64,000 nt of DNA, taken from the NCBI RefSeq assembly GCF_008973485.1, contig NZ_CP031223.1, positions 2,232,001 to 2,296,000 of the forward strand, given 5' to 3'. The position numbers were made by a program, and so were the translations under genes. Below, piece by piece: positions 1 to 64,000 of the stretch (position 1 is the first letter of the stretch; each line of letters begins with the position of its first letter). The notes beneath the pieces were generated by a model that saw only the letters and a program-made list of their open reading frames with translations, had not been told where the DNA came from and searched no databases. This DNA comes from Psychrobacillus glaciei. Its GTDB lineage: Bacteria > Bacillota > Bacilli > Bacillales_A > Planococcaceae.

Positions 1-7
1 ATCTTAT

Positions 8-460
8 TTACAGAACCGAGACCTCTTCCCGTTTAACTTGGCGTGCAATTTTCTCTGTTAAGCGTGTCGTCACTTTCGGCAACACCATTTTAACAACAGG
101 CGTCAACACAGCGCCTGTTAAGCCGCCTGTATTTACTTCAATTGTCCCTGTCATCGCTGTTTGCCCTGCCATTTCTTCAGCAGTAAACTTGCCACTACCT
201 GTAAAGTTGTCCGTTAACCCTTTTAAAGCGAACCGTATCGTCGATGGCTCATGAAATTCAGTGACGTTTAACTCCATTTTCACAGTCTTTTTAAATCCTT
301 TAAAATTCCCTTCGAATGTCCAAACTGACTTTTGTTCATCAATTTGCTCATGCTCTTTATAGGCAGGAACCATTATTGCCCAGTTTTCAATTTGACTAAC
401 GTATTCCCAAACGTTCTCTACAGATGTTGGAATGATTACAGAATGTGATGCGAGTGCCAT
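8..460 (-). CDS. SRPBCC/CoxG-like protein
   Basis: A 150-residue protein of the START/SRPBCC fold type, related to carbon monoxide dehydrogenase subunit G-like and polyketide-cyclase-like proteins. These have a deep hydrophobic pocket, but the ligand cannot be read from sequence. The N-terminus (SHSVIIPTSVENVWEYV) is the usual first strand and helix, and the C-terminus is the long amphipathic helix over the pocket. The start is the ATG at 460, because AAGGAAG lies 11 bases upstream; the open frame continues 18 codons further without a better site. The gene stands alone. Family assignment is fairly safe, the role is unknown. Confidence 0.75.
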   Translation of the reverse strand: MALASHSVIIPTSVENVWEYVSQIENWAIMVPAYKEHEQIDEQKSVWTFEGNFKGFKKTVKMELNVTEFHEPSTIRFALKGLTDNFTGSGKFTAEEMAGQTAMTGTIEVNTGGLTGAVLTPVVKMVLPKVTTRLTEKIARQVKREEVSVL

Positions 461-1082
461 ACATTTCACTACTTCCTTCTTTATGTATTTATAATGTAAA
501 TCTACCATTAACATTTTAGCATCTTAACTGTACAGATTCACCTTTAGCGATCGATGAATTTCTGGCGACGATAGCCAGCATACGAATTCTTAATATCTAA
601 TTGTAGAACATTCGCATTCTGTGTGGCACAAGAAGTAGGAAAAATATTTCAACTTAAGGTCCGGAGTGAAAAGTAGAGGCTATATATTGCCAATAATGAA
701 TAAATCGTTTCAATATACATCTATTGAGATTGCCTTTTACTAGTAACCATCTCAGTGATCATCTCAGCATTCTTGATTTCTGTTGGTTTGGAATAAAGTT
801 TGATCTAAAATATCCCCAGAATCCATATTTTAAGTTAAATAATAAGAATTCGGTTTGAAAAATGATTGATCAAAACGGGTTAATTCTTTGTGAAATACTA
901 TGCGATTTTTATAAAAAAGTTTGATCATTTTCTACCTAGTAATTCTAAAACAATCGCGCCAGATTGCGGTATAAATATTATATTTTTGCTAAGACAGATT
1001 TAACAAATCGGTTTTTTCTTTTGGATATTAGTGTTTATTATGGATCAAGATGTTGATAGCTTACATTTCTTTCCGAGAGATC
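461..1082. other. Intergenic, no gene seen
   Basis: About 620 bases of AT-rich DNA between the SRPBCC gene and the acetyltransferase gene, which are both on the minus strand. The part near 460-480 holds the ribosome site of the first gene. A short minus-strand frame around 720-800 looks weakly protein-like, about 20 codons ending in a stop, and may be the end of a lost gene. No terminator, repeat or RNA gene was recognised. Confidence 0.4.
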
Positions 1083-1604
1083 CTATTCTACTAAGGATTC
1101 TGTTATTTTCCCATCTAGATTTTTAATCGCCAACATCGAATTATCCTGTATGATTCCTGTATCTACGAAACCAAATGAAGCGTATAATGTTTTAGCTATG
1201 ACATTACTTGTTCGATAAAAGAGGGCTACATATTCTGCTTCTCTATCTGGCGTAGTTTCAATATCCATCAACATTTTTTCAAAAGCAAGTTTGCCATATC
1301 CTTTCCCCTGGTAACTCTTTTCAATCATAATATGCCAAATAAAATAGCTCTTCTTCCCGTAAAAAACTTCATTTTCAAATGATTCATGATCCAACGTATC
1401 ATAAATATACATCAAAAATCCAACCGCAACATCATCGGCATAAATGGCTAAGGGAGTCGCTGGTATACCGTCTGTGTTCAACATATGAGCGTCTGCAAAG
1501 CTTCTGAGGTTAGTAGTTTCTATTAAGTCTTCCTGGTTTTCTTCAACTTCAAGTGCTATTACTTCATCTATGTTATCCCCGTTTATCTTTCGTAATTCAA
1601 TCAT
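1083..1604 (-). CDS. GNAT family N-acetyltransferase
   Basis: A 173-residue acetyltransferase with the acetyl-CoA binding signature YQGKGYGKLAFEKM (motif A, Q/RxxGxG/A) in the middle and the motif B region AKTLYASFGFVDTG near the C-terminus. The N-terminus, with its EENQEDLIE stretch, resembles the spermine/spermidine (SpeG, PaiA, BltD) branch, so a polyamine or diamine is a plausible acceptor, but this is inference. The ATG at 1604 is preceded by GGAGAGGAG, which decides the start over a frame 19 codons longer. It is monocistronic. Confidence 0.8.
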   Translation of the reverse strand: MIELRKINGDNIDEVIALEVEENQEDLIETTNLRSFADAHMLNTDGIPATPLAIYADDVAVGFLMYIYDTLDHESFENEVFYGKKSYFIWHIMIEKSYQGKGYGKLAFEKMLMDIETTPDREAEYVALFYRTSNVIAKTLYASFGFVDTGIIQDNSMLAIKNLDGKITESLVE

Positions 1605-2202
1605 TTTTTTATCTCCTCTCCTAAGACAAGCCACTTCCACACACGGTCTAAAACACCCCAAATATAATTTCTATAATTTCCAAAATAAGGCACACGAAAT
1701 ATTCACCAATGCTAACCCTTTTTCCCCTGTGATTTCTAATCCTAGAACCGTAAAATAGCCCGTTTGTTGAATTGCCATAATCCTTCAAGTCAATGCAATT
1801 GTATCAAACCTTTTTTCAAATTATCGGACTTCATTACAAATGATCAATCTTTATTTTAAATCTACTATTTCAAACGCTCAATTACAATATTATAAATTGA
1901 TCAAATGGAGTATTTGATATATGTCTTTCGCGTTCATGGGAGGTATTCTATTTGGCGCAATTGCAAATTATTCACAATCCATACTTATTCCTATATTGCT
2001 TCATATGAATTCAATTTTTTATCAGCATATTATGTAAGCCCGAATTATAAAAATAGGGCATTCGAAGTAGTAATGGGAAATACATTTTTACTATCAGGTG
2101 ATTTTTCTTGTGGCATTAAGGAAGCATCTCCCAAAATTGATACGTTAATAGTACCAGGGAGATGCTTCATTTGGATATGCATTGTTTGATTGGGGACTTT
2201 CT
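1605..2202. other. Intergenic with one perfect inverted repeat
   Basis: Roughly 600 bases. The only clear structure is the 12-bp inverted repeat at 2121-2168, listed separately. A minus-strand frame downstream of the methyltransferase (about 2045-2185) reads as a 46-residue peptide, but it has no ribosome site and contains the inverted repeat, so it is not called. Confidence 0.4.
2121..2168 (-). terminator. Inverted repeat, possible terminator of the rRNA methyltransferase gene
   Basis: GAAGCATCTCCC at 2121-2132 pairs perfectly with GGGAGATGCTTC at 2157-2168, leaving a 24-base loop. It lies 35 bases past the stop codon of the minus-strand methyltransferase gene, where a terminator would be expected. 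On that strand the stem is followed by a poor T tract (CTTAATG), so a simple intrinsic terminator is not certain. Confidence 0.5.
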
Positions 2203-3597
2203 TTATTTCTCTAACTCCAACCAAGCAACACACTCAACATGCACTGTATGAGGGAACAAATCGACAGGTTGCACGGTTTGAAGCTTGTAGCCGAATGGCA
2301 GCAATTCAGCTACATCCGTTGCAAATGTGTCAGGACTGCATGATACATAGACGATCCGTTTTGGTTTGGAGCGTCCAATGCGACGCATCACTTTCCCGCC
2401 AGCTCCGCCACGTGGTGGGTCAATCAACAGAATATCAGCGAATCCGAAATGATCATGCATCTCATCTAGTCCCCTACGTGCATCACGGGCAAGGAATGTC
2501 GTGTTATGCAAATCATTATCGATGGCATTGCGTTTTGCGGATTCAATCGATGTCTCGACAATCTCGATTCCCGCCAATTCCTTCACACGTGCAGCGAACG
2601 GTAATGAGAACGTGCCGACACCACAAAACAAGTCGATCATTTTCTCGTCTTCCTTAGGTTTCCCCATTTCCAACGCAAGGTCCACAAGCTTTTGGGCTTG
2701 TAAAGGGTTCGTCTGGAAGAATGTATCGAACCAAAGACGATAGCGATAGCTTGCCATTTCATCATAAATGAAATCACGCCCCGCTAACAGATGAGTATCC
2801 TCGGATTGTGTGCGATCCGCCCAGTCAGTGTTCACAAGCCAAAGAAGGCTTTTCACATTTGGGAACTTCTTCGCGATCCGCTCGACAAGATTTTCAACTG
2901 CAGACACCAATTCCCCGTCAGGCGTTTTCGTAGCGAACAATGCCAACATCATTTCGCCGGTCGCAAACGATTCCCGCACCATCAAATGACGAAGAAGCCC
3001 ATCATGTGCATCTTTGTCATAACCTTTAAGGCCGAATTCTTTTACCCATTCGCCTACTTCCAGCATGCCATCGACCATATTCCTGCCTGCAATCAGACAT
3101 GTTTCCAGTGGGATGATCTTTCGGAAATTCCCTTGTTCATGCAGTCCGATTTCCCCTTCAGGCGAAAACGTGAACTCCATCTTATTACGGTAATGCCAAG
3201 GGGCGTCCATGCCGATCGTATCCAGTACCAGTTCAGGATCTAATCCTTCACGTTTCAATGCGTTCTTCACTTGCTCGGTCTTATACTTCAATTGACCTTC
3301 ATACGTCCAGTGTTGCCATACACAACCTCCGCAAAGCTCAAAATGAGGACAAGGCGCATCCGTCCGCTCGGGGCTTGCGGCTAGAATCTCTATAGGCATT
3401 GCTTTTCTTCTTCGCTTATCGGGATGATCGACGACGACTTGCACTGACTCCCCTTTGAGCGTATGTGGAATCGTCAGCTTCAGTTTTCTAGGTTTGAAAC
3501 CTTTATCATTCTCAAACCAAATCACAGCTTGTCCATTGCCTTTATAATCTATATTGTCAATTTCTACGACGAACGTTTCATCTTTTATAATAGTCAA
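2203..3597 (-). CDS. rlmCD: 23S rRNA (uracil-5-)-methyltransferase, RlmD/RlmCD type
   Basis: A 464-residue SAM-dependent methyltransferase of the TrmA/RlmD family, which makes 5-methyluridine in 23S rRNA. In order it shows an N-terminal TRAM RNA-binding domain (residues 4-62), an iron-sulfur cluster site (Cys83, Cys89, Cys92 in CPHFELCGGC, plus Cys167), the SAM loop DLFCGVGTF (about 322) and the catalytic cysteine in VSCSPDT (about 420). Length is usual for the family. In Bacillus subtilis the homologue modifies both U747 and U1939, hence the symbol; single-site specificity cannot be excluded. The ATG is preceded by AAAGGGGAATCATTCC. Confidence 0.93.
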   Translation of the reverse strand: MTIIKDETFVVEIDNIDYKGNGQAVIWFENDKGFKPRKLKLTIPHTLKGESVQVVVDHPDKRRRKAMPIEILAASPERTDAPCPHFELCGGCVWQHWTYEGQLKYKTEQVKNALKREGLDPELVLDTIGMDAPWHYRNKMEFTFSPEGEIGLHEQGNFRKIIPLETCLIAGRNMVDGMLEVGEWVKEFGLKGYDKDAHDGLLRHLMVRESFATGEMMLALFATKTPDGELVSAVENLVERIAKKFPNVKSLLWLVNTDWADRTQSEDTHLLAGRDFIYDEMASYRYRLWFDTFFQTNPLQAQKLVDLALEMGKPKEDEKMIDLFCGVGTFSLPFAARVKELAGIEIVETSIESAKRNAIDNDLHNTTFLARDARRGLDEMHDHFGFADILLIDPPRGGAGGKVMRRIGRSKPKRIVYVSCSPDTFATDVAELLPFGYKLQTVQPVDLFPHTVHVECVAWLELEK

Positions 3598-3874
3598 GGA
3601 ATGATTCCCCTTTCAATAGTCAATTCATGTATTGAAGGATTATTTCCACAATGCTTGTGTACCTCTTCAAAACAGACATACTTGTCATTATAGCAAAAAT
3701 GGGCCTGTATAAACATGGATTTTTTACAAATTCAACAACATGTAGTGTGATGAGTGACAGTCGTTCACACAATTAATTCTGTCATCAAACGCAAAGAAAT
3801 GATACTATGTATGATGGAAAAGAACTTGGCAATAGCTAAAATCATTTTTATATGTTGCAACAGGAGGAGATCAA
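3598..3874. promoter_or_regulatory. Divergent promoter region
   Basis: A 277-base gap between the divergently transcribed rRNA methyltransferase and tRNA dihydrouridine synthase genes, so it should hold both promoters. AGGAGGAG just before 3875 is the ribosome site of the plus-strand gene. No operator or riboswitch was recognised. Confidence 0.4.
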
Positions 3875-4852
3875 ATGAGTAACGATCATAATTTTTGGCT
3901 TGATTTACCGAAGCCGTTTTTTATATTAGCACCAATGGAAGATGTCACAGATGTTGTATTTCGTCATGTAGTTAGTGAAGCTGCAAAACCCGACGTCTTT
4001 TTCACGGAATTCACAAATACAGAAAGTTATTGTCACCCTAAAGGAAGAGACAGTGTACGTGGTCGGTTAATGTTCACAGAAGATGAGCAACCGATTGTCG
4101 CTCATATTTGGGGCAATAAACCAGCATTTTTTGAACAGATGAGTATTGATATGAAAAAACTTGGTTTTCGTGGTATCGATTTAAACATGGGATGCCCAGT
4201 ACAAAACGTCGCAGCCAATGGAAAAGGTGCTGGATTAATACACCATCCTGAAGTTGCTGCAGAAATTATTCAAGCAGCAAAAGCAGGCGGATTACCAGTT
4301 AGTGTTAAAACAAGATTGGGTTACACTAATATTGACGAGTGGCGCGATTGGTTAGGACATATATTGAAACAAGATATTGCAAATCTTTCCATTCATCTTC
4401 GTACAAGAAAAGAAATGAGTAAAGTAGAAGCACATTGGGAACTAATCCCTGAAATAAAAAAATTACGCGATGAAATTGCTCCAAATACATTGTTAACCAT
4501 TAATGGAGATATTCCTGACCGCGCAACAGGATTAAAATTAGTAGAACAATACGGGGTTGATGGTGTCATGATTGGCCGCGGCATTTTTACCAATCCATAT
4601 GCTTTTGAAAAAGAACCGAAAGAACATAGCGTGAAGGATTTTATCAATTTACTACTTTTACAGTTGGATCTTCACGATAAATATTCAACGGAAACCGAAC
4701 CACGTCCATTTAAACCACTTCTTCGCTTTTTCAAGATTTATATACGTGGATTTAATGGCGCAGCAGAACTAAGAAACCAATTAATGGATACTACGTCGAC
4801 AGATGAAGTACGTCGTTTAGTAAAACATGTTTTAGATACAGAATTAGATTGA
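3875..4852 (+). CDS. tRNA-dihydrouridine synthase
   Basis: A 325-residue FMN-dependent Dus enzyme that reduces uridine to dihydrouridine in tRNA. The N-terminal FMN/substrate signature [12 protein letters not shown] (residues 19-30), the catalytic cysteine Cys107 in [10 protein letters not shown], the SVKTRLGY strand, and the [15 protein letters not shown] phosphate-binding loop are all present. The MEDVTD variant of the first motif separates it from the DusB-type neighbours of folK in Bacillales, so this is a second or third Dus paralogue and the target position cannot be told. Strong AGGAGGAG lies 6 bases before the ATG. It is monocistronic with its own terminator. Confidence 0.9.
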
Positions 4853-4875
4853 GACATACCCACCTATGCATGATT

Positions 4876-4905
4876 AAAAAGACTTGTTTTAACAGCAAGT
4901 CTTTT
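4876..4905. terminator. Intrinsic terminator, bidirectional
   Basis: AAAAAGACTTG at 4876-4886 pairs with CAAGTCTTTTT at 4895-4905. This perfect 11-bp stem with an 8-base loop ends in T on one strand and, by symmetry, on the other. It lies 24 bases after the dihydrouridine synthase stop. Confidence 0.9.
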
Positions 4906-5246
4906 TAAGGAATAATAGTTTTATTCTAAATAGAACTCTCGAATAGCTATAATGTCTGCTGTTATTAGATTATACTCTTTTAAAAAGTACTCTTCGTATG
5001 TACCGTACATAGTAATGTTGTTTCCTTATAATTCTTTTCTCCAATTTTCCCCTTTTACTTTAGTCAACAATTCCAGGAGTTCTCAGCAGGATTTGTTTCA
5101 AGGATAAATGCGCTTCATTACATGGACAATATTTCGTTGATCTTGTAAGGTTCCTGTATTGGTGCAAATGACTATGTATTTTTTATTAGTCAAAATGAAA
5201 AATTCTGTTATAATGAGTTTTGTAATATAATTTAATAGTTAGAATT
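4906..5246. other. Intergenic, promoter of the thiamine operon at its end
   Basis: 340 bases between the terminator and the TPP riboswitch. The last part (around 5190-5240) should carry the promoter of the riboswitch-controlled operon; TTGTAATATAATTTAAT near 5219 contains a TATAAT-like box. Nothing else was recognised. Confidence 0.4.
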
Positions 5247-5336
5247 GTAGGGGGACCGGTGTTGCCGGTTGAGATTACATCCTTGAGATGTGCGACTCTT
5301 AGAACCTGATCTGGTTGATACCAGCGGAGGGAACAT
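5247..5336 (+). promoter_or_regulatory. TPP (THI-box) riboswitch
   Basis: The aptamer shows the conserved elements in order: GGGGG (P1/P2 start), GCCGGTTGAGA (a TTGAGA variant of the usual CTGAGA), a small extra hairpin ACATC-CTTGA-GATGT, then ACCTGATCTGG and TTGATACCAGCGGAGGGAAC. The last block is the pyrophosphate-sensing half and is almost canonical. It is followed within 45 bases by an intrinsic terminator, so thiamine pyrophosphate should switch the downstream operon off by premature termination. Confidence 0.95.
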
Positions 5337-5378
5337 ATTCTTGAACAATTGATACAATTGATATTGTTTGCATATATG

Positions 5379-5407
5379 CGCCCTGGGTTCTCCCCTAGGG
5401 CGTTTTT
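5379..5407 (+). terminator. Riboswitch attenuator
   Basis: CGCCCTGGG and CCC(T)AGGGCG form a GC-rich stem with a TTCT loop followed by TTTTT. It sits between the TPP aptamer and the first gene of the operon and is the expected expression platform. Confidence 0.9.
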
Positions 5408-5431
5408 ATTATGTACATAGGAGGAATAGGA

Positions 5432-6427
5432 ATGAAAAAATGGTTAATCGTATTATGTTCGACATTATTGATTGCAGGTTGTAGTAATCCGGAATCAGCA
5501 TCAGAAACGAAAAATAAAGACACACACTCTCTGAAAAAAGTATCTGTCGTACTTGATTGGACACCTAACACGAATCATACCGGATTATACGTGGCAAAGG
5601 AAAAGGGTTATTTTAAAGAAGAAGGATTAGATGTGGACATCATTATGCCAGGTGACGCTGGAGCTGATCAGCTTGTTGCTTCAGGTAAATCCGAGTTTGG
5701 CGTAAGCTATCAGGAATCGATCACACAAGCACGTATACAAGACGTTCCTCTTGTTTCGATTGCAGCCATTATTCAACACAATACATCAGGTTTTGCTTCA
5801 CCAGCTGCGAAGAACATTGTTACACCAAAGGACTTTGTAGGTAAAACATACGGGGGCTGGGGCTCACCTGTTGAAAAATCTGTTATTTCTTCTTTAATGA
5901 ATAAAGAAAATGCCGATGTAAATAAAGTTTCTATAGTTAATATGGGAGATACTGATTTCTTTACAGCTGTGAAACGAGATATCGATTTCGCATGGATTTA
6001 TTATGGTTGGACTGGTGTAGAGTCAGAGCTGCGTGGAGAGAAGCTCAATATGATCTACCTAACAGAATACTCTGATAAACTCGATTATTACACGCCAGTT
6101 CTGGCAACTAATGAAAACATGATAAATGAAAACCCAGATACAGTAAAAGCCTTTGTGAAAGCTGTTTCCAAAGGGTATGAATTTGCTATTAATAATCCAT
6201 CTGATGCTGCCGACATTTTAATAAAAACAGTGCCTGACTTGGATCCAAAGCTTGTTAAAAAAAGTCAAGAATGGCTAGCCTCTAAATATCAAGACGATGC
6301 ACCAAGATGGGGCGAGCAAAAACAAGAAGTATGGGAAAATTATGCTTCATGGATGTTTGACAATGGGCTGCTTGAAAAACAGCTTGATGCTCAAAAAGCA
6401 TTTACAAATAATTTTTTACCACAATAG
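5432..6427 (+). CDS. thiY: ABC transporter substrate-binding lipoprotein, ThiY/NMT1-like
   Basis: A 331-residue lipoprotein of the NMT1/THI5 family that captures a pyrimidine thiamine precursor outside the cell. The signal peptide ends in the lipobox LIAGC (Cys17). The motif VVLDWTPNTNHTGLYVA and the downstream EGLDVDI are typical of this branch. The ATG at 5432 is chosen because AGGAGGAATAGGA precedes it; a frame 7 codons longer overlaps that site. The TPP riboswitch and following permease and ATPase genes support thiamine-precursor uptake (hydroxymethylpyrimidine or its formylamino form). The exact ligand is inference. Confidence 0.9.
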   Translation: MKKWLIVLCSTLLIAGCSNPESASETKNKDTHSLKKVSVVLDWTPNTNHTGLYVAKEKGYFKEEGLDVDIIMPGDAGADQLVASGKSEFGVSYQESITQARIQDVPLVSIAAIIQHNTSGFASPAAKNIVTPKDFVGKTYGGWGSPVEKSVISSLMNKENADVNKVSIVNMGDTDFFTAVKRDIDFAWIYYGWTGVESELRGEKLNMIYLTEYSDKLDYYTPVLATNENMINENPDTVKAFVKAVSKGYEFAINNPSDAADILIKTVPDLDPKLVKKSQEWLASKYQDDAPRWGEQKQEVWENYASWMFDNGLLEKQLDAQKAFTNNFLPQ

Positions 6428-6439
6428 GAGGATAATAAA

Positions 6440-6730
6440 ATGACAAATTCACTGATTAGCATTCAAATCATACCAAAAACAAAAAATGGAGAAAATGTAA
6501 TTCCATATGTAGATGAAGCAATCCGAGTGATTCAAGATTCCGGGGTAAAATATGAGGTACATCCTCTTGAAACAACCATGGAAGGCGATTTACAGCAATT
6601 ACTGCAAGTTATTACGAAAATGAACGTTCGCATGATTGAGATGGGAAGCAGTAACGTTATCTCCCAAATAAAAGTATTGTACCAGCCATCAGGCATCTCT
6701 ATGGATCAACTTACGGAGAAATATAGATAA
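6440..6730 (+). CDS. Thiamine-binding protein, MTH1187/YkoF-type
   Basis: A 96-residue member of the MTH1187 (DUF77) family, single ferredoxin-like domain relatives of the thiamine-binding YkoF. The pattern ISIQIIPKT, YVDEAIRVIQDSGV, YEVHPLETTMEGD is characteristic of the family. It lies inside the TPP-controlled operon, 12 bases after the binding protein and with a one-base stop/start overlap (TAATG) to the permease gene. A cytoplasmic role in thiamine or precursor binding is likely but unproven. AGGAGGATAATAAA precedes the ATG. Confidence 0.88.
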   Translation: MTNSLISIQIIPKTKNGENVIPYVDEAIRVIQDSGVKYEVHPLETTMEGDLQQLLQVITKMNVRMIEMGSSNVISQIKVLYQPSGISMDQLTEKYR

Positions 6731-7491
6731 TGATGAAAATTGTATCGAAAGGGTGGAAACCATTAATGGTTCTCCTCCTTTTATTCATTGCATGGGAAAC
6801 CATTGTGATTAAATATCGAATCCCCAATTGGCTTTTACCCACTCCGACAAAAATATTTTATGAGGGATTCGATGGTTGGTCTAATTTCTACCCACATTTA
6901 TTATCAACAATCAAACTCTCCTTACTCGGATTTGCATTAGGTTTACTAATCGGTTTACTTACAGCTGTTCTATTACACTTACTCCCTTTCATTCGGGAAT
7001 CAATTTATCCGTTGCTAATCATATCACAAAACATTCCAATTATTGTCTTGGCTCCTCTTTTAGTGATTTGGTTTGGCTTTGGATTATTACCAAAAATGAT
7101 CGTCATTACGCTTGTTTGCTTTTTTCCAATCACCGTTGCCGCATTAGATGGATTTAAGCAAACTTCCGATGAGTTAAAGCATTACATGATTATGGCAGGA
7201 GCCTCGAAGAAGCAATTATTTTGGAAGCTGGAGCTTCCCTATGCCCTTCCTTCTCTATTTTCAGGTTTAAAAATATCCGCAACCTATAGTGTCATGGGTG
7301 CAGTTATTTCTGAATGGCTTGGAGCGAAAGATGGTATCGGTGTTTATATGACCCTTGCTTCCTCCTCCTTCCGAACAGATAGAGTATTTGTGGCTATATT
7401 TGCAATTGTGGCATTAAGTTTATTATTTTTTTCTATAATCGTTCTTATTGAGCGTCGGCTCGTTCGGTGGCAGTTGAAAGGGGAGAAATAG
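6730..7491 (+). CDS. thiX: ABC transporter permease, ThiX-like
   Basis: A 253-residue integral membrane permease of the nitrate/taurine/thiamine-precursor class with about six membrane segments. The EAA loop appears as ...HYMIMAGASKKQLFWKLELPYALPSLFSGLKI (residues about 152-183), the contact site for the ATPase. The start ATG overlaps the upstream stop by one base; the second ATG three bases on is an equal alternative. It is translationally coupled in the thiamine-precursor uptake operon. Confidence 0.9.
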   Translation: MMKIVSKGWKPLMVLLLLFIAWETIVIKYRIPNWLLPTPTKIFYEGFDGWSNFYPHLLSTIKLSLLGFALGLLIGLLTAVLLHLLPFIRESIYPLLIISQNIPIIVLAPLLVIWFGFGLLPKMIVITLVCFFPITVAALDGFKQTSDELKHYMIMAGASKKQLFWKLELPYALPSLFSGLKISATYSVMGAVISEWLGAKDGIGVYMTLASSSFRTDRVFVAIFAIVALSLLFFSIIVLIERRLVRWQLKGEK

Positions 7492-7493
7492 AA

Positions 7494-8234
7494 GTGAGTC
7501 ATCTAACTGTTTCAAATATCTCTAAGCAATTTGACAAAAATGAAGTGATCAAAAATCTCACGTTCACAATTGAAAAGAATGAGTTTGTTTCGATTATAGG
7601 TCCATCAGGTAGTGGGAAAAGTACTATTTTTAGTCTTATCGGGGGAATTCTCTCACCAGATAAAGGAACCATACACTTAGATCATCAAGCCATTAACGGA
7701 AAACTGGGGTTTATTAGCTATATGCCACAAACCCCTTCTCTCCTTCCATGGAGAACAATTCTTGAAAATGTATTGTTAGGACAAGAACTTCAAGGAAAAA
7801 AAGAAAAAGAAGCAGCATTAGAAATGATCGATATCGCTGGATTAACAGGTTATGAAAATGCGTATCCCCATGAATTATCAGGTGGTATGAAACAAAGGGC
7901 TTCCTTTATTCGAGCATTATTAAGTCCACAATCCATCATTTGCTTGGACGAACCTTTTTCTGCCTTAGATGAATTAACGCGGCTCGATATGCAAAAATGG
8001 CTTTTATCAATTTGGGAAGAACATCGAAGAACCATCCTTTTTGTAACCCATAATATTGAAGAAGCATTATTTTTATCTGACCGAATTATTGTATTATCCA
8101 ATAAACCTTCACAGGTGGCAGCCGAATTTCATGTTCCATTTTCACGTCCAAGAGAGGAAAGTCTATTTTTAGAAGATGAGTTCTTAGAATGGAAAAGGAA
8201 AATTTACTATTCTCTCAAAAAAACAGGAGAGTGA
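7494..8234 (+). CDS. thiZ: ABC transporter ATP-binding protein, ThiZ-like
   Basis: A 246-residue ATPase energising the importer. Walker A is GPSGSGKS (residues 36-43), the Q-loop lies in YMPQTPSLLPWR, the signature is LSGGMKQR, Walker B is CLDEPFSALDE and the H-loop is FVTHNIEEALFLSDR. The GTG at 7494 is taken as the start, two bases after the permease stop with GGGGAG upstream. An ATG 27 bases earlier would overlap the permease and has no site. Confidence 0.9.
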   Translation: MSHLTVSNISKQFDKNEVIKNLTFTIEKNEFVSIIGPSGSGKSTIFSLIGGILSPDKGTIHLDHQAINGKLGFISYMPQTPSLLPWRTILENVLLGQELQGKKEKEAALEMIDIAGLTGYENAYPHELSGGMKQRASFIRALLSPQSIICLDEPFSALDELTRLDMQKWLLSIWEEHRRTILFVTHNIEEALFLSDRIIVLSNKPSQVAAEFHVPFSRPREESLFLEDEFLEWKRKIYYSLKKTGE

Positions 8235-8239
8235 TTAAT

Positions 8240-9013
8240 TTGCTAAAAATAATTGATGCACATATACACTTAGATCATTATAACAATCAAGAAATAAAGG
8301 ATATCATTGAAAGGGACTCATCTTTAGAAGCACTGATATCCGTTTCGTTTGATTTGGACTCAAGTAAAAAAAATAGAGAGCTTGCGAAAATTTACTCCAA
8401 GGTGAAGCCTGCTTTCGGCTATCATCCCGAGCAAACCCCCCCTACTGATAACCAAATGGAGGAACTTTTCAGTTGGATTAAGAGCAATCAAAGCGACATG
8501 GTTGCAGTTGGTGAAGTAGGGCTGCCATATTATTTAAGAAAAGAACAAAAACTAACGACACTTCAACAAAGCCAGTACATTGACCTATTAGAAGCATTTA
8601 TTAAACTGAGTAAGGAATTAGAAAAACCTATCATCCTTCATGCTGTTTATGAAGATGCACCCATCGTTTGTGACCTTTTGGAGAGATACTCCGTTTCAAA
8701 AGCACACTTCCATTGGTTCAAAGGTGATTCTAAAACAATCCAGCGAATGGCAGAAAACGGGTACTATATTTCTTTCACTCCCGATGTTCTATATGAGGAG
8801 GAAATTCAACAGCTTGTTCAACCCTATCCACTTCAGCAAATCATGGTCGAAACAGATGGTCCATGGCCTTTTGAAGGACCTTTTACCGGAAAGATGACTC
8901 ATCCATCCATGATGAAAGAATCTATTAAAACGATAGCCGAAATAAAAAAGATTCCAATAGATGAGGTTTATCATCACGTTTTATATAATACTAAATCATT
9001 CTTTTTTATTTAA
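8240..9013 (+). CDS. TatD family metal-dependent hydrolase in thiamine operon
   Basis: A 257-residue TatD-type amidohydrolase-fold enzyme. Metal ligands visible are DAHIHLDH at the N-terminus, the glutamate in VAVGEVGLPYY, histidines in ILHAVYED and AHFHWFKGD, and the aspartate in MVETDGPWPF. TTG at 8240 is the likely start, as AGGAGA lies 9 bases upstream and the ATPase gene stops at 8234; an in-frame GTG at 8231 is the alternative. TatD enzymes elsewhere act as nucleases, but position as last gene of a TPP-riboswitch operon suggests that it processes the imported pyrimidine precursor, as YlmB does in other Bacillales. That is inference. Confidence 0.85.
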   Translation: MLKIIDAHIHLDHYNNQEIKDIIERDSSLEALISVSFDLDSSKKNRELAKIYSKVKPAFGYHPEQTPPTDNQMEELFSWIKSNQSDMVAVGEVGLPYYLRKEQKLTTLQQSQYIDLLEAFIKLSKELEKPIILHAVYEDAPIVCDLLERYSVSKAHFHWFKGDSKTIQRMAENGYYISFTPDVLYEEEIQQLVQPYPLQQIMVETDGPWPFEGPFTGKMTHPSMMKESIKTIAEIKKIPIDEVYHHVLYNTKSFFFI

Positions 9014-9118
9014 TGAAAAAGATTAGATTGATTAAGAAAATGCCATCATTATTAAATTCAAATGATTTTTTTCGTCTTTAAAACTTTTCCCCTGCCTGTA
9101 GCCTTTTCATTAATTACT

Positions 9119-9147
9119 AGACACCCCAATAATTTGCGGGTGTCTTT
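9119..9147 (+). terminator. Terminator of the thiamine-uptake operon
   Basis: AGACACCC at 9119-9126 pairs with GGGTGTCT at 9138-9145, followed by TTT. It lies about 105 bases after the TatD-like gene and closes the operon. Confidence 0.85.
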
Positions 9148-9463
9148 ATAATTTGCTTGCTTATTTAAAAAGGAAAATCATTGACGTTCTTATCGTGAAC
9201 AATAAACGCTTCTTTAAAACCGAATTTATCCTACACAATTGTTGTGAAAATACGTATATAGATATCTTTTATATTAATATTATTTTCTGTATCATCATAT
9301 AAATTATATTTCCAAATTTTCCTTAATAACATTAGTAAAATCAAAAGGCATTATCACAAGCATATCCTGAAAAGAAATGTTTGCAATAATGCCCTTATGG
9401 AATCCGGCATTGATACAATTTATTTTTCATTCTCATTTTATAAGACTATATTATATAAGCTCT
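9148..9463. other. Intergenic, nothing recognised
   Basis: About 315 AT-rich bases between the thiamine operon terminator and the 3' end of the convergent phosphatase gene. No coding region, hairpin with T tract or repeat was seen. Confidence 0.4.
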
Positions 9464-11047
9464 TTACGATTGCCTTGTAATCGCAACTACGGATGGCCTT
9501 GGAATATCGCCAAATGGCCACCTGCTAGTGGGATTATTAACATCCACACTCTCTTCACCTGGATGCTGGACTGACATAAAAAGTGTTTCACCATCAGGAG
9601 CCAGCCATGTCCCAGTTAACTCAGCCTGAACTGGCGCAGATGCAAATTGCATTGCTTTACCACGATAAGGCCCCTCTGTTGGAATCATATATAAACCGTT
9701 GTTACGGAATGGTCTATAAGCTCCTTTATTGATCTTATCGGAAGCGATATCTGTACAGACCCATAAATTCCCTACTTGGTCAAACATCAAGTTATCTGGA
9801 CAGGCAAAACCACTTTGCGGACCTCCAGCTATGAAAATTTCATATGCAAACGAGGTACTCTCATGGTTATTGTTTTCTGGGAACATTCGAAATATCTGCC
9901 CGTAATAGTTTCCGTGCGCTATATTATTTGTAAAAGCAATAAAAACGGAGCCATCCCGTGGATGAATTTCAATATCCTCGGGACGATCCAAAGGAGTTCC
10001 ACCTATAAGCTTTGCAGCATCACGCGTGTTGACCAACACTTCCCCCTGTGTTTTGAATTTCTCTCTTAACTTAGGTGTTTTATTAAGATCAAGAGGAATC
10101 CACTTATTTGCCCCCATATCCGCCACAAATAATGTACCATTTTCAAGAAGACTACTATTTCGCTTCCCTAGTTCGGGATTATAGACGTCATCACTTACAA
10201 ATTTGTAAATGCACTGATCATTGGTATCATCCCCACTGTAAACAACAATCCGGCCAGATTCCCCAAGTGTCATCACTGCATTCTCATGCGCGAACCTACC
10301 GAGCATTGAATGTTTTTTGGGGGTCGATTTAGGATCATAAGGGTCGATTTCAACCACCCATCCATAATGAGTAGAATTTAACGCTGGAACTCCTGGGGTT
10401 TCCGACCAATCCTGCACTATTTCTGCATAATTCTCTTCTCCAGAAAAAGCCGTATTCCAAAGTGTTTTTCCACCTGAACAGTTAGCAAATGTCCCAATGA
10501 CTTGAGTTACCCCACCTACTGCTCCATCCCCTTTCGCTGGTCCGGTTAAATCGATTGGCGTATTGGCAGTAATTCTTCGATTATACGGAGAACCTTTGAC
10601 TATTGACCATATACCATCTATTCCTTTACGGATGTGAATGACGGATCCGCCAAGGTTATATTTTTCCTCAGCAATTTGCTGTGCCGTCCTTTTTGCGCCG
10701 TCTGGTTCTTCCTTGTATTCACTGACATAAATACTAAGATTTCCAATATACTCATGATTGACCCAAAGGAGCCCTTCATTTGGGTCACTTCCAAAGTAAC
10801 AGGTGAAATCATTATTAAATCCGAATTTTTCACCATTCCCTAAATCCTGTCCCCAAGTTGCTACAATATCGTACTTGTAGCCTATAGGAAGAATAAGTTG
10901 ATCCAGGTTTGAATGTTCGATTGGATTAAAATATGAGAACCTGGTCCCATACGGCTTTCTTAAACCCTGTACCTGCGAAACGTAAGGATAATGTTCATAC
11001 CTATTCCTGACATACTGTTGATAATAGGGTTTGTAATAATATGTCAA
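9464..11047 (-). CDS. PhoX-like phosphatase (DUF839)
   Basis: A 527-residue six-bladed beta-propeller protein of the PhoX family, calcium/iron-dependent alkaline phosphatases. Family marks include GLLWVNHEYIGN, RFAHENAVM, VVYSGDDTNDQCIYKFV, LDRPEDIEIHPRDGSVFIAFTNN, GFACPDNLMFD and MSVQHPGEES. Classical PhoX has a twin-arginine signal; here the N-terminus (TYYYKPYYQQYVRNRYEHYP) has no signal peptide or twin arginine, so location is uncertain. The start is TTG at 11047 with AAGGGAG 7 bases upstream. It is monocistronic. Family is confident, true substrate is not. Confidence 0.85.
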   Translation of the reverse strand: MTYYYKPYYQQYVRNRYEHYPYVSQVQGLRKPYGTRFSYFNPIEHSNLDQLILPIGYKYDIVATWGQDLGNGEKFGFNNDFTCYFGSDPNEGLLWVNHEYIGNLSIYVSEYKEEPDGAKRTAQQIAEEKYNLGGSVIHIRKGIDGIWSIVKGSPYNRRITANTPIDLTGPAKGDGAVGGVTQVIGTFANCSGGKTLWNTAFSGEENYAEIVQDWSETPGVPALNSTHYGWVVEIDPYDPKSTPKKHSMLGRFAHENAVMTLGESGRIVVYSGDDTNDQCIYKFVSDDVYNPELGKRNSSLLENGTLFVADMGANKWIPLDLNKTPKLREKFKTQGEVLVNTRDAAKLIGGTPLDRPEDIEIHPRDGSVFIAFTNNIAHGNYYGQIFRMFPENNNHESTSFAYEIFIAGGPQSGFACPDNLMFDQVGNLWVCTDIASDKINKGAYRPFRNNGLYMIPTEGPYRGKAMQFASAPVQAELTGTWLAPDGETLFMSVQHPGEESVDVNNPTSRWPFGDIPRPSVVAITRQS

Positions 11048-11180
11048 AACAAAACTCCCTTTCTCAAAATACTTATAAGTAATCGATTATATATATGAAC
11101 AAAAACAATATTTTAGCAGTAGATTCTTACACTTTGAATTGACAAAAGGACCTAAAAAGTTAATCGCATACCAATTGGAC

Positions 11181-11474
11181 TTATTTAACACAACTTATGC
11201 TTTGGTTAATTTCGTAGATACTTATTGTGCCAGTAATTTCATAAGTATCTTTAAAAACAACAAACGGTAATGCCTTTATTTGATTGCGAAGTTGAATATT
11301 TTTTGACACATGTTTTTCCATTTCAATTTCCGATTTAATTTTACCAAACATATATGCCCAAACTTTAGGGGAGCTAATAGAAAATAAATATCTTGCAATC
11401 TCTTGTTGTAAAGGTCTGAGTATGATGCTTTCACTCTCTACGACAGGTGTTTCAATAGACACTAACTTACTCAA
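11181..11474 (-). pseudogene. N-terminal fragment of a GNAT (RimJ/RimL-type) acetyltransferase
   Basis: 97 residues with the start of a RimJ/RimL-like acetyltransferase (SESIILRPLQQEIARYLF, then ALPFVVFKDTYEITGTISIYEIN). Full-length relatives have about 170-190 residues and carry the acetyl-CoA signature RGxGxA, which is missing here because the frame ends directly after the first core strands. The DNA downstream shows no continuation. The possible start is a TTG at 11474 with only a weak AGAGAG site. Most likely a truncated, inactive gene. Confidence 0.6.
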
Positions 11475-12154
11475 ATATGCTCTCTTTAATTAAAATAAAA
11501 TTTCACTAAAATATTCTCTTTATACTTCTATTTCAACAAAAATTATAACGATTCCTTCCTCAACTAAACTGCGTCGTTAGTTAAATAAGTTCTACAAAAC
11601 CTCTAAATTCAAGTTCAACTCGAATGAAAACAACTTTAACTTTATTTATTCCATCTAATTTGATCTATTTTAAGTCGTTTTTGCGTTAATCCTTCTTTCC
11701 TTAACTATAGGAGAAAATAAAAAAAACCAAAAACCTGTCATATAAGGGTTCTGGCTATTTTAAATAAAGCTGGTTATTTGAGTTAATACAAATTTCGTTT
11801 GATAGAATACATCATGCTTTTAGCTTTCCAAAAGTCTTATCAACTTTCGAGCCTTAAAAACTTAAACATTTCTTACACAACATCATTAAATATAGAACTG
11901 TTAATAAAGGTTCTTCCACTAAAGAAAGAAGTATTAAAGACATTGTTCTGTTCTTTGATACTTCAATAAAAAAACCAAACCAGTGATTACTTTTGGTACG
12001 GTTCGCTCTAGTGGATCTAAATGAAGTTTTTATTCATAAACGTATAAATAACAAATCAATAGCGTATTAAACTTTCCAAATAACTTTTCAACTTAGGAAT
12101 TATTTCTAATTAAAGGAGTGTATTTTAGATTTACGAATCAAACCAGCACTAAAT
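11475..12154. other. 680-base intergenic region with a decayed repeat
   Basis: This stretch holds the repeat at 11596-11697, listed separately, and otherwise AT-rich DNA. A weak hairpin (AACC...GGTT followed on the minus strand by T-rich sequence) is present near 11730-11755. No intact gene is visible. Confidence 0.4.
11596..11697 (-). repeat. Dispersed repeat, copy A (decayed coding remnant)
   Basis: Read on the minus strand it contains AACGCAAAAACGACTTAAAAT and then the frame VVFIRVELEFRGFVELI ending in TAA. The segment at 35643-35723 has the same order, with AACGCAAAAACGACTGAAAAT and a parallel peptide VFKRIEPEFTGFEE. Copy A has about 22 extra bases in the middle. Both look like the 3' end of the same unknown gene or element, diverged and broken. 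Confidence 0.55.
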
Positions 12155-12796
12155 TTAACCTTCTAACGGGGAATAACCGAGCCTACTTAATGCTAATGCC
12201 ATTTGATAATACCCCTCACCATTAGGATGAACCCCCCCTTTTGATAATAAAGCTTTTTCATTCCCCTTAAATACGCTATAGAGATCCGCTACTTTAACAT
12301 TCATTTCCAGACCAAAACGGTTAATTAATGAATTAAACGCTTTAATCCCCTCATCTGCTATTGGTATATCGGGAAATGGATTATATAAATTCGTTAACCT
12401 TAAAATGTATTGATCTTGTTTGTCTAACTGGCGGATTCTTTCTACTATTTTTGAGTAATTATTCTGGGATTGATTAATAGCATGCGATACACTTTCTTCG
12501 TTTTTATTTATTAAAAATTCTTTTGCAGCATTTATTAAGTCATCTCCGCCAGCCGTTATAGTGATAATATCTGCACAATTTACAGCCTCTGTAACAATCG
12601 GGAAATGAAGCGTTCTTAAAACATCCTCCGTTGTTGCACCTGACCTTGCGTATTTTTGATATAAAATAGACTTTTTTAAAATTTGCTGACTCATGCCTCT
12701 ATAATATTCAACAAATCCTCGGTCCAAAAAAGGAACACCAATACCAACAGTAAGGGAATCACCGATCGCCAGATAACGTAAAGGATTGAAATCCAT
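12155..12796 (-). CDS. SGNH/GDSL hydrolase (esterase)
   Basis: A 213-residue SGNH-family lipase/esterase. Block I is YLAIGDSLTVG with the nucleophile Ser near residue 14, the block III asparagine position is in ITITAGGDDL (GGDD in place of GxND), and block V is KGGVHPNGEGYYQ with the catalytic His. In most members block V is DxxH; here the aspartate position is glycine. No signal peptide is visible, so an intracellular enzyme. GAGGTG lies 6 bases before the ATG. The natural substrate is unknown. Confidence 0.85.
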   Translation of the reverse strand: MDFNPLRYLAIGDSLTVGIGVPFLDRGFVEYYRGMSQQILKKSILYQKYARSGATTEDVLRTLHFPIVTEAVNCADIITITAGGDDLINAAKEFLINKNEESVSHAINQSQNNYSKIVERIRQLDKQDQYILRLTNLYNPFPDIPIADEGIKAFNSLINRFGLEMNVKVADLYSVFKGNEKALLSKGGVHPNGEGYYQMALALSRLGYSPLEG

Positions 12797-12888
12797 ATTT
12801 CACCTCAAATGATTAGTTATATACTTATAGTATTCAAATCAGTTACGATACGTAACTATAGGGTTGTCATTTAGCTATTCATGAAGGA

Positions 12889-12929
12889 AAACACCTCCTT
12901 TGGATAAGGTTATCTAAAGTGGTGTTTTT
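12889..12929. terminator. Long hairpin with T tract
   Basis: AACACC-TC-CTTTGGATAA pairs with TTATCTAAAG-TG-GTGTT around a GG loop, giving about 16 pairs, followed by TTTT on the plus strand and flanked by A on the other. It lies upstream of the SGNH hydrolase start, so it more likely ends transcripts arriving from the right on the minus strand or reading in from the left. Confidence 0.75.
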
Positions 12930-13590
12930 ATAGTGATAGAAAAGGCAAAATAATGAACTGTTTATTGAAAATAGAGTTGTTCCGTTAAAGGGACAGGATT
13001 TTGAGGACTATTTTCAGCCAATTGATTATTCAAGATTGAATATATTATTATTGAGATTGTGAATATTTACACTTAAATTAATTGGCAGTTTAGCTAAACA
13101 AGAAGGATTTTAGTACTTCATAAAAAATATTAATCAGTTAAAAGGTATATGGAGGTGCAAGAATGAATAAAATAGGATGGATTTATTTGGGAGTTTCTGA
13201 CTGTCTTGCTCTATAGGATTCTTCCCTTTTTGCTCAAAGTTAAGGATACTACAATGCACACTAGATACGCCGAAAAAAGCCGCAAGAGAGAACAGTGGAG
13301 GAACTGAAATAACCCTTACTGATTCCAAACGGAAAAGAGCAATTTTGTTCTTAAAGAAGTCATCCTTGTATGTGATGGGTCAAAGACAGTTGACACTCAG
13401 CAACATAATAGAGTGCTCTTTTTCTTACAAGACCTCGAACATAATCCAAATAGAAATGTTGTCCTTAATTGAAGATGAGAAAAGAAGGGCTCCCTTTTCT
13501 GTTAAAAAATCTATCACAAAACCGATTGTAAGTTAATAAAATACATACATAGTTCGTTTTTTAACGAAAGATAAGAGGTGATGAAATTTA
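12930..13590. other. 660-base region with debris of a plus-strand gene
   Basis: An excellent ribosome site (GGAGGTGCAAGA) precedes an ATG at 13163, but the frame stops after 17 codons (MNKIGWIYLGVSDCLAL). Further on, plus-strand frames around 13340-13460 again read protein-like (ending in a stretch such as VILVCDGSKTVDTQQHNRVLF), in shifted frames. I read this as a decayed gene of unknown type; the exact limits and product cannot be given. The final bases hold the ribosome site of the cupin gene. Confidence 0.35.
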
Positions 13591-14112
13591 ATGTTTAAAT
13601 ATATGGACTATACATCTCCATCAACTCAATACACATTTGACGTTAATAAAAACCCCTTGTTCGTAAAAGATAAGCAAAATTATATAAACATATTAAGTAT
13701 TGATCATTTGAATACACTTGATAATGTGTCTTTGTTAGATATTTTTCTTAGTAAGAATAATGTTGTAGAACCACACTATCATCAAAATGCAGCCGAACTC
13801 GTTTATTGTATATCTGGAGCTGCTATTGTATCGGTGTTAAATCCATTTACAAACCAACTTCTAAGTTACTATATTACACCAGGTCAAGTGGCAAACATTC
13901 CACAAGGCTGGTGGCATTATGAAGTAGCTACTGTTGATAACACTCATCTTTTGGCAATTTTTAATGCCCCTACTCCTCAAGTAATTTTGGGTTCTAACGT
14001 ATTAAAATTTACACCTTCAAATATTATGTCGTATACCTATGGTATGAATGAAAATCAGTGGAAACAGGTAACTGCGTCTGTAAAACCCAACACTTATATA
14101 GGACCTACCTAA
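13591..14112 (+). CDS. Cupin domain protein, oxalate-decarboxylase-like single cupin
   Basis: A 173-residue single-domain cupin. Motif 1 is PHYHQNAAELVYCISG (two His and the Glu of the metal site), motif 2 is PGQVANIPQGWWHYEVA with the third His. The spacing and the AAELVY/IPQG.PHY pattern resemble half of the bicupin oxalate decarboxylases found in Bacillus, including the spore-associated OxdD, so a manganese or iron site is likely. Activity cannot be deduced. AAGAGGTGATG lies 7 bases before the ATG. Own terminator follows. Confidence 0.82.
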   Translation: MFKYMDYTSPSTQYTFDVNKNPLFVKDKQNYINILSIDHLNTLDNVSLLDIFLSKNNVVEPHYHQNAAELVYCISGAAIVSVLNPFTNQLLSYYITPGQVANIPQGWWHYEVATVDNTHLLAIFNAPTPQVILGSNVLKFTPSNIMSYTYGMNENQWKQVTASVKPNTYIGPT

Positions 14113-14152
14113 TAATATCGTTATAGAAGGCAGACAGTATGCCTTTTAAATT

Positions 14153-14183
14153 AACTGTTCCTTTTCAGGACAGTTCTTTTTTT
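14153..14183 (+). terminator. Terminator of the cupin gene
   Basis: AACTGTTCC pairs with GGACAGTT (one bulged T) around TTTTCA and is followed by CTTTTTTT. Confidence 0.85.
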
Positions 14184-14325
14184 ATTATTGATGAATACAT
14201 CGTTACGCAGTTCGTGTCAAATCCCACATAAAACCTCAACGTCTCTTATTCAACTAAACTGCCAAATTTGTTTAAGTGTAACATTTCACAATGAATTTCT
14301 GAAATCTACTTGATGTTTTGGAAAA

Positions 14326-14354
14326 AAAAAGACCATCGAATTGATGGTCTTTTT
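14326..14354 (-). terminator. Terminator of the flavin reductase gene
   Basis: AAAAAGACCATC and GATGGTCTTTTT form a perfect 12-bp stem with the loop GAATT. It works in both directions and lies 70 bases past the stop of the minus-strand reductase gene. Confidence 0.88.
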
Positions 14355-14423
14355 GAACTAACGTACCCGTTAATGGAACATCTTTTTGGTATTTACCAAG
14401 AAAATATATCGTCTCCCTTAAAT

Positions 14424-15134
14424 TTACAAATCAAATGATAAAAACTCAGACCGTGCCTGTTCATGCTTGTCGAGCATAATCTGTTCCGGCTTGATGCCCT
14501 GCTCACGCAGTACTTCAATGTTCTGCACGAGGAATTCATCGCTACCGACAACATAGAAGAGTCCATCCTTGTCTGCAGCAAGATTCTTCACTTCTTCATA
14601 GTAATCTTTACGGTTATCGACGTACTGTGATGTGAACTTCTTGTCAGGTACGGATTCAAAAATATTAGTGAATAAGAAATCTTTTGATGAGTCGATGTTT
14701 AGGGAATGAATTTGATTGACTTTGTCAGCACGTTCGAAATAATCAAGTACCAGCGGTCTGAAAGTTGCCAGGCCGACACCTGATGACAGCAGGTAAACAT
14801 TTTTGTCTTCTCTTTTTAGCGGTACATTCGAATGAGTTTTAAATATTGCAACTTCATTACCTACCTCAAGATTGCTTAAAACCGTTTTAAACTCAGAGCA
14901 CTGCTTTCTGATGCGTGTTGTGATACCGATTGAATTTTCGTGCGGTAAAGTGGAGATTGACATGTGACGAATAAGGCCGCGGTTTGGTTTATCTCCGTTA
15001 TTAAAACCTTCCAGTGCGAAGTGGGTGTGGGAACCTTCTTCCCATGTAAAGTCTTTCGGACAGTCGAGCATGTACGTTTTAACCTCAGGAGTTTCTTCAA
15101 TAATCTTATTTATTTTAGTCCAGAATATTTGCAT
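14424..15134 (-). CDS. FAD-binding ferredoxin reductase-like oxidoreductase
   Basis: A 236-residue protein of the ferredoxin-NADP reductase superfamily. The FAD-binding motif is RHMSISTLP (RxxS, about residues 56-64), GITTRIR follows, the NAD(P)-binding loop is LLSSGVGLATFRPL (about 113-126), and the C-terminal region GLFYVVGSDEFLVQNIEVLREQGI is the usual nucleotide-binding end. No iron-sulfur or other domain is attached, so a separate electron acceptor is expected. AAGGAGAATATATA precedes the ATG. The partner is unknown and the gene is monocistronic. Confidence 0.82.
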   Translation of the reverse strand: MQIFWTKINKIIEETPEVKTYMLDCPKDFTWEEGSHTHFALEGFNNGDKPNRGLIRHMSISTLPHENSIGITTRIRKQCSEFKTVLSNLEVGNEVAIFKTHSNVPLKREDKNVYLLSSGVGLATFRPLVLDYFERADKVNQIHSLNIDSSKDFLFTNIFESVPDKKFTSQYVDNRKDYYEEVKNLAADKDGLFYVVGSDEFLVQNIEVLREQGIKPEQIMLDKHEQARSEFLSFDL

Positions 15135-15231
15135 TATATATTCTCCTTACTCAATTATATTTATCTGTTACTAATCTAGTATACAATGAGTGATAACTAT
15201 TCTCAATTAAATCGTCCTTATAAATAATAGA

Positions 15232-15259
15232 GGTGCCAATTCTATTCTAGAATGGCACC
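15232..15259 (-). terminator. Hairpin between MsrA and reductase genes
   Basis: GGTGCCA-A-TTCTA pairs with TAGAA-TGGCACC around a three-base loop with one bulge. It lies downstream of the minus-strand msrA gene, but lacks a clear T tract, so termination is only likely. Confidence 0.5.
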
Positions 15260-15345
15260 CTATTGGGGAGTGTCAATATTTATGTGTACATGACAATCCA
15301 GCCTTTTCATAGTGACTGTCACTTATCATCTTTTAATATTCTTCT

Positions 15346-15816
15346 TTACTTATACCTACTTAGTATTTTTTCTGGAATATGACAATAATCATTTGGACAT
15401 CTAGCTAACCTATCTTGATGTTCTTCTGCACTTCTCACATAGTTTGTAAGAGGTAATACTTCAATAACTATAAGGTCATAATCATTTCTCTCACTAAGAA
15501 ACGCCTTCGCCTCTTTTAAGTGTTCAGGCTTTTCGCTATATACTCCTGTTCTATATTTCTCGCCAACATCCTGTCCTTGTTTATTCAAACTGTATGGATC
15601 AATGATTTCAAATAAATATCCCATTAATTCCCTGATTGTTACAACTGTCGGATCAAATCCTGTTTTTACACTTTCGGCGTAACCATCATAATCACCTTCA
15701 AGTGTATGACTTGTTCCATTAGCTCTTCCTGCTTCTGTAAACTTAACTCCAGGTAAAGTTTTTATAAAAGCTTGTACTCCCCATAAACAACCACCTGCAA
15801 AATATACTACTTCCAT
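15346..15816 (-). CDS. msrA: Peptide-methionine (S)-S-oxide reductase MsrA
   Basis: A 156-residue MsrA that repairs oxidised methionine. The catalytic motif is GGCLWG with Cys10 (GCFWG in most members, so Phe is replaced by Leu), followed by GYAESVKTGFDP, DPYSLNKQGQDVGEKYRTGVY and a C-terminal CPNDYC pair that could serve as recycling cysteines. It is shorter than the usual 170-180 residues, mainly at the N-terminus. AGAGGAGAG precedes the ATG. It stands alone without msrB. Confidence 0.88.
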   Translation of the reverse strand: MEVVYFAGGCLWGVQAFIKTLPGVKFTEAGRANGTSHTLEGDYDGYAESVKTGFDPTVVTIRELMGYLFEIIDPYSLNKQGQDVGEKYRTGVYSEKPEHLKEAKAFLSERNDYDLIVIEVLPLTNYVRSAEEHQDRLARCPNDYCHIPEKILSRYK

Positions 15817-16134
15817 ATTAACTCTCCTCTTTGTTTAAAAAACCAAAAAATTCATTCCAAGTAAATAGATGGAAAAAACTGTAGTTACTAAGTCTACTAC
15901 ACATTAAAATAATGACAAATTTTCTTATTCCACATTATTGCCCGATTGTTGAATACCGCTCTTACTGAATATTCACTATTACATACAACCAGTATATCAT
16001 CTGCAATTTAGTATTACAGTGTTATCCATTCCAACCAATCATATAAAATAGTCCTAAGGATATCAAAGTGTTCATTAATCACTTATACAAATTCTATGAT
16101 TAATTTAATAGTAATTATAATAGGGTTTTTTAGT
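15817..16134. other. Intergenic before the first IS6-type element
   Basis: About 320 AT-rich bases with the msrA ribosome site and promoter. No other gene or structure seen. Confidence 0.4.
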
Positions 16135-16991
16135 GTTCTGGTGCAAATATAATTTGTTAAAAAAATCGCACCTCATTATCCTTCTTATCTGTGAATTATG
16201 ATACTATGCCAAATAATTTATGTATGAATTCAATCTCGCTTTTGACAGACTTCACCCTTTGTTGAAGTTGTCCCTTTTTGAACATATGCATTACTTCTAT
16301 ACCACAGATAATCTGGTTGGCTGTTCGAAACGTTTATAACCCTAACATAGAACGGACTCGCTTCTTGATAAAGAGGTGATCTTGCTCACGTTATTATTCA
16401 AGTACTTCTGTTGACGGATTTGCATACCCTCTGGTATGCTTTTCTCCTTTTTCAACTGTTCTATTGCTATCGGATAAGCTGGATTCTTATCAACTGTGAT
16501 AATACGTGGCATAGACACATGATTAGAACGCAAAGCTTTCTTGTGGAAATCCTTTGCAGCCTGTTTATCTCTTGTTTTACTCAAATAAAATTCAATTGTA
16601 TTCCCTTGAGAATCGACTGCACGATACAGATACATCCATTTCCCTTTTACTTTGATGTATGTTTCATCGACTCTCCATGAATCGTTTGTTCGCTTCAGAT
16701 ACGGCCCTATTCTTGTATCTAATTCAGGTCCATATTGATGAACCCAACGCATAATCGTTGTATGAGCCATCACTCCCCCCCGTTCTTCCATCATTTAAAC
16801 CAGGTTACGGAAACAAAAGTTGTACCGTAGATACCATCTCATTGTTAACAAAATAATTTCAAGCTGAAAATGTTTCCTCTTGAATGGTTGTTCCTTTTCA
16901 ATAGTAATCACTCACCTTTTTAAGTAATAATGTTACTATTCCAACACTTTAGAGGTGAATTGCAGTTGGATAGATATTTTTGCACCAGAAC
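16135..16991 (-). mobile_element. IS6-family insertion sequence, decayed copy 1
   Basis: An 857-base element bounded by terminal inverted repeats GTTCTGGTGCAAATAT (left) and ATATTTTTGCACCAGAAC (right, complementary). The size and the transposase inside match the IS6/IS240 family. No matching 8-base target duplication was found next to the ends, consistent with age or with the replicative, cointegrate-type movement of this family. A second, shorter copy in the same orientation lies at 21142-21849. Confidence 0.88.
16196..16902 (-). pseudogene. IS6-family transposase, inactivated
   Basis: Translation of the minus strand gives an almost complete IS6 transposase: EQPFKRKHFQLEIILLTMRWYLRYN, MAHTTIMRWVHQYGPELD, DSWRVDETYIKVKGKWMYLYRAVD (first catalytic Asp in VDETY), RIITVDKNPAYP (second Asp) and EQDHLFIKKRVRSMLG (Glu). 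Lesions: the start codon is ATT instead of ATG, a TAA follows CFRNLV, a frameshift lies before EQDH and a TAA follows MLGL. The longest intact piece is 16342-16794. It cannot make transposase. Confidence 0.88.
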
Positions 16992-17820
16992 CGCTCCATT
17001 ATTATTACAGCTAGCACAGAAGTATAGTTTGACGAATTTCATTAATATCTAAAATAAAGATTAAGAGAACTCAAAAAAAGATACAACCTTTCCTTAAAGT
17101 AGTATCACTCTTTCATTTCCCTTTTGGTTTCACTCATTTCTTAATGAGCTACAAGAAAAGTTTAATATATTTGCAGTGTCACAAGGCGAGAGTTAGATAG
17201 GGGGGATTTCCCGATAGTTTAATAATGATGAATGAAGAATCCAAGCTAATTACTAATAGCATTCGGAAACGAAATATTTCCTAGGAAAGCGCAGAACACA
17301 CCATAATTCGACACCAATCTGCCATGTATAAATAAGGTTAATTCATTCAAGTTCATGTCTGTGAAGGCTTCAAATAGGACTCTGGTTTTCTTGACCTTCA
17401 AGTTCAGTTGTATAATGTTGTGGGAGATAAGCCTTCTGTTGTTTGTACTAGACTTTTAAATGTTGTGCTTTTACAGAGTAAAATTTATTCATTAATTTCC
17501 ATCAAAGTATAAATTATAGTACAACTTGATATCGGCAAATCCGGTTTGACTTAGAGGAATCTACGCTGAAGCAATTTTTGAACATCTCTGACTTTGCCAT
17601 TTTGTGCTTTTTTCACTAGGTTGTTGATTTGGTTCATCCTTTGAATAAATAGGGAGGGTCAAAGGTCATGAAATGCAAGCAAACTCATGATGAGGCACGG
17701 TGATAGTTTGCTATATGTGTGATTATGGCTAACTTATAATATTAATTAATTTTCATCCATTCAGATTTGTTTTAAGTTTCCTGATTGAGCCACATAAAGG
17801 CACAGTCCCTTTGTGCAATA
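16992..17820. other. 830 bases without an intact gene
   Basis: Between the first IS6-type element and the SDR gene. A minus-strand frame of about 50 codons ending at a stop at 17246 (with stretches such as LFEAFTDMNLNELTLFIHG) looks protein-like but has no start and no recognised family, so it is probably gene debris. No other feature was found. Confidence 0.35.
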
Positions 17821-17853
17821 AAAAAATGGATCAAGCGTCATGCCTGATCCACT
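17821..17853 (-). terminator. Terminator of the SDR gene
   Basis: On the minus strand TGGATCA pairs with TGATCCA around a short GC-containing loop, followed by TTTTTTT. It lies 33 bases downstream of the SDR stop codon. Confidence 0.85.
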
Positions 17854-17885
17854 CTTTATATAAATACGTTTAAAATCTGCGAAAA

Positions 17886-18659
17886 TTATTGTTGCATTTT
17901 ACCTGCAGTAAAACCGCCATCAACTGCAAGTGTTACACCGCTAATTGATTTTGCAAGGTCTGAGCACAGGAATACAACAGCATTTGCTTGATCTTCTGCT
18001 GTAGACATTTTTCCAGCTGGAAGCGATGCAAGTACTGCTTCGTATTGTTCTGGTTTTGTTTTTGCCCAATATTCAATTGCAGGTGTAACAGTTGCACCTG
18101 GTGCAATAGAATTAATAGTAATGCCTTTTTGACCATATTCCAATGCAACTGATTTAGTTAAACCAGCGATTGCATGTTTAGATGCAGTATATGGAGCCAT
18201 GTTTGGTGAACCTTCAATGCCAGCACCTGATGCTGTATTGACAATTGCACCGCCACCTGTTTTCAGCATTGCATTGATTTGATGCTTGATGCAGTAAAAA
18301 GTACCATACAGATTTACTTTTAGTGTAATATCCCAATCTTTAGAATCCATTTCAGCGATTGGTTTAAGACCTTTGTTAATACCAGCATTGTTATGTGCAA
18401 AGTCAAGTTTGCCAAATGTTTCAACTGTTTTATTTACAAGTTCGATTACTTGCTCCTCATCACTTACATCACATTTGAAAAAGGCTGCTTCGCCGCCGTT
18501 ATCTTTGATAATTTGTACAGTTTCTTGTCCTGATTGTTCGCTTACATCAGAAACCATTACCTTTGCGCCTGCTTTTGCTAATGCAACTGCTGCTGCTCTA
18601 CCGATTCCCGACCCCGATGCTGTGACTAATCCTGCTTTTCCTTCCATAATTCCTACCAT
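17886..18659 (-). CDS. Short-chain dehydrogenase/reductase
   Basis: A 258-residue classical SDR. The cofactor loop is VTASGSGIGRA (the usual TGxxxGxG with Ala in the second position), NNAG is at about residue 92, and the catalytic Ser, Tyr and Lys lie in VNTASGAGIEG and APYTASKHA. The C-terminus GVTLAVDGGFTAG is standard. An aspartate after strand two (VMVSDVSE) suggests NAD(H) preference. ATG at 18659 has AAAGGAGTG 6 bases upstream; the frame extends 30 codons further without a site. Substrate unknown. It lies between two IS6-type elements. Confidence 0.88.
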   Translation of the reverse strand: MVGIMEGKAGLVTASGSGIGRAAAVALAKAGAKVMVSDVSEQSGQETVQIIKDNGGEAAFFKCDVSDEEQVIELVNKTVETFGKLDFAHNNAGINKGLKPIAEMDSKDWDITLKVNLYGTFYCIKHQINAMLKTGGGAIVNTASGAGIEGSPNMAPYTASKHAIAGLTKSVALEYGQKGITINSIAPGATVTPAIEYWAKTKPEQYEAVLASLPAGKMSTAEDQANAVVFLCSDLAKSISGVTLAVDGGFTAGKMQQ

Positions 18660-18680
18660 TAAAAACACTCCTTTTATCAT

Positions 18681-18747
18681 TAAACTATTTAACGTTAAAC
18701 CATTTATTAGTTTACACGAAAATTTGTAAATAACAATTAAACTGAAC
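18681..18747 (-). promoter_or_regulatory. Promoter region of the SDR gene with palindromes
   Basis: TTTAACGTTAAA at 18688-18699 is a perfect 12-base palindrome 28 bases before the start codon, flanked by an outer inverted repeat TAAACTA (18681-18687) and TAGTTTA (18708-18714). The 13-mer AATTAAACTGAAC at 18735-18747 recurs at 20794-20806 before the DUF1641 gene, where a near-identical palindrome TTTAATGTTAAA also occurs. A shared repressor site is inferred. Confidence 0.4.
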
Positions 18748-19101
18748 ACACTAATGAAATAAAAAAAACTTCAGTATTATTTGTTTTTTCAGTACTACAT
18801 CACGATATTATTATAAATAAGAATTTAAACTACGAAAAATCGGAACAAAGGTTCTTCATTTACTCTCTCTGGTTTCCCTAATAAAGGTTTTTACTTGGAA
18901 GATGCGTGTAATCTATGTGTGTTCGATCCAACTAGGTGTAGCTTGATGTAGAAAGATTTGTAAAAAACCAATACTAACATTGGGTAGAGCAAAAGTATTG
19001 TGTGGTGCCAGCCACTCATTTAATCGTGAAAGTTCAAACAATGATATTTAAACTTTCACCTTTTTAAAACCCATACATTACCATATGAACAATTTATTTC
19101 A

Positions 19102-20283
19102 TTAATAAGCTAAACTAAATAAACCATTGATATGTGCTAAGTAACGTACGTTACTTGCTTCCTTCATTAATGAAGCTGGTAACCCTTTAAGTGCTGTACC
19201 GTTAGCTCCAATTGAAGCGACTCCATCTTTACGACCAAGGCTTGCCAATGTACCGGAGTTTGTTGGTTCAAATGCTTCAAAGGTTTTTCCTTGTAAATAA
19301 GCATATAAGTTATATCCTACAAGCTCACCCATTTGCCAAGCATTTTGTGCAGTTGGCGCGTATGGACGACCACCTTCAGAAGGATAGGCAACTGCACTGT
19401 CACCTACTACGAATACATCCGGATGAGAGCTTGATTGAAGAAACTCATTAACCGTTGCACGGCCACGATCTACTGCAAGATCTGATTCACCAACCAATGG
19501 ATTACCTGTGACACCGCCCGTCCATACAAACGTATTTGCTACAATTGTACGGCCATCTTTCAACGATATTTCATTACCACTAACATTTGTTACAGGTAGA
19601 CCCATTAAGAATTCTACCCCACGTGCTTCTAGGCTTGCAGTTGCGCGTTCGATTAAATGATCTGGTAATACGGGCAATACTTTTGGGCCTGCTTCAACAA
19701 GTTTGATTTTTAATTCTTTTGGATCGACACCAAAACCTTTTGCGATTTTTGGCATATTGTCAACAATTTCCCCAACTAATTCGATACCAGTTAAACCACC
19801 ACCACCAATTACAATGGTTGCATCGGCTTCATCTTTTGATTTTGCGTAATCACTGATTTTGCTTACCATATGATTGTAGAGTTTATTGGCGTCATCTACT
19901 GATTTTAACACCATGCTATTTTCTTCAAGCCCTGGTATACCAAAGTAAGCCGTTTTACTACCTAATGCCACAACAAGTGCATCATATTTTAAAATGGAAC
20001 CATCTGAAACCTTTACCTCTTTATTATCGACTGAGAAAGATTCGACCTTTGCTATTTTTAGGTCGATTTCTTTTCCTTTGAAAAGCTTTTCTAATGGCAT
20101 TGAAATTGCCTTTTCAGAGATTGTCCCACCTGCAAGTCGATGCAATTCAGTAATAATTTGGTGTGTTGGATATTGATTGATAACAGTTATTGTAGCGTCT
20201 TCACTTGATAAATACTTGCGTACAGTTAGAGCAGTTAGAAGACCGCCATATCCTGCACCTAAAATTACAATGCGTTTTGACAT
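19102..20283 (-). CDS. ndh: Type II NADH dehydrogenase (NDH-2), YjlD-like
   Basis: A 393-residue membrane-associated flavoprotein that passes electrons from NADH to menaquinone without pumping protons. FAD site: VILGAGYGGLLTA (residues 5-17); NADH site: VIGGGGLTGIELVGE (about 159-173); C-terminal FAD contact: DVFVVGDSA and AQNAWQMGELV. The C-terminal helix (SNVRYLAHINGLFSLAY) is the membrane anchor region. It follows the DUF1641 gene by 38 bases, the same order as the Bacillus subtilis yjlC-ndh operon. The ATG is preceded by AAGAAGGGGATAAC. There is no Rex-type TTGTGAA-N6-TTCACAA site upstream that I can see. Confidence 0.92.
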   Translation of the reverse strand: MSKRIVILGAGYGGLLTALTVRKYLSSEDATITVINQYPTHQIITELHRLAGGTISEKAISMPLEKLFKGKEIDLKIAKVESFSVDNKEVKVSDGSILKYDALVVALGSKTAYFGIPGLEENSMVLKSVDDANKLYNHMVSKISDYAKSKDEADATIVIGGGGLTGIELVGEIVDNMPKIAKGFGVDPKELKIKLVEAGPKVLPVLPDHLIERATASLEARGVEFLMGLPVTNVSGNEISLKDGRTIVANTFVWTGGVTGNPLVGESDLAVDRGRATVNEFLQSSSHPDVFVVGDSAVAYPSEGGRPYAPTAQNAWQMGELVGYNLYAYLQGKTFEAFEPTNSGTLASLGRKDGVASIGANGTALKGLPASLMKEASNVRYLAHINGLFSLAY

Positions 20284-20321
20284 TTTGTTATCCCCTTCTT
20301 TGTCATCTTGGAGTAGTAGAA

Positions 20322-20765
20322 TTATTTTCTATTGTCACGTTCAGCTGCTACTTGCAAATATGAATTCACAAAACGGAAAAGTTTTTGTGCCTGTGGATCT
20401 TTCATCATTTTTAGAAGACCAAAAAGACCAATTACTTCAGTTTTATCCTCTGCAAGTTCTTTGGCTTCAATCATTGTGGCTGCAATATTTTTTACAGAGG
20501 CTTTTACCGGTTCGCCTATTTCTTTAATGAAACCAAATGTATCATTTATTAATACATCGTCTGTTGCAACAGATTGAGCAAAATCATATGATTTATTCAA
20601 AATGTTGAGAAGCTCAGTTAGTTTTGGTAATTGCTCTACTAAGGCAGTTAATGACTCTTGCACTTCAGGTTTTAAAAGTTGATCAAGAATATCTAGTTTT
20701 TCTTGATTTGAAGTTACATTTACGATTTCTTCTGCAGGGTTTGTTGCATTATTCTGTGCTGTCAT
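20322..20765 (-). CDS. yjlC: DUF1641 protein, YjlC-like
   Basis: A 147-residue soluble, mostly helical protein of the DUF1641 family (IDLL-type repeats such as LDQLLKPEVQESLTALVEQLPKLTELLNIL). In Bacillus the homologue YjlC is encoded just before NDH-2 and is needed for or accompanies its function; the same pairing is seen here. AAAGGGGAATAGCAA precedes the ATG. The 40 N-terminal residues are Asn/Thr rich and likely disordered. A role as assembly or regulatory partner of NDH-2 is inferred from linkage. Confidence 0.85.
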   Translation of the reverse strand: MTAQNNATNPAEEIVNVTSNQEKLDILDQLLKPEVQESLTALVEQLPKLTELLNILNKSYDFAQSVATDDVLINDTFGFIKEIGEPVKASVKNIAATMIEAKELAEDKTEVIGLFGLLKMMKDPQAQKLFRFVNSYLQVAAERDNRK

Positions 20766-20793
20766 TTGCTATTCCCCTTTACTTTATTATTTA

Positions 20794-20932
20794 AATTAAA
20801 CTGAACCTTACAACAGCAATAAAATTAAATTATTGTTATTGTAATAAAATGGAATAAAAATTCCACTAAGTTTTCCATTGAGTAATATACGCCCAAATTC
20901 AAGATAAATCAAATAAATAGTTTAATGTTAAA
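20794..20932 (-). promoter_or_regulatory. Upstream region of the DUF1641-NDH-2 operon
   Basis: Contains AATTAAACTGAAC (20794-20806), identical to 18735-18747 before the SDR gene, and the near-palindrome TTTAATGTTAAA (20921-20932), one base different from 18688-18699. The order of the two motifs relative to the start codon differs between the sites. No classical Rex operator is present. Confidence 0.35.
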
Positions 20933-21141
20933 ATATTTATTTATGAAATACATATTTCGGAAATTTATGCATTCACTATTTATAATTATTTTCTGTTTTA
21001 AATGGAATATACCCAATATTCTTTAAGTAAATAGTTTGCGGTTTGAATTTTTCTAGTATAATACTTACTACTTGCTAGTGTTCATATCAAACAGTTATAT
21101 GAGTCCTTTCTGTTGCCGAATACCCCACTGCGCTATTATTG

Positions 21142-21849
21142 GTTCTGGAGCAAATATAATTTGTTTAAAAAATCCCACCTGATTATCCTTCTTTTCTATA
21201 AATAATAATACTATTCAAAATAATCTATGTATGAATTCAATCTCGCTTTTGGCAGACTTCACCCTTTGTTGAAGTTGTCTCTTCTTGATCAAGCGGTGAT
21301 CTTGCTCCACGATATTATTAAAGTACTTTTGTTGGCGGATTTGCATTCCCTCTGGTATGCTTTTCTCCTTTTTCAACTGTTCTATTGCTATCGGATAAGC
21401 TGGATTCTTATCAACTGTGATAATACGTGGCTTAGAAACACGATTAGACCGCAAAGCTTTCTTGAAGAAATCCTTTGCAGCCTGTTTATCTCTTGTTTAA
21501 CTCAGATAAAATTCAATTGTGTTCCCTTCAGAATCTACTGAACGAAACAGATACATCTATTTTCCTTTTACTTTGATGTATGTTTCATCGACTCTCTATG
21601 AATCGATTGTTCGCTTCAGATATGGCTGTATTCTTGTATTTAATTCAGGTCCATATTGATAAACCCAACACATAATCGTTGTATGAGCCATCAGTAAACC
21701 CCGTTCTTCCATCATTTCAGACAGAAAATATCTCCACATGAATAGTTGTTCGTTTTTCATACTATTCACGCACCTTTTTGAGTAATAATGTTACTATACT
21801 CACACTTTAGAGGTGAATTGCAGTTGTATAGATATTTTTGCACCAGAAC
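21142..21849 (-). mobile_element. IS6-family insertion sequence, decayed copy 2
   Basis: A 708-base element with ends GTTCTGGAGCAAATAT (left, one mismatch) and ATATTTTTGCACCAGAAC (right). It is closely related to copy 1 at 16135-16991 and in the same orientation, but has lost about 150 bases in two internal deletions. Together the two copies bracket the SDR gene and the DUF1641-NDH-2 operon, 4.15 kb. Confidence 0.88.
21215..21760 (-). pseudogene. IS6-family transposase, deleted and interrupted
   Basis: The frame starts properly (ATG at 21760, KNEQLFMWRYF), then jumps directly to EMMEERG: the DNA-binding part seen in copy 1 is deleted. In-frame stops replace Trp in DSWRVDETY and in GKWMYL and the codon after FYLS. 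A second deletion joins RLIKKR directly to QLQQRVKS, removing about 27 residues around MLGL. Longest intact piece is 21215-21454. Clearly dead. Confidence 0.88.
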
Positions 21850-22353
21850 TTTCCCTTGTTGTCCCTGTATATGGTGCTCATATAATTTAAAAGAGAGAAA
21901 AGACTTTTGTTGCTCCGACCTGCTGGCTCAAATAATCTGGCTGATCCTATAATGCAAAAGAAATTAATGACACAACCAAAATCTCAACTATTAATTGTGT
22001 ACTATATAATTCACTAGCCTACTGTAAAAAAAGATAATATTTATGATGAGCCCAGAATGAAAACTGCTAGTCTTTTATAGCAATAAAATTCATATTTAAC
22101 GTTTTGGGGATCAATGATTTTTAACTTGATGGGCATGCGGTGGTACCCAAAAGGGATTTGATGAAGCAAAGAAATTAGCTGAACTTTTTTCGGGTTATTC
22201 CAGTATAGGAGAATTTGAATATCAATTACTTATCATTTTGGAGAGATGAGTATAACTTTACTTAATTGAATAAGAATGAATAGGACCATATATTGTCTGG
22301 TATGTCTTCGAGAAGTTCCTATGTACCTAAAGTTTTATTAGACTGTTGCATTG
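21850..22353. other. 500 bases with a short coding remnant
   Basis: Between IS6-type copy 2 and the thiol oxidoreductase terminator. A plus-strand frame ending at a TGA at 22249 reads GFDEAKKLAELFSGYSS and IGEFEYQLLIILER, which looks like the 3' end of a real gene whose front is missing, possibly cut off by the insertion. The family was not recognised. Confidence 0.35.
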
Positions 22354-22402
22354 AAAAAAAGAGCCGTTTCCCCGCACACTTTACGCGGGATAACAGCTCT
22401 TC
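22354..22402 (-). terminator. Terminator of the DsbA/FrnE-like gene
   Basis: A long GC-rich hairpin: AGAGC and GCTCT at the base, GTTTCCCCGC against GCGGGATAAC above, with TTTTTTTCA on the minus strand. It begins 7 bases past the stop codon. Confidence 0.9.
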
Positions 22403-22408
22403 TGCACA

Positions 22409-23119
22409 CTATTTGTTCTTGCAAATGCCATTCTCACAAACTGGAACTACTTCGACTGAAGTGGGGTTCAGTACGGTTAACGGCTGTGATTCTCCCCATG
22501 CCGTCTCAAGTGCTTTGAGGAACACATTCGCCGGCTGCGCACCGGAAATAGCATATTTGCGATCGATGACGTAAAAAGGTACTCCACTTACTCCTATGCT
22601 TTCGCCCTTGAGATGATCTGCACGCACTTCGTCGGTGAACTGATCGCTTATTAGCATCTTCGCTGTAGCTTTCGGATCAAGTCCTTCCTCGGCAGCAATT
22701 GCAATCAACGTTTCATGAATGCCGACATGTTTGCATTCGGTAAAATAAGCTTTGAACAACAGCTCGGCTACCTCATTATTTTTACCATGCTGCTCCGCAA
22801 AGTGCAAAAGACGGTGAGCATCCAACGTATTTGTCAGCTGAAGTGTATCAAACCTAAGGTCCAAGCCATCTGCTTCAGCCTGTTTGGCAAGCCTCTCGTG
22901 TATCTCCTTTGCTTCTTCCCAGCTCATTCCAGACCTGGCGGAAAGCGCATCGTATGCATTATACGTAATATCTTTCCTCGCGTTTTTATTCAGTTGAAAG
23001 CTTTTGTAAACAATTTGTACATGATCTTTATGAGCAAATTGCTCAAGTCCGGCCTCGAGACGGCGTTTCCCAATATAACAGAATGGACAAGCAATGTCTG
23101 ACCACACTTCCACTTGCAT
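22409..23119 (-). CDS. DsbA family oxidoreductase, FrnE-like
   Basis: A 236-residue cytoplasmic protein of the DsbA/FrnE group of the thioredoxin superfamily. The redox motif is Cys11-Pro-Phe-Cys14 in SDIACPFCYIGKRRLE, the helical insert runs to about residue 160, and the cis-Pro loop is SGVPFYVI. C-terminal GAQPANVFLKALETAW is typical. Two extra cysteines end the chain (VCENGICKNK). No signal peptide. GGAGGG lies 6 bases before the ATG, which decides against a frame 17 codons longer. Two copies of the MarR-type operator AGTCAA-N5-TTGACT bracket its promoter (23289-23355), linking it to the neighbouring MarR, DUF3238 and azoreductase genes: a thiol- or quinone-stress role is inferred. Confidence 0.88.
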   Translation of the reverse strand: MQVEVWSDIACPFCYIGKRRLEAGLEQFAHKDHVQIVYKSFQLNKNARKDITYNAYDALSARSGMSWEEAKEIHERLAKQAEADGLDLRFDTLQLTNTLDAHRLLHFAEQHGKNNEVAELLFKAYFTECKHVGIHETLIAIAAEEGLDPKATAKMLISDQFTDEVRADHLKGESIGVSGVPFYVIDRKYAISGAQPANVFLKALETAWGESQPLTVLNPTSVEVVPVCENGICKNK

Positions 23120-23288
23120 TTGAAACCCTCCTTCATACAGCAATACTTTCAGCATATTATATGTTTTCATTTATTTAACACGAACCATTTTTATGGATTC
23201 GCTAATGTTATTACTGGGACTTTTCTTTAGCGTATAACCCATTCAGGACTTGCACCGAGTGAGTATCTAACAGCTTAACTCTGCTGCG

Positions 23289-23355
23289 AGTCAACTTGGT
23301 TGAGTCTACTTTGTATAGTACAGTTAATCTAGAAACAAAGTCAATTTGATTGACT
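23289..23355 (-). promoter_or_regulatory. Two MarR-type operators flanking the promoter of the DsbA/FrnE-like gene
   Basis: Site A is AGTCAACTTGGTTGAGT (23289-23305), site B AGTCAATTTGATTGACT (23339-23355). On the minus strand TTGACT of site B acts as -35, TACTAT follows after 18 bases as -10, and site A covers the region just downstream. The identical design is found at 24213-24278 before the DUF3238 genes. Site B touches the stop codon of the 38-residue peptide gene. Binding by the adjacent MarR protein is inferred. Confidence 0.75.
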
Positions 23356-23470
23356 ACATTTTAGAAGGTTTGATGTATGAACCATCATGTAAACACTGAG
23401 ATGCAACTGCGAAGAATATCGAAGAAAATAATGCAACAAACACTAGAAATAGCATTACAAACTTTTTCAT
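23354..23470 (-). CDS. Small secreted or membrane peptide, 38 residues
   Basis: MKKFVMLFLVFVALFSS starts a short peptide with a positively charged N-terminus, one hydrophobic stretch of about 22 residues and a polar tail containing a single Cys (ASQCLHDGSYIKPSKM). The AVA-S end of the hydrophobic part looks like a signal peptidase site, so a 13-15 residue secreted peptide is possible. GAGGTG lies 11 bases before the ATG. It sits between the MarR gene and the operator pair of the oxidoreductase gene on the same strand. No family recognised. Confidence 0.5.
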   Translation of the reverse strand: MKKFVMLFLVFVALFSSIFFAVASQCLHDGSYIKPSKM

Positions 23471-23650
23471 AAAATTATCTTCACCTCTAAATGTGCATTT
23501 GCGATATTCTCCACTAATTTTTTTAACAATCCATGAGATTAATCTCCAATTCAAACGAACGATTCGAATGTTGAACTAGTTTGTATAGTCCATATACACA
23601 AGTTTAACTTAACCCCGTTTCCCCGGAAGTTTATAAGTTCATTATTCAAT

Positions 23651-23680
23651 AAAAAAAGCTGCCATGTAAATGCAGCTCTG
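23651..23680 (-). terminator. Terminator of the marR gene
   Basis: AGCTGC (23658-23663) pairs with GCAGCT (23672-23677), and the minus strand continues with TTTTTTTATT. It lies 38 bases past the MarR stop codon. Confidence 0.85.
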
Positions 23681-23717
23681 TTAGGACAAATTTAAACACT
23701 CTTAAAAATCCTCTTTA

Positions 23718-24191
23718 TTACCAAACAGGTCTTATCCTTGATAACAAATTACCTTCATTTGCTTCATAAACTAATTTTGTTAAATCTTCTTTGAGCATTT
23801 GCATTCGTTCAGCACCTATGTTTTCAATCCAACGTTGCTCAATATCTGTTAGTATCTTCTCTTTTGCTTGCACTACTAACCACCCTCGTTCGGTCAAAAC
23901 AATAATTTTCCCTCTTTTATCTGTGGGATGAGCTTTACGTATTACATAACCACATTTTTCGAGATAATCCACCATTTTACTCACAGCTTGCTTTGTAATT
24001 CCTAAATGATCGGCTAGTTCGATACCTGTTGCTCCATTAGAAGTAAGACATTTAAACACAAAACCATGCACAGGTCTAATATCTCCAAATCCCAATTCAC
24101 TCAATCTGTTATGTAGTTCATGAATCGATGCACTAAAAGATAATGACAACAGCGATGTAAGATCTAATTCACTAAAAACTTGATGATTCAT
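23718..24191 (-). CDS. MarR family transcriptional regulator
   Basis: A 157-residue winged-helix regulator of the MarR family. The recognition helix region is TGIELADHLGITKQAVSKMVDYLEKCGYVIRKAHPTDKRGKIIVLTERG (about 62-112) with the DKRGK wing typical of the family; flanking helices form the dimer. Cysteines at the KCLTSNG and LEKCGYV positions could sense thiols, but this is speculation. ATG at 24191 is preceded by AAGGAGG; the frame continues upstream to a TTG that overlaps an operator. It is divergent from the DUF3238 genes, and operators lie in the shared gap, so it probably represses itself as well as both target units. Confidence 0.9.
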   Translation of the reverse strand: MNHQVFSELDLTSLLSLSFSASIHELHNRLSELGFGDIRPVHGFVFKCLTSNGATGIELADHLGITKQAVSKMVDYLEKCGYVIRKAHPTDKRGKIIVLTERGWLVVQAKEKILTDIEQRWIENIGAERMQMLKEDLTKLVYEANEGNLLSRIRPVW

Positions 24192-24212
24192 ACTTAAAAC
24201 CTCCTTAACCTT

Positions 24213-24278
24213 AGTCAATTAGGTTGACTTTATTTACTTTGCATTGTACTATACACATTGTAGTCAATCAAGTTGACT
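24213..24278. promoter_or_regulatory. Two MarR-type operators in the marR / DUF3238 divergent promoter
   Basis: Site C is AGTCAATTAGGTTGACT (24213-24229), site D AGTCAATCAAGTTGACT (24262-24278); both are perfect 6-bp arms with a 5-base spacer, 49 bases centre to centre. On the plus strand TTGACT of site C is a -35, followed after 17 bases by TACTAT (24247-24252) as -10, and site D lies just downstream. This mirrors 23289-23355, including the shared core TGTACTATACA / TGTATAGTACA. Repression by the divergent MarR protein is inferred. Confidence 0.8.
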
Positions 24279-24333
24279 ATTTTCGAGAGATTTAGAACTC
24301 ACCGAAAAAATAAAGAAATTATGGAGGTTTCTC

Positions 24334-24918
24334 ATGACTAACATCGTAAAAATTAGAGGAAGTGTATTTGCTCCGTATGCTTGGTTGGAACCTATTAAAG
24401 ATCCTTCAACAGGAAGAATCTTAGAATATACTGGTGATGCGCGTGAATTTACACCGAATGCTGTAAATACTATGCGTTCAAGACTAGAGCAAGAAGTGAT
24501 TATTGACTTTTATAAAAAAGAAATTTTTTCACATGCAAATGCTTGTATCGTAACTGTAAAAATTACAAATCCAGATGGTTCTATCGAGTATAACAAGGGA
24601 AAAACAGGTACAGACAATATTAAATGCACAAATGTTGTGTGGGGAGATGACGAAGTTTCTTTTAAAATGAGTGCTAGTGCCAACAATCCTTTGAATACAG
24701 CAGCACCTGCAGCTGACTATGTATTAACTATACACGTTAAAAAAAGTGGGGTTACACATATTGAAGGTTCCCATGATGGTTTTCCTTGTTATGAATTTTA
24801 TAAACAAACAGATTTCGGTCCATTTGAATTAATATATACACATGATTTCAGAAAAACTGGTGACACTCCGGCAGCACTAGCTGGGGAAATGGAATACAGT
24901 TTTAAAACGACCATCTAG
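24334..24918 (+). CDS. DUF3238-like protein, paralogue 1
   Basis: A 194-residue soluble protein that I assign tentatively to the DUF3238 family of Bacillales, function unknown. It starts with VKIRGSVFAPYAWLEPI and has conserved blocks GDAREFTPNAVNTMRSRLEQEV, WGDDEVSFKMSASANNPLN, ADYVLTIHV, HDGFPCYEFYKQ and THDFRKTGDTPAALAGEMEYSF, in an all-beta pattern. No signal peptide or catalytic motif is evident; HDGFPCYE holds a conserved Cys. It is first in a MarR-operator-controlled unit and is followed 142 bases on by a close paralogue. GGAGGTTTCTC precedes the ATG. Confidence 0.7.
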   Translation: MTNIVKIRGSVFAPYAWLEPIKDPSTGRILEYTGDAREFTPNAVNTMRSRLEQEVIIDFYKKEIFSHANACIVTVKITNPDGSIEYNKGKTGTDNIKCTNVVWGDDEVSFKMSASANNPLNTAAPAADYVLTIHVKKSGVTHIEGSHDGFPCYEFYKQTDFGPFELIYTHDFRKTGDTPAALAGEMEYSFKTTI

Positions 24919-25060
24919 ATATATAGACTAAGTAAAAGTGTAGAAGCAGAAAATATTCAAATAAACTCATTATTAATACGGAAGAAATTGGGATTTGTTT
25001 TGCTAAATGAATCTATATGATTAGACAAGATAAAAATTTGAAACTTTAGAGGTGTTTTTC

Positions 25061-25645
25061 ATGAATACGATCGTTAAATTTAGAGCAAGTACATTTATTC
25101 CAATGGCCTGGACTGAGCCTAAGAAAGGTACTCAAACAGGAAACACAATCGAATTCGAAGGTGATTCACGTGAATTTACACCATATGCGGTCAACGCTAT
25201 GCGTTCTAGAATGGAACAAGAAGTAGTCGTTGATTTTTATAAAAAAGAGATTTTCACATATGCGAATTCTGGCATAACAACAGAAAAAATCACGACTCCT
25301 GATGGTTCCGTTACTAAAAGAACAGGAAAAGCTAGTACGGAGCGTATTTTGTGCACGGACATTGTATGGGGAGAGGATGACGTCAAGTTTCAAATGAGTG
25401 CTAGTGCTAGCAACCCACTAAATGAACTTGCTCCTCCCGTTGATTATCTATTAACTGTACACGTCAAAAATGACGGTACTGGCGATATTCACGGTGAACA
25501 TGACGGATTCCCTTGTTATGAAATTTATAAGCAAGTAAATTTTGGGCCGTTTGAAGAAATTTATACACATGACTTTAGAAAAACGGGTGATACACCTGCA
25601 GCCATGGCTGGTGACATGGAGTATAGTTTTAAAAAGAAATTGTAA
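25061..25645 (+). CDS. DUF3238-like protein, paralogue 2
   Basis: A 194-residue protein of the same length as its upstream neighbour and clearly its duplicate: the blocks GDSREFTPYAVNAMRSRMEQEV, WGEDDVKFQMSASASNPLN, VDYLLTVHV, HDGFPCYEIYKQVNFGPFEEIYTHDFRKTGDTPAA are shared, while the middle segment differs more. The ATG at 25061 has GAGGTG 9 bases upstream; the GTG of that site also opens a frame three codons longer. It may be co-transcribed with paralogue 1 and with the azoreductase gene 57 bases on. Function unknown. Confidence 0.7.
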   Translation: MNTIVKFRASTFIPMAWTEPKKGTQTGNTIEFEGDSREFTPYAVNAMRSRMEQEVVVDFYKKEIFTYANSGITTEKITTPDGSVTKRTGKASTERILCTDIVWGEDDVKFQMSASASNPLNELAPPVDYLLTVHVKNDGTGDIHGEHDGFPCYEIYKQVNFGPFEEIYTHDFRKTGDTPAAMAGDMEYSFKKKL

Positions 25646-25702
25646 AGATAATAAGAAATCAAAATATCACAACATAAGAGCTAGCAACAGGAGGAAAAAA
25701 GA

Positions 25703-26329
25703 ATGACAACAGTTTTATTTGTAAAAGCAAACAACAGACCAGCCGAACAATCGGTGAGTGTGAAATTATATGATGCCTTTTTAGCAAGCTTTAAAGAATC
25801 TCATCCAGATGATACAGTGGTAGAACTTGATTTATACAATGAAGAATTGCCATATGTAGGAGTAGATATGATTAACGGTACATTTAAGGCTAGTAGAGGA
25901 TTGGATTTAACAGCAGAAGAAGCAAAAACAGTCGCAGTTGCTGATAAATATTTAGACCAGTTCCTTGCTGCTGATAAAGTTGTGTTTGGATTCCCATTAT
26001 GGAATTTAACAATCCCAGCTGTACTACACACATATATTGACTATTTAAACCGAGCGGGTAAAACATTTAAATATACACCAGAAGGTCCAGTAGGTCTTAT
26101 TGGACATATGAAAATTGCATTATTAAATGCAAGTGGCGGGGTATATTCTGAAGGACCAAAAGCTGATGTTGAAATGGCAGTTAAATATGTAGCAAGTATG
26201 ATGAGCTTCTTTGGTGTAAACGATCTAGAGAAAGTCGTGATTGAAGGCCACAATCAGTTTCCAGATAAAGCAGAAGAAATTATTGCCACAGGTCTGGAAA
26301 AGGCTGTTCAAGTAGCAAGTACGTTCTAA
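25703..26329 (+). CDS. azoR: FMN-dependent NADH-azoreductase
   Basis: A 208-residue flavodoxin-fold NADH:quinone/azo reductase. N-terminal VLFVKANNRP and SVSVKLYDAF form the FMN phosphate site, FGFPLWNLTIPAVLHTYIDYLNRAGKTFKYT is the flavin-binding core, and IALLNASGGVY the isoalloxazine loop. In Bacillus subtilis such enzymes detoxify quinones under MarR-type repressors (YodB, MhqR); here it is the last gene of a unit whose promoter carries two MarR-type operators, giving the same logic with a different operator. AGGAGGAAAAAAGA precedes the ATG. Confidence 0.9.
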   Translation: MTTVLFVKANNRPAEQSVSVKLYDAFLASFKESHPDDTVVELDLYNEELPYVGVDMINGTFKASRGLDLTAEEAKTVAVADKYLDQFLAADKVVFGFPLWNLTIPAVLHTYIDYLNRAGKTFKYTPEGPVGLIGHMKIALLNASGGVYSEGPKADVEMAVKYVASMMSFFGVNDLEKVVIEGHNQFPDKAEEIIATGLEKAVQVASTF

Positions 26330-26355
26330 TTAGCAAAACATTTTCACTAAATATG

Positions 26356-26393
26356 GCAGTACCACACTTTTATAGCGGTGGTACTGCTTTTTT
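26356..26393 (+). terminator. Terminator of the DUF3238-azoR unit
   Basis: GCAGTACCAC pairs with GTGGTACTGC around a 12-base loop and is followed by TTTTTTT. Confidence 0.93.
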
Positions 26394-26394
26394 A

Positions 26395-26575
26395 TTCGCA
26401 TATCTCGCTACCGAGAGCTGTGTCACAGTCTCCGTAGTCAGTAAATTTCACAGGATTAATATAGAACTGGTTCTCATCTTGCTCAATGCGCGGACGGCGA
26501 CACAGTAGGCCAATCGTTCATTGTGACATGGAGATGTGATGATAAATGCCATTCTTTAGTCCCACTTTATCTATC
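26395..26575 (-). pseudogene. Coding remnant of unknown family
   Basis: On the minus strand an open stretch reads LCRRPRIEQDENQFYINPV, KFTDYGDCDTALGSEICE and then a stop. It is clearly protein-like but has no start, no ribosome site and ends just before the azoR terminator. It probably is the 3' end of a gene lost together with the neighbouring ferredoxin reductase. No family was recognised. Confidence 0.35.
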
Positions 26576-26920
26576 TTATATACTGTTAAAAAGATCTGTA
26601 CTATGCGGTAAGTGTTTTTTCGCAGTCTGTTCGATGTAAAGTCCTACTTCACCAAAACCGGTAGCAATCAGCTTCACTTCCCCATCATAAGTATTTAGGT
26701 AGCCAACCGCATAAATACCCTCTATGTTTGTTTCTACGAGGGAGTTCACCACGATGAAATTCTTTTCGATTTCCAATCTCCACTCTTTAATTGGTCCCAA
26801 TGATGACTTGAATCAGTAGTTAACGATAATATCATCTACATCTAAAATTTCTTTTTCACCTTCCGTATTACAGATGACGATTTTGGTGGCGAAGATTTTG
26901 TTGTTGACAGGTCACTTATA
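26576..26920 (-). pseudogene. C-terminal fragment of a YumC-type ferredoxin-NADP reductase
   Basis: Translation gives TEGEKEILDVDDIIVNY, a TGA stop, then FKSSLGPIKEWRLEIEKN, ETNIEGIYAVGYLNTYDGEVKLIATGFGEVG. This matches the NADPH-binding end and the C-terminal FAD motif of thioredoxin-reductase-like ferredoxin-NADP reductases of Bacillales (YumC). The N-terminal two thirds are absent, the conserved Gly after VNY is a stop, and GD of the AGD motif is GY. The longest open piece is 26576-26800. Non-functional. Confidence 0.75.
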
Positions 26921-27167
26921 ATCGAACCGATTACTGAAAAAGTGACAATTTACTTGAATTAAATTGTGAATCAGTAATCAAAATTTCAAGGTCATTTCAT
27001 CTATACCTAACTATTAATCTAATTCAGTCGATTGGCTGAAGTAAATTAAAAGTAAACATGATATTTTATATTTATATACTAAGTTGTATATAAGTCGAAT
27101 TGTGACGTAGTATACATAAAAATAATTAATGGTGAGATTAAATCTAAAATCATTGTGAGGTAATTCA

Positions 27168-27680
27168 ATGAAAACAAAAATTCCATTTACAATTATTAGT
27201 AATGATTCCACAAATGGTGACGGAGGCTTTGGAGTCGGTGTAATTGATTTGAACAATGTAACACCGATTATTATTGACTGCCAACAGCAGCAAGCCTACA
27301 TTGACGTTGAGGCTCTTCATGGACGAAGTAAAATAGAGAAAAAAGTACGTTTTTTATCCGATAAAGCACACGCCTCTAATGATTTCAATAAGTATTGGAT
27401 TGTTTGGGTAGCTATGCAAGTTAGTGAACAAGGTCCCTACTTTTTCGGAATTACTGCAAGTGAGATACGTGTTTCAAAAGAAGAACGCCGAATTAAGCTT
27501 GGTTTTAAATCCTTACCTGAACAAGTAAATTTTTTAGATAAAGCTCTAAAAGGAAAATATATATTTTCCCATATGGATGCCCCTTCAAAAAAACTCTTAA
27601 AGCAATTTTTAAGAGAAGTGAATATCGATTATTTTGAAAATTCTTCTTCCGAATTAAAAGAACTGTTAGGAGTTGAGTAA
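27168..27680 (+). CDS. ywhD: YwhD family protein
   Basis: A 170-residue soluble protein of the YwhD family, known from Bacillus but without assigned function. Recognition rests on FTIISNDSTNGDGGFGVGVIDLNNVTPIIID, then AYIDVEALHGRSKIEKKVRFL and YWIVWVAMQVSEQGPYFFGITASEI, a C-terminal tail ending SSSELKELLGVE. No transmembrane segment. TGAGGTAATTCA precedes the ATG. One base separates it from the ferredoxin gene, so the two are very likely co-transcribed. Confidence 0.8.
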   Translation: MKTKIPFTIISNDSTNGDGGFGVGVIDLNNVTPIIIDCQQQQAYIDVEALHGRSKIEKKVRFLSDKAHASNDFNKYWIVWVAMQVSEQGPYFFGITASEIRVSKEERRIKLGFKSLPEQVNFLDKALKGKYIFSHMDAPSKKLLKQFLREVNIDYFENSSSELKELLGVE

Positions 27681-27681
27681 A

Positions 27682-27915
27682 ATGGCTTTTGTCATTATAG
27701 ATGCTTGTAGTCAAGAAAAAGCTGCGAAATGTCTAGATGTTTGCCCTGCCGATTGTATTAAATTAGCTGATACCCAATATGTCATCAATCCGAATCTCTG
27801 CATTGATTGTGGTGCTTGTGAAGTGGTATGCCCTGTTGAAGCCATTTATCATGAGGATGAGCTTTTAGCTGAGGATAAGCACTCACATTTACTTGCAATA
27901 AATCATTTTAGATAG
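27682..27915 (+). CDS. Bacterial-type 4Fe-4S ferredoxin
   Basis: A 77-residue ferredoxin with two cluster sites. The second is canonical, CIDCGACEVVCP (CxxCxxCxxxCP). The first, DACSQEKAAKCLDVCPADCI, has the CxxxxxxxCxxxC-type spacing of seven-iron or Bacillus-type ferredoxins in which one cluster may be 3Fe-4S. ATG at 27682 is chosen with GGAGTTGAG upstream; a TTG three codons earlier is possible. It overlaps nothing but is one base from ywhD. A small electron carrier in the cytoplasm; partner unknown. Confidence 0.88.
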   Translation: MAFVIIDACSQEKAAKCLDVCPADCIKLADTQYVINPNLCIDCGACEVVCPVEAIYHEDELLAEDKHSHLLAINHFR

Positions 27916-27974
27916 TGTTGATTTCCTAATATGATATTTTATAGATGTACAATTTGAACAAGTATTTTAAACCG

Positions 27975-28002
27975 AAAGTAGCTACTTCAGCTACTTTTTT
28001 TT
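27975..28002 (+). terminator. Terminator of the ywhD-ferredoxin operon
   Basis: AAGTAGCT pairs with AGCTACTT around ACTTC and runs into TTTTTTT. Confidence 0.92.
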
Positions 28003-28231
28003 CATATTAGCTAAGATTATATAGGAAGAAAGCAACCATTTCTCTATGTAAAGAGTTAACTTTATGTGAAATGGCATAAATCAGCATTAGACAATCTTGT
28101 ACAACTAAAAACACAAAGAACACGGTATTTTTTATACTTTCTTTTTCTTTAATAAAATCACCTTTTAGAATCCTGATTACTAATCTTGCATCATCCTCTA
28201 ATGGCTTACCGTAATGTTCTCCAACATCCCA

Positions 28232-28271
28232 AAATAAAGAAACAAGCACTAATAGGAGTGCTTGTTTCTTT
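28232..28271 (-). terminator. Terminator of the MFS-SDR operon
   Basis: AAAGAAACAAGCACT and AGTGCTTGTTTCTTT form a perfect 15-bp stem with a 6-base loop; the minus strand continues ATTTT. It lies 26 bases past the SDR stop codon. Confidence 0.9.
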
Positions 28272-28296
28272 GGCAATAAAGGGATATTCTCTTCAA

Positions 28297-29049
28297 TTAT
28301 CTTGCAGTAGCTCCACCATCAATAACGAACTCTGTCCCCGTTGTGAAAGAAGATTCATCAGATGCAAGGAATACAACTGTATGTGCAACTTCTTCGGTAG
28401 TACCCATTCTTCCAAGTGGATATGCAGCATTTAACTCCTCTGTCGTACGTCCGGTTGCTTCTGAAGCATAGTCTGTCATTGCAGTTTCAATAAATCCTGG
28501 ATGAATAGAGTTTACACGCACACCTTTGCCAGCGAATTCAATAGCAGCATCTTTTGACATGATGCGAACAGCACCTTTACTTGCCCCGTAAAGAGCATGT
28601 CCAGGAGCTCCAAATAATCCAGCAATTGATGAAGCATTAATAATAGAACCTTTATTTTGTTCTACCATCACAGGTATCACATGCTTCATACCTAAGAAAA
28701 CTCCTGTTACATTTATAGACATTAAACGATTCCAATCATCTAATTCTATTTCAGTAAGAGGTTTAATGATATAGATTCCTGCGTTATTAAATAATACATC
28801 GATTTTATTGAAGTGGCTTTTTGTTTCACTAACAACCTTTTTCCAATCGTCTTCGTTGCTTACGTTATGTTGTACGAAAATGGCTTCAGCACCCATCGCT
28901 TGAATTTCTTGAGCAGTGTTCATAGCCGCCTCTTTATTAATATCAGTAACTACTACCTTTGCCCCTTCTTTCGCAAATTTTAATGCTGTCTCCTTACCAA
29001 TTCCAGTTCCTCCACCAGTAATAATTGCAACTTTGTTTTGTAATCTCAT
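28297..29049 (-). CDS. Short-chain dehydrogenase/reductase, second gene of MFS operon
   Basis: A 250-residue classical SDR. Cofactor loop [12 protein letters not shown] (residues 11-22), an aspartate after strand two (VVVTDIN) favouring NAD(H), NNAG at about 89, catalytic Ser and Tyr-x3-Lys in [23 protein letters not shown], and C-terminal [14 protein letters not shown]. It resembles cyclohexanol/3-hydroxybutyrate-type dehydrogenases. ATG at 29049 has GAGGAAG 8 bases upstream. It follows the MFS transporter gene by 48 bases, so it probably oxidises or reduces the compound that is imported. Substrate unknown. Confidence 0.88.
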
Positions 29050-29097
29050 ATTAAACTCTTCCTCTCTTGTATTAGATATCTTTTTCAAAAAATATAA

Positions 29098-30375
29098 TTA
29101 AGCCTGCTTTTTTAAATCCGGTTTAACAAACAACAAGAATAATATTGAACATAATAGGATTGCACCTGAAATCACTAAAATGGAATTATTATATCCTTGA
29201 ATTATATTATCTTTTGATAAACCTATAAGCATTCCAGTCGCTACAGGAGCTATCATTCCACCTACATTTTGAAATGACATTAAAATACTTGCCATAAGTC
29301 CACTTCGCTCCGGTACTAGCTTCATCATAATTTGTGGGCCAATTGCAAAGTTTGCACCCGTTAAACCATAAGCTAAACCAAATGCAATGACATTCCAGAC
29401 AGGATTTTGTATAAACACCACAGTTGCAAGCAACAGACTACCAATAACGGCTGATACACCAATTACCATTACACGGGATAAACCCCAATTTTGTGTTTTA
29501 GCAAGCACTTTATCAGAAACCATCGACACTAGAAAGATTATTGCAGCGGAACTTATTCCAACTATTGAAACAGATACTCCCATCTGACTAGAAGTTAGGC
29601 CTGCTACTTTGGTTAAATAGTTCGGCATCCAGATTGCCGTCCATACGACAAATATAAAAGTAGAGAAGGCAAGAAATAATGTAAAAATAGAAGTTGGTGA
29701 AAAAATTTCCTTAACTACTTCTTTACCACTTTTCTTTTGAATGCTATTTACAACTGCATTTTTTGTTGCTGCCTTTTGCTCTATACTAGAAGGGCTTTCT
29801 TTTGTAGTAAATATAAATAGGAGAACCCAAATTACACTTATTCCTCCAAATACGGCAAAAGCAACTTTCCATCCGAATGTTGTCAGCCCAATGATTACAG
29901 GCGCTAAAACTAACCCTCCCGCTGTTGCTCCTAAAGTAAATATAGAGCTTGCGACTCCGCGTTTTTCAGCGGGGAACCACTTATTGATATGACTCATTGC
30001 AACTGGACCAAATGGACCTTGAAAGATTCCTAATAGAACTCTATATAGAATCAGCGCGCTAAAACCATTAATCGCTAGAGCCCCAAATTGTATGATGCCC
30101 CACGCTAGTATAATAATGGAAAGTATTTTTTTCGTTCCAAACCGATCAGAAAGTGCAGCGCCGATAATCCCAGTAATTGGAAACAACCAATAATATGCAC
30201 TTCCCACTAAGCCCCATTGGTTAGAATTCAAACCAAGATCATTCATAATTAAATCCGCTGAAAGACCGATTATATTTTTTCCAGAGAAATTAATTAAATT
30301 CCCAAAAAACAAAAATGTAATAATCCCCCAAAGAATCCAGCTGTATTTCTTGTTCGAAGCTAATGACTTGCCCAT
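29098..30375 (-). CDS. MFS transporter, ACS (anion:cation symporter) type
   Basis: A 425-residue major facilitator protein with twelve predicted membrane segments. The loop 2-3 motif appears as GAALSDRFGTKKI (about 57-69) and there is a GIFQGPFGPVAMSHINKWFPAEKRGVASSIF signature in segments 4-5 that is typical of the anion:cation symporter group carrying sugar acids, tartrate or aromatic acids. AGGAGGTGAGC lies before the ATG. It is the first gene of a two-gene operon with an SDR and is divergent from a LuxR-type regulator gene that likely controls it. Confidence 0.85.
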   Translation of the reverse strand: MGKSLASNKKYSWILWGIITFLFFGNLINFSGKNIIGLSADLIMNDLGLNSNQWGLVGSAYYWLFPITGIIGAALSDRFGTKKILSIIILAWGIIQFGALAINGFSALILYRVLLGIFQGPFGPVAMSHINKWFPAEKRGVASSIFTLGATAGGLVLAPVIIGLTTFGWKVAFAVFGGISVIWVLLFIFTTKESPSSIEQKAATKNAVVNSIQKKSGKEVVKEIFSPTSIFTLFLAFSTFIFVVWTAIWMPNYLTKVAGLTSSQMGVSVSIVGISSAAIIFLVSMVSDKVLAKTQNWGLSRVMVIGVSAVIGSLLLATVVFIQNPVWNVIAFGLAYGLTGANFAIGPQIMMKLVPERSGLMASILMSFQNVGGMIAPVATGMLIGLSKDNIIQGYNNSILVISGAILLCSILFLLFVKPDLKKQA

Positions 30376-30807
30376 CTAGATGCTCACCTCCTAAAAACTT
30401 TATTCATGAAATTAACTTTTATTAGGAATAATAGTAACAAATCTTTCAATTAGAGTATGAATTCACTCCAATTTCTTCCATTAAGGCCGTTTATTAAAGG
30501 TTTTCAATATTTTATTGGGTTCCATCGCATATTTTTCACATACCAAAGCATGTTGCGATATAATAAAAATAGGGGATGTCACCATATTCTTTATGTTTAG
30601 AACCACTGGGCCCAACGTCTTTAATCGATGAAATTTTACTCAAGAGTGATTCCGTGAATTGAAAGTTGTCACAAATTCACAAGTTGTTCACATTCATTAC
30701 TTTACAATGTCACAGCCGCTAGAACTATCCTATAAATTAAGGGTTAATTCGTAATTTACACCCTCAATATATAGGTAAATTATCTGTAAAAGGAGCTACT
30801 TTAATAT
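30376..30807. promoter_or_regulatory. Divergent control region between MFS operon and LuxR-type gene
   Basis: 430 bases. Around 30661-30695 the plus strand holds the near direct repeat GTTGTCACAAATTCACAA / GTTGTTCACATTCATTAC, a plausible activator or repressor site. The last 30 bases carry AAAAGGAGC for the regulator gene and the first 20 carry the transporter ribosome site. No riboswitch recognised. Confidence 0.4.
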
Positions 30808-32277
30808 ATGCAACCTGATTTATTCCCCTATAGCGATATATCATTTGAGGAATTTAGAATCTTTCTAAAAAAAAGTAAAACCAAACTTCAAATAAATGTT
30901 AATGTACAAATTAGATTAGAAACAAATCTATCCAAAGAAGAACAATCTATTATTGAATTTCTCGCAAGTTCATTCTTGCAAATTTTAACTGAATCAAATG
31001 AGGATAAGACTCAAACCGACTTAGATACCCTTTTGACTACTTGGATACAAACGTATTCAATGATTTTGAATTATCATTACTTATACTTATTCCACCTTAT
31101 TCTAGAAAAGGCTTTTGCGAATCTATTAAAAAATTCAGAAGACGCAAAGGCTTATTCGTACATGTTCTATTTGCCGACTATTGCTTCTAAAATTTCTAAC
31201 CAATTATCTAATTGGAAGAATCTTATTAAAACTTCAGATGATTTTCATTCCCATTCTTCGCAGAATTTATTGCTTTCATATTTGGAATTGTTTCCGATTA
31301 AAGAACTTTTTCTTGTTCAGCATCATAATATAACTAGCCCTGTAATATTTGGTTGGGGAAGAACAGAACAAGAAACAATCCGAAGAATTCCTTTTTATCC
31401 GCTTGTAGATACAAACAATGCTCAATTAAACGAGTTATCTGAGCATTCACTAACATTAAAAGTTGGTGAAACTAGCATTTATCTATACCCGATAACAACA
31501 TTAGAAAAGGATCAAGAAGAAACAATCAGAAATTATCTGTTTCGTTTTAATGATTTCGCTAGTAATAATGCTCAATATGAAAAAACTTTACTAAATAAAC
31601 TTCAAGTTCTAGATGAATTAAATAAAGTTCTCATAAGCTACTCCGGAAGCAATGACTTCATAAAAATAATAAAGGGATGCGAAGAGCTTCTTAACTATAA
31701 AAGATGTGTTTTCTATGCATATATCCCTTGGTCAAATGAGTTTAAAGGTGTTATTGGTGAAGAATTAGTAAAGGTCCAAAAAACACAAGGATACGTATAT
31801 CCGAATCAATTGTTTCATACCATGCTAATTACAAAAAAGCCAATATTCATTAAAAACCCAGTACATACGGTAAAAAATGAGACAATTGAGTTATTCAATC
31901 TTTCTTCACTAATTGTTGCTCCAATATGTCATTACGAAGAAGTTCTCGGTTGGGTGACTTTAGATCAGGTGGGAAAAGAGTTTGATTGTACGCAAGAGGA
32001 TTTACAACTTGTGGAGGAAGTTTGCAACAGAATTGGTTTATTTTTAAAAAATTTCGGACATAATGTTTCACCAAGTAATAATATCGAATTAACTGATCGC
32101 GAGCTAAGTGTATTAATGCTCCTAGCAGATGGGTACGATAATAAAAAAATGGGGGACTTCCTCCATCTAAGCGAGCATACAATTAGAGATTACATAAGTA
32201 ATCTTATGATAAAGTTAAAAGCAAAAAATCGAACCCAAGTTGTATCATCTGGATTCCGTCTAGGATTGTTAACCTAA
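30808..32277 (+). CDS. GAF and LuxR-type HTH transcriptional regulator
   Basis: A 489-residue regulator. The C-terminal 65 residues are a LuxR/FixJ helix-turn-helix (LTDRELSVLMLLADGYDNKKMGDFLHLSEHTIRDYISNLMIKLKAKNRTQVVSSG). Residues about 270-415 look like a GAF sensor domain (ELLNYKRCVFYAYIPW, FNLSSLIVAPICHYEEVLGWVTLD). The N-terminal 260 residues are helical and not assigned. There is no receiver or ATPase domain, so a directly bound small ligand is likely. AAAAGGAGC lies 10 bases before the ATG. Divergent from the MFS-SDR operon, which it probably controls. Confidence 0.82.
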   Translation: MQPDLFPYSDISFEEFRIFLKKSKTKLQINVNVQIRLETNLSKEEQSIIEFLASSFLQILTESNEDKTQTDLDTLLTTWIQTYSMILNYHYLYLFHLILEKAFANLLKNSEDAKAYSYMFYLPTIASKISNQLSNWKNLIKTSDDFHSHSSQNLLLSYLELFPIKELFLVQHHNITSPVIFGWGRTEQETIRRIPFYPLVDTNNAQLNELSEHSLTLKVGETSIYLYPITTLEKDQEETIRNYLFRFNDFASNNAQYEKTLLNKLQVLDELNKVLISYSGSNDFIKIIKGCEELLNYKRCVFYAYIPWSNEFKGVIGEELVKVQKTQGYVYPNQLFHTMLITKKPIFIKNPVHTVKNETIELFNLSSLIVAPICHYEEVLGWVTLDQVGKEFDCTQEDLQLVEEVCNRIGLFLKNFGHNVSPSNNIELTDRELSVLMLLADGYDNKKMGDFLHLSEHTIRDYISNLMIKLKAKNRTQVVSSGFRLGLLT

Positions 32278-32591
32278 TTTCTAAGCAATACACTTTCTCG
32301 TGATTAATATTATATAAAGTGCCTGGTTCTACTTCGAATAGTGGTGACAATGAACCACTATTCCGTAACATTGATACGTGCGACAACTAGACATGCACAA
32401 GTGATTTTAAAAATGTACACAATTAATATTGCCAATACTGATACTGACCTTAATCCAGGCTAGCGTATTCCATAGAACTATTTAGCTCTCCTCTTATTTT
32501 AAACGATTAAGCAGGGGTCTTCTTAAGTATTGTCATTTTTTTTCTTGAAGAAACTAATTTTCATGGTAGTTGAATAAGAAATAGTGGTCTT
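32278..32591. other. Intergenic with a perfect inverted repeat
   Basis: GAATAGTGGT (32336-32345) pairs with ACCACTATTC (32354-32363) around an 8-base loop, about 60 bases after the LuxR-type gene. It lacks a T tract on either side. The rest shows nothing recognisable. Confidence 0.45.
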
Positions 32592-33083
32592 TTATATAAC
32601 TTCTAACACAAAAGTGTAGGATACTTCACCATTTGACCATTTTGCAATTATCTCAAAGATATACTTACCTTTACTAGTCGGTGATAATAATTGATTATTT
32701 TTTAACGTAACTTCTTTTTCTCTTCCGTTTTCATTCCAAAGGTAGAGGGATACCCTAGGACTTTCTTCAATCTCAATATTTATGTTTGTGTTCGGTTCTA
32801 CCATAATGGTACTAAAATTTTCAGCTATTTGGAATGGAGATGCAGCATCGGTTTCTACAATTTGTGTATCTAGACCTTGCTTTCTTACCCATCTATAATT
32901 TCCAACTACCATTTCATACTCTTTATCATTAACATTAATTGAACCTGTCATAGATGGGGGAAATTCATTTTTACTTCCTTCCACTTTTTTATTCTTTTCA
33001 TCGCTACCATTAGAACAACCCGTTATCCAAAGCGTAGAAAAGACTAACATTGCAAAGGATAAAAATATTATTTTCAAAAACAT
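32592..33083 (-). CDS. Predicted lipoprotein
   Basis: A 163-residue lipoprotein: hydrophobic signal and lipobox ITGC (Cys23), then a charged linker (NGSDEKNKKVEGSKNE) and a beta-rich domain beginning PSMTGSINVNDKEYEMVVGNYRWVRK and ending ISYTFVLEV-like strands. It resembles small surface lipoproteins of Bacillus without known function. Start is ATG at 33083 directly after GGGGGGT, or a TTG two codons later with better spacing. Single gene. Confidence 0.7.
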   Translation of the reverse strand: MFLKIIFLSFAMLVFSTLWITGCSNGSDEKNKKVEGSKNEFPPSMTGSINVNDKEYEMVVGNYRWVRKQGLDTQIVETDAASPFQIAENFSTIMVEPNTNINIEIEESPRVSLYLWNENGREKEVTLKNNQLLSPTSKGKYIFEIIAKWSNGEVSYTFVLEVI

Positions 33084-33144
33084 ACCCCCCTTTTTCTAAA
33101 TTAGACATTAATGCACCTTAAAAGTTTCATTTCTTGTTTAACTA

Positions 33145-33828
33145 GTCGAGTAGAAGGGAACCTCTCTACCTTGCGGTAGATTGTGCTCCTCCCCCTCACA
33201 GAACCGCGCTTGCTCTATTTACGCACACGGCTCCTCCAAGTCACCATTCACAAGATGTACCTAATCTCTTTCGATCAGATTTGCTTATTCTGCTATCCTT
33301 AATAGTATAGTTTCCATTTATTTTCTCTACCTCTGTGTGTAGTAAATGTGTCACTAGTAAGGGTGATAACTTGGTAGCAGCCTTTCCTCCATCGGCATTA
33401 CTCAACTTCATAGGTACTACGCTACTATCCGACTCCCTACATCGGCATTTGGTTTCCTTGCTTATTATCGCTTGTACACCATACTCTTCTATAAGAAGAA
33501 AAGACCGGTAGGGCCTCCCGAGTTGCCGTATCATATCCATGTGTGACGTACCAAGGTCTCTGACTCCAGAGAGGTTTTATCCTTCTTGCCTTTAACGATG
33601 GATAAAATGTAGCTTTCTTCTGCAGGTAAAGCATCAGCCCTCTCGATTTACTAACATTATGGAGCTCAATCCCTTCAACCATTTGGCTTTCGGCCCGCCA
33701 CCTAACTGTCTACGCTTAAAGGCTAATGTTACCATTAGCCCTCCAAGACTCGCTACGAGTGAATGGCTAGTTCTTTCTCGACGGGAATCCCACCCGCTAT
33801 AAGATACGACCTAGGCTCGGCCGCACAC
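33145..33828 (-). mobile_element. Group II intron without ORF (degenerate)
   Basis: On the minus strand the element begins GTGTGCGGCC at 33828, matching the GUGYG 5' end of group II introns. Domain I-like sequence follows (GGTGGGATTCCCGTCGAGAAAG, GGCGGGCCGAAAGCC, CAACTCGGGAGGCCC). Near the 3' end GAGCCGTGTGCG ... GCGCGGTTC (about 33190-33240) is a domain V-like hairpin with the AGC triad, then TCTACC-GCAA-GGTAGA resembles domain VI. About 680 bases; no reverse transcriptase or maturase frame fits. The domain V loop lacks the usual GAAA. The 3' boundary is approximate. It would need a maturase in trans, or is dead. Confidence 0.75.
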
Positions 33829-33863
33829 CTGCCCCGTTAGCACCTGTTAGTTGAAAAAGTGTT

Positions 33864-34040
33864 TTATTTGCCATTATCCAAATCACTTTCAAGAAATAAT
33901 TTTTTATCTTCTTTAACCCCATACTTCTTTTCGATAAATTGACCATCCATAGACTTGTTAATACCATCCTTGACTGCTGCTGAAATTACTATCTACAGAA
34001 TAAATAGACCAACAATCCAAAAAACAACAGAAAAATTCAC
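33864..34040 (-). pseudogene. Small membrane protein gene with one nonsense codon
   Basis: A GTG at 34040, with AGGGGGAG 7 bases upstream, opens NFSVVFWIVGLFIL, then TAG as codon 16, then in the same frame IVISAAVKDGINKSMDGQFI and EKKYGVKEDKKLFLESDLDNGK. Without the stop this is a 58-residue single-pass membrane protein with a charged cytoplasmic tail. The change could be a real nonsense mutation or a read error. The group II intron lies 36 bases past its end. Confidence 0.6.
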
Positions 34041-34136
34041 TAATAACTCCCCCTAAAATAACTGCCAAAATATTATCTATATTTTACCATAAAAAACCAT
34101 TAGATTCCTTCATCTAAATTGTTGCGTTAGTTCAAT

Positions 34137-34166
34137 AAGAAAACGAGCTGCTAAGCAGCCCGTTAG
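34137..34166 (-). terminator. Terminator of the four-helix membrane protein gene
   Basis: On the minus strand AACGGGCTGC pairs with GCAGCTCGTT around TTA (one mismatch) and is followed by TTCTTATT. It is 45 bases past the stop codon. Confidence 0.75.
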
Positions 34167-34210
34167 TTTAAGTGCATTCTTTCACAAACTTGTTAATTTT
34201 AGTGTTACTG

Positions 34211-34585
34211 CTATCTTTTTTCAATCGCCATACGCAAGTTCGAGATGACTCCTAGGAATACTATTAACGAACAAACCATTTTTTCAAAAGGTGTTCCTAA
34301 CAATTGTTGTATAAACCCAAAAGACCAAAGTACAACTAAAAGCCAGCATATTATGGTTATTCCTCTCTTGTACGTATATAGGATATTTCTGCCAACAATC
34401 AGAGTAAACACTCCTCCAATAATAGAAATAAAGATACTGATAATAGATAATGGTAGCTGCGTAGCGAAGGATTCAGAGCGTCCTCCATTAACCCATGTGA
34501 ATGGAATAATGCCGCTAATAATTAGAATATGGATTGAGAGAGTCAAACAGTAAAAAATAATCCCCATTAATACAGCAGTTTTCAT
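34211..34585 (-). CDS. Four-helix membrane protein, unknown
   Basis: A 124-residue protein with four hydrophobic segments (about 5-28, 46-68, 75-95, 102-118) and a basic end (MAIEKR). Residues 29-45 (TWVNGGRSESFATQLPL) form the first outer loop. No family recognised. The ATG has only a weak upstream site. It stands between an interrupted small membrane gene and a terminator of the next unit. Confidence 0.6.
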   Translation of the reverse strand: MKTAVLMGIIFYCLTLSIHILIISGIIPFTWVNGGRSESFATQLPLSIISIFISIIGGVFTLIVGRNILYTYKRGITIICWLLVVLWSFGFIQQLLGTPFEKMVCSLIVFLGVISNLRMAIEKR

Positions 34586-34777
34586 ATTAACTTTTCTAAG
34601 TTTCTCTAATATAAAATCACCTCATTTCTTCCTATTAATATTTTATTTAATCCAATAAGATACTATTCCTATATGATTTTTCATATACTTCGTTTTTTGT
34701 GTTCAAAACCTCTCCGAATTTCTAATATATAGGATTAGGTATTCTAGTTAAGCTAAACTGAGTCTATAGTTCAACAA

Positions 34778-34810
34778 GAAAAAAGGCTTTACTCCTTCTT
34801 GAAGTAAAGC
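34778..34810 (-). terminator. Terminator of the CopG-like gene
   Basis: GCTTTACTTC-loop-GAGTAAAGCC on the minus strand followed by TTTTTTCTTG, 23 bases past the stop codon. Confidence 0.88.
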
Positions 34811-34832
34811 ACACCGGTAGTTGAATAATGCA

Positions 34833-35180
34833 TCATTGTTTTAATATTTTTTTTATCTCTGGAGTTGCTTTGAGTACCCCAAATACTTTTAAAGATTTTA
34901 TTGTTTTAATTGCCAATTCTTCGCCAATGTTATCTGCAATGACCACCATTCCGACAACTTTAATGTCTAATATTTTGTTCTGTTCCAGTACTTTCTCAAG
35001 CCGTTCCCTACTGTAAAAAATTACTCCAATTAAATATGATTTATCTGTAAGGATATTATCAACAACATTTGCATGAATCGATAATTGATTACGGATAGAT
35101 GTCTTATTAAAGTCGGTACGATTTGAATAAAACCCCTGTTCAACTAATAAATCAACTTTACCCAAATCCACAACATTCAT
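34833..35180 (-). CDS. CopG/ribbon-helix-helix-like regulator
   Basis: A 115-residue protein whose first 40 residues (NVVDLGKVDLLVEQGFYSNRTDFNKTSIRNQL) look like a ribbon-helix-helix DNA-binding unit: a short strand, VDLLVEQG, then SNRTDF-x-TSIRNQL. The remaining 75 residues may sense or oligomerise. The frame is open upstream of the ATG, reading KKLAETEKITIN, as in relatives whose strand begins before this point; the only ribosome-like site (GAGAGGATGG) fits a CTG at 35210. So the true start may be a CTG, or the N-terminus is damaged. Confidence 0.6.
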   Translation of the reverse strand: MNVVDLGKVDLLVEQGFYSNRTDFNKTSIRNQLSIHANVVDNILTDKSYLIGVIFYSRERLEKVLEQNKILDIKVVGMVVIADNIGEELAIKTIKSLKVFGVLKATPEIKKILKQ

Positions 35181-35261
35181 GTTTATTGTTATTTTTTCAG
35201 TTTCAGCCAGCTTTTTACCATCCTCTCACCATCTATTTGTATCTGTATATGATATTACACA

Positions 35262-35301
35262 GAAAAAAATAACCATCTGTCAAACGCCTACATAGATGGT
35301 T
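35262..35301 (-). terminator. Hairpin with T tract upstream of the CopG-like gene
   Basis: AACCATCT (35271-35278) pairs with AGATGGTT (35294-35301); the minus strand continues ATTTTTTTC. It would stop minus-strand transcripts arriving from the right, in front of the CopG-like gene. Confidence 0.7.
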
Positions 35302-35974
35302 AAATGTAATATTTTATTATTAAAGTTATTGAAATAACCTGCGGCGTTAGTTTAATTGTAAACCTTCAAAATCTTTTTCACACATTAACATAAATATCCA
35401 ATTATGTTGCCGATTATATTAAAAAAATAATATATGAAAGGCAGGTATTCGTCATATCAATTTATGGTAAATCAACCTTTTTATTTTACATAGCCTTTTA
35501 AAAAGCATTTTCTGAGTCTCTTTTGTTATGCAATTTATTAGATTTTGAGCATTTTTAAACTTTCATGGGAGTTAGAGAAGTTTAACAAAAGAGCGATAAT
35601 CCGTTCCAGAATCAACACTTTTATTAATATCATCAGTTTCTTCAAAACCTGTAAATTCAGGTTCAATTCGTTTGAAAACAGCTTTATCTTCATATTTTCA
35701 GTCGTTTTTGCGTTAAGCCTTCTTGGATCAACGCCATCGTTAGTTAAAACACTACTACATTAAAAAATCTATGCGTTTCACTTGGATTGGATAAAAAGTT
35801 AATGCTATTTGTTTCAAATCTGCTTCTTATGCAAACTGAAATTTCTTAACCAGTCCATATAAAAAATCTTACTTCAATTAGCCATCCCAATTTCTTAAAA
35901 GAATTGTAAAAACTAATCATTTTGAATAAGTCAATCTATACTGAGCACATTAACCTTAAGGAGGTGACGATACC
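35302..35974. other. Intergenic, 670 bases, contains repeat copy B
   Basis: AT-rich DNA with the decayed coding repeat at 35572-35723, listed separately, and near 35490-35530 the phrase TTTTCTGAGTCTCTTTT that recurs near 60488-60505. The end holds AAGGAGGTGACG, the ribosome site of the 45-residue protein. Confidence 0.4.
35572..35723 (-). repeat. Dispersed repeat, copy B (decayed coding remnant)
   Basis: The minus strand contains AACGCAAAAACGACTGAAAAT and then the frame AVFKRIEPEFTGFEETDD, INKSVDSGTDYRSFVKLL ending in TAA at 35572. The first 17 residues parallel VVFIRVELEFRGFVELI in copy A at 11596-11697. Copy B is the longer one. Probably the 3' end of an unknown gene family. Confidence 0.55.
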
Positions 35975-36112
35975 ATGACAAAGAAAAGTAAACCCAACTT
36001 TAAGAAGAAAGAACCTAATTCTAGAAACAACAATCGGGAAGAATTTGCAGAAGATCTAGATTTAAATCAAACGAAACGTAAAAACGCACAACAAAATAAC
36101 CAACAGAATTGA
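35975..36112 (+). CDS. Small hydrophilic protein, 45 residues
   Basis: MTKKSKPNFKKKEPNSRNNN begins a 45-residue, highly charged and Asn/Gln-rich peptide ending QNNQQN, with an acidic centre (REEFAEDLDLN). AAGGAGGTGACGATACC gives a very strong ribosome site. No hydrophobic segment. The composition recalls minor small acid-soluble spore proteins of Bacillales, but no specific family was recognised; spore association is a guess. Confidence 0.6.
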   Translation: MTKKSKPNFKKKEPNSRNNNREEFAEDLDLNQTKRKNAQQNNQQN

Positions 36113-36761
36113 TAATACAACCATTGCCATAAATGCAATATAGTACGATAGTGCTTTTTTATACTGGTTTGAACAGGGAGTTTAATTAAGCACTATCTTC
36201 TATAAAAAGTAATTATGTTTAAGGAGGTATTCTGCCAAATATTACAAGGAAAAATTGGTAATTAATATGCCGAATTCTAATGAATATAGTTAATTCATTA
36301 AGCGGGTCTTATATTTGAATGAATCTATAAAACACATGTAACTTTGTCAAAAATGATATAAAAACACTCTAACTGAAAACTGTTGTAACCTATTTTCAGA
36401 ATATGAGTAAAAAAGGCTACCCATTTTCACTTCCCGCATTTTGTCCGCAGAATTTTTATCAATTGAATTTAATTAACTGAGTTGATTTTGGTACTCTTGA
36501 AAACCTTATTAAATCAGATTTATTTAACCTAATCGAACTCAGTTTATCTAGATTATATAAGTGAGATAAATTCGACAAGGTGCGGGTAGCTGGTTCGAGA
36601 AAAGTCATGATTATCATTTGTAGATTTTTCATATTTTCTAGACTTCCAGACGCACGCCTCTACCGACAAACGTTAACAAAAGAAATAACAATCATTTGAC
36701 TTATTTCTTTTAATTGCTCTTAGATATGTAATACTATTTACTTGCAGAGAGTCAAAAACAA
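36113..36761. other. Intergenic, 650 bases
   Basis: Contains an inverted repeat GATAGTGCTT (about 36148-36157) and AAGCACTATC (about 36187-36196) with a 29-base loop shortly after the 45-residue protein gene. The rest is AT-rich without recognisable features. Confidence 0.4.
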
Positions 36762-36795
36762 CAAAAAGACCCCCAATACCATTGGAGGTTTTAAA
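36762..36795 (-). terminator. Terminator of the M1 peptidase gene
   Basis: On the minus strand ACCTCCAAT pairs with ATTGGGGGT around GGT and is followed by CTTTTTG. It lies 10 bases past the stop codon. Confidence 0.85.
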
Positions 36796-36805
36796 AAATA
36801 ATAGT

Positions 36806-38272
36806 TCATTCTAATATAAGCCACTCTTTGAAAAAATCTGTATGGTCTTCCTGATGGTACTCATTAAAGAATTCTACAAAGGTTTTAGTATCCACATATT
36901 GATATTTAAATTCATTAAAATAAGCTGATAAAAATTTGATTGTTTCTTCATGTCCACCATGTGCTTTAAAGAAATCTCTTAGAATTGCTGGAATTTCTCC
37001 GTATATTATAGGACCAAGCTGCGTTCCAAAATCCGTAACTGGAATATTAGCAATCACCTTTCCTATTTTTCTTTCAGCAAAAATATTTATTTCACGAAAG
37101 CCTGATATTTCACCCACATTACTAGTACTATAACTTAATGTACGGTAGGTTCCCTCCAATAGTGCGGTTAAACTTTCATCTAACCAAGATTCTTCATAAG
37201 GATCACTGGACACCATAAAATAAAACCATTGATGAGCAATTTCATGTATAAGTGTTCTCTCATGTTTCCCAGGAGAGTATTCCATTACTTCTACAATATT
37301 TGGATATTCCATTCCTGAACCATTTGCAACAATATCTAACTCTTTATTCGGATTGTCTCCTATATTTTTTTCCATAAATACAAACGCTCTTTCGGCTTCC
37401 AAAATCATTTGATGTAAATTATCTGGTTCATCATGCGGATAAAAGTATCTGAGGGTGGTATCATTTGCTACCAGAGTCTCACTAATCCATTCTTCCGGAT
37501 CGAGAAATGCTATATAAAAATCTTTTAAATTTGCCCCTTGTATCTTTCCGCTTTTGGTAGGCTTGGGTTCCCCATCTTCTCCAGAACTGGCAACCAAATA
37601 TTCTTTAGCTAACTCATAGTTAATCTCATAGTCTCCATACCCTGTATCATAGAATTCCCCATTATGATAATAAGGATGCAGATCCCATTTGTCACTATAC
37701 CTACCAAGCATTGGATACCATAATGCTAAATAAAAGTTGTTGTCTACTTTCGACAATCGTTGTCCATCTAATGGCGGCAATAATAAATAGTCTACTGTTA
37801 ATATTGTTTTTTCTCCTGGCTTTACCTTAGATTTTGGAGTTACATATAGCATGGTATTGTCTAGACTATAGGATAACTCTTCGCCATCTTTGTCTCTAAT
37901 AGAAGTAATCTCCGCTTCTCCTGTAAATGGTAACGTATAGTATTTATTCCCTACCGTCGTTATATTTGGGATAAAATAAAAACCAATATCCTCCCATACA
38001 CTTTTGGATTCATTGCTAACTTCTATCTCCGCAGAAATGTGAAAACGTAAATCCTCCGCTTGGCGAATATCTATTTTGTAATTCCCTCTAGAACCTGGAA
38101 GTTCCGAAACAGGTACCTCGGTTACTTTTTTTGTAGGTTGTATTTCTTGTGCTTCAACTTCTCGTACTACTTCGGCTACATTAGATTCATTTTCTTTCAC
38201 TAGCATAATGAAACCTCCAACCACTACAAAGATTGCAACCACTCCTAAAGCAAGGTATGTTTTTAAGTTCAC
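36806..38272 (-). CDS. Membrane-anchored M1 family metallopeptidase
   Basis: A 488-residue protein with an N-terminal membrane anchor (residues 6-24), a beta-sandwich domain and a gluzincin catalytic domain. The zinc site is HEIAHQWFYF (about 342-351) and the third ligand lies in ESWLDESLTALLEG. Normal M1 aminopeptidases carry a GxMEN motif; here the corresponding stretch is GSGMEYPNIVEV, with Tyr and Pro after ME, as in the bacterial branch of uncharacterised M1 proteins. It acts outside the membrane. Start is GTG at 38272 with GAGGAG upstream. Confidence 0.85.
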   Translation of the reverse strand: MNLKTYLALGVVAIFVVVGGFIMLVKENESNVAEVVREVEAQEIQPTKKVTEVPVSELPGSRGNYKIDIRQAEDLRFHISAEIEVSNESKSVWEDIGFYFIPNITTVGNKYYTLPFTGEAEITSIRDKDGEELSYSLDNTMLYVTPKSKVKPGEKTILTVDYLLLPPLDGQRLSKVDNNFYLALWYPMLGRYSDKWDLHPYYHNGEFYDTGYGDYEINYELAKEYLVASSGEDGEPKPTKSGKIQGANLKDFYIAFLDPEEWISETLVANDTTLRYFYPHDEPDNLHQMILEAERAFVFMEKNIGDNPNKELDIVANGSGMEYPNIVEVMEYSPGKHERTLIHEIAHQWFYFMVSSDPYEESWLDESLTALLEGTYRTLSYSTSNVGEISGFREINIFAERKIGKVIANIPVTDFGTQLGPIIYGEIPAILRDFFKAHGGHEETIKFLSAYFNEFKYQYVDTKTFVEFFNEYHQEDHTDFFKEWLILE

Positions 38273-38353
38273 TATATCTTCTCCTCTCTCCCCCTCTATT
38301 CTTAATTCTATTTAATTTGATAATATCCTTTATTTTGTAAATTAATTAAGTCT

Positions 38354-38378
38354 GAGATAACGAGATATGTGTTATCTC
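38354..38378. promoter_or_regulatory. Palindrome upstream of the M1 peptidase gene
   Basis: GAGATAAC (38354-38361) and GTTATCTC (38371-38378) form an 8-bp inverted repeat with a 9-base spacer, about 80 bases before the GTG start. An operator is possible; no further support. Confidence 0.35.
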
Positions 38379-38559
38379 CTCTATTACACCGTCTATTGTT
38401 ACATTTTCAGAAAATAAATGTTTAATTAGAATTTTGGTGGATTTTTATATAGTAAATACCTACTTCTGAAAATAAATCTCCTAGGACACCACATAGGTCG
38501 CTTCATGAGAATGATTGGAATTCTATTGAATTACGAAAAAGCCCATCCCACTTTTCAAC

Positions 38560-38845
38560 AAATGGCCACATGACCGTATGAAATGTAATGAATCGAGTTT
38601 TTGAGGAAAACAAAGAGATGTCCCTATTTATAAGCTACTTAGAGTATGTGAAAGTGGGAGAAAACTGGAACAATATATGTTTTTTAATAGATTTAAATAA
38701 TCGAGAAATTGATTGGTATAGCGTTGGATCACCACAAGACGCAGCTCAAGTTTGGCGCACCTTTCAGTCGGTTATATAACCGATAGAAGACGTGAAACTG
38801 TTTAACACAAGCGTTAGATATGAATTTAATAATATTAATAGTTCA
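38560..38845 (+). pseudogene. IS3-family transposase (orfB) fragment
   Basis: The plus strand reads V-stop-NVMNRVFEENKEMSLFIS, YLEYVKVGENWNNICFLIDL, NNREIDWYSVGSPQDAAQVW and, after another stop, PIEDVKLFNTSVRYEFNN. It aligns through its length with the transposase at 63344-64000 (NVLNRAFNVDKEMSVLVS, YVRVGGNWNYICFLIDLYNREI). The catalytic Asp in SDLTYV is Tyr and HTDRGSEF is NTSVRYEF. A short, dead remnant. Confidence 0.8.
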
Positions 38846-39116
38846 TTATACCCAAATAGCATGTTTTACACGGATTCATCAACCTTAGAATTTAAAGCGC
38901 TTTGTAATCCCGTTACTTGTGCAATAGAGTGTCAAAGATTGGATGGTAATTTTCCCACTAAGGCTGACTGAAGCCCTGAAATATTAAAAATCTTATGAGC
39001 ATCTGTCGTCTCTTCTGCCATATGCGTTGTATGTTGCTGAAGTTAAAGAGTTAATTTCTCGTTTACTTCTACCAAATCATAGCATCTTGTATTGAATGAA
39101 CAAGCTTTTTAACAAA
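38846..39116. other. Intergenic, nothing recognised
   Basis: 270 AT-rich bases between the IS3 fragment and the end of the ABC-F pseudogene. No gene, hairpin with T tract or repeat was seen. Confidence 0.35.
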
Positions 39117-40509
39117 CTACATACAAGGTGTTAATTCTATCTTTTTAGTAGCTATAGCATGAACGAAATAATCATTATGGTCTACACCGATCACAGTTGG
39201 CTGATATTTTTTTATCGCATCTATTAGCTGATTAATCACTAACATGTCTAAATAATTGGTTACCTCGTCCCAAATAAACAACTCATTTTTTCCTAATAAT
39301 GCATTCGCTAAAAATACTTTTTTCTGTTCGCCTGCGCTCCAATTTTCACTTGATTTATCTGAAAAACTAGAACGTTCTATACCTAATTGATATAACAGAT
39401 GCCAATATTCTTCTTTTAATTCTTTCGTTGATAATCGATTTAGCAAGGAGAAATAATCTAGATCTTCTTGATCTTTTTGACTCAGTTTCGATAATTGGTC
39501 AGGTAGATTTATTCGAAATTCACCAATTGTTTCTAATCGTTCTGTTCCAAGTATAAAATTTAACAAAGTAGATTTACCTACGCCATTTTCCCCCTCTATA
39601 AAGAATCGATCAGTAGGATATACATCTATGTTGATAGGTTCAAAAAGAGGTATTCCTTCTCTCAAAATGGAAAAATTTCTAAAAAACAAAACCTGTTTCC
39701 TTGGCTTTTCAACTTTCATTTTAAGGCAAGAAATATTTTCGATATTGTTTATAAGACTTTCCTTTTCCTCAATCATCGTTTCTATTCTTTTTTTGATCGC
39801 TTTCGCTCTTTTCATTTGTTTCGCAGCTAATCGCCTTGCTGAGGCATCTTTTGTACTATTCTCTTTTTGTATCCCCCAAGTATGCACTTGTCTTGAAACA
39901 TCATGAAGCCTTTTAATTTCCATTTTTAGTTCAGAATTCTTTTCTTCAGAAAGCATATCTGCATTTGCTTTTTCATATTTCCATGTTTCGACATTGCCGC
40001 TAATCAAGTCAATCGATTCTTTATTGATTGCTAAAACATGATCCACGAATTGATTTAAAAAAGACTCATCATGACTAATAACAATAAATCCCTTTTTCTT
40101 CTTTAAGTATTCCCCAACAATTTTTCTACCATGCAAATCTAAATTATTTGTCGGCTCATCAATTAGAGGAAATGAACTTTCATTTAAAAATAACTCAATC
40201 AGCAAGAGTTTTGTTTGTTCTCCACCACTTAATACATGAAATTTTTTATCTAATATGTCAATCGATAAATCCATATAGGTTAACTCACGCTCAATTTGCC
40301 AAATATCGATATGGGGGTTTTGTTTCAGTAACACTTCTAAAACGGTTAAATGATCATGATTGCCTGGATATGATGGAAAATATTTCAGATATAATGTTGT
40401 GTGTATAGAACCTTCATACCCTAACTGGTTTAATAGAATTTTTAAAAATCGGTTGGAGCATTGATACGTTTTTAAATGTCATATTTTTTATTAAGATATT
40501 TCCTGTCAT
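39117..40509 (-). pseudogene. ABC-F ATPase gene (antibiotic-resistance-type), first Walker A deleted
   Basis: ABC-F proteins bind the ribosome and carry two ATPase domains. The start is intact (ATG at 40509 after GAGGTGATTTGA: TGNILIKNMTFKNVSMLQPIF), but a deletion plus frameshift then joins this to LKILLNQLGYEGSIHTT, so the first Walker A (about 25 residues) is gone. The rest is open: LSGGEQTK, LIDEPTNNLD, a long basic linker, second Walker A GENGVGKST, WSAGEQKK and IWDEVTNYLD. The 405-residue frame from the GTG at 40334 may still be translated but lacks one ATP site. The layout resembles Lsa/Vga-type proteins. Confidence 0.8.
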
Positions 40510-40826
40510 TCAAATCACCTCTAATTTGAGAGAAAACAAAAAATTCTCCCATTAATTTGGAAGGATTAGTCAGTATATGTATTCATTTATGCATGACAAA
40601 TACACCTATATTAAATATTTTAGGTTCTTCGAAATATGATAAATGAGCAGACTAATCCTATTTTGCAAGTAAATGTGTATACATTTTTGCTAAAAATAGA
40701 ATTAGTTTACCATTGGCCACTCATCGTCCCTTCAAAGCTAGTAAATTAATAATAGCATAAAGTTTATTTAATTGCCAAACTTCATTTGTTCAATTCGAAA
40801 AATTCATTCAATTCCACTCTACCAAC
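40510..40826. other. Intergenic, 317 bases
   Basis: Promoter of the ABC-F pseudogene and 3' flank of the M48 peptidase gene. AT-rich, no recognised structure. Confidence 0.35.
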
Positions 40827-42092
40827 TCACTCTTCTTTTCCTATCTCATTTGCTACTTTACTTATTCTCTCTAGCATTGTCGGATGGGAATAGCGAAACC
40901 ATTTTACGAGTAGGGGAGGATTTACTTCACTTAATCCAGCCTTTGTAAGCTCTTGAAAAGTGCTGATAGCTGCTTCTGGGTCATCCACTAACTCTATTGC
41001 ATAAAGATCTGCTCTAGTTTCTTGATATCTAGAAATGTAATTGGAAAGTGGACTTGAAACGAATAACAGAAAAGATGTAATAAGTAAAAACAATGGCAGT
41101 GAATGAATAGCATTTAGTCGTTTAATTTTTAATACACGTCCAAAGTGAATGATGATCCATGGCATTAGTCTGGCAGTTAACCAAAGCCCAATAAGCATAG
41201 TTAAAAGATAACCTGCGATTCCGAAGTATATATGTTTCTCCACATAATGCCCCATTTCATGCGCCATGATGAAGAGAATTTCATTTTCTGATAGTCGGTT
41301 TAAAGTTGTATCCCATAACACTATTCTTGCATTACTCCCAATCCCCGTAACATATGCATTTAGCGCATTGGTCTTTTCTGCCATATTTACTTCATATACA
41401 TGCTCTGTTGGAATATTTGCTTGCTCAGCAAGCGAGAGAATTTTCGTCTCTAAATCTTTATTTGTTAGCGGATAGAAATCATTATATAAAGGGTCGATTA
41501 CTACTGGTTGAATAAACATAAGAAATATGGAGAATGGAATCATTAACAACCAAGCATTAAACCACCATTTCTTTGTGCTTTTATTAATAAGCCAATAAAG
41601 AACAGTTACAATTACAACAGTCATTCCAAAGTTAACCCAAAAATCAATAACATTATCCCGCATCCAAGAATTGAAACTCTGCGTACTAATTCCATAGTTT
41701 TTACTTAAAACATATCTAAAAAACTCTAATGGAAAAAATACGATAAACGTCAGTAGTGATAATAAAAATACATATACTGCACTTTGTAAAATTGCCCATT
41801 TGTTTTGCAAAGGAATCCATCTTTCAAATGCGAGAGAAAGCCCTGTAATCAGAATAAATAAATAGACAAGCCATTCGAATGGGGTTGCTACAAAAAAGAG
41901 GAAATTCTTTATTTTTGAATATTCCTCACTAAGATACAATTCACGGCCCGACATAAAAACATGCGGATCTGCAACTGTTCCTTTCAAAGCAGCTGGTATA
42001 TCCCCACTCCCATTATGGAAGATATAATAATACATCGCTAAAGCATACACCCCAAATAATAAAAGAGCTCTAATTCCCCACTTTTTCGCCAT
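40827..42092 (-). CDS. M48 family metallopeptidase, Ste24/CAAX protease 1-like
   Basis: A 421-residue integral membrane zinc peptidase. About seven hydrophobic segments; the zinc site is HEMGHYVEKH (about 275-284) with the third ligand in YQETRADLYAIEL (about 352-364), and the NALNAYVTGIG stretch before it is typical of Ste24-type enzymes. The C-terminus WFRYSHPTMLERI is the family hallmark. It probably trims membrane proteins or signal peptides. The ribosome site GAAGAGG is rather close to the ATG. Monocistronic. Confidence 0.9.
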   Translation of the reverse strand: MAKKWGIRALLLFGVYALAMYYYIFHNGSGDIPAALKGTVADPHVFMSGRELYLSEEYSKIKNFLFFVATPFEWLVYLFILITGLSLAFERWIPLQNKWAILQSAVYVFLLSLLTFIVFFPLEFFRYVLSKNYGISTQSFNSWMRDNVIDFWVNFGMTVVIVTVLYWLINKSTKKWWFNAWLLMIPFSIFLMFIQPVVIDPLYNDFYPLTNKDLETKILSLAEQANIPTEHVYEVNMAEKTNALNAYVTGIGSNARIVLWDTTLNRLSENEILFIMAHEMGHYVEKHIYFGIAGYLLTMLIGLWLTARLMPWIIIHFGRVLKIKRLNAIHSLPLFLLITSFLLFVSSPLSNYISRYQETRADLYAIELVDDPEAAISTFQELTKAGLSEVNPPLLVKWFRYSHPTMLERISKVANEIGKEE

Positions 42093-42292
42093 ATCCTCTT
42101 CACCCCTAGTTTCACATACTTACATTAAGTGTAAGCGAAAACGGAAAAGATAGAACCATTTTTCTCAATTTACTACATTCTATGTTTCTATTCTTATTAT
42201 TTATTTCTAAGTTCTATTTCACTATAAAAATCATAAAATGAGTAGATTCTATCTTTAAGAAACTAGATTCAAACAATTAGGGGGATAAGCAT

Positions 42293-42517
42293 ATGTATGC
42301 CATTCATTTTTTTGAAAATAAGGTTAAAGTGTTAAATCAAGCTTTGCGCAGTATTCCTTCTGTCGATGAGGATATAAAAATAAAAGGTCGTAAAGGCAAA
42401 GTTATTAATGTAGAGCAGATTGAAGAGACTTTATTTCATGTATATGTAGAGTTTGAAAAACTAGTTGATAAAAATAAAGCTGCTACGAAAGAACTTGGGA
42501 GGAAGAAAAAGAGATAA
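42293..42517 (+). CDS. Small basic protein, unknown
   Basis: A 74-residue protein, MYAIHFFENKVKVLNQAL at the start, a KGRKGKVINVEQIEETLFHVYVEFEK centre that looks like a small beta-barrel (KOW/SH3-like turn GRKGKV), and a Lys/Arg-rich tail ending GRKKKR. A nucleic-acid-binding role is possible but not shown. AGGGGGATAAGCAT precedes the ATG. It ends at a bidirectional terminator shared with the convergent lipoprotein gene. Confidence 0.65.
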   Translation: MYAIHFFENKVKVLNQALRSIPSVDEDIKIKGRKGKVINVEQIEETLFHVYVEFEKLVDKNKAATKELGRKKKR

Positions 42518-42551
42518 TTCTCCTAATGCAAATTTACCCGTTCAGCATGTA

Positions 42552-42579
42552 AAAAGGACTTCAATATGGAAGTCCTTTT
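42552..42579. terminator. Bidirectional terminator
   Basis: AAAAGGACTTC and GAAGTCCTTTT form a perfect 11-bp stem with loop AATATG between two convergent genes; T tracts on both sides. It overlaps the last base of the minus-strand gene. Confidence 0.92.
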
Positions 42580-43211
42580 CATTTTTTTGAATAGCCCAAT
42601 ACTTTGCCTTCTATTCTTTCAATCGCTAACAAACCGAAATCTTTGCTGTCAGTCCCCCTCCACCACTGATCCACTAATACAAATACTGTGCCCTCGTCTA
42701 CTTTAATGGGATTCAGATCCGTTTTAAAGTAACTTTTCACCCATCCAATATCCTCTACTTGACTTAGATCTGCTTTTCTCAAATACTCCTCTTCTGTAGA
42801 TCCTGTCATTGTTGCCTCCCCATAAAAAGTATCCAATCGTTTATTATTTATATAAACGTGACCATACCTGATCATGACTGTCTCCCCAGGCAATCCGACT
42901 ACCCTTCCTAAATAATCCTCCGGAATCATTGGATTCTTTTTAGTTTCTGACTCTAGCATCTTATAATAAAGGACATCCCCTCGTTTAAGAGGATCATAAT
43001 TTGAATCTACTACTAAATCGCTATGTGCAATTGAATTATAATCGTAATTACCTCTATCCATTGCGTCAGAACCCCATACTACCAATAACTGGTGGTCTTC
43101 TGGTGTAACCTTTTCAATTTCTGTGGAAGTAGCCTCATCTGTAATGGTTTTCATCTGTGGGGAGCAGCCAACTAATAAAAGACTTAGGAATATAATCATC
43201 CGTTTTTTCAA
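42579..43211 (-). CDS. Signal peptidase I-like (S26) lipoprotein, probably inactive
   Basis: A 210-residue lipoprotein (lipobox LLVGC, Cys16) with an S26-type fold: SDAMDRG at the nucleophile region, GRVVGLPGETVMIRYGHVYINNKRLD, and VFVLVDQWWRGTDSKDFGLLAIERIEGKVLGY at the end. In true signal peptidases the second motif is KRVIGLPGD and its Lys is the catalytic base; here the Lys is Gly. The GDNR of box E is VDQWWRGTDS. So it probably does not cleave signal peptides by the usual dyad. TTG start at 43211 with AAAGGAG upstream. Confidence 0.75.
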   Translation of the reverse strand: MKKRMIIFLSLLLVGCSPQMKTITDEATSTEIEKVTPEDHQLLVVWGSDAMDRGNYDYNSIAHSDLVVDSNYDPLKRGDVLYYKMLESETKKNPMIPEDYLGRVVGLPGETVMIRYGHVYINNKRLDTFYGEATMTGSTEEEYLRKADLSQVEDIGWVKSYFKTDLNPIKVDEGTVFVLVDQWWRGTDSKDFGLLAIERIEGKVLGYSKK

Positions 43212-43273
43212 ATCACCATCTCCTTTTTTCTATATTACTCCAATATTATCCATTTGAATTTATTTACATTTAA

Positions 43274-43435
43274 TCTAAAGCTAATGCAGTTATATTCAGC
43301 ATTGAAGAAACTAATGTTAGAAGCGATATAATTGAGCGGCGTATTTTTAAAATATCATTGGATAAAGAGTATGAATACATTGAATTGTATCGTAATTGTG
43401 AACAAATTGCTTTTGATACTGTATATGGATGGTAA
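43274..43435 (+). pseudogene. Coding remnant, 53 codons without start
   Basis: Between two stops the plus strand reads ANAVIFSIEETNVRSDIIER, RIFKISLDKEYEYIELYRNC and EQIAFDTVYGW. The codon pattern is clearly protein-like, but there is no ATG/GTG/TTG start and no ribosome site. Probably the 3' end of a lost gene; no family recognised. Confidence 0.4.
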
Positions 43436-43459
43436 TTTAAGAGGAGAATTTTAAAGACT

Positions 43460-43900
43460 TTAATTTTTATTCTTTTTATTACGGAATATGACTCCGATTA
43501 ATATCATTACAACGATTAAAACAGCAGCCAGGAAGAAGAGATTAGAAAATATATTCATTAAGTGAAAAGTTGCTTTATGAACGTATACAGCCTTTACCCA
43601 CTGATTATCTTCTTTTATTGCAATTGCAGTAAAAGTGGATATCCCTCTTATTTCATAATACTTTGTTCCTTTTGCGTAATAGTTTGAGGCATCTCCGTAA
43701 TATTCTCCAGTCATATCATTAACCTTCTCAGATACTTTCCCAATCATTTTACTAATCTCACTATTTACAATAATTTCTTCTTGTTTAACTTCATATACCT
43801 TTCCTTCCCAAACAACAAAAGGATAAGCCCTTGTTAATGCTTGAGCAGTGGAAGAAATTATAAATATAAAAAATATGGAAAACAAAGTTATTCTTTTCAT
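43460..43900 (-). CDS. Secreted domain with C-terminal membrane anchor, unknown
   Basis: A 146-residue protein: signal peptide MKRITLFSIFFIFIISSTAQA, an extracellular domain of about 95 residues (YPFVVWEGKVYEVKQEEI, KMIGKVSEKVNDMTGEYYGDASNYYAKGTKYYEIRG), then a membrane helix (FLAAVLIVVMILIGVIF) and a basic end RNKKNKN. The order is that of a sortase-free, type I membrane protein. GGAGGTATTT before the ATG at 43900 decides the start over one four codons upstream. No family recognised. Confidence 0.7.
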   Translation of the reverse strand: MKRITLFSIFFIFIISSTAQALTRAYPFVVWEGKVYEVKQEEIIVNSEISKMIGKVSEKVNDMTGEYYGDASNYYAKGTKYYEIRGISTFTAIAIKEDNQWVKAVYVHKATFHLMNIFSNLFFLAAVLIVVMILIGVIFRNKKNKN

Positions 43901-44084
43901 AAATACCTCCACTGCTTAATCATTCTGGATTGAATTAGTAGATTTACTTTGAAACTAGAGCTTATTTTCTATAATGCTTGTTCCTGTTGTAACATCTACT
44001 ATCCTTTCCTTTTATTTCATCTGAAATTTGTTGTATTCCAAGATTTTCTTATTCACTGGAAGTTTCCTAAATAAGTGTAATGAT

Positions 44085-44903
44085 TCATTTAGACTCATTC
44101 ACACTTTGATTGTTCCATAATTCTTGTACTTTTTTATTCATATAATCTCTAAACAACAATAATTCATTTATTTCAAAATTATCTTGTTGGTCATCTTTCA
44201 TATAATAATTTATTGCTTTTTGAATTGTTAAATGCCATTCAATTGGAAGAAATAATTTTACCAAAATACCAACTTCCTGTTTGGAAGAAATAATACCTTC
44301 ACTTAGATACAAGTAAACTCTAATTAAATTTAATACACAATAAGTAGGCTCTTGTTCAATATTTACTAAACATTCTTGGAAATCATCTACAATGGAAGAA
44401 ACATAGTGCGAACGTGGAACTAAAGGAAATATTTCATCAATTGGTCTTCCTTTTATACAAATACCCCGATGATTAATAATCATAATATGAGCAGCTAAGT
44501 CCCTATCACACTTTATTTCACTATTTAGATATAGATTTGTTCCGCGCAACAAATCATCTTCATATCTTTCCCTCCAGAACTCACTATAGTGAAAATCATA
44601 AGGGCAAGGATGTACCCAATTATTTAGTTGTTTTTCATTCAAAAAACTTATTTCAATTGGAAATGGTTCTTTTGAATAAGTTAAAAACAACTGTGCTAAC
44701 ACTCTTTTGTTATTTTCACGTAATGAATTTTTTGTAACAACTAAAATATCAATATCACTATTATTAGGATTAAATCCTCCCATTGCTAAAGAGCCATGAA
44801 TATAAAATCCTACAAACTCCCCTTCTATGATTTCTATTGTTTTATTTAATAAATTAAGAACGAAATTTTTAATGTCTGATGAACAATTTTCCCCATTAAA
44901 CAC
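44085..44903 (-). CDS. Aminoglycoside-nucleotidyltransferase-like protein
   Basis: A 272-residue nucleotidyltransferase. The catalytic motif is YIHGSLAMGGFNPNNSDIDILVV (GS-x12-DxD), typical of streptomycin/spectinomycin adenylyltransferases (AadA, ANT(9)), and the helical C-terminal half (CVLNLIRVYLYLSEGIISSKQEVG) matches the DUF4111 domain that follows it in those enzymes. Resistance activity is possible but not shown; chromosomal relatives in Bacillales often have unknown acceptors. GTG at 44903 with GGAGGG 11 bases upstream is preferred over a GTG seven codons earlier. Confidence 0.8.
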   Translation of the reverse strand: MFNGENCSSDIKNFVLNLLNKTIEIIEGEFVGFYIHGSLAMGGFNPNNSDIDILVVTKNSLRENNKRVLAQLFLTYSKEPFPIEISFLNEKQLNNWVHPCPYDFHYSEFWRERYEDDLLRGTNLYLNSEIKCDRDLAAHIMIINHRGICIKGRPIDEIFPLVPRSHYVSSIVDDFQECLVNIEQEPTYCVLNLIRVYLYLSEGIISSKQEVGILVKLFLPIEWHLTIQKAINYYMKDDQQDNFEINELLLFRDYMNKKVQELWNNQSVNESK

Positions 44904-45091
44904 AATTCTATTAACCCTCCACACTCATTTTTCATATCTATTACTTATGACATTCTACATATATTTTTTGAAACCCTTTTTGGGTGAAACATTCGTATAT
45001 TTTCAATTGATTTGTCATTACTTATAAAGGAAAAATATAAAATGCTTAAAATCACCTTAACGGGAGAAGATACGACTAGAGAGGTGATAGT

Positions 45092-46351
45092 ATGGAAAGG
45101 TTGTTTTATTTCCTAATTATTTTATGTTTCATCTTTCCTACAACCATTCATGCGGACCAGAGTAGGTCGAGTGTAAAAATAGCTTTTACTAAAGATGTTT
45201 TTGTATGGATTAAGGATTATGATAAAGAAGAAAAAATCACAGAAAAAAAGGCAACTTACAATTACCCACCATCATGGTCATTTGATGGAACAATGCTTCT
45301 TTATCAAAAAGAAGTGCCAGGAAACATTATTGAAGCTAAAGGACAATCAAATGAGCTATGGGTCTATGAACTAAAAACTAAAAAACATCATAAAATCTTT
45401 TATGATACTCATAACCCTAAATGGTCCCCTACTGAAAATACCGTTGCTTTTGGGTCTGGTGGTGTATTAAATATATCTAACCTAATAACTTTCAATAATA
45501 TCGCGCTAGGTGTTGACGATTATGAATGGCAGCCAGATGGAAAAGGTTTTATCGCATCATCAAGCGCTTCTCTTCGCCCAGATGGATGGACTAATCCAGT
45601 TCTTTATACGATTGCATTAGATGAGGATTATATAACGAACAGGGATTTAAGCAAAAATATTGTAAACGAGTTATTTGTTATTCCGAAAGAGCTAGAAAAA
45701 AATGGCGTAAAAATATTATCGATCAATGCCGATTCCTTTCAATAATCTCCAAATGGAAAATGGATATCTTTTATCGTGTCTCCTACTGCTTCCTGGTCTA
45801 TGGACAGCGATATGATTTGTGTAATTTCGACTGACGGAAAAGAATTTGAAGTAATTGATGAAATGGCTCTTGGATTCGAGTCAAAATGGGAATTTAACAA
45901 AAACTTACTCGGCTTTATTGCCGGAGGAGGAAGAATTGTATTTGGGTTTAAAAATAAAGATTTGAAAGTAAAGGAACTTCCTGCTTATCACAGTTTAGAC
46001 CTTACTCCTAAAAACTATGCGGATATGGGCTTTTCGTGGGTGAATGAAACATCACTAATCGTTTCCAGAGTGCCAGAGACTGAATGGTCTAACGACTCCA
46101 AAATGCATCCAAAGGCTTCTTTATATAATATTCCACTATATGGGCATGAACAAGTTAGAATAACGACACCCCCAAAAGAGGAAGAGGACTCCACCCCACA
46201 GTTCTTGCCCATCATAAACAAAATAACTTGGATAAGAGGAAATACATTACCACATTATAAGGCGGATTTATGGGTTGCTGATCCGTATGGAGATAATGCA
46301 AAAGTTTGGATTAATAATATAGGGTTTTATAGCTTTTTTCCAGCAAAGTGA
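45092..46351 (+). pseudogene. Secreted TolB-like beta-propeller protein, one nonsense codon
   Basis: A signal peptide (MERLFYFLIILCFIFPTTIHA) is followed by propeller-type repeats: SWSFDGTMLLYQKE, KWSPTENTVAFGS, EWQPDGKGFIASSS. At 45743 a TAA interrupts the frame within INADSFQ-stop-SPNGKWISFIVS, exactly where another S-PNGKWI blade motif continues in the same frame to 46351 (GNTLPHYKADLWVADPYGDNA). Without the stop it would be 419 residues. CAA or CAG next to it makes a single substitution likely. AGAGGTGATAGT precedes the ATG. Function unknown. Confidence 0.78.
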
Positions 46352-46511
46352 TTTAGTATATAAAGAATCTCACGTATTGATTGTCCAAAGACATCTAGTA
46401 AGTTACTAGTTAATATTGTGATAAAACAATATACACACGCCATAAGGACACTTTTGGATTTTTGGGAATAAATGGTCACTAAACCATTGCCGAGACTTTT
46501 GGATGAGGAGA

Positions 46512-46545
46512 GATGCGAAGAAAACGCAGCTCTTCGCATTTTTTT
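46512..46545 (+). terminator. Terminator
   Basis: ATGCGAAGA (46513-46521) pairs with TCTTCGCAT (46531-46539) and runs into TTTTTTT; 160 bases past the propeller gene. Confidence 0.85.
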
Positions 46546-47086
46546 GATAATCATGTTGTAGTCATTTGTCCGTTGCTCTCCACAGACATTAATAAACAAA
46601 GTACCAAAGCTTTGAACACATGCTTTTTTCACTGTTCCTTGTTTTCCAAGTTCCTTACAATGTAGCTATTCATTCTAAACCAAGGTGCTTCCTTTTAGCC
46701 TGCATACTAGCTACCGCCATATTTTGGTGTAGTATATTCTAGAGGGAACATTTTTACTTTACACTATTCATACCTTAAAACCTGTAGTCTAATCGTCAGT
46801 TATTTTCCTTAACACCTCCATTAGAAATGACATTCAAGAAAATCAAACTGAAAATAACTTTTCTTTAACTTGGATTATTGATGAGCCATATTTTCAGGAT
46901 CATACTTATTCAATCATCAGGTGAAGGAATAGTAGTAGATGACATAATCAATTTATCAATGGACTAAAAAGCTACTTTTTCAAGTTAAAAGGACTTTATA
47001 AGTTGAACATAAAATAGGCGTTACACTTCTTTAAATAACGCTACGTAAGTTTAACAAGGAATCTAATGGGTTTTATCTTATATTTG
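46546..47086. other. Intergenic with coding debris
   Basis: A plus-strand stretch around 46832-46922 reads IQENQTENNFSLTWIIDEPY and FQDHTYSIIR before a stop, protein-like but startless. Nothing else recognised in these 540 bases. Confidence 0.35.
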
Positions 47087-47566
47087 TTATTCAATTGAGT
47101 TAGCAATTTCAACTAATCCAGGAGTTACCTTAGATAACCTCTTATCAATTCCAAACATATATTGCCAATTATTATTTTCAAAAACTAAAAAATTAAATAA
47201 TTGATGTTCAAAATATATGGCTTTCTCTCCATTTTTAAGTGTATAGGCTTTCTGATTTTCTCTATCCTTAAAAATTATTTTATTTTTCAAAGGACGGATA
47301 TCAATTTTATAATTATTTTCTACAGCCTTTTCATTTACAAACTTGATTTTCAGTAAATCATTAATGTTATATTCCCTATCTTCATAAAATCTTCCGAATT
47401 GATTGGTGAAAAGAATAGCAGGCTTGATTTTTGGCAATGTCACATCTTTTTTAAAGTGATTTTCAAATTCCCTAACTGCATCTTTAACAGATATATATCC
47501 AATCGCATTAATAGAAAATATATTATTCATATTCACTTGATGTACCAAATAACTCAATATAAACAT
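47087..47566 (-). CDS. Uncharacterised beta-rich protein
   Basis: A 159-residue frame. From residue 24 it reads as a compact domain: YISVKDAVREFENHFKK, PAILFTNQFGRFYEDREYNINDLLKIKFVN, KIDIRPLKNKIIFKDRENQKAYTLKNGEKAIYF, FNFLVFENNNWQYMFGIDK. The first 23 residues (FILSYLVHQVNMNNIFS) are poorly convincing, show no clear signal and lie in a 27-base repeat (47551-47577), so the gene may be N-terminally truncated with a start at residue 13. No ribosome site is strong. No family recognised. Confidence 0.55.
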   Translation of the reverse strand: MFILSYLVHQVNMNNIFSINAIGYISVKDAVREFENHFKKDVTLPKIKPAILFTNQFGRFYEDREYNINDLLKIKFVNEKAVENNYKIDIRPLKNKIIFKDRENQKAYTLKNGEKAIYFEHQLFNFLVFENNNWQYMFGIDKRLSKVTPGLVEIANSIE

Positions 47567-47577
47567 TCTGAAGGCTC
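47551..47577. repeat. 27-base dispersed repeat, copy 1
   Basis: AACTCAATATAAACATTCTG plus AAGGCTC; the segment at 60444-60470 is identical except for two bases. Both lie upstream of the two deaminase copies (47673 and 61410), suggesting that the duplication once included this flank. Confidence 0.55.
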
Positions 47578-47672
47578 AGATTCTTCATTAAGATATATTT
47601 GAGTTTTTTAATAATGTCGTCTTATTGATTTACGAATGTTAATAATCTTCATAAGGGTTGAGTAAGTAAATG

Positions 47673-48178
47673 CTATTTTATTGTATTTCGTAAGTTTGTA
47701 ACATTATTCGGATTAATTGCCCATTTACTCATAAGCTCTTTTTGCCTATTTTTTAGATCTTCATATGGTTGTTCAATCATTTCTACCACATTAAACCTTT
47801 CATCAAAGACATTAGAATCTTTTATTTTTCTCTAACCACCAAATCCTAAGTCGTCATTTAATAGTCAAACTACTCTTTTGATATTTGCAATTAAAATCCC
47901 ACCGGTACACAATGGACAAGGCTCTAATGAAGTGTATATTGTGAATTTTTTTCTTTTTAATTTTGCGTTAAATATCGTTTTACCCCCATTTCTAATAGCA
48001 TCAATTTCCGCATGGGCAGTTGCATCTTTTGCTGTATGTACTCTATTTCTTCCTCTTGAAATTAAGTTGAAGTTTTCATCAACAATTACTGCTCCTACTG
48101 GGTATGTATTTTCTTTTAATGCATGCTCGCCTCTTCCAATGACATTTCTAAAAAAATTCTGACTTTATCAATACTCAT
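47673..48178 (-). pseudogene. Nucleoside deaminase, decayed duplicate of the gene at 61410
   Basis: The whole interval matches 61410-61916 at a high level, including 3' and 5' flanks. Lesions: a one-base deletion early (EEASMH then stop in place of EEAEQALKENT), TAG replacing Tyr in FGGYRKIKD, and several substitutions. The zinc motifs can still be followed across frames (HAEIDAIRNGGK and PCPLCTGG). It cannot encode an enzyme. Confidence 0.88.
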
Positions 48179-48259
48179 AACATTCCCTACCTCCAATCTT
48201 GGGTTTTTAATTTTCTTGTAACTATACTGCAAAGGTTAATTAAGTAAATATTACAAATA

Positions 48260-48442
48260 TTATAGTGATGGTATATCTTTTAAAGTCCAAGAAAGTAATA
48301 AATATACCCAAACAGAAACTGAAGCCGTTAAGAAAAATAGTAACCTAACGATAAAAGAAGATATACCAAAAAATTCCGCAATCCCTCCACACACTCCATA
48401 CAATGCCTTATCTGTTGATGATTTTGTTAACTTTTGTGACAT
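48260..48442 (-). CDS. PspC domain small membrane protein
   Basis: A 60-residue PspC-domain protein: LTKSSTDKALYGVCGGIAEFFGISSFIVRLLFFL is the hallmark (GVCGGIAEYFGI..TLVRLLFV), with one or two membrane helices following. Such proteins belong to the phage-shock/LiaI-type envelope stress systems in Firmicutes, though no partner gene is next to it here. ATG at 48442 has AGGGGGAC upstream, preferred over a frame 17 codons longer. Confidence 0.85.
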   Translation of the reverse strand: MSQKLTKSSTDKALYGVCGGIAEFFGISSFIVRLLFFLTASVSVWVYLLLSWTLKDIPSL

Positions 48443-48712
48443 GGAAAGTCCCCCTTCAAGTTTAAAATAAGTTCTTACACATACACAGATCAAATTATTA
48501 TTTATTCTACCTATTTACGAAAAAGTATATAAAAGGTTTCAATTTCTTAACTTAAACTATTGGTCCCTTTAGCCTGACTCCAACGACTACAGCGGATAAT
48601 AGTTGGAATATATCACTTATAAAGTGTAGTTTGACATAACACCCAAAAAGTGTAGTCCGTAAATGAATATAAAAAGATAATAAGCATGAGTTTTAACGAC
48701 AAAAAATGGAAT
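48443..48712. other. Intergenic, nothing recognised
   Basis: 270 bases between the PspC gene start and the hairpin at 48713. It should hold the PspC promoter. Confidence 0.35.
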
Positions 48713-48750
48713 GAGCCGATCCTCAATTCAATTGTGGATCGGCTCTTTTA
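48713..48750. terminator. Hairpin, probable terminator of the cyclase gene
   Basis: GAGCCGATCC (48713-48722) pairs with GGATCGGCTC (48736-48745), 13-base AT loop, followed by TTTTA on the plus strand; the minus strand continues ATTCCATTTTTT. It is 220 bases past the minus-strand cyclase gene. Confidence 0.75.
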
Positions 48751-48962
48751 GTTTATAAAAAATTTTGCTGCATAAATCCATTTTTGTTTTTTAAGAAATT
48801 ATAGATTTAGTTCTTCTTTTTTAAGTTACATTTCAAATTTTGTCAAAACTCAGTATTTTATTGTTGCAAAGATAAGAGCTTCCATAAAAATAACCTGAAT
48901 TATATAATCAACTATTCTTATTGCATTGTAGTATAGTATGTCACCTTTCAAACCTATTTGTT

Positions 48963-50912
48963 CTAATGAGTTAACAGCCTTTCATTCGGAAATTTTTTTT
49001 GATAATGTGCAAGTGCAAGTAGAGGGAAAATATATCGATAACTATGATAATGAATATAGAAACTGCCAGCCATTCCCTGTCCTGTTGGATAAGATGTTGT
49101 CCAGTCATCTTTATCATTATTTTCTAAAATATATTTGATGCCGGATATTATTTCTGGTGTGAGTTCTTCTTCAGCAGCAATCAGCGCATCCAATGCCCAG
49201 GCTGTATGAGTTAATGTACTGGATCCCAATGGAACGTACGTTTTCATTTTATCACTTTTACAAGATTCTCCCCAACCGCCATCCGAATTTTGAATCTCGC
49301 GAAGCCATTTGACTGATTTTAGAATAGAAGGATGGTCCGATGATATTCCTGCTGCAACAAGCCCGGTTATAGCAGCCCAAGCCCCATAAATATAACATAT
49401 GCCCCATCGGCCATACCACGATCCATTCGGTTCTTGATGATCGATTAACCAATTAACACCTAACTTTATTGAGTCATGATCATTCTTTAAATTAGTGAAA
49501 TTCCCGAAAAATTCCAATGCTCTTCCTGTTAAATCTGCACTTGATGGATCTGCGAGTAAATATTCAGCATCTTCAATTGGAATCATAGACAATATGCTTT
49601 TATTCACGCCTTTTTCGAATGATGGCCATCCTCCATCATCATTTTGCATTGAAAATACCCAGTGGATTCCTCTTGCCCAAGATGAATGGAACTTGGTTTT
49701 TTTATTGACAGTTTTGCTTATTGACCTTAAGGTTGCCGTAGTATCATCAATATCAGGGTTCAGAGTATTTACATTTGAGAAACCCCATCCCCCTGGAAGA
49801 CTATCTGGATTGTGTATGACCCAGTCCCCATATTTATCATGCTGTCGTGTTAATAAAAATTTATTTGTTTTTTTTATAACTGGATCTAATTCGGAAACGC
49901 CTGCTTCTTGCATGGCATAACTAATTAAAGCAGTATTCCAGACCGTTGCTGTGGTGAATTGCATATGAGTCTTCCCGTCAATTTTGCATTTCATAGACTT
50001 TAATCCATTCACCGCATGAATGATTGTGGGATGATCTTTCTTATAACCAAGGGAAAGAAACGCGAAAATTAGCAGAAATGTCGAGCTAAAGTAACTGTAT
50101 AAGGTCCCATCTGGTTCAATTCGATCCAGCATATACTGTTTTGTCTTTTCTACCGCAAGTTCATGAATTTGCTTAGGCAAACCAAATAGGTCCTCAATTC
50201 GATTTTTTATGGATAAAAGAAATGGACTCCATTCATTTGAGAGAGCACTTAATAAATAATCTTCATCCCACCGGTTGTGGTTCAAAATATATAAATCTGA
50301 AATATTTGGACTTTTATTTGTTTTAATTATGTATTTCTTTTCAGCGAGAATCATGAGTGGAGCGATATTTGCTCTACCAAAGACAGACAAGTCGAAAAAG
50401 TTCATCGGGAATGAGTGTGGTAGTAAAACAAATTCTGTCGGGATAGTAAAAATTTTTTCCCATGAAAATTGTCCAGTTACTGCCAACATTATTTTTGTTA
50501 GCAAATTACTTTTGTCTATTCCCCCATTTGATAAAATAAACTGCCTTGCTTCTTGCATTCGTACATCATCGTGAGAACAATAGCCTGAATATAGAAGGGC
50601 ATAATAAGCTTCAATCGTGGTTCCTACATTCCCCTCATCTTCTTCATCATAAAACAGCTTCCAAGCCCCACTATCTTGCTGCTCGCTTAAAATCCGAACT
50701 ACTAGTTCCTTTATTAATTCTTCATCATCAATAGTTAATGAACGCAATAAAATAATCATATAGGCATCCGTTGTAATACCTGTTTCAAAAGGATAATCCC
50801 AAGTTCCTACCTCAGATTGATCCTTCTTCAAGATGCTTATAATTCGGTTAATCTCCTCTGATAGGGTATCATTCACAAAATTCGCCCTTCCTATAACATA
50901 ATTTCGATACAT
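48963..50912 (-). CDS. Squalene-hopene/sporulenol-type terpenoid cyclase
   Basis: A 649-residue class II terpene cyclase. The catalytic acid motif is DIDDTTATL (DxDDTA type, near residue 395) and several QW repeats are visible (QNDDGGWPSFEKG, QEPNGSWYGRWG, QNSDGGWGESC). Bacterial squalene-hopene cyclases and the Bacillus sporulenol synthase SqhC (tetraprenyl-beta-curcumene cyclase) share this layout; in a spore former sporulenol-like spore lipid synthesis is the likelier role. No squalene or phytoene synthase gene is in the window. The start was not decided by a strong ribosome site. Confidence 0.88.
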   Translation of the reverse strand: MYRNYVIGRANFVNDTLSEEINRIISILKKDQSEVGTWDYPFETGITTDAYMIILLRSLTIDDEELIKELVVRILSEQQDSGAWKLFYDEEDEGNVGTTIEAYYALLYSGYCSHDDVRMQEARQFILSNGGIDKSNLLTKIMLAVTGQFSWEKIFTIPTEFVLLPHSFPMNFFDLSVFGRANIAPLMILAEKKYIIKTNKSPNISDLYILNHNRWDEDYLLSALSNEWSPFLLSIKNRIEDLFGLPKQIHELAVEKTKQYMLDRIEPDGTLYSYFSSTFLLIFAFLSLGYKKDHPTIIHAVNGLKSMKCKIDGKTHMQFTTATVWNTALISYAMQEAGVSELDPVIKKTNKFLLTRQHDKYGDWVIHNPDSLPGGWGFSNVNTLNPDIDDTTATLRSISKTVNKKTKFHSSWARGIHWVFSMQNDDGGWPSFEKGVNKSILSMIPIEDAEYLLADPSSADLTGRALEFFGNFTNLKNDHDSIKLGVNWLIDHQEPNGSWYGRWGICYIYGAWAAITGLVAAGISSDHPSILKSVKWLREIQNSDGGWGESCKSDKMKTYVPLGSSTLTHTAWALDALIAAEEELTPEIISGIKYILENNDKDDWTTSYPTGQGMAGSFYIHYHSYRYIFPLLALAHYQKKFPNERLLTH

Positions 50913-50972
50913 CTAAACATATTCGGTTAGCTATTAAAAAATGCGAGGAAGTGATTGAGTATCTTTAGTTGA

Positions 50973-51009
50973 AAAAAGAAAAAGCATTACCATCTTATGA
51001 GGTAATGCC
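50973..51009 (-). terminator. Terminator of the 64-residue membrane protein gene
   Basis: GCATTACC (51001-51008 on the other strand) and GGTAATGC form a perfect 8-bp stem; the minus strand continues TTTTTCTTTTTTC. Confidence 0.88.
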
Positions 51010-51041
51010 ATAGAAAGAGTTCAACAATGGTATAAAGTTAT

Positions 51042-51236
51042 TCATTTTTTCTCTTTATTAATAACATGAATTAGCTGGTCAATCTTCTCATTTTTTTCTT
51101 GGTCTAATTTTATTTTGGAATCCATGAATTTTACTACTTTTATTACAAAATAAACACCAAAAATAATGATTGCTATATAAAAAATCAAAGGTAATAAAGC
51201 AAATACAGTAAACACGCCATCACCACCGTTCATCAT
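51042..51236 (-). CDS. Small single-pass membrane protein
   Basis: A 64-residue protein with one membrane helix (FALLPLIFYIAIIIFGVYFVIKVV) and a charged cytoplasmic tail predicted to be helical (KFMDSKIKLDQEKNEKIDQLIHVI). Such DUF4083-like anchors are common in Bacillales; no function known. The ATG lies 10 bases after TTGAGGGA. Own terminator. Confidence 0.65.
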   Translation of the reverse strand: MMNGGDGVFTVFALLPLIFYIAIIIFGVYFVIKVVKFMDSKIKLDQEKNEKIDQLIHVINKEKK

Positions 51237-51361
51237 TTTAATCCCTCAAGTTATTAATATAAGTAGCTCAATAAGGGAAAATGCTTTACCCCTTTTCTAT
51301 ATTAAGTACTCGTAAGTTAAATATATAACAAAAAAGATAAATAGTTCGAGTGTCAATTTTT
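51237..51361. other. Short gap
   Basis: 125 bases holding the promoter of the 64-residue protein gene. No structure was recognised. Confidence 0.3.
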
Positions 51362-51940
51362 CTATATTCCTCCACTTATATCAAAGTAATCTGAACTAAA
51401 AAATGGCTGTAATTGAAATTCTTTTAATAAATATTTAGTAGAAAGTAGGGTACTTTTTACATTTAAGTTGAAATCGATTTCATTTTTTAACTCTTTTTTT
51501 AAGGGATATGCCATTCGGAATTTCCAAGTTTGTCCACGTGTTGCAGAGCCTTCTAATAATATTTTTGAAAAGAATAAAACATGCTGATACATGGATGGAA
51601 AATCTTTTTTAATCATCTCTTTACTCTTTAAAAATGTTTGAATATACACTTCTAACTCTGGCTGATTTAATTTAATTCGTTCTGTATGAGAAAAATGAAA
51701 AGAACTTCCTTCTTTCCAGTTGCCAAGGCGTACAACAAAAGTAGCAATTGAATAGCGTCTTACCTCTATATCTGAATGGCTAAAATACTGATAATATGGC
51801 ATTTGCGGAAACGACAGTCCTAAATGAAAATCACCTATCTCAAAACCTTTTAATCCTGCCCTCACAGATTCAACTATTTGTTCTTCCAACCTGATTTCAT
51901 CCCCTAGCCCCTTGTCATCTGTCGCAATTCCTGACTGCAA
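51362..51940 (-). CDS. Uncharacterised soluble protein
   Basis: A 192-residue frame opening at a TTG (51940) with AAAAAGGTATG upstream, a modest site. No signal peptide or membrane helix. Stretches such as GLSFPQMPYYQYFSHSDIEVRRYSIATF, SSFHFSHTERIKLNQPELEVYI and SATRGQTWKFRMAYPLKK suggest an alpha/beta fold, but I recognise no family. It is the first gene after the Lon-domain gene on the same strand, 85 bases apart. Confidence 0.5.
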   Translation of the reverse strand: MQSGIATDDKGLGDEIRLEEQIVESVRAGLKGFEIGDFHLGLSFPQMPYYQYFSHSDIEVRRYSIATFVVRLGNWKEGSSFHFSHTERIKLNQPELEVYIQTFLKSKEMIKKDFPSMYQHVLFFSKILLEGSATRGQTWKFRMAYPLKKELKNEIDFNLNVKSTLLSTKYLLKEFQLQPFFSSDYFDISGGI

Positions 51941-52025
51941 TACATACCTTTTTGTTTCTACTAATAACTATCATTTTTTGAACTTGAACATGCGATTATA
52001 AAGTATATTTTTGTAAGTTGTTTCA

Positions 52026-52883
52026 TTAATTTTTACCATTTAACTCATTAATTAATTTAACTGCTTCATCGATATGAGAGACATCAAAAACTTGAATATT
52101 TCTGCTATATTCTTTTTGAATATTTGAAACTTCCTCCGCATTTTCAATTGGGATAATAATATAGGAAAAACCAGATACATCAGCAATTTGTATTTTTTCT
52201 TTTATACTCCCTACTTTTAATACGTCTCCCGTCTTGCTTATTGCCCCAGTAACTGCGAAATTAAGATTGTTTTGCAAATCACCCCGGATAATGAGTCCAG
52301 TTAGTGCAAGACCTAACTCTGCACTATTTGCATCCGTATGTTCCCGATTTAAAAATTCATTTATATTTACGTCTTCTTGACCTAAGTATTGATTTACATT
52401 TTCTCTCATACGTTCTACACTATTTTTTTTTAAATGTAGCCACTCTAAGATTTTCCGATTTTTACTTCCATAAAGCTCTAAATTAGTAATTTCGTGAATG
52501 TCCAAGAATTCTAAATTCTGCTTACTTAAAAGTTCTTCAACGGATTTTTTGCTCTCCATATTTTGAAGATCTACTGTATTGACCCCTATTAAAGAGATTC
52601 CTGAATTTACGTATACGCTTTCTGGTTCTAAATAAAATGAAACCCTGTGCGTATTTGGTTCATAAAGTATTAGCAGAAATTCGAAACAAAATAGCCAGAG
52701 CATAACGAATGTAGCAAGTGTGAATTTTCGTTTATAACTTTTTTTCCGCAGCACCATACGAACAATTAATAAGATGATGAAGCTAAGTAGTAATAGAAAG
52801 ACAAACGAAATTCCACCGATTACATCTTGGAGGTACAATGATAAAAATATACAATAATAAAGAAACATTAGAAAGCCAGTCAC
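52026..52883 (-). CDS. Membrane-anchored Lon-type (S16) peptidase domain protein
   Basis: A 285-residue protein with two or three N-terminal membrane helices (residues 1-45 and 55-75) and a C-terminal Lon proteolytic-type domain. The catalytic serine box is ANSAELGLALTGLIIRG (PKDGPSAG in Lon, so the flanking residues differ), and the Lys box is VGSIKEKIQIADVSGFSYIIIP (VGGIKEK in Lon). Both Ser and Lys are present, so activity is possible. No ATPase domain is attached, as in YlbL-like proteins, but the signal/PDZ layout of YlbL is missing. Target unknown. Confidence 0.78.
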   Translation of the reverse strand: MTGFLMFLYYCIFLSLYLQDVIGGISFVFLLLLSFIILLIVRMVLRKKSYKRKFTLATFVMLWLFCFEFLLILYEPNTHRVSFYLEPESVYVNSGISLIGVNTVDLQNMESKKSVEELLSKQNLEFLDIHEITNLELYGSKNRKILEWLHLKKNSVERMRENVNQYLGQEDVNINEFLNREHTDANSAELGLALTGLIIRGDLQNNLNFAVTGAISKTGDVLKVGSIKEKIQIADVSGFSYIIIPIENAEEVSNIQKEYSRNIQVFDVSHIDEAVKLINELNGKN

Positions 52884-53363
52884 AATATAAGGTATACTTC
52901 TTTCACAATAAAAAATTATCCCTTCTCCCCTTTCTTCAGTCTTATTACATTTTTCATTCCCTTTACTCTGATACGTTCGAAACTAAAATGAGTTCCAATT
53001 TTATATAAATCTTCCGCTTCAAGTTTACAAAACATATTGAACTCACCTGCCACGTTTTACACCGATGCTGGAAAAAAGCTATCATCAAAGCGAATTTTTA
53101 TTGTTTCAGAACAAGTAAAAAATTTGTACGGTTAGCGAAGAAGATGGATAGGTACCAAATTCTTTAAGTTCCACTTCCTCACCCCAAAATAGGTATTATT
53201 AAGTTTAATAATCTAAATCCTTCTTGCACTATCCATTAGTAATAGGTAAACGTTTGAAGTTATCTTCGGCTATAGGCTCATTGTAATTCTGTCATAACAC
53301 CAAGAAGCAAAGAGTATGTAACAACTTATCGTTCTTGTGTGGTAGTTAAGAAATGTTGTGATA
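52884..53363. other. Intergenic, 480 bases
   Basis: No gene or terminator recognised. GAAAGAAG before 52883 serves as a weak ribosome site of the Lon-domain gene. The rest looks non-coding. Confidence 0.35.
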
Positions 53364-53954
53364 CTACGCCTCTAATTTCTGATAAATGGCTACTTTCCAA
53401 ATTCCGTCTTCCTGTTGTAATGGGTATGTTTTAATATATTTACTTTTTCCAAAAGCTATTTCCAACTGCACAATAGTTACATCTTCATTACTTGCTGTGT
53501 TAATGGATATATCATCGTAATATCTATACATCAAATAATCCATCTCTAATTCCGAAGAAAGGTTTTTCGGATATTCTCCAATGAATACATTAACAGTAGG
53601 TAATTGACCACCATTATAAGTAAGAAGATAGAGTTTTTCGATGTTGTGTACAAATACTAAATTCATATATACCAAGACTATTTCTTGTGGTGTAAAATCA
53701 CTTAATTGATTAACGCTTCCGTTAAGTAAAAAGTTGTTGTAGGTTTCCAATTTATCTTTTGACAATTCTTCAAGGTACGTAAAATTATTTTGTCTGTCTA
53801 TCGTTAGCGTAACTTGGTTGCTATCTTCAGTTTGTATAGAAGTTGAAGTCGCTACTTTCTCAGAAGTTGAATTTTTTGGAGCACAACCTATTATTACTAA
53901 AGAGATTCCAAATAAAATGAATATCAATCCCTTCAAATTATCGCTCCTCTTCAT
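53364..53954 (-). CDS. Predicted lipoprotein, second gene of a pair
   Basis: A 196-residue lipoprotein (signal ending VIIGC, Cys24). The mature part has a Ser/Thr-rich linker (NSTSEKVATSTSIQTEDSN) followed by a helix (YLEELSKDKLETYNNFLLNG) and a beta-rich end (VQLEIAFGKSKYIKTYPLQQEDGIWKVAIYQ) resembling the extracellular NTF2/cystatin-like folds of Bacillus lipoproteins. Its ATG overlaps the stop of the upstream membrane protein gene by four bases (ATGA), so they are translationally coupled. Function unknown. Confidence 0.7.
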   Translation of the reverse strand: MKRSDNLKGLIFILFGISLVIIGCAPKNSTSEKVATSTSIQTEDSNQVTLTIDRQNNFTYLEELSKDKLETYNNFLLNGSVNQLSDFTPQEIVLVYMNLVFVHNIEKLYLLTYNGGQLPTVNVFIGEYPKNLSSELEMDYLMYRYYDDISINTASNEDVTIVQLEIAFGKSKYIKTYPLQQEDGIWKVAIYQKLEA

Positions 53955-54502
53955 TGATATTTAAGTTTGTGTTTACTTAGTCTTGTAGTGTAAATATATT
54001 TAATTTGAAATAAAAGCCAAAGTATGAATAGAACTCCGCTTAAAGTAAATAATCCGACTGGGAATAAATAAAACCAATCTGCAAAATAGCGATGTACTAT
54101 ATAATATTTCCCAACATCAAATCCTTCAGATGGATAAAATAATTCAGTAATCAAGTTCTCTTTCATTCCTGCATTTAATGGAAACAAGTATTCAGCTTCT
54201 TTTAAATCTAAGTTGAAATATTGTACTTCATCGACTCCATCTTTTTTACTATAAATCGCAATACTTTCCGATGTATGAAATCTTTCATTAATAGCTTGAA
54301 GAGTATTTTCTATTTTTTTTATATCATAATTCTTAGACTGTTCACCATTAATTTGACTAATCAAGTTATCACGAACCACACTGTATTCAGATTTTATAGA
54401 ATCCACTATGTTGAAACTTATTAAACCCAATATTAAAAACAAAAGGGATATATGTATTAAACCCTTAGTTTTCTTATTAAAGCCAGCAAACTTCACCCTC
54501 AT
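53951..54502 (-). CDS. Membrane protein with extracellular loop, first gene of a pair
   Basis: A 183-residue protein with two membrane helices (about 14-34 and 145-168) enclosing an extracellular domain of about 110 residues (DSIKSEYSVVRDNLISQINGEQ, ERFHTSESIAIYSKKDGVDEVQYF). The tail TTRLSKHKLKYQ is basic and cytoplasmic. The layout recalls sensor modules without a kinase. It ends inside the start of the lipoprotein gene (ATGA), which suggests a joint complex. AGGGGATGAGGGTG at the start region gives a plausible site. Confidence 0.68.
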   Translation of the reverse strand: MRVKFAGFNKKTKGLIHISLLFLILGLISFNIVDSIKSEYSVVRDNLISQINGEQSKNYDIKKIENTLQAINERFHTSESIAIYSKKDGVDEVQYFNLDLKEAEYLFPLNAGMKENLITELFYPSEGFDVGKYYIVHRYFADWFYLFPVGLFTLSGVLFILWLLFQIKYIYTTRLSKHKLKYQ

Positions 54503-54671
54503 CCCCTCCGTTTATATGCAGTTATGATTATATTCTATAAAATTTCATAAAAAACCTTCTTATTTAGTATTTATATCCATTTCATATTCAGATTAACTAC
54601 TTCTTTATTTGAACAAGAAACAAGGACTGTATTTACTGCTCAATGAGCTTCAATTAATGGTACCTCATTAG

Positions 54672-55470
54672 CTAATTCCATCTAAGATCCAGACGTTCTA
54701 ACCCCTCAATTTCCATCAATGTTTTTGGTAATTCAGTTAGAAGATTACTTCTTAAATCTACTTCTTAAATCTACTTCTAATAAATTCTTCAATTGTCCAA
54801 TCTCTTCAGGCGATGTGGTTAATTGATTATGTCTCATATTAAGTCTTCTCAACTTTAAACATTTATGTAACGATTGAGGCATCTCTTTTATTTCATTTTA
54901 TCCCAAATCTTACCACGTAGTAATGACAAACCCCAAAATTTTCTGGAAGAGATATGATTCTATTATTTTTTAAATGCAATTCCTTCAATTTACTTAATCT
55001 ACAAATGCTGACGGCAACTCCTTTAATTGATTATTCATTACTGGCAGTTCTATTAAGTTGGTTAAAATTCCAAGTTCATCAGGTAATTTTATTAATCTAT
55101 TATCACTTAGATTTAAATATTTCACTTTGACCACCTTAGAGATTTCAGTTTCAATAGCTTGTAATTTATTATTATGAAAATACAAGTAATGCTCCATATT
55201 ATGTAGGGAGCCAATTTCAGGAGGAATAACTTAAATTTCATTATGCCCTGCATCCAGCATTCTAAGTTCTGTTAAATTCTCTATATCAGCAGGTATTTTA
55301 ACGATCTTATTCTCAGATATATTCAAAATTTCCAGATGGCGCATTTTATAAATTTCTGTAGGGATAGTTGTTAACTTATTAACAAAAAGGTTTAAATTTG
55401 TTATTTCTTTTACTAGTACATCCAAATAAGGTAATAAGTCTAATTTCATATGAGGAAAGTTAATTTGCAT
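54672..55470 (-). pseudogene. Leucine-rich repeat protein, heavily broken
   Basis: Reading across frames gives an LRR chain: LVNKLTTIPTEIYKMRHLEILNISENKI, TELRMLDAGHNEI-stop-VIPPEIGSLHNM, VKYLNLSDNRLIKLPDELG, SKLKELHLKNNRIISLPENFG, LKLRRLNMRHNQLTTSPEEIGQLKNLLEVDLRSN, ERLDLRWN-stop. Lesions: an in-frame TAA near 55229, frameshifts around 54995 and 54920, and a 13-base tandem duplication (AAGTAGATTTAAG) near 54765. Open pieces are 55231-55470 and 54994-55197. Leucine-rich repeat proteins bind other proteins; this one is dead. Confidence 0.82.
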
Positions 55471-55759
55471 TTGCCGGTCTCCTTTTGAGATAGTTATCCA
55501 TGATTCTCAACAAATGGTGTAAGTTTTCGGTTCCTTAGTCCATCAAGCAATTGTTTTGGTAATTATAAGTATCAAGTTACTGTTGATTGTAGAGCATGCA
55601 GTGTGAAATCTCACCCTAATGAATAGACGTTCCCTCTTCCTTACCCTACCTGTGTATTGTAGGTTTTAAAAATAATAAACTTGTCCACGTTACTTAATTA
55701 AGATATTTTAGAAATTTGATGGAAATTGAATAAGTACTTCTTGGCTATCAAATAAACAC

Positions 55760-56255
55760 TCACTCTCTAACGCAAGTTAAATCAAATTTATATTGGGAAA
55801 ATTCATCAAACCCTTTTACACTAAATAAAAGTTTGCCTTTGTTATCAAAGCCAGTTATTTTTATAACAACTACTACCTTACTGGGTTTATACTAAGCTAC
55901 ATAAGCAAGACTCTCTACTGCTATCTCCGTTATATTTACTGGATATTGGAAGAATAAACTTCGATCATTACCAGTTCCTTTAATGAGAGGACTATACAAA
56001 CTAGTGGTTTCTCCAGGTTCTAATTTATTGATTTTACCTAAATCTTGATAAACATGAGCACTTTCAAATGCAAAAAAGAAGTTTAAGTCCGTAATTACTT
56101 GTTTACTTGAATTATTTATTTCAATTGTCACACCGTCATCGTACTTTATAAACTCTCCTTGCCTAGTCAGTATTAATAAGAAGTAAAATCCGAATAAAAT
56201 TAGAAAAATAGAAACAATGCCGAATACTATGTATTTAAATCTTTTCTTTTTTCAC
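55760..56255 (-). pseudogene. Single-pass membrane protein gene, frameshift and nonsense
   Basis: A GTG at 56255 after GAGAAAAGG is followed by an A run that is one base too long; with one A less the frame reads KKKRFKYIVFGIVSIFLILFGFYFLL, then GVTIEINNSSKQVITDLNFFFAFES, NRSLFFQYPVNITEIAVESLAYVA, a TAG, and on to TGFDNKGKLLFSVKGFDEF and a stop at 55760. So a membrane anchor with an extracellular beta domain of about 130 residues, inactivated twice. The longest open piece is 55892-56131. Confidence 0.68.
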
Positions 56256-56395
56256 CCTTTTCTCTCCCACTTTTTTATACTAATATGTACCTTTATTGAA
56301 CAAGAAAAAAACTGTTGAACATATTAATCTACAACTTTTTCTACTAGAATTGAGACAAAAATAAATACAGATACTTCAATTCCTGTATATGATGG

Positions 56396-56533
56396 TTATT
56401 CCGCTGAATTTTGATTTAATGACTTTTCCTGTTCTTTGAAATTATTTATCCGTCCTGTCAAAAAATCCACAAGATAGCTGCCTACAATTAGAATCACAAT
56501 GAAACACCAGAAAAACAACATCACCCAATGCAT
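56396..56533 (-). CDS. Small single-pass membrane protein, 45 residues
   Basis: An ATG at 56533 lies 7 bases after GTGGAGG and opens 45 codons: a membrane helix (MLFFWCFIVILIVGSYLV) and a hydrophilic tail (DFLTGRINNFKEQEKS then LNQNSAE). The strong ribosome site and clean layout argue that it is real although short. It sits between two other minus-strand membrane protein genes of this accessory stretch. Function unknown. Confidence 0.6.
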   Translation of the reverse strand: MHWVMLFFWCFIVILIVGSYLVDFLTGRINNFKEQEKSLNQNSAE

Positions 56534-56632
56534 TACATATCCTCCACTTTTCAACATATACGTAGTATTCAATTAAAGGTACGTTTAATTTAGTATTGAT
56601 CCATTCTTTCTTGTAAGTAAAAGATAGTTGTT

Positions 56633-57136
56633 CTAATTTATTGGAGAATTGATTTTTTCTACTAATTCCTCTGCTTGCTTCATAAAAGAATCCATACTTG
56701 CACTTATTGTGATATTTATTCCTAATCCTACTTCACGAAGTATTTCCCGTAGCTCTACAAAGCTCTTTTTATCTTCCTCAGTTAAATCAACGAAACGATA
56801 TAATTCATCTTTAGGATATTGATTTAATTTTGAATACAATTTTTCGAGAATTTCCTTATCACTCTTAGAAAGTGTTCCTATTTGTTCACCAGTAGTGATA
56901 CCAACCCAGATACCATTCAATACATCTCCCAATTCAACTGTAACTAAATTCGGTTCAGACCAATTTTCATCCACTTGGTTTGTGATTAAGCCTTCCAATT
57001 CTACTAAATTATGTTGTACTTCTGTAACAAGAACCTGCTCTTTAACAAAGTTCATCTTTATAATTCCCCAAGCTACGATTGCAATAAGTAATATATTCAA
57101 ACCTATTGAAATTCTGATTATCAGCTTTCTTTTCAT
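56633..57136 (-). CDS. Membrane-anchored protein with extracellular helical domain
   Basis: A 167-residue protein with a single N-terminal membrane anchor (MKRKLIIRISIGLNILLIAIVAWGII) and a largely helical outer domain (LVELEGLITNQVDENWSEPN, KSDKEILEKLYSKLNQYPKDELYRFVDLTEEDKKSFVELREIL, SFMKQAEELVEKINSPIN). ATG at 57136 is chosen, with GGGAGGGG about 12 bases upstream; a TTG seven codons earlier opens the same frame. No family recognised. Confidence 0.65.
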   Translation of the reverse strand: MKRKLIIRISIGLNILLIAIVAWGIIKMNFVKEQVLVTEVQHNLVELEGLITNQVDENWSEPNLVTVELGDVLNGIWVGITTGEQIGTLSKSDKEILEKLYSKLNQYPKDELYRFVDLTEEDKKSFVELREILREVGLGINITISASMDSFMKQAEELVEKINSPIN

Positions 57137-57431
57137 ACTCAACTTCGCCCCTCCCAATATAGAAAATTATACCATTAAAACCACTATTCTTATTGAAGTA
57201 ACCTGTCACTAAAGTTCAACCAAAAGAATCGTTAACCCTTTTTGGATAATTTTACCAATTTGTTGAATAAAAAATAGATGGATAAGTTGAATATTAAATT
57301 ATAACTGGGAAGTAATTTCACATTCTTTACTTTTTTTATTTCTCTTGGAATGCAGGATTAGCTTATCCAATCATCGAATAAATGTAAATGAGAATGAATC
57401 TATTCACATGAGAGGATAATGGTGAGCGTTA
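57137..57431. promoter_or_regulatory. Divergent promoter region
   Basis: 295 bases between the membrane-anchored protein gene (minus) and the 281-residue protein gene (plus); both promoters should lie here. GGTGAG at 57421-57426 is the ribosome site of the plus-strand gene. Confidence 0.35.
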
Positions 57432-58277
57432 GTGGTAGATAAAGAACTGAAAAAAGCCTATGGTCAATATGAAATTCCAAACGAAATCCATCTGTTGTAT
57501 CAATTAGAAAATGACTTAAGCAACGAAGGACTATCACTTAGTCAAATCGGTTTTCAACCAATTTACCAATTCGTACCTTATAGGATTACACCTCCTGATT
57601 TGATTGCTTTTGCCAGTACTGGTGGCGGGGGTATCCATTTCGGTTTTTTAACAGATTTTCATTCAGTTTCAAATTTAAGTGAAGCACCAATCGTATGTGT
57701 TACTCCAACCAATGATCCACCTCTGCGATATATGGCACGAAACATTCAGGAATTTTTAAACTTAGCCTATTCTGTTCCATATGCTGAAATGCTCGAAACT
57801 ATGTGGAACTATGAGGATGAAAAACAAATAATTGAACTGGTGAAGGAATTTGAGAAATATACTTCGGATAATTGGAAGAGAGATCGCGAGTATATACAAA
57901 CTCGTTACCAGCAAGTTTTTGGTACAAAGAAATTGGATGTAATAAACTATTTCATTCAAGTGAAAAAAGAAAGGGCTGAGACAATTTATATGACTACATT
58001 GGATGGACTGGGTGTAGTTCAAACCAAACCATCTATACAATCAAAACAGCACTTCAATTTTCCATCCAATCGCAACATCGATGAAGTGGAAATGGAGAAG
58101 ATGCGAACTTTTTTGGAACATTCCAATGAAATGGAAAAACTAGTATTTGTTCGTGACGCGCATTATCGGTACATCGTATCGTCAGGTTACGATGTAGCGA
58201 TATGGGAGTTGATACTAGAATTACTGATTTCATTGAAACTGGAAGATGAGGCGGAAAGTGTCTCTGAAAGGTGCTAA
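57432..58277 (+). CDS. Uncharacterised protein, possibly SMI1/KNR4-like
   Basis: A 281-residue soluble protein starting at a GTG with GGTGAG 5 bases upstream. The stretch TPPDLIAFASTGGGGIHFGFLTDF, then SEAPIVCVTPTNDPPLRYMARNIQEFLNLAYSVP resembles the core of SMI1/KNR4 (SUKH) domains, in which a conserved T-G-G-D/G turn is followed by IVxVxP and a REFLxL helix. The C-terminal 120 residues are helical. SUKH proteins are often immunity or general interaction proteins, but no toxin gene is adjacent. Assignment is tentative. Confidence 0.5.
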   Translation: MVDKELKKAYGQYEIPNEIHLLYQLENDLSNEGLSLSQIGFQPIYQFVPYRITPPDLIAFASTGGGGIHFGFLTDFHSVSNLSEAPIVCVTPTNDPPLRYMARNIQEFLNLAYSVPYAEMLETMWNYEDEKQIIELVKEFEKYTSDNWKRDREYIQTRYQQVFGTKKLDVINYFIQVKKERAETIYMTTLDGLGVVQTKPSIQSKQHFNFPSNRNIDEVEMEKMRTFLEHSNEMEKLVFVRDAHYRYIVSSGYDVAIWELILELLISLKLEDEAESVSERC

Positions 58278-58320
58278 ACACATTAAAAGTCGTAAATTAT
58301 ATGGCAATTTAACCTTTAAT

Positions 58321-58350
58321 AAAAAGCCTGAAATTACTTCAGGCTTTTAC
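58321..58350 (+). terminator. Terminator
   Basis: AAAAAGCCTGAA pairs with TTCAGGCTTTT around ATTAC; 44 bases past the 281-residue protein gene. Confidence 0.92.
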
Positions 58351-58600
58351 TATTATTTATAAAACAAAATGACAGTTGTTTTATTTCTTTACTATAGTTA
58401 TTCGATTCGTTCTTCATCTAAACGTTAGTAAAGTTTCAAGTTACTCTTAGTCGAAGAGCTTGCATTGAGCCATCTTTCTTATATGCAATGATATACCCAC
58501 ATACTTAAAAGACCGGTGCATAATATTATTAAGTATCTTTAGACTTGGGGCTGTGCCATCATTTCCATAACCGAGATTCAGTTCTAAAACATTAAAAATT

Positions 58601-59023
58601 CTATAGATCTTTTTTTAAATAGTAATGCTTATAGTCCCTGCCTACATTATCTAAACTCCCAAACACTTTATATCCATTCTTTTCGTAGAATCCCAACGCT
58701 TGGAAACTCAAGGTATCTACCTTTATGAAATCGCACTCTTTTTTTATAGCCATCTTCTCAAGTTCCGATAATAATTTTGTTCCAAATCCCGAATATCGCA
58801 TATCCTCATCTATCATAAAAGTATGAATTTCTAACCAATTCCAACACACTTCTGCGAGTATTCCGCCACGGGTATTGCCGTTTTCGTCTTTAAGAAATAA
58901 AGTGATTTCTTCGTATCTGCCACCTAAATCTACTGGGAAATTCTTTAAATTAAACTTATAAAGCTCATCATCAATATATTGTTTATCAATTTTAGTAAAT
59001 TCTTTAGTAATATGTAAACTCAT
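58601..59023 (-). CDS. GNAT family N-acetyltransferase
   Basis: A 140-residue minimal GNAT protein. Motif A is IDEDMRYSGFGTKLLSELEKMA (RxxGxG, with Tyr-Ser between), followed by FIKVDTLSFQALGFYEKNGYKVFG (motif B, the acetyl-CoA pantetheine and Tyr contact). The N-terminus GGILAEVCWNWLEIHTFMI is typical of the YjcF/small-acceptor group. Acceptor unknown. AAAGGAGAAATGAATA precedes the ATG. It is followed upstream by another, broken GNAT gene. Confidence 0.85.
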   Translation of the reverse strand: MSLHITKEFTKIDKQYIDDELYKFNLKNFPVDLGGRYEEITLFLKDENGNTRGGILAEVCWNWLEIHTFMIDEDMRYSGFGTKLLSELEKMAIKKECDFIKVDTLSFQALGFYEKNGYKVFGSLDNVGRDYKHYYLKKDL

Positions 59024-59073
59024 TATTCATTTCTCCTTTTATATCATTTTTATACGAATTGTTTACACAAAAG

Positions 59074-59645
59074 TTATGCATTCTTTTTCAGAAATTCTGT
59101 TTGCAACAAACCATAGATCAACATATCTTTGCATTCCCCGTAACACCGTGACATTCATACCGTCTTAAACAACCTTCTTTCTTAAAGTAGAATTTGGTCA
59201 ATAATTTCTTTGAAGCAATATTTTCATCTGCGACAAATGCCTGTATTCTTACTAAACCTAACTGATTAAATCCTTTTGATAATACTTCTTTTACAGCTTC
59301 AGACATAATACCACGACACCAATATTCTTCGGATAATTCATACCCAATTTCAGCTCGTTTGCCTGCAAATTCACTTAAGAAAATCGTACCAATAATTTCA
59401 TTTGTTACTTTGTTAGCAATAGCAAAACGAATAATCCAGCCTTTATCGTAACCTTCGTTCCAAGTATTGATTACTTCATAACTTCTTTCTAAAGATTCGG
59501 GGCCGTTCCAATCGAGATGACGGTATACCTTTTCATTTGAATAATAGTTTAATAGGATAGGGGCATCCTCTAACTCTAACTTTCTTAATATAATGCATTT
59601 AGTTTGTACTGTCGGAAACGTTTCTAATAATTTCGAAAAGTTCAT
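59074..59645 (-). pseudogene. GNAT (RimJ/RimL-type) acetyltransferase with a frameshift at the 3' end
   Basis: The frame starts NFSKLLETFPTVQTKCIILRKL and has the acetyl-CoA motif CRGIMSEAVKEVL (RGxGxA region with Ile-Met) and the VRIQAFVADENIASKKLLTKFYFKKEG end. At about 59132 an A run is one base short (GCAAAGATATG); the frame then runs into TGA at 59118 after GNAKIC, whereas the other frame continues naturally as KDMLIYGLLQTEFLKKNA with a stop at 59074. A one-base indel, either real or a sequencing error; the catalytic core is intact. Confidence 0.7.
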
Positions 59646-59914
59646 TTTATCTCCTCTATCTCTTCTATAATTTAAGATTATCTGTGAGATTGCACGATTA
59701 AACTCTCTATATCTGGCATAGTCTTCTCTCCCTTTTCAAAAAATTTGCAATATATCTAATTCAAAATTTCCAGTCAATTAAAATGTGACCTAAATAGAAT
59801 AATTGTGCCTTCAAAACTATTAGCTGATTCATTTTCTCTCGCCTATCATAAGGGTTTATTCGATTATATCTGACTTACAATACTACAAAAACCTCATACT
59901 TGTTTCATAAAAGA
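59646..59914. other. Intergenic, nothing recognised
   Basis: 270 bases with the promoter of the GNAT gene. AT-rich, no structure with support. Confidence 0.3.
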
Positions 59915-59953
59915 AACTAAGCCAATGCGGTATTAAACCCCATTGGCTTAGTT
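59915..59953 (-). terminator. Terminator of the Mor-like regulator gene
   Basis: AACTAAGCCAATG and CATTGGCTTAGTT form a perfect 13-bp stem; the minus strand continues TCTTTTATG. It starts 3 bases past the stop codon. Confidence 0.88.
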
Positions 59954-59955
59954 CA

Positions 59956-60237
59956 TTAATTTATTCTATTTCTTTTTTCTTTTAGTACAATTCTTTGAAT
60001 ACTCTTTAATGACAAATAATATTTTCCAGCTAAATTATCCATATCCATTCCCGATTGATAATCGTTATATATATCAGAATTTCTTAAATCAATTTCTCTT
60101 CTTATAGCAGTACTGGATCCCCAACTCTTTTTATTGTCTTCTTTTCGCGGGATGTAAATATATTCTCCATCAACATACTTTTGTATTAGTTCTATCAACT
60201 CAGATGGTAATAGATTCTTTGCTTTTATATAGCTCAT
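59956..60237 (-). CDS. CD3324-type/Mor-like HTH protein
   Basis: A 93-residue DNA-binding protein of the type annotated as CD3324 family in clostridia and bacilli, distantly related to the phage Mu Mor activator. It begins SYIKAKNLLPSELIELIQKYVDGEYIYIP and ends with the HTH region DYQSGMDMDNLAGKYYLSLKSIQRIVLKEK. ATG at 60237 has AGGAGTG 5 bases upstream, preferred over a frame 14 codons longer. Target unknown. Confidence 0.75.
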   Translation of the reverse strand: MSYIKAKNLLPSELIELIQKYVDGEYIYIPRKEDNKKSWGSSTAIRREIDLRNSDIYNDYQSGMDMDNLAGKYYLSLKSIQRIVLKEKRNRIN

Positions 60238-60275
60238 TTTTACACTCCTAAATATTAGTATTTCTTTTAGGAAGA

Positions 60276-60318
60276 GCAAAGGCTATTTTTATTTGTATAA
60301 TTATGCAATAGCCTTTGC
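60276..60318. repeat. 12-bp perfect inverted repeat upstream of the Mor-like gene
   Basis: GCAAAGGCTATT (60276-60287) and AATAGCCTTTGC (60307-60318), spacer 19 bases, 39 bases before the start codon. No T tract follows on either strand, so an operator or leader hairpin is as likely as a terminator. Confidence 0.5.
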
Positions 60319-60443
60319 TATGCAAAAATAGTATTCCTTCTCACACAATCAATCCTCCTTGCATTTTAGCTTTTTTATTTTCCTACGATTCTGTTTTAAT
60401 TATTAGTTGTTTCAAATTCAACTTTAACACCTTGTTACCCATT

Positions 60444-60470
60444 AACTCAATATAAACTTTCTGAATGCTC
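60444..60470. repeat. 27-base dispersed repeat, copy 2
   Basis: AACTCAATATAAACTTTCTG plus AATGCTC; two mismatches to 47551-47577. It is followed by TTTTTCTGAGTCTCTTTTTT, a phrase that also occurs near 35505-35525. Confidence 0.5.
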
Positions 60471-60523
60471 GGCCAATTAAAAAGCCTTTTTCTGAGTCTC
60501 TTTTTTAATACTAATTTACTTAT

Positions 60524-61114
60524 TTACGAGAAATCTTCAATAATTTCTACCACTTCAATTATTCCGTCTATCAAAAGCTCAGGTAGCTCGTTTTTTATGT
60601 TACCCTTCCAATATTCTCTAGCTTGTTGAATTTTTTTGGAAAAAGGGACCCCATCCTCCTTTGGTAAAAGGTTTCCATCTCCCTCAAAAGAATTTCCAAT
60701 AACTCGAAGTTTAACAATCTGCAAAACCTTCCTATTGTAAGAATCAAATAATGCTTTCCATTTCAAAGTATCCTCATAGTTTTTCGCAGCGTATAAACAA
60801 GACAACCTTGAAGGATATTCAGGATATTCTTGTATTCTAACCATCTCTACAATTACTTCTCTAATAGCTCTGATTGTTTGATCGACATAATTTAAAGCTA
60901 CTTGGGCATCCTCATTATTCAAGTTCAAGCCTTCATTTGTATAATGACCCTGGAAAATCTGAATGAAGTCTTCACCTTTAGAATTCAGTTGTTCCCTCTC
61001 AAAAAAGAAGGTATATAAGGTGTTCTTTTGATTCTTGCCAAAGTTAATAATCTGCCCTAGACTCATTTTTTTCCTAGTAACAATATGATAAACATACAAT
61101 TCGTTCTTTTCCAT
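60524..61114 (-). CDS. DUF2441-like protein
   Basis: A 196-residue soluble protein that fits the DUF2441 family of Bacillus and relatives: the start [22 protein letters not shown] is the characteristic YHIVT-x3-M-x-LGQ motif, followed by [36 protein letters not shown]. The Y/H-rich N-terminus with a later R-x3-SRL-CLYA block gives it some resemblance to ADP-ribosyltransferase-fold proteins, but function is unknown. TTGGAGGCAAACT precedes the ATG. Confidence 0.75.
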
Positions 61115-61147
61115 AGTTTGCCTCCAATTGAACCCATCATAATGGAT

Positions 61148-61369
61148 TTACTTATCTAATGCCATAACAATTATTACGATAAAAACCACTGTGAAGAAAA
61201 TACCTCTAATTATTGGGGAACGTCCTACAAATGCCTCATTTACTTTAGGTTCCTTTATGTATGCTGGTTGAAACCATAAATGAATAGCCTTTGTTGGATT
61301 TATATATTGCCAAATCGAAATTGCATAAAATGCAATGACAATAATAATAAATAAAATTGTGTTAGACAT
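61148..61369 (-). CDS. Small two-helix membrane protein
   Basis: A 73-residue protein with two membrane helices (NTILFIIIVIAFYAISIW and GIFFTVVFIVIIVMAL) joined by a loop NPTKAIHLWFQPAYIKEPKVNEAFVGRS. The W-x-NP...P-x-I motif layout resembles DUF6199-type membrane proteins. No function known. AGGGGGAATGT precedes the ATG. It lies 33 bases before the DUF2441 gene on the same strand. Confidence 0.68.
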   Translation of the reverse strand: MSNTILFIIIVIAFYAISIWQYINPTKAIHLWFQPAYIKEPKVNEAFVGRSPIIRGIFFTVVFIVIIVMALDK

Positions 61370-61409
61370 ACATTCCCCCTCATCGTCCAGTTCATCGAAT
61401 AAGTAAATG

Positions 61410-61916
61410 CTATTTTATTGCATTTCGTAAGTTTGTAACATTATTCGGATTAATTGCCCATTTACTCATAAGCTCTTTTTGCCTATTTTTTAGATCTTCA
61501 TATGGTTGTTCAATCATTTCTACCACATTAAACCTTTCATCGAAGACCTTTGAATCTTTTATTTTTCTATAACCACCAAATCCTAAGTCGTCGTTTAGAA
61601 GCCAAACAACTCTTTTGATATTTGCAAATAAAATCCCACCGGTACACATAGGACAAGGCTCTAATGAAGTGTATATTGTGAATTTTTCTCTTTTTATTTT
61701 TGCATTAAATATTGCTTTACCCGCATTTCTTATAGCATCAATTTCTGCGTGGGCAGTTGCATCATTTGCTGGATGTACCCTATTTCTACCTTTAGAAATT
61801 AAGTTAAAGTTTTCATCAACAATTACCGCCCCTACTGGGTATGTATTTTCCTTTAATGCTTGCTCTGCTTCTTCCAATGCCATTTCTAAAAAAAGTCTAT
61901 CTTTATCCATACTCAT
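61410..61916 (-). CDS. Nucleoside deaminase (CMP/dCMP deaminase fold)
   Basis: A 168-residue zinc-dependent deaminase of the guanine/cytosine deaminase and TadA superfamily. Zinc ligands are in HAEIDAIRNAGK (His and catalytic Glu) and SLEPCPMCTGGI (PCxxC). The C-terminal part (WLLNDDLGFGGYRKIKDSKVFDERF) matches the GuaD/YkoA-type group rather than tRNA-specific TadA. Substrate unknown. GGTAGGGAAAATT lies before the ATG. A decayed duplicate with the same flanks is at 47673-48178. Confidence 0.88.
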   Translation of the reverse strand: MSMDKDRLFLEMALEEAEQALKENTYPVGAVIVDENFNLISKGRNRVHPANDATAHAEIDAIRNAGKAIFNAKIKREKFTIYTSLEPCPMCTGGILFANIKRVVWLLNDDLGFGGYRKIKDSKVFDERFNVVEMIEQPYEDLKNRQKELMSKWAINPNNVTNLRNAIK

Positions 61917-61973
61917 AATTTTCCCTACCTCAAATATTGGATTTGTGAAATATCCTTGTTCAACTATATTGCC

Positions 61974-62746
61974 CTAAATAAACCCCAGACTTTTTAATGC
62001 ATATTCAATTCCGTCTTCACTGGATTTTTTAGTTACGAAATCAGCTATGTGTTTTATTTTTTCATTTCCATTCCCCATGGCTATACCAAGTCCTACTAAC
62101 TCCAACATATCTATATCATTTTCTCCATCGCCAAAAGCTACCGCTTCTGATTTATCAATTCCAAAGTAGTCTAATACTTTAACGATTGCTATTGACTTAG
62201 AGACGTCATGTTGCAGTACATTTAACACATAAGGATGCCATCTTTTAAATGTAATATGTGGAAATGTATATATGTATTTCTGAACAGTATCATCGTTTGC
62301 GAATAAGCACATTAAATAAACTTCTTCTTCATTAATTTTAGAGTTAATAATAGGATACTCATTCAATGACAAAGTTTCCTTTAATGCTTCTAATATACTT
62401 GGATCTTTTACTCCGTTCATGCTAAAGTCCTCTGTATAAAAGGAGAGTGCGTTATTATGTATGTATGCAAATTCAACCATTTCTTGGATGATTTCTTTAT
62501 CCATCGTAATTTTATGAATCACTTTTTGATTATGCTTTACATAGGCTCCATTTGCTGTGATGAAGTATCAATTCCTAATTCCTCTATTTCCCTGCACATG
62601 GAAAAAGGTCTTCCCGTTGCAGCAACAACCTTTATTCCTTTGTTTTTTAATGCAATTATAGCTTTTTTAGTGCTTTTAGAAATGGTTCCATCCCTGTGAT
62701 GTGTAATTGTTCCATCAATATCGAAAAATACAATTTTGTAGGTCAT
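61974..62746 (-). pseudogene. HAD-family (Cof-type) hydrolase with a one-base deletion
   Basis: The frame begins TYKIVFFDIDGTITHHRDG (DxD nucleophile motif), VVAATGRPFSMCREIEELGIDT and then is shifted: GATACTTCATCAC should be GATACTTTCATCAC to give DTFITANGAYVKHNQKVIHK, which continues in the other frame to 61974 with VAFGDGENDIDMLELVGLGIAMGN (GDGxND). So a T is missing near 62568. The two open pieces are 62537-62746 and 61974-62522. A Cof-type sugar-phosphate or nucleotide phosphatase, inactivated or hit by a base-calling error. Confidence 0.85.
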
Positions 62747-62847
62747 AAGTATTCCCCCTTATAGTTCACAAAGTTAAAAGAGCTGCATTGCAACTCAATG
62801 ATATTCTACTAGAGCCAACATTAGTTGAATAAGAGCACTTTCCATTT

Positions 62848-63123
62848 CTATATGTCAAATCCTAAACTAATAATCTTCCACTCATTTTTATACATTTTAA
62901 AAGTTATTCCTAGGAATGCTGGAGGACTTTTGGGCTCTCCATTTAAATTGCTTAATAGTTTGATTTAATTTTCTATCATTTTTTCTTTTTCATTTAATCT
63001 TTCAGTAAATTTTGCATTATCTTCTTCAAACTGGATTTCATTCCCATCTAATGAGTCATCTTTCCCAGAACAAGCTGTTACGTGCATAAAACTACAAGGA
63101 ATAAATATCAATAATTACCTCAC
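62848..63123 (-). pseudogene. Small lipoprotein gene with two nonsense codons
   Basis: A GTG at 63123 with GGGAGGAAAATA upstream opens R-stop-LLIFIPCSFMHVTACSGKDD (lipobox VTAC), DSLDGNEIQFEEDNAKFTERLNEKEKMIEN, a second stop, and then IKLLSNLNGEPKSPPAFLGITFKMYKNEWKIISLGFDI to a final stop. The length stays a multiple of three, so only substitutions are needed. Expected length 91 residues. Function unknown. Confidence 0.6.
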
Positions 63124-63326
63124 TATTTTCCTCCCGCTTCCTAATTTTTTTCTATTTATTTGCAATTTTAGGTTTTCATATAGTCGCTTCTCATTATAAG
63201 TCGTTTATTTAGGGTTCCAAATTAACTCCATAAACTTTTCATAAGGACCTTTAAACTGATGATCCAGAACTTTTATAAATGCAGTCCTATACGTGTCTTC
63301 CACCTATGTTAGAGAGCAAGCAGTCT
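63124..63326. other. Intergenic next to the IS3-family element
   Basis: 200 bases; no gene recognised. The IS end is probably near 63327, but the inverted-repeat partner lies outside the window. Confidence 0.35.
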
Positions 63327-64000
63327 GGTATGTCAACACTAAATCAAACAACTTTATTAAGGGCTAAGATTTTATAAGCGACCGGACTTAGATAACCCAG
63401 TTTACTGTGCGACCGGATATTATTGTACCAATTGACATAATCGAAAAGTTCAAGAGACAGCTGTTCAAGGGTAGGGTAGTGCGATCCGTTGATGAGTTCT
63501 GTTTTTAAAATCTTAAAAGTCGCTTCTGCCACCGCATTATCATAAGGATTTCCTTTTTGACTTAGAGATCGCTTAATCTTAAATGTACTTAATAATTCAT
63601 CGATACCAACATTTTTAAATTCAGATCCACGATCTGTATGGAACATTTTTACGTTTTGCAGAGGATATCTAACAGACTTAAAGGCACGCTGAACTAGAGC
63701 TGCGTCCTTTTGTTCTCCGACACTATACCCGACGATTTCTCTGTTATATAAATCGATTAAAAAACAAATATAATTCCAGTTTCCTCCTACTCTCACATAC
63801 GTTAAGTCACTTACTAACACAGACATCTCTTTATCCACGTTAAATGCTCGATTTAATACATTTCGAACTGATTCTTCATTTGGAGGGGTAGACATTGGTT
63901 TATAGGATGGTTTTGTATATTTCGATTGAATTCCTAGTTCGTCCATCAATCGACCAATACGTCGTCTAGAGACTGTTAAACCAGCTTTTTTTAAGGCATC
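63327..64000 (-). mobile_element. IS3-family insertion sequence, cut by the window edge
   Basis: The orfB transposase fills the visible part and continues past position 64000. The 3' end of the element should lie shortly after the transposase stop, near TGTCAACACTAAATC at about 63330; its inverted repeat partner is out of view. A short dead relative is at 38560-38845. Confidence 0.75.
63344..64000 (-). CDS. IS3-family transposase OrfB (partial, start outside the window)
   Basis: The DDE integrase core is complete in the visible 219 codons: first Asp in VLVSDLTYVRVGGNW, second in KMFHTDRGSEFKNVG, and Glu in YDNAVAEATFKILKTEL, spaced as in IS3/IS150 members. Residues before it (LTVSRRRIGRLMDELGIQSKYTKPSYKP) are the usual linker. 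The frame is open to position 64000, so the internal ATG at 63949 is not the start; OrfA and the frameshift site lie outside. It appears intact as far as seen. Confidence 0.9.
   Translation of the reverse strand, partial: DALKKAGLTVSRRRIGRLMDELGIQSKYTKPSYKPMSTPPNEESVRNVLNRAFNVDKEMSVLVSDLTYVRVGGNWNYICFLIDLYNREIVGYSVGEQKDAALVQRAFKSVRYPLQNVKMFHTDRGSEFKNVGIDELLSTFKIKRSLSQKGNPYDNAVAEATFKILKTELINGSHYPTLEQLSLELFDYVNWYNNIRSHSKLGYLSPVAYKILALNKVV

Follow-up and report, generated by a model that had tools for sequence, protein, structure and literature searches.

The window, by which we mean the whole 64,000-nt stretch of DNA analysed here, carries a gene for a MarR-family regulator and, divergent from it, two DUF3238 genes and azoR. 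A promoter region that we call module 2 (24213-24278) sits between marR on the minus strand and the DUF3238-DUF3238-azoR unit on the plus strand, and a second region, module 1 (23289-23355), faces a frnE-like gene of the DsbA family (Table 1). Compared loci and genomes carry labels of the form L### and G###. Each module contains a pair of copies of the palindrome AGTCAA-N5-TTGACT, three of them exact and one with a single mismatch, at a spacing of 50 bp in module 1 and 49 bp in module 2. A first-pass annotation of this DNA had placed all four sites correctly, at 23289 (the copy with one mismatch), 23339, 24213 and 24262, and its operator spacing of 49-50 bp and its spacers between -35 and -10 are recovered here (18 bases toward frnE, 17 toward DUF3238). 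The two modules, which it described as identical, are only similar, with 77 identities in about 105 aligned columns, and absent from it were the opposing, marR-ward promoter in each module and the marR relic beside module 1.

Table 1. Features of the marR locus, in window coordinates.
Feature	Position	Strand	Remarks
frnE-like DsbA-family gene (PF01323)	22409..23119	-	downstream of module 1
Operator A', module 1 (AGTCAACTTGGTTGAGT)	23289..23305		one mismatch
Predicted opposing (former marR) promoter, module 1	23296..23324	+	TTGGTT-17-TACAGT
Predicted promoter toward frnE	23315..23344	-	TTGACT-18-TACTAT; leader of about 190 nt to the frnE ATG
Operator B', module 1 (AGTCAATTTGATTGACT)	23339..23355		0 mismatches; minus-strand arm serves as the predicted -35 for frnE
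Second marR copy, relic (ribosome site plus opening codons)	23359..23387	+	matches the Brevibacillus porteri (L100) marR start at 26/29 bases
Possible intrinsic terminator after marR	23655..23679	-	GAGCTGC stem, GCAGCT, T run
marR	23718..24191	-	157 aa from ATG; MarR-family winged helix; recognition helix LGITKQAVSKMVDYLEK
Operator B, module 2 (AGTCAATTAGGTTGACT)	24213..24229		0 mismatches; arm is the predicted -35 toward DUF3238
Predicted promoter toward DUF3238-DUF3238-azoR	24224..24252	+	TTGACT-17-TACTAT; conservation
Predicted promoter toward marR	24243..24271	-	TTGATT-17-TACAAT; conserved -10 block
Operator A, module 2 (AGTCAATCAAGTTGACT)	24262..24278		0 mismatches; contains the predicted marR -35
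DUF3238 protein a (PF11579)	24334..24918	+	profile match; about 60% identical to solved structure 3c5p
DUF3238 protein b (PF11579)	25061..25645	+	profile match
azoR, FMN-dependent NADH-azoreductase	25703..26329	+	NF010075, 392.5 bits, cut-off 188

The exact palindrome is strongly over-represented at this locus, with three copies in the window against 0.03 expected from 100 dinucleotide shuffles, none of which reached three. No further exact match exists anywhere in the 4.35-Mb genome, so that, for exact copies of the 17-mer, the earlier statement that the motif occurs nowhere else in the window extends genome-wide. When one mismatch is allowed, the genome contains 15 sites and a reversed control pattern also gives 15, which makes the other 11 one-mismatch sites background; the two modules thus represent the full detectable set in this genome, and we claim no further regulon member. 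At up to two mismatches the window holds eight sites against 4.9 expected, which is not significant (12 of 100 shuffles reach eight).

In module 2, the two predicted promoters are interlocked. The marR-ward TTGATT is made up of the centre and one arm of operator A, and the opposing -10 boxes overlap (24243-24248 and 24247-24252). Judging from the distance to the -10 boxes, transcripts are expected to start near 24259 toward DUF3238 and near 24236 toward marR. Each operator would thereby overlie one promoter's -35 and the opening bases of the other promoter's transcript, with operator A spanning about +3 to +19 of the predicted DUF3238 transcript and operator B about +7 to +23 of the predicted marR transcript. 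Module 1 is laid out likewise, with predicted promoters TTGACT-18-TACTAT toward frnE and TTGGTT-17-TACAGT in the opposing direction, whose -10 boxes also overlap. Because a general promoter scan of 22500-26000 returned 10 promoter-like sites against 12.0 in shuffles, and hence no excess, the promoter reading rests on conservation. An Rfam search of 22000-26600 returned no RNA element at E 0.1.

The paired arrangement follows marR closely. In all 15 marR-bearing genomes among 261 of the family, an operator pair adjoins marR at a spacing of 49 with at most one mismatch per site. Conversely, a pattern of one full and one core operator matches 14 of the 261 genomes, all of them marR genomes (the reversed control matches one), and a stricter pattern of two full operators matches seven; the absence of marR from non-matching genomes was checked within this family. 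The full-plus-core pattern is also found in seven of 398 genomes of a class sample, all seven with marR, against none for the control; for G000 and G075 the evidence for marR is the family marR search. A scan with one genome per species gave 66 loci, comprising 51 close homologs (L072-L122, MarR 59-88% identical to the window's), one decaying copy (L125), one fragment (L134) and 13 distant homologs. The close loci come partly from family-search genomes, so these counts overlap. Directly before marR, 50 of the 51 close loci, from Bacillales and Clostridia, carry the operator pair at no more than two mismatches per site. At L121, where the MarR is 59% identical and has the same recognition helix, no operator was found.

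Across the 51 modules formed by these 50 loci and the window, the spacing is 49 in 48 and 50 in three. The 48 modules of spacing 49 conserve the operator arms at 1.87 and 1.94 bits per column and the -10 block at 1.63 bits per column, as opposed to 0.43 in the 60 bases beyond operator A. Read toward marR, the N5 of operator A is CTTGA in 41 of these modules and TTTGA in seven, and thus has one orientation in all 48. Such asymmetry is expected if the marR -35 lies inside operator A, and is not explained by a symmetric dimer. A core-operator pattern was also run on the whole genomes behind 40 of the 51 close loci, the remaining 11 (L077, L081, L097, L103, L107, L110, L111, L117, L088, L093 and L099) being mostly family-search genomes and second copies, with one MAG. 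The pair occurs in 35 of the 40 genomes and the control in none; marR is present in 29 of the 30 loci returned, the remaining one being an extra module before azoR in L087, and further places were compared by sequence alone. The five genomes with no pattern match are that of L121 and those of L089, L118, L120 and L122, whose operators carry mismatches.

The regulator itself is a clear member of the MarR family, with PF12802 (E 9.2e-13) and PF01047 (E 1e-9) both above their curated cut-offs. For this family, a palindromic operator of 16-20 bp near the promoters of both regulator and target is described (PMC10458429), and the 17-bp palindromes at both predicted promoters fall within that size. 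Among the 12 NCBIfam MarR equivalog families listed, which include BilQ, MarR, FabT, SlyA, HpaR and TcaR, all score below cut-off, the best being BilQ (39.1 bits, cut-off 125). No HxlR match, as a DUF24/HxlR domain would give, was found at E 0.001, the best Pfam families being MarR_2 and MarR, and no solved structure shares the DNA-binding segment at E 1e-6. A conserved redox cysteine of the YodB/CatR/QsrR type was considered and rejected: 28 of 50 homologs have a cysteine at the position of window residue 47, and 18 of the 50 have none in the stretch read, which makes a thiol switch unlikely as a general mechanism.

The gene is patchily distributed, being present in 15 of 261 family genomes at E 1e-20, with an internal stop in the G188 gene, and its tree mixes Bacillaceae, Caryophanaceae and Paenibacillaceae rows, with 27 of 49 inner branches unresolved. 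On plasmids, we found distant actinobacterial relatives only (12 records, all below 60% identity). A possible terminator after marR looks as though it would keep the gene apart from module 1 and frnE farther downstream on that strand; its stem energy is not exceptional (z -1.12; 28 of 200 shuffles equally good).

More distant MarR proteins allow the operator to be related to the recognition helix. We compared 24 further loci, 15 from the species scan and nine (L171-L179) from the 12 plasmid records, of which H2, H5 and H9 were set aside as apparent near-duplicates of H1, H4 and H8 by organism, identity and coverage. At these 24 loci, the exact half-site pattern GTCAA-N5-TTGAC occurs 18 times in upstream windows (-600 to +30, a range of our choosing; 15.1 kb in total) and not once in the other 205.7 kb; at up to one mismatch the counts are 26 and eight. 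One of the 18 exact sites belongs to L125, the close-clade copy. For a count by helix, L125, which is decaying, and L134, a 26-residue fragment, were left out and L121 was added. The exact site lies upstream in nine of the 11 loci whose MarR has the helix ITKQA[VA]S (L123, L124, L126, L127, L129, L130, L133, L135 and L171) and in none of the 12 whose MarR does not; L121 and L132 have the helix and no exact site, and four of the 12 non-helix loci (L128, L175, L177 and L178) have a one-mismatch site. The nine MarRs are only 26-43% identical to that of the window and come from several phyla, including Siphonobacter, Pseudonocardia, Streptomyces, a Silvanigrellales MAG and a Thermoplasmata MAG. 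The association between helix and operator has a p of 7e-5 as counted and 0.002 after near-duplicates are collapsed, for a rule drawn after seeing the same data and for rows that are partly related.

In Siphonobacter (Bacteroidota), two or three operators lie between marR and an HlyD-type gene (L126:5596-5658, and the same region of L127, L129 and L130). This membrane-fusion gene, assigned by Pfam on L126 only, is divergent from a marR with the same helix, and the operator copies suggest control of an export pump. Look-alike palindromes are also repeated in three viral contigs (L168:5849-5910, AGTCAAGTGAGTTGACT; L169:1899-1960, AGTCAACCGGCTTGACT; L170:2261-2323, AGTCAATTCGATTGACT), loci in which tblastn at E 1e-5 detects no relative of the window marR. 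Those of L168 and L169 lie inside an ORF that by eye resembles a phage replication protein, and they are possibly origin repeats.

Two operators that overlap both predicted promoters of a divergent pair form an architecture already known from MexR, SCO3205 and SydR; the operator sequence found here is different. The MexR arrangement, GTTGA-N5-TCAAC, has the opposite orientation to AGTCAA-N5-TTGACT. In Pseudomonas aeruginosa, the MarR-family repressor MexR has two sites, PI and PII, each a palindromic GTTGA pair, over the promoters of mexR and the divergent operon mexAB-oprM (PMC9892617); the layout is thus shared, whereas its half-sites and its efflux target differ from the operator and the DUF3238-azoR unit of this locus. 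Likewise, SCO3205 of Streptomyces coelicolor has two pseudopalindromic operators serving the regulator and the divergent sco3204, but with the consensus TTnAAnnnTCAA and another target (PMC3737563). In the SydR / SMa2023 system of Sinorhizobium meliloti, two identical inverted repeats lie in a divergent intergenic region and SydR represses each half of the pair; it differs in its repeat, TATCGCGATA, and senses through a conserved cysteine, C16 (PMC11633110), whereas 18 of the 50 homologs here show no cysteine in the stretch read.

MhqR of Bacillus subtilis and Staphylococcus aureus, a MarR-type repressor of the azoreductase azoR2 that functions in quinone detoxification, is a parallel in target and also belongs to Bacillales; in the parts of the two sources available, DUF3238 is not among its named targets (PMC6798810, PMC10458429). 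Its operator is described there as a 9-9 bp inverted repeat, TATCTCGAA-aTCGAaATA, over the start site (PMC6798810). The module sequences are different, which rejects the MhqR box as the identity of these operators and agrees with what the first-pass annotation had stated. Rv2887 and AcsR were also rejected as matches, since their operators are described as different (PMC3317779, PMC5526998, PMC13118786). Among the matches listed from the open-licence literature, from which subscription journals are mostly absent and whose texts were available in part, we recognised no description of an AGTCAA-N5-TTGACT operator.

Of the reference genes lying within 500 bp of marR and divergent from it, the closest is DUF3238 in 41 of the 51 close loci and azoR in six, with neither in four (L083, L106, L108 and L121), and azoR is present somewhere in the locus in 36. 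Among 200 sampled family genomes, full-length DUF3238 (E <1e-100) was found in 13, each of which also has marR, and the weaker matches in other genomes are different, mostly longer frames. A structural model of the DUF3238 protein (mean pLDDT 81.6) matches only 3c5p at E <0.001, and that entry gives no function; the next VIA-align rows (Taspase1, Z up to 7.5) fall in the tool's "common" range, and a function by fold was accordingly rejected. In the open-licence literature we found no mention of DUF3238 or BAS0735. Beside azoR, a short ORF (26576-26800, minus strand) resembles the end of a thioredoxin-reductase-like protein and is probably a gene remnant, its matches being weak (TIGR01292, E 0.001; Pyr_redox_2, E 0.004).

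Directly after operator B' of module 1, on the side away from frnE, lies what reads as the beginning of a second marR, with a similarity score matched by none of 2000 shuffles and none of 2959 random 80-mers from the window. Its frame begins MNHHVNTEM, as compared with MNHQVFSEL in the window marR, and then diverges. Because this stump adjoins the module, module 1 looks like a detached duplicate of a marR-divergent module that has been captured by frnE, a feature of the locus that is new here. The spacing of 50 is also found beside an intact marR in L072, L092 and L093. By identities, the sequence closest to module 1 is that of L092 (80, compared with 77 for module 2); by score it is that of L091 (52, compared with 45). 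These margins are too small to name the donor. Duplication and decay of marR are both seen elsewhere: two copies are present in the genomes of Paenibacillus macquariensis (L072/L093) and Clostridium gasigenes (L084/L088), and in Neobacillus rhizosphaerae (L125) a copy is decaying in place, its start codon lost beside a module that is kept.

Four genomes have a further module within the cluster, facing frnE in the window, DUF3238 in L086, and azoR in L087 and L090. The mean scores for a marR relic at the last three are 10.9, 9.9 and 7.6, respectively, against 17.4 for module 1 (one side tested); no clear relic is present there, so that the same origin as module 1 is not required. In L087, DUF3238 and azoR are separated by a DsbA-family gene, and L090 has such a gene at the same place, split into two pieces. 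This is a separate association and supports frnE as a target. Close relatives of the window's FrnE are lacking from the genomes sampled, the best homologs being 50% identical in the 261 family genomes and 53% in the 40 others. By the patterns used, which miss modules with more mismatches than allowed, no second frnE-facing module was found in the 261 family, 398 class-sample and 40 locus genomes. The expectation that the motif would precede orthologous genes is borne out for DUF3238 and azoR, and its frnE half depends on this one genome. That the frnE module is seen in a single genome, where operator A' is weakened and the predicted leader measures about 190 nt, makes control of frnE the weakest step of our proposal. 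In Bacillus sp. AFS088145 (L086:5596-5711), whose marR pairs with the window marR in the tree (97/86), three operators stand in a row before DUF3238, starting at 5596, 5646 and 5695, the first with one mismatch.

Two further observations concern the surroundings of module 1. About 1 kb from frnE, an IS6-family transposase fragment (21215-21454, minus strand) scores 54.9 bits with NF033587, below the cut-off of 125, and 39.9 bits with PF13610, above the cut-off of 27. Together with the mixed marR tree, it fits horizontal movement, without proving it. A small ORF with a signal-peptide-like start (MKKFVMLFLVFVALF; 23354-23473, minus strand), with no convincing family match, overlaps the marR relic in antisense at its 3' end and terminates at operator B'; it has the appearance of a gene truncated when a rearrangement put module 1 in place.

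Based on the observed sequences, their geometry, their conservation and the relic, we propose that MarR is an autorepressor acting at the interlocked promoters of module 2, and that module 1 is a captured copy of a marR module that adds frnE to the local regulon, a reading that we regard as highly probable as a whole. Dimer binding, repression and ligand release are inferred by analogy with MarR biology. One MarR dimer would bind each AGTCAA-N5-TTGACT palindrome, so that two dimers would frame the promoters of module 2, one on operator B over the DUF3238-DUF3238-azoR -35 and the beginning of the marR transcript, and one on operator A over the marR -35 and the beginning of the DUF3238 transcript. 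Since the -10 boxes overlap, RNA polymerase would be expected to serve one direction at a time. Binding of an inducer would release the dimers and switch on both directions. We suppose that the inducer is probably a quinone or a similar electrophilic aromatic compound, a guess made from azoR alone. At module 1, all of the copied marR but its ribosome site and first codons would have been lost, and frnE would now be driven from the side that formerly served a DUF3238 or azoR unit.

The operator pair tracks marR, and distant MarRs with the same helix share its half-sites, which makes the adjacent MarR, as the first-pass annotation had presumed, the likely binder, a well-supported assignment. That the palindromes are instead bound by another regulator, such as a different MarR or a two-component system, and stand beside marR by coincidence, is very improbable: the repeats of look-alike palindromes in viral contigs devoid of this marR would agree with it, but among the 261 family genomes the pair occurs only in those that have marR, every pattern-matching genome among the 398 and the 40 has marR, and the half-site is common to same-helix MarRs of several phyla. 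It is also conceivable that the second operator of each pair permits looping or cooperative contacts and recruits polymerase, such that MarR would activate one direction while repressing the other. The strictly kept spacing of 49-50 bp and the mutual exclusion imposed by the overlapping -10 boxes could be read in this way, but the spacing is already fixed by promoter geometry, that is, by -35 elements embedded in operators and by -10 boxes that overlap. Moreover, the operators cover -35 elements and start regions, which is the usual place for repression, and we consider activation improbable.

A further alternative to our proposal is that MarR acts at module 2 only, and that module 1 is a decaying relic, with frnE transcribed from elsewhere or constitutively. 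The mismatch in operator A', the marR stump itself, the long predicted leader and the lack of a frnE module in the other genomes searched would all be accommodated by such decay. However, operator B' is exact, operator A' retains 11 of 12 arm bases, and the -35/-10 pair facing frnE is intact; a promoter scan gives no other minus-strand site in 23120-23640, and the DsbA-family gene recurs in the same clusters in L087 and L090. We therefore judge confinement of MarR to module 2 to be unlikely, while giving it more weight than either of the other alternatives.

If capture of module 1 by frnE occurred as proposed, this locus preserves a readable fossil of a second target joining a local regulon, in the form of a whole promoter module with the stump of its regulator. 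These data also name a concrete operator for a MarR subfamily of many Bacillales and some Clostridia, and provide the uncharacterised DUF3238 family with a regulatory setting beside an azoreductase. A broader reading, which we advance tentatively, is that the ITKQA[VA]S subfamily of MarR proteins has kept GTCAA-N5-TTGAC across phyla as its targets changed, and that in Bacillota the two-operator promoter spreads by duplication, loss of the regulator and capture by a neighbouring gene. The targets would possibly be DUF3238 and azoR in Bacillota, an HlyD-type export gene in Siphonobacter and others elsewhere. Were this the case, the regulon would grow by transfer of whole promoter modules as opposed to the point-wise evolution of sites, and the link between helix and operator, which is directly testable, would help to predict the operators of other MarR proteins. 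On the Streptomyces plasmids of L175 and L177, a related marR lies between a FAD-binding oxidoreductase gene and a type III polyketide synthase-methyltransferase pair, a gene setting that hints at aromatic or quinone-like ligands in the wider family.
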